Shown here piece after piece: positions 1-7,571 of a DNA stretch of 7,571 bases (position 1 is its first letter; every line of letters begins with the position of its first letter). The notes under the pieces are model-generated. The model did no database searches. It saw nothing but the letters and a program-made list of their open reading frames with translations, and was not told the DNA's origin. The DNA is from Muribaculaceae bacterium (GTDB lineage Bacteria > Pseudomonadota > Alphaproteobacteria > Rs-D84): the NCBI GenBank assembly GCA_023665245.1, contig JAMPEH010000104.1, positions 1 through 7,571 on the forward strand, in the 5' to 3' direction. A program made the position numbers and the translations under genes.

Positions 1-3000
1 GCCGCCAGGCTGCCGCCGCCGGCGCCCTTGGCGCAGCGGTACAGCAGCACCGCCAGCTGCTCCCGGGTGATGATCTCGTCCACGCCGAAGGCGGAGCCGC
101 CGAACAGGTCGGCGACGCCCTGCTGCTCGGCCCAGAGGATGGCGTCGGAGTACCACAGGCCGGTGCCCGCGTCAGTGTAGCGGGAAGCGCCGCTCACCGC
201 GGGGGAGCCGGAGGCCCGGTACAGGGTGGTCACTGCCATGGCCCGGGTGACCGCCTGGTCGGGAGCGAAGAGGGTGTCGGCGGTGCCCTTCATGACGCCC
301 CGGACCGCGCTGTACACGATGCCGTCGGACGCCCAGTGGTTGGAGGCCGCATCGGCGAACTTGGGGATGGAGCCGTTGACGGTGATCACCGCCATCTTCT
401 CCTCCGCGTACCAGGTCACAGAAGCCCCGGCGGCGTCCTTCACCTGGTCGGCGGTGACGTAGCCGGTCAGGTCGGTGCCCAGGTAGAGGTTGATGACCTC
501 GGCGGGGAACATGGGCTGGCCGTTCTCCACCCGCAGGGCGGCGGAGATGGTGCGCTCCACGTAGTTGACCAGCGCGGTGTCCTCACCCTCGGTGAGCACC
601 AGCTTGGTGCCGGAGGGGGTCCCCTTCAGGTAGTTGTCCCAGTAGGCCCGGAACGCGGCCTGGATGGCGGCGGGATTGCCGTAGCGGGTGTAGTCGTTCC
701 AGCTGGTCACGCTGCTGCCGAAGTAGAAGGCCTTCGCGCCGGCGTCCTGCATGGCCGTCTCGGTGCGCACGGACTGCTGGTTGGTGATGTTCTGGCTGCC
801 GCCGAAGCCGCCGAACACCACGATCACGGGATCGTCGGCGGAGGCGTAGTAGGCGGGGCTGGCCTTCTGGGCCCGCTCCACGGCGGCCATCAGCTCGCTG
901 TGCTCATAGGTGTAGGTGCCCAGGGTCACGGTGGCGCCGGAGCCGATGAAGGCGTTGGTGGCGCCCTCCTGGCCGGGGAACCAGTGGTCCACATAGGCCT
1001 TGTCGATGGTCAGGGTGTAGGGCTGGGCCAGGAACTGGGTCAGGGTGCCGGCGGCCTCGGCGGCCCTGCGGGCCTCCAGGTAGTTGCGCAGCACCAGGTA
1101 GCCCTTGCCCGGGCCGGAGAAGTTCACCGCCTGGGCGCAGGGGGCGTTCTCACCGTCGCCGCCGCTGATCATGGAGCGCATCAGCTCGAAGTTGTAGTCG
1201 TTGTCGTCCCGCTGGTCCTGGCCGAAGTAGATGGCGTCGGACCAGGCGTAGCCGCAGATGCCGGCCTGGACCCGGCTGGAGACGTCCAGGTTGCCGCCCA
1301 CGGCGCCCTCCATCTCCTCATCGCCGCCGCTGAGCAGCATCATCAGGGAGGTGTTGCCGCCCAGGGACACGCCGTAGATGCCGATCCGGTCGGGGTCGAT
1401 GCCCAGCCAGCCGGCGTTGGCCCGCAGGTAGCGGATATTGCCCTTGATGTCCTGGTAGTACAGCGGGGACTCGTTGGGCGGATAGTTGCGCAGGTCCACC
1501 CCCGCCAGGGCGTAGCCGGCGTCCAGCAGGCTCAGCAGGTTGGTGTCCAGGTCGATGCAGGTGCCGCCGAAGCCGTGGATGTACAGGATGACGGGCACGG
1601 GGGCGTCGCCCTGCTTCCAGCCGGTGGGCATGAACAGGTTCACGTCCAGGGTCTTGGACACGGGCAGGTAGAGCAGCATGTTGGCGTTGGTGTTGCCGGT
1701 CTGGTTGACCACGGTGTCCACGTTCAGGTTGAACCTGGTGGGGAAGGGCTGGACGTGGGCCTGGCCGCCCTGGTAGTTCTGGGCGATGCCGTTCTTGACC
1801 ACCCGGCTGCCCTCGGGCAGGAAGGTGAAGCCCGCGGCGAACACGGCCGCGCCCGCGGCGTTCACGGTGTAGGCGTTCTCGCCGTTGGCGGTGGACAGCT
1901 TGGTCCACTTGCCATTGGCGTACAGGAACCAGTTGTCGTCGAACAGGTACATGGTGCCCGGGCCGGCATAGCTGCCGTCGGCGAAGGTAACGGTGCCGTT
2001 GAAGGTGTTGCTCACGTTCTCCACGATGGGGATGTTGACGAGGGAGGCCCGGTCGCCGCCCTGGTACAGCTTGATGGTGGGCAGCTCGTCCTCGTCCATC
2101 ATGACGTAAGCGCCGTCCTCACCCACCGCATAGCTGCCGTCGGCGTTGGTCTTGTAATACATCTGGTGCTGGTACACCCCGGTGTTGGCGCAGGTGACGG
2201 TGAGGCGCAGGCTGCTGCCCGACGCCACCCGGTAGGCGATGGCTTCCAGGTTGAACTGGAGCAGGACGGGGGTATCCAGGCCCTGGGCCAGAGCGGCCTC
2301 CACGTCGGAGGTGAGGCTGGTGTGGTACCGGCCGGCCAGACCCTGGGTGGAATCCCACAGGTCGTTGGCGCCGGTGGCGCGGTGGGAGGCCCGGGCCACG
2401 CCCTGGGTGATCATGTGGGAGGTGCCGTCGGCCTTGACCTCCTCCAGGTAGCACACGAAGTCCGCGTCGTCGGTGTCGGCGCTGGAGATCCACAGGTCCA
2501 CGCTGGGGATGCCCACGATCTCAGCGGCGCTGGACAGGGGGGCGGAGGTGTAGGTCAGGCCCTTGGAGTCCACGGGGGTCATCTCGCCGGTGGCGGACAG
2601 GTCCAGGTTGCTGAAGCCCTCGGGCTGGACGCTCAGGTCCACCTTGTAGTCCACGGAGGAGGAGCCCGGCTTCACCAGGGACAGCTTGCCGTTGTTGCTC
2701 TGGGGGCCGTCCAGCTTCAGCGCGTCGCCCAGCACCTCGCCGCTGGTCTCGGGAGCCAGGTAGAGCACGCTGTTCACGCTGTTGTCCAGGGGGAAGGTGT
2801 CGGAGTAGCGCCACTCCTCGCCCTTGGCGGCGTTGACCACGTAGTAGTAGAACTTGGGCGCGTCCTCATAGCCGTTGTCCACGCCCTTGAGGACGTAGTC
2901 GTACCAGCGCAGCTGCTCCACGTCCACGTTCAGCTTGTCGCCCTCGGTGGCGTTGGCCGCGCCGTCGTTCTTGCTGTAGCCGCCCCGGATGGCCCCGCCG

Positions 3001-6000
3001 TGGCCCCAGGGGCCGATGACGATCTGGCCGCCCCAGGCGTTGGCGGAGGCGATCTGGAAGGTGGCGTTGGCGTCATACCAGCCGGCGATCTGGTGGACCT
3101 GGATGCCGCTGGCCTTGATCTCATCGCTGTACTCCACGGCGGGGATGGTGAGGTTCACCTGCTCGCCGTACAGGTAGTCGTTGGGCTGGTCACGGTTCAG
3201 GTTGGGAGCCAGCAGGTACTGGGTGAAGGGCATATTGTGCTCGGTGTAGTAGACGTAGGCCTGATAGGCGGTGCGGCCCTCGGGGTCGTCGTCCACGAAG
3301 GTGACGCCGGGCTTCTGGATCCACTCGTCATAGGGCTTGGCCTGGGCGTCCAGGTTGGTGCCGGACAGGGGACGGCCGCTGGGCACGCAGGAGGCTCCGT
3401 TGCGGTAGTCCTGGTAGTAGAAGTCGGGGTTGTTCACGATGGGGGAGATGGCCTTGAGCCCCTCGGGGGCGGTGGTGGCGGTGGCCCACTGGATCAGGCC
3501 CCGGTTGGAGCCGCCCTCCATGGCGCAGGTGCCGTTGCTCCACGCCTGCGCGGGCAGCCAGTTCTCCATGACGTACTTCACGTCCAGCCGGTTCTCCAGG
3601 GAGGCGAAGCTGTTGTTCACGCCGAAGGACGCGCCGCAGCCCCGCATCTCCAGCATGACCCAGGCGTAGCCGTGCTTCACCAGGTACTCCGCGTCGAACT
3701 GGGAGGCGCTGATGCCCCGGCCGCCCCGGGAGATCTCGAACACGGCGGGGAAGCGGCCCGCCGCCGGGGTGGTGCCGTCCTCAGAGGGGAGCACGTAGGT
3801 CAGCGCCAGCTGGATGGTGTGGTTGGCCGCGTTGTAGCTGGGGTCCTCCTGGAACTCGGGGGCGGAGGGGAACTCCACCTGGCCGGGATACTGGGCGGGG
3901 ACCTCCACGTAGAGGGATTTCTCCACCACGTTGGCGTAGGTCTGGCCGGTGTAGCCCTCATACTGGCCGGGCAGGGAGACCTTGGTGGGCTCCGCCTTGG
4001 CGGAGGCCCCGGCAGAGGCGCCGGCGGGGGCGCTCTTGGTCAGGGTGACGGTGGTATAGCCCGCCTTCACGGTGTCGTCCTCATAGGTCTCGCCGGTGTA
4101 GGTCTTGATGGTCACGCCGGGCAGGGCGGCCTTCAGCTCCTCGCTGTCCAGGGCGTAGCTGGCGCCGGCGGACAGATTGGTCCCGAAATACCGGTTGACG
4201 AAAGCGCCGCTGAGCTTCAGCTCGCCGCCCTCCCGGACCAGGGCGCCGTCGAAGGGCACGTCCAGGTCGTTGACCACCGCGTAGCTGTAGGGAGTGGAGG
4301 CGTCCACGATGGTGGCGGAGGCCCGCACACCGGCGGGGCGGTTCTTCAGGGTGCTGTCCAGGTAGGCCAGCATGGAGGTCTTGACCTCCGTCTCGCCGCC
4401 GTAATTGCCCATGGAGTTGCCGGCCATGACGGCGGGCACGCCCATCTCGGCCAGCTGCTTCAGGGTGCGGGTGGACTGGGTGTTGGTGATGTTCTGGCTG
4501 GCACCGTAGCCGCCGAACACCATGATGGAGGGATCGTCGGGGGAGACATAGTATAGGGGGCTGGCCGCCTCGGCATAGGTCAGCTTTTCCTCCATGTAGG
4601 TGCGGTCCCAGTGATAGGAGCCCTTGGTGCAGGTGGCGCTGCCGGCGGTGAAGGCGTTCTCGCCCAGCATGGAGAACCACTTCTCGATGTACGCGTCGTC
4701 GATGGTCACGTCCCACTTGCCCTGGTTCTCCCGGAGCCAGCCGGACAGGGTGTGGCCGCTCTCGGCCAGGTAGGCGTCCCTGGCCTCCTTGTAGGTGCGC
4801 AGCACCAGGTAGCCCTTGCCGGGGCCGTAGAAGTCGATGGCCTGGGCGCAGGGGGCGTTCTCGCCGTCGCCGCCGCTGATCATGGAGCCCAGCAGCTTCA
4901 GGTTGTTGGCGTTGTCGGTGCGCTGGTCCGCGCCGAAGTTGATGGCGTCAGACCAGGCGTAGCCGCACACGGCGGCCTGCACCCGGCTGGACACGTCCAG
5001 GTTGCCGCCCACGTCGCCCTCGAGATAGGGATTGCCGGCGCTGACGGCCATCATCAGGGAGGTGTTGCCGCCCAGGGACACGCCGTAGATGCCGATGCGC
5101 TCAGGGTCCAGGCCGTAGCGCTCCGCGTTGGCCCGCAGGTGGCGGATATTGCCCTTCACGTCCCAGTAGTAGTCGGGGGAGAAGTTGGAGGGGTAGTTGC
5201 GCAGGTCCACGCCCACCACGGCGTAGCCCTGCTCCAGGATCTCATAGGCGAAGTCCTGCTTGAGCTGGCTGTAGGAGCCGCCGAAGCCGTGGATGTAGAG
5301 CACGGAGGGCAGACTGCCCGCATCACTGGCGGATACGCCGCCGGTGGGCATAAAGATGTCCTGGTACAGGTTCTTCTGCACGGGGAGGTAGAGCAGGTCG
5401 GCCACCGGCTCGATGGGCACGGTGTCCACATAGACGTGCCGGTAGGTGGGGATGGGCTGGGTGTAGGCCCCGCTGCCGCTGATCTTCTGCACCGCGCCGT
5501 CCTTGAAGGCGGTATTGCCCCGCTGCTGGAAGGAGAAGGCGCCGAAGTCGGCCGCGCCGTCGCTGCCCACGGTGTAGGGGGTGTCGGCGGGGATGCTGAG
5601 CCACTTCTCAGCCTCGCCGTCCTGGTAGTTGAGGTAGATGTTCCTGTCCAGCCAATACAGCACGGCGGGGACGTTCTTCGCGCCGCCCACAGAGGCCACG
5701 CCGCTGTAGCCGGTCTCGTACGCGTCCGCGAAGGGCAGGGTCACCTTGGAGCCGCCGTCCTGGTGGATGGTGATGGCCTTGTCGGCGGTGACGGTGACCT
5801 GGAGGGCCACGGAAGCGCCCCGGGGCACGGAGAACAGATAGGCCACGAAATCATTGCTGTCCTGGGCGGCGTACGCCTTTGCCAGCTCGATTTTGCCGGT
5901 GCCGGCGGCGGTCATCGCGGCGCTGGCGGTGAACTCGCCCTGGGCCACGGGAGCGGCGCCCTCGGCGGTCACGCAGGACAGAGTCACGGTGATCTTCGTG

Positions 6001-6431
6001 CCCGCGGGGGCGGTCACCTTCAGCTCCGCGGTGGGATAGCCCATCAGCGTGGAGCTGCCGTTGAGCTTGGCGGACTGGTAGGTGAAGCTGGTCCCCTGCT
6101 TGGACGCGCCGGAGGCGCCCAGCTGGGACAGGATGCCCGCTCCGCTGGGGGCGAAGTCGGCCAGCACCACTTTTTCAGCGTCCGCATCGTCCAGCGTCAG
6201 CTCGTTGGTGAAGATGTGGCCGGTCCCGTCGGTGCGGTCGGCCAGCGGGTCCTGCTTGCTGGGAACGGTGTCGGCGTAATGCCAGCCGTCGTTTTCCACA
6301 TAGTAGCGGTCCGGCTGCTTGGAGCCCGCGCCGGGCGCGCTGGCGGCCAGCGCCGCCGGGCACAGCTGCAGGATCATTACCGCGGCCAGGGCCAGAGAGA
6401 GCAGTCTGCCTTTTCGTCCAGATGCCATCAT
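1..6431 (-). CDS. Giant SLH-anchored exported hydrolase: two alpha/beta hydrolase copies flanking an S15/CocE domain (3' end outside window)
   Basis: One frame without stops runs 2,143 codons from ATG 6431 to the window edge, where it is still open; with a usual third SLH repeat the full protein would be roughly 2,200 residues. Order: Sec signal peptide 1-29; end-of-S15 remnant and orphan jelly roll 42-233; alpha/beta hydrolase 332-697 (HGFGG at 381, GVSLGG Ser452); beta stalk 711-800; Ala/Gly/Ser linker about 800-817; S15/CocE catalytic region 870-1192 (Ser975, Asp1120, His1144); CocE-type jelly roll 1289-1469; second alpha/beta hydrolase 1566-1938 (HGFGG at 1619, GVSLGG Ser1689); second stalk to about 2020; SLH repeats from 2022. 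It should be exported and bound to cell-wall polymer. The S15 part predicts an acyl ester or X-Pro peptide hydrolase; the flanking domains resemble BD-FAE/acetylesterase-type enzymes but lack a recognisable Asp and His. Transcribed behind a permease gene. Reading frame and domain classes are solid; substrates unknown. Confidence 0.93.
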   Translation of the reverse strand, partial: MMASGRKGRLLSLALAAVMILQLCPAALAASAPGAGSKQPDRYYVENDGWHYADTVPSKQDPLADRTDGTGHIFTNELTLDDADAEKVVLADFAPSGAGILSQLGASGASKQGTSFTYQSAKLNGSSTLMGYPTAELKVTAPAGTKITVTLSCVTAEGAAPVAQGEFTASAAMTAAGTGKIELAKAYAAQDSNDFVAYLFSVPRGASVALQVTVTADKAITIHQDGGSKVTLPFADAYETGYSGVASVGGAKNVPAVLYWLDRNIYLNYQDGEAEKWLSIPADTPYTVGSDGAADFGAFSFQQRGNTAFKDGAVQKISGSGAYTQPIPTYRHVYVDTVPIEPVADLLYLPVQKNLYQDIFMPTGGVSASDAGSLPSVLYIHGFGGSYSQLKQDFAYEILEQGYAVVGVDLRNYPSNFSPDYYWDVKGNIRHLRANAERYGLDPERIGIYGVSLGGNTSLMMAVSAGNPYLEGDVGGNLDVSSRVQAAVCGYAWSDAINFGADQRTDNANNLKLLGSMISGGDGENAPCAQAIDFYGPGKGYLVLRTYKEARDAYLAESGHTLSGWLRENQGKWDVTIDDAYIEKWFSMLGENAFTAGSATCTKGSYHWDRTYMEEKLTYAEAASPLYYVSPDDPSIMVFGGYGASQNITNTQSTRTLKQLAEMGVPAVMAGNSMGNYGGETEVKTSMLAYLDSTLKNRPAGVRASATIVDASTPYSYAVVNDLDVPFDGALVREGGELKLSGAFVNRYFGTNLSAGASYALDSEELKAALPGVTIKTYTGETYEDDTVKAGYTTVTLTKSAPAGASAGASAKAEPTKVSLPGQYEGYTGQTYANVVEKSLYVEVPAQYPGQVEFPSAPEFQEDPSYNAANHTIQLALTYVLPSEDGTTPAAGRFPAVFEISRGGRGISASQFDAEYLVKHGYAWVMLEMRGCGASFGVNNSFASLENRLDVKYVMENWLPAQAWSNGTCAMEGGSNRGLIQWATATTAPEGLKAISPIVNNPDFYYQDYRNGASCVPSGRPLSGTNLDAQAKPYDEWIQKPGVTFVDDDPEGRTAYQAYVYYTEHNMPFTQYLLAPNLNRDQPNDYLYGEQVNLTIPAVEYSDEIKASGIQVHQIAGWYDANATFQIASANAWGGQIVIGPWGHGGAIRGGYSKNDGAANATEGDKLNVDVEQLRWYDYVLKGVDNGYEDAPKFYYYVVNAAKGEEWRYSDTFPLDNSVNSVLYLAPETSGEVLGDALKLDGPQSNNGKLSLVKPGSSSVDYKVDLSVQPEGFSNLDLSATGEMTPVDSKGLTYTSAPLSSAAEIVGIPSVDLWISSADTDDADFVCYLEEVKADGTSHMITQGVARASHRATGANDLWDSTQGLAGRYHTSLTSDVEAALAQGLDTPVLLQFNLEAIAYRVASGSSLRLTVTCANTGVYQHQMYYKTNADGSYAVGEDGAYVMMDEDELPTIKLYQGGDRASLVNIPIVENVSNTFNGTVTFADGSYAGPGTMYLFDDNWFLYANGKWTKLSTANGENAYTVNAAGAAVFAAGFTFLPEGSRVVKNGIAQNYQGGQAHVQPFPTRFNLNVDTVVNQTGNTNANMLLYLPVSKTLDVNLFMPTGWKQGDAPVPVILYIHGFGGTCIDLDTNLLSLLDAGYALAGVDLRNYPPNESPLYYQDIKGNIRYLRANAGWLGIDPDRIGIYGVSLGGNTSLMMLLSGGDEEMEGAVGGNLDVSSRVQAGICGYAWSDAIYFGQDQRDDNDYNFELMRSMISGGDGENAPCAQAVNFSGPGKGYLVLRNYLEARRAAEAAGTLTQFLAQPYTLTIDKAYVDHWFPGQEGATNAFIGSGATVTLGTYTYEHSELMAAVERAQKASPAYYASADDPVIVVFGGFGGSQNITNQQSVRTETAMQDAGAKAFYFGSSVTSWNDYTRYGNPAAIQAAFRAYWDNYLKGTPSGTKLVLTEGEDTALVNYVERTISAALRVENGQPMFPAEVINLYLGTDLTGYVTADQVKDAAGASVTWYAEEKMAVITVNGSIPKFADAASNHWASDGIVYSAVRGVMKGTADTLFAPDQAVTRAMAVTTLYRASGSPAVSGASRYTDAGTGLWYSDAILWAEQQGVADLFGGSAFGVDEIITREQLAVLLYRCAKGAGGGSLA
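3..368 (-). other. SLH repeats, two visible (residues 2022-2143)
   Basis: Repeat 1 begins PKFADAASNHWASDGIVYS and ends TRAMAVTTLYRASG; repeat 2 has YTDAGTGLWYSDAILWA and ends ITREQLAVLLYRCAKG. These are the F-D-W-A...TR-E-A-LYR landmarks of S-layer homology domains, which bind secondary cell-wall polymers in Gram-positive bacteria. SLH domains normally come in threes, so a third is expected just beyond the window edge at position 1. Confidence 0.93.
618..1736 (-). other. Alpha/beta hydrolase domain 2 (residues about 1566-1938)
   Basis: A paralogous copy of the domain at 332-697, with the same landmarks: YIHGFGG (His1619), VDLRNYP, KGNIRYLRANAGWLGIDPDR, IGIYGVSLGG (Ser1689), Cys1726 in CGYAWSDAI, GGDGENAPCAQA (Asp1759, Cys1765) and FGGFGGSQNITNQQS (Ser1879). 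Like copy 1 it lacks the usual Asp after the hG strand and a clear C-terminal His (FYFGSSVTSW at that place). It is followed by a stalk region and the SLH repeats, which puts it nearest the cell wall. Confidence 0.8.
1338..1385 (-). repeat. 48-base identical segment, copy 2 (nucleophile elbow)
   Basis: Partner of 5049-5096, encoding the same residues around Ser1689. A second near-identical stretch at the same offset covers the GGDGENAPCAQA motif (about 1132-1175 and 4843-4886, with one mismatch). Confidence 0.9.
2025..2567 (-). other. X-Pro dipeptidyl-peptidase C-terminal-type jelly roll 2 (residues about 1289-1469)
   Basis: This is the non-catalytic beta domain that normally follows S15/CocE catalytic cores. 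Visible are LTYTSAPLSSAAEIVG, VDLWISSADTDDADFVCYL with EEVKADG, ITQGVARASHR, a SGSSLRLTVT strand, and a closing strand ending NIPIV. Following directly after the Ser975 catalytic region, it should complete that fold. Confidence 0.8.
2856..3824 (-). other. Peptidase S15/CocE-type catalytic region (residues about 870-1192)
   Basis: The region follows the CocE/X-Pro dipeptidyl-peptidase plan: LEMRGCGASFG in place of the usual D-RG-G-S-G, WLPAQAWSNG before the nucleophile elbow GGSNRGLIQW (Ser975), LKAISPIV after it, the Asp motif IAGWYDAN (Asp1120) and the His motif IGPWGHGG (His1144). The Ser-Asp gap of 145 and Asp-His gap of 24 residues match the family, so the triad looks complete. Two departures: the elbow is G-G-S-N-R-G rather than G-x-S-Y-x-G, and the RTPY oxyanion tyrosine is replaced by SRGGRG. 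Esterase/acylase or X-Pro peptidase specificity cannot be told apart. Confidence 0.85.
4341..5438 (-). other. Alpha/beta hydrolase domain 1 (residues about 332-697)
   Basis: The pattern is that of secreted BD-FAE/acetylesterase-like hydrolases: YIHGFGG at 379-385 (oxyanion loop), a VDLRNYP strand, KGNIRHLRANAERYGLDPER before IGIYGVSLGG with nucleophile Ser452, then NTSLMM. A long insertion follows with conserved CGYAWSDAI (Cys489) and GGDGENAPCAQA (Asp522, Cys528). Where such enzymes read hG..D..VP..QS, this domain reads FGGYGASQNITNTQS (Ser645), without Asp, and no GxGH-type His is seen after it (AGNSMGNYGG instead). It may be an atypical enzyme or a non-catalytic descendant. Confidence 0.8.
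5049..5096 (-). repeat. 48-base identical segment, copy 1 (nucleophile elbow)
   Basis: These 48 bases, encoding IGIYGVSLGGNTSLMM around Ser452, are identical base for base to 1338-1385, at an offset of exactly 3,711 bases. It is the longest exact match I found between the two hydrolase copies. Confidence 0.9.
5733..6119 (-). other. Orphan jelly roll 1 at the N-terminus (residues about 105-233)
   Basis: It has the strand order of the CocE/X-Pro C-terminal beta domain: TSFTYQSAKLNGSSTLMGYP, then AELKVTAPAGTKITVTL, AQGEF, a YLFSVPRGASVALQVTVT strand, and a closing QDGGSKVTLPF. It is shorter and more diverged than the copy at 1289-1469. No S15 catalytic core precedes it; only RYYVENDGWHYADTVP (42-57), resembling the end of such a core (FYYYVVN...EEWRYSDTFP at 1194-1212), lies between it and the signal peptide. 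Confidence 0.6.
6345..6431 (-). other. Signal peptide of the giant hydrolase (residues 1-29)
   Basis: A basic n-region (GRKGR), a hydrophobic core (LLSLALAAVMILQL) and a C-terminal ALA|AS give a classical Sec/type I signal peptidase site, with cleavage predicted after Ala29. The cysteine at 24 does not make a lipobox: Leu precedes it at -1 where small residues are needed, so a lipoprotein is unlikely. Confidence 0.88.
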
Positions 6432-6436
6432 ATGTT

Positions 6437-6443
6437 CCTCTCT
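6437..6443 (-). promoter_or_regulatory. Ribosome binding site of the giant hydrolase gene
   Basis: The minus strand reads AGAGAGG, ending 5 bases before the ATG at 6431-6429 and 8 bases before the adjacent in-frame ATG at 6428-6426. Both starts suit this site and differ by a single Met. The first was taken; the 8-base spacing makes the second equally possible. Confidence 0.65.
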
Positions 6444-6464
6444 TTCTGTTTGGTTGGGATGAGA

Positions 6465-6499
6465 CGGGCAGAGGGGCGGCTTCCCGCTCCCTCTGCCCG
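6465..6499 (-). promoter_or_regulatory. Strong intercistronic hairpin upstream of the giant hydrolase gene
   Basis: A perfect 11-base inverted repeat (6465-6475 with 6489-6499, CGGGCAGAGGG/CCCTCTGCCCG) continues inward as a 4-bp stem (6476-6479 with 6484-6487), one bulged base at 6488 and a four-base loop (6480-6483). On the minus-strand transcript the 3' arm is followed by TCTCATCCC, which has no real U-run, so it is not a textbook intrinsic terminator. It lies 33 bases before the ATG at 6431 and leaves the ribosome binding site unpaired. It could be a weak terminator or attenuator between permease and hydrolase, or an RNA-processing or stability element. The rest of the 6432-6572 gap shows no convincing -35/-10 pair; a 10-base palindrome GGCCGCGGCC at 6562-6571 looks incidental. 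Confidence 0.6.
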
Positions 6500-6572
6500 C
6501 TGTTGTTTGGATCCGCAGAGGCGAAACCAGGCTTTGTTGGAACTTTCTGTGTATGCGCTCAGGCCGCGGCCC

Positions 6573-7571
6573 TTACGCGGGGAACAGGCCGAACAGGCCC
6601 ACGGTGGCCACGATGATGGTGATCACGGGCACCACCAGAGCCGCGATGATCATCTTGTTGGACAGCAGCTCCTTCTGGTCCTCGTAGGGGTTGGCGGCGA
6701 TGCACACCGCGCCGCCGGTGGAGAAGGGAGAGCAGGAGGTGGCCAGACCGCCGAAGAAGATGCAGGTGTACAGCATGATGGGGTTCAGGCTCAGGCTGGC
6801 GGCCAGGGCGGGCACCATGGGGTACATCAGGGGCATGACGGTGGAGGTGGAGCTGGAGAAGAAGCTGAGGAACGCGGCGAACAGCACGATGGCGGCGGGC
6901 ACCAGGAACCTGGGGATGCTGGAGGACAGCACGCCGGAGATGAACTCCACCAGGCCGGCCGCGGCGGCCACCTGGATCAGGGAGTACACGCCCACGATCA
7001 TCACGATGGTGCTGATGGGGATCTTGCGGATGACGGTCTTCTCGTCGCCCAGCTTGAGCACGGCGCACAGCAGCGCGCCCAGCATCATGATCACCTGGGG
7101 CTGGCAGATCTGGTTCAGGGTGGACAGGAAGGCCACGCCCTTGATCCAGGTGTTGAGGATGGGGGGCACCACCATCAGGAAGAAGGCGACCAGCAGGATG
7201 ACGACGGTCTTCTTCTGGATGGGATCAAACTCGGGGGGCTTCTGGTTCAGGGACACCTTGTCGGCCTTGTGGCCCTTCAGGGCGAAGTAGAACAGCACGA
7301 TGACGATGATGGTGATGATGCAGCAGTTGAACCAGATCTTCAGAGACCAGTCCATGGTGAGGGCCTCGTCCACGCCGTTGGCGATGATCAGGTTCTTGGA
7401 GATGCTGCCGCCGTACCCGTTATAGGGGTTGTTGGAGCCCACCAGGTTGCCGAAGGTGATGGCCACGGCGGTGAGCACCGGGTTGACGCCGGCGGTGGCG
7501 GCCATGACGAAGGCGAAGGGGCCCACGATGGCGGGGGTGGAGGCGCCGGCGCCCAGGCCGCCCACGATGGC
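6573..7571 (-). CDS. Ion-transporter superfamily permease, SLC13/MatC-like organic-anion carrier (C-terminal part)
   Basis: A cytoplasmic-membrane secondary transporter, probably for a di- or tricarboxylate or similar organic anion; substrate unknown. The frame enters from the window edge (codons GCC ATC precede the GTG at 7565, which is internal), so the N-terminus is missing; 332 residues remain before TAA at 6575-6573. About eight hydrophobic segments are visible, such as IIVIVLFYFAL, VVILLVAFFLMVVPP and MIIAALVVPVITIIVATVGLF. Two loop signatures typify ion-transporter superfamily carriers: an early STPAIVGP...FGNLVGSNNPYN stretch and a late FFSSSTSTVMPLMYPMVP stretch followed by GGLATSCSPFSTGG. 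Such Ser/Thr/Asn-rich re-entrant hairpins form the substrate and cation site in the superfamily. The GLGAG-S-TPAI-GP wording resembles dicarboxylate carrier MatC, but DcuC- or NhaC-type relatives cannot be excluded. It lies 141 bases upstream of the giant hydrolase on the same strand, so co-transcription is possible. Transporter assignment is firm; family moderately so. Confidence 0.75.
   Translation of the reverse strand, partial: AIVGGLGAGASTPAIVGPFAFVMAATAGVNPVLTAVAITFGNLVGSNNPYNGYGGSISKNLIIANGVDEALTMDWSLKIWFNCCIITIIVIVLFYFALKGHKADKVSLNQKPPEFDPIQKKTVVILLVAFFLMVVPPILNTWIKGVAFLSTLNQICQPQVIMMLGALLCAVLKLGDEKTVIRKIPISTIVMIVGVYSLIQVAAAAGLVEFISGVLSSSIPRFLVPAAIVLFAAFLSFFSSSTSTVMPLMYPMVPALAASLSLNPIMLYTCIFFGGLATSCSPFSTGGAVCIAANPYEDQKELLSNKMIIAALVVPVITIIVATVGLFGLFPA

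Follow-up and report, generated by a model that had tools for sequence, protein, structure and literature searches.

A surface-anchored CocE-type hydrolase with one putative catalytic center and two esterase-fold modules that may bind ligand

Results

The window (the whole 7,571-nucleotide stretch analyzed here) probably encodes an exported, surface-anchored serine hydrolase of the CocE/NonD line, likely that of a gut bacterium, in which one catalytic center, an S15 core, is combined with two pseudo-esterase modules that may bind a ligand. Its minus-strand frame opens at an ATG at position 6431, preceded by a GAGAGGA box, and runs for 2143 codons to the window edge with 0 stops, as expected from the continuous frame described in an earlier, sequence-only reading; that reading's single exported protein also agrees with the likely export signal (Table 1). 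GC3 of the frame is 95%, and a long plus-strand frame at 3–4556 lies opposite the hydrolase ORF.

Table 1. Features of the window (aa, amino acids; residues are those of the hydrolase)
Feature	Positions	Strand	Basis or remark
Whole ORF, 2143 aa	3..6431	-	Open at window edge
Likely export signal, residues 1–31: hydrophobic core, then ALAAS	6339..6431	-	Sequence; hydropathy 2.47
First jelly roll and small beta domain X, residues 36–328	5448..6326	-	hhalign; structure-model matches
A1 domain, residues 330–712, BD-FAE fold	4296..5444	-	Ser452 retained, Tyr677 at His position, acid absent
Stalk 1, residues 700–800, paralogue of stalk 2	4032..4334	-	hhalign P 98.8
S15 catalytic core, residues 815–1180	2892..3989	-	Ser975-Asp1120-His1144; SRGGR replaces oxyanion Tyr motif
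Second jelly roll, PepX_C, residues 1181–1470	2022..2891	-	PepX_C profile
Small beta domain X, residues 1471–1564	1740..2021	-	hhalign against first copy
A2 domain, residues 1565–1938	618..1739	-	Ser1689, Asp1739, Arg1889, Tyr1917
Stalk 2, residues 1935–2010, Cu_amine_oxidN1-like	402..629	-	Domain search
SLH repeats, residues 2024–2143, two visible, cut by window edge	3..362	-	Domain search
SLC13/CitMHS-type permease, 5′ end cut	6573..7571	-	Upstream, same strand, 141 bases from hydrolase

The protein is built around two tandem copies of a [jelly roll–X–A–stalk] unit. The domains of the A–S15–A–SLH mosaic proposed earlier are all present, but hhalign reveals a duplicated unit with one S15 core rather than a mosaic. 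Residues 36–328 align with 1190–1565 (E 1.9e-40); the first copy begins at the S15/jelly-roll boundary, no S15 core lies ahead of the first jelly roll, and the core occurs only before copy 2. Both predicted CocE-type jelly rolls are recovered, the second at 100.6 bits against a PepX_C cut-off of 22.5 and the first, which is sub-threshold for Pfam PepX_C, through its alignment to the second. The low-confidence model of the first has X-PDAP, AEH, or CocE in 21 of its 24 top VIA rows and was counted solely alongside that profile alignment. Stalk 1 (4032–4331) has no Pfam match.

Profiles and predicted folds bear out alpha/beta-hydrolase folds for A1, S15, and A2, and they do not bear out the "multi-hydrolase" of the sequence-only reading. 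A1 and A2 reach the Pfam score for BD-FAE esterases (PF20434) and have the predicted fold, and their nearest solved folds are, judged by titles, esterases or lipases, including the BD-FAE-type structures 6tkx, 6nkf, and 6mly. Each keeps the serine of GxSxGG as well as the oxyanion HG strand. Of the BD-FAE Ser-Asp-His triad, however, only Ser is present, so A1 and A2 are not classed as active esterases and the S15 core alone has a complete triad.

Loss of the catalytic histidine is uniform across fused A domains. Among 65 such domains, excised by profile rather than by motif, the nucleophile column is Ser in 65/65 and the catalytic His column is His in 0/65 and Tyr in 65/65, as it is in the fragment P0056. 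Asp and His are both kept in 11/11 non-fused relatives (where Ser is present by construction, since these were excised on GxSxGG), and His also in one further non-fused locus, L011. An acid is found in 0/28 A domains of double-unit proteins; not all of the family has lost it, because single-unit proteins, which have D in 6/37 and E in 1/37 at the acid column, carry a nearby Asp ("VDI") in 33/37, and four of five partial A-containing loci (L012–L016) keep D or E in an HGxFD/YE motif. These four lack the His and are possible intermediates in triad loss.

The former active site and the lid motifs are nonetheless strictly conserved over the 65 domains. Asp1739, Arg1889, and Tyr1917 are each present in 65/65, whereas the Asp1739 and Arg1889 columns are unconserved in the non-fused enzymes (commonest states a gap, 5/11, and Leu, 4/11). 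Among columns conserved in at least 63/65 fused domains, the sole His is H1619 of the oxyanion strand, which is common to the non-fused enzymes. A 100/100 branch splits the 65 fused A domains from 11 others. In the structure model, pLDDT falls below 50 in the loop that directly precedes Tyr1917 (model residues 343–350).

The S15 core belongs with CocE/NonD hydrolases but departs from them at the oxyanion hole. It scores 215.4 bits for TIGR00976 (curated cut-off 66.3) and falls short of the Xaa-Pro dipeptidyl-peptidase model PRK05371 (53.3 versus 642 bits). The S15/CocE region and its triad (S975, D1120, H1144) were read correctly from the sequence alone: Ser-Asp-His occupies these columns in 14/14 double-unit proteins. 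Single-unit proteins have Ser in 37/37, Glu for Asp in 34/37, and His in 36/37, and other CocE-type proteins Ser in 16/18, Asp in 18/18, and His in 17/18. The CocE oxyanion Tyr is Tyr44 (structure 1l7r is titled as a Tyr44Phe mutant); its column is Tyr in 0/14 double-unit proteins, 0/37 single-unit proteins, and 0/9 A-less S15 relatives (0/60), versus 15/18 other CocE-type proteins. Some Tyr is found no more than four columns from this position in 2/14, 8/37, and 0/9 (10/60) versus 18/18, and the residue after the S15 Ser is Asn in 60/60 of the clade versus Tyr in 16/18. Arg902 and the Asn that follows Ser975 are candidate substitutes for the missing oxyanion Tyr. PMC1647292 calls this Tyr "strictly conserved" within the Y-class superfamilies of the Lipase Engineering Database, mainly dipeptidyl peptidases, prolyl endopeptidases, and cocaine esterases. 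With Tyr in 0/60 of its clade, the window's enzyme is not classed as Y-class, and even the activity of the S15 core is not assured.

The sequence-only reading did not recognize the domain order from any named protein, yet at least 13 other double-unit proteins share the architecture, one in permuted form. A first protein search, which scored the 7985 candidates with most words in common, found at least nine proteins that combine S15 and jelly roll with two A domains (P0002, P0004–P0011; P0003 is part of the hydrolase in the window itself). A third (E 1e-60, 7988 candidates scored) added at least two double-unit and at least 36 single-unit proteins. Because these searches scored limited candidate sets, the counts are lower bounds. 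Searching genome contigs with an alignment gave relatives L001, L002, and L003 (the weak row L004 is excluded from every count); the same search with a single protein as query gave no match. On plasmids, no place covered 80% of the query, and the matches listed were CocE-type hydrolases, a single esterase, and places without annotation. We mapped 78 proteins: 14 double-unit (including the near-identical L002 and P0068), 37 single-unit S15–jelly roll–X–A (L003 9833–13351; P0070–P0102, P0104, P0106, P0107), nine close A-less S15 relatives (P0103, P0105, P0108–P0114), and 18 other CocE-type. At E 1e-40 the A-domain profile matched 2/296 genomes in the family of G001 and 1/391 in its class, and 4/299 in each of the families of G002 and G003, three matching genomes being common to the latter two samples; every count includes the center genome.

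Several relatives depart from the common plan. P0011 (2962 aa) is permuted, with an N-terminal S15–jelly roll–X followed by two [jelly roll–X–A] units and PF04122, and its two A domains form a clade of their own. The homologue at L001 9995–19360 exceeds 3122 aa and runs off its contig, with additional stretches that resemble, by eye, another hydrolase and stalk-type repeats. P0108 (814 aa), an A-less relative, carries PF01476 (LysM) in precomputed Pfam data.

Surface tethering, as first proposed, is supported by SLH repeats scoring 55.2 bits against a cut-off of 20.8 in two stretches; SLH-anchored proteins typically bind pyruvylated wall polymer. The double-unit architecture recurs elsewhere, and SLH tethering is found in some members only: the domain is listed in 3/11 other double-unit proteins with precomputed Pfam domains (L001 and L002 are outside the 11), and double-unit proteins with SLH are P0001, P0004, P0010, and P0069. 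Other anchors include PF04122 (P0011), a C-terminal hydrophobic segment (P0006, P0007), and, by eye, a possible lipobox (P0005); in the remaining double-unit proteins no anchor was seen, L001 leaving its contig. A hydrophobic N terminus (15-residue mean hydropathy within the first 40 residues) occurs in 13/14 double-unit versus 2/37 single-unit proteins at a threshold of 1.4, and in 8/14 versus 2/37 at 2.0.

Gene neighborhoods share no common partner across the loci examined, so we propose no substrate from them. Between 6380 and 6650 we found no terminator- or promoter-like site, where shuffles expect merely 0.2 and 0.0. L002 has tripartite tricarboxylate transporter-like neighbors by eye, one of them without an NCBIfam match. 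At L019 8222–16467 a single-unit gene lies beside opp-type oligopeptide ABC genes, with an RpoN gene on the other side (Pfam matches for SBP_bac_5, an oligo_HPY ABC protein, and RpoN; others by eye). L017 has RpoN and a sigma-54 activator that comes closest to PrdR/PrpR without reaching their cut-offs, and BaiCD/old-yellow-enzyme-like flavoenzymes, below the equivalog cut-off, lie near single-unit genes at L003 782–2791 and L018 12451–14535. A MoaF-like identity for L018 10434–11426 was ruled out; the gene has a weak GDSL-like match, below cut-off. That a released acid is imported via the adjoining SLC13-type permease is a guess.

Discussion

How should two conserved esterase folds with a broken triad be read? 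The sequence-only reading took all three domains to be active serine hydrolases of differing specificities, in keeping with the retained GxSxGG serine and oxyanion strand and with nearest folds that are esterases or lipases by title; replacement of His by Tyr throughout and loss of the acid in 28/28 double-unit A domains, set against intact non-fused relatives, make this very unlikely. A purely structural role for the A domains, as spacers, is quite improbable: they do recur as a module followed by stalk domains, and S15 relatives without them exist, but such strict conservation of the former active site and lid motifs exceeds what a spacer needs.

The serine kept in every A domain could reflect a different catalysis, with Ser1689, Tyr1917, and Asp1739/Arg1889 forming a retooled site, for example of a transferase or slow esterase. 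The invariance of these four residues, two of them at columns unconserved in non-fused enzymes, fits this idea. Against it, single-unit and double-unit members are not alike at the acid position, and open-licence literature gave no match for pseudoenzyme, hydrolase fold, and catalytic histidine together; we consider it rather unlikely. Chimeric assembly is conceivable insofar as the window is a fragment, but at least 13 further proteins of various origins, L001 and L002 among them, have the double-unit architecture, and its probability is close to nil.

We therefore return to a single catalytic center with two binding modules. Ser975-Asp1120-His1144 would be the sole center, acting on an acyl ester or amide. 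Loss of His and acid from a strictly conserved pocket suggests that the A domains bind rather than cut: they would no longer hydrolyze esters by a Ser-His-Asp mechanism, and the former active site (Ser1689, Asp1739, Arg1889, Tyr1917) may hold substrate, product, or a wall or plant polymer. By presenting this ligand to the S15 core or keeping it nearby, the putatively noncatalytic A domains may cooperate with the core. If so, annotation would tally three esterases where probably one works. The family would then be a clear example, defined by sequence, of an esterase-fold pseudo-enzyme among bacteria of gut and rumen, for which the non-fused relatives with their triad serve as an outgroup; it is joined to a CocE-type core lacking a residue that its class is said to conserve strictly.

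The protein resembles the CocE/NonD family (TIGR00976; cocaine esterase) in having an S15 core that carries the Ser-Asp-His triad and a C-terminal jelly roll, but differs in having SRGGR for the oxyanion Tyr and Asn for Tyr after the Ser, and in adding X, A, and stalk domains and a second unit without a core. Open-licence literature yielded nothing linking CocE/NonD with S-layer homology or SLH domains, two matches for CocE/NonD and gut that appear unrelated, and, for Hominifimenecus and hydrolase, a strain-collection paper. Single-unit proteins, such as P0091 (CocE/NonD family hydrolase [Hominifimenecus sp. rT4P-3]), have this same unit and the His-to-Tyr change in its A domain (37/37), but are about 1080–1150 aa long, mostly have Glu for the S15 Asp (34/37), and lack a hydrophobic N terminus in 35/37. 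Unlike BD-FAE esterases, whose triad is given as Ser128-Asp237-His269 in PMC8165983, the A domains have Tyr for His, have lost the acid, and occur in fusion with an S15 module.

In function, the nearest precedent is the gibberellin receptor GID1, compared here by its published description (PMC3531792). There, GID1 is suggested to derive from HSL-type lipases and to have lost their active-site His, and gibberellin contacts the retained Ser and Asp. The A domains likewise combine an esterase/lipase fold and a retained Ser with a missing catalytic His (65/65), and may bind ligand without hydrolysis in a GID1-like manner. GID1 is a plant hormone receptor that keeps its Asp, whereas the acid is found in 0/28 double-unit A domains; such working is thus possible, but the A domains are not classed as GID1-type receptors. 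Tentatively, and with somewhat less than even confidence, we suggest that a bacterial family independently took a GID1-type step (His lost, Ser kept) that made an esterase domain receptor-like, with a new invariant pocket set of Ser1689, Asp1739, Arg1889, and Tyr1917. This domain would have been placed after a CocE-type hydrolase that has itself given up the oxyanion Tyr of the Y-class, and duplication of the module in a surface branch would have provided two pseudo-esterase pockets for one catalytic core.
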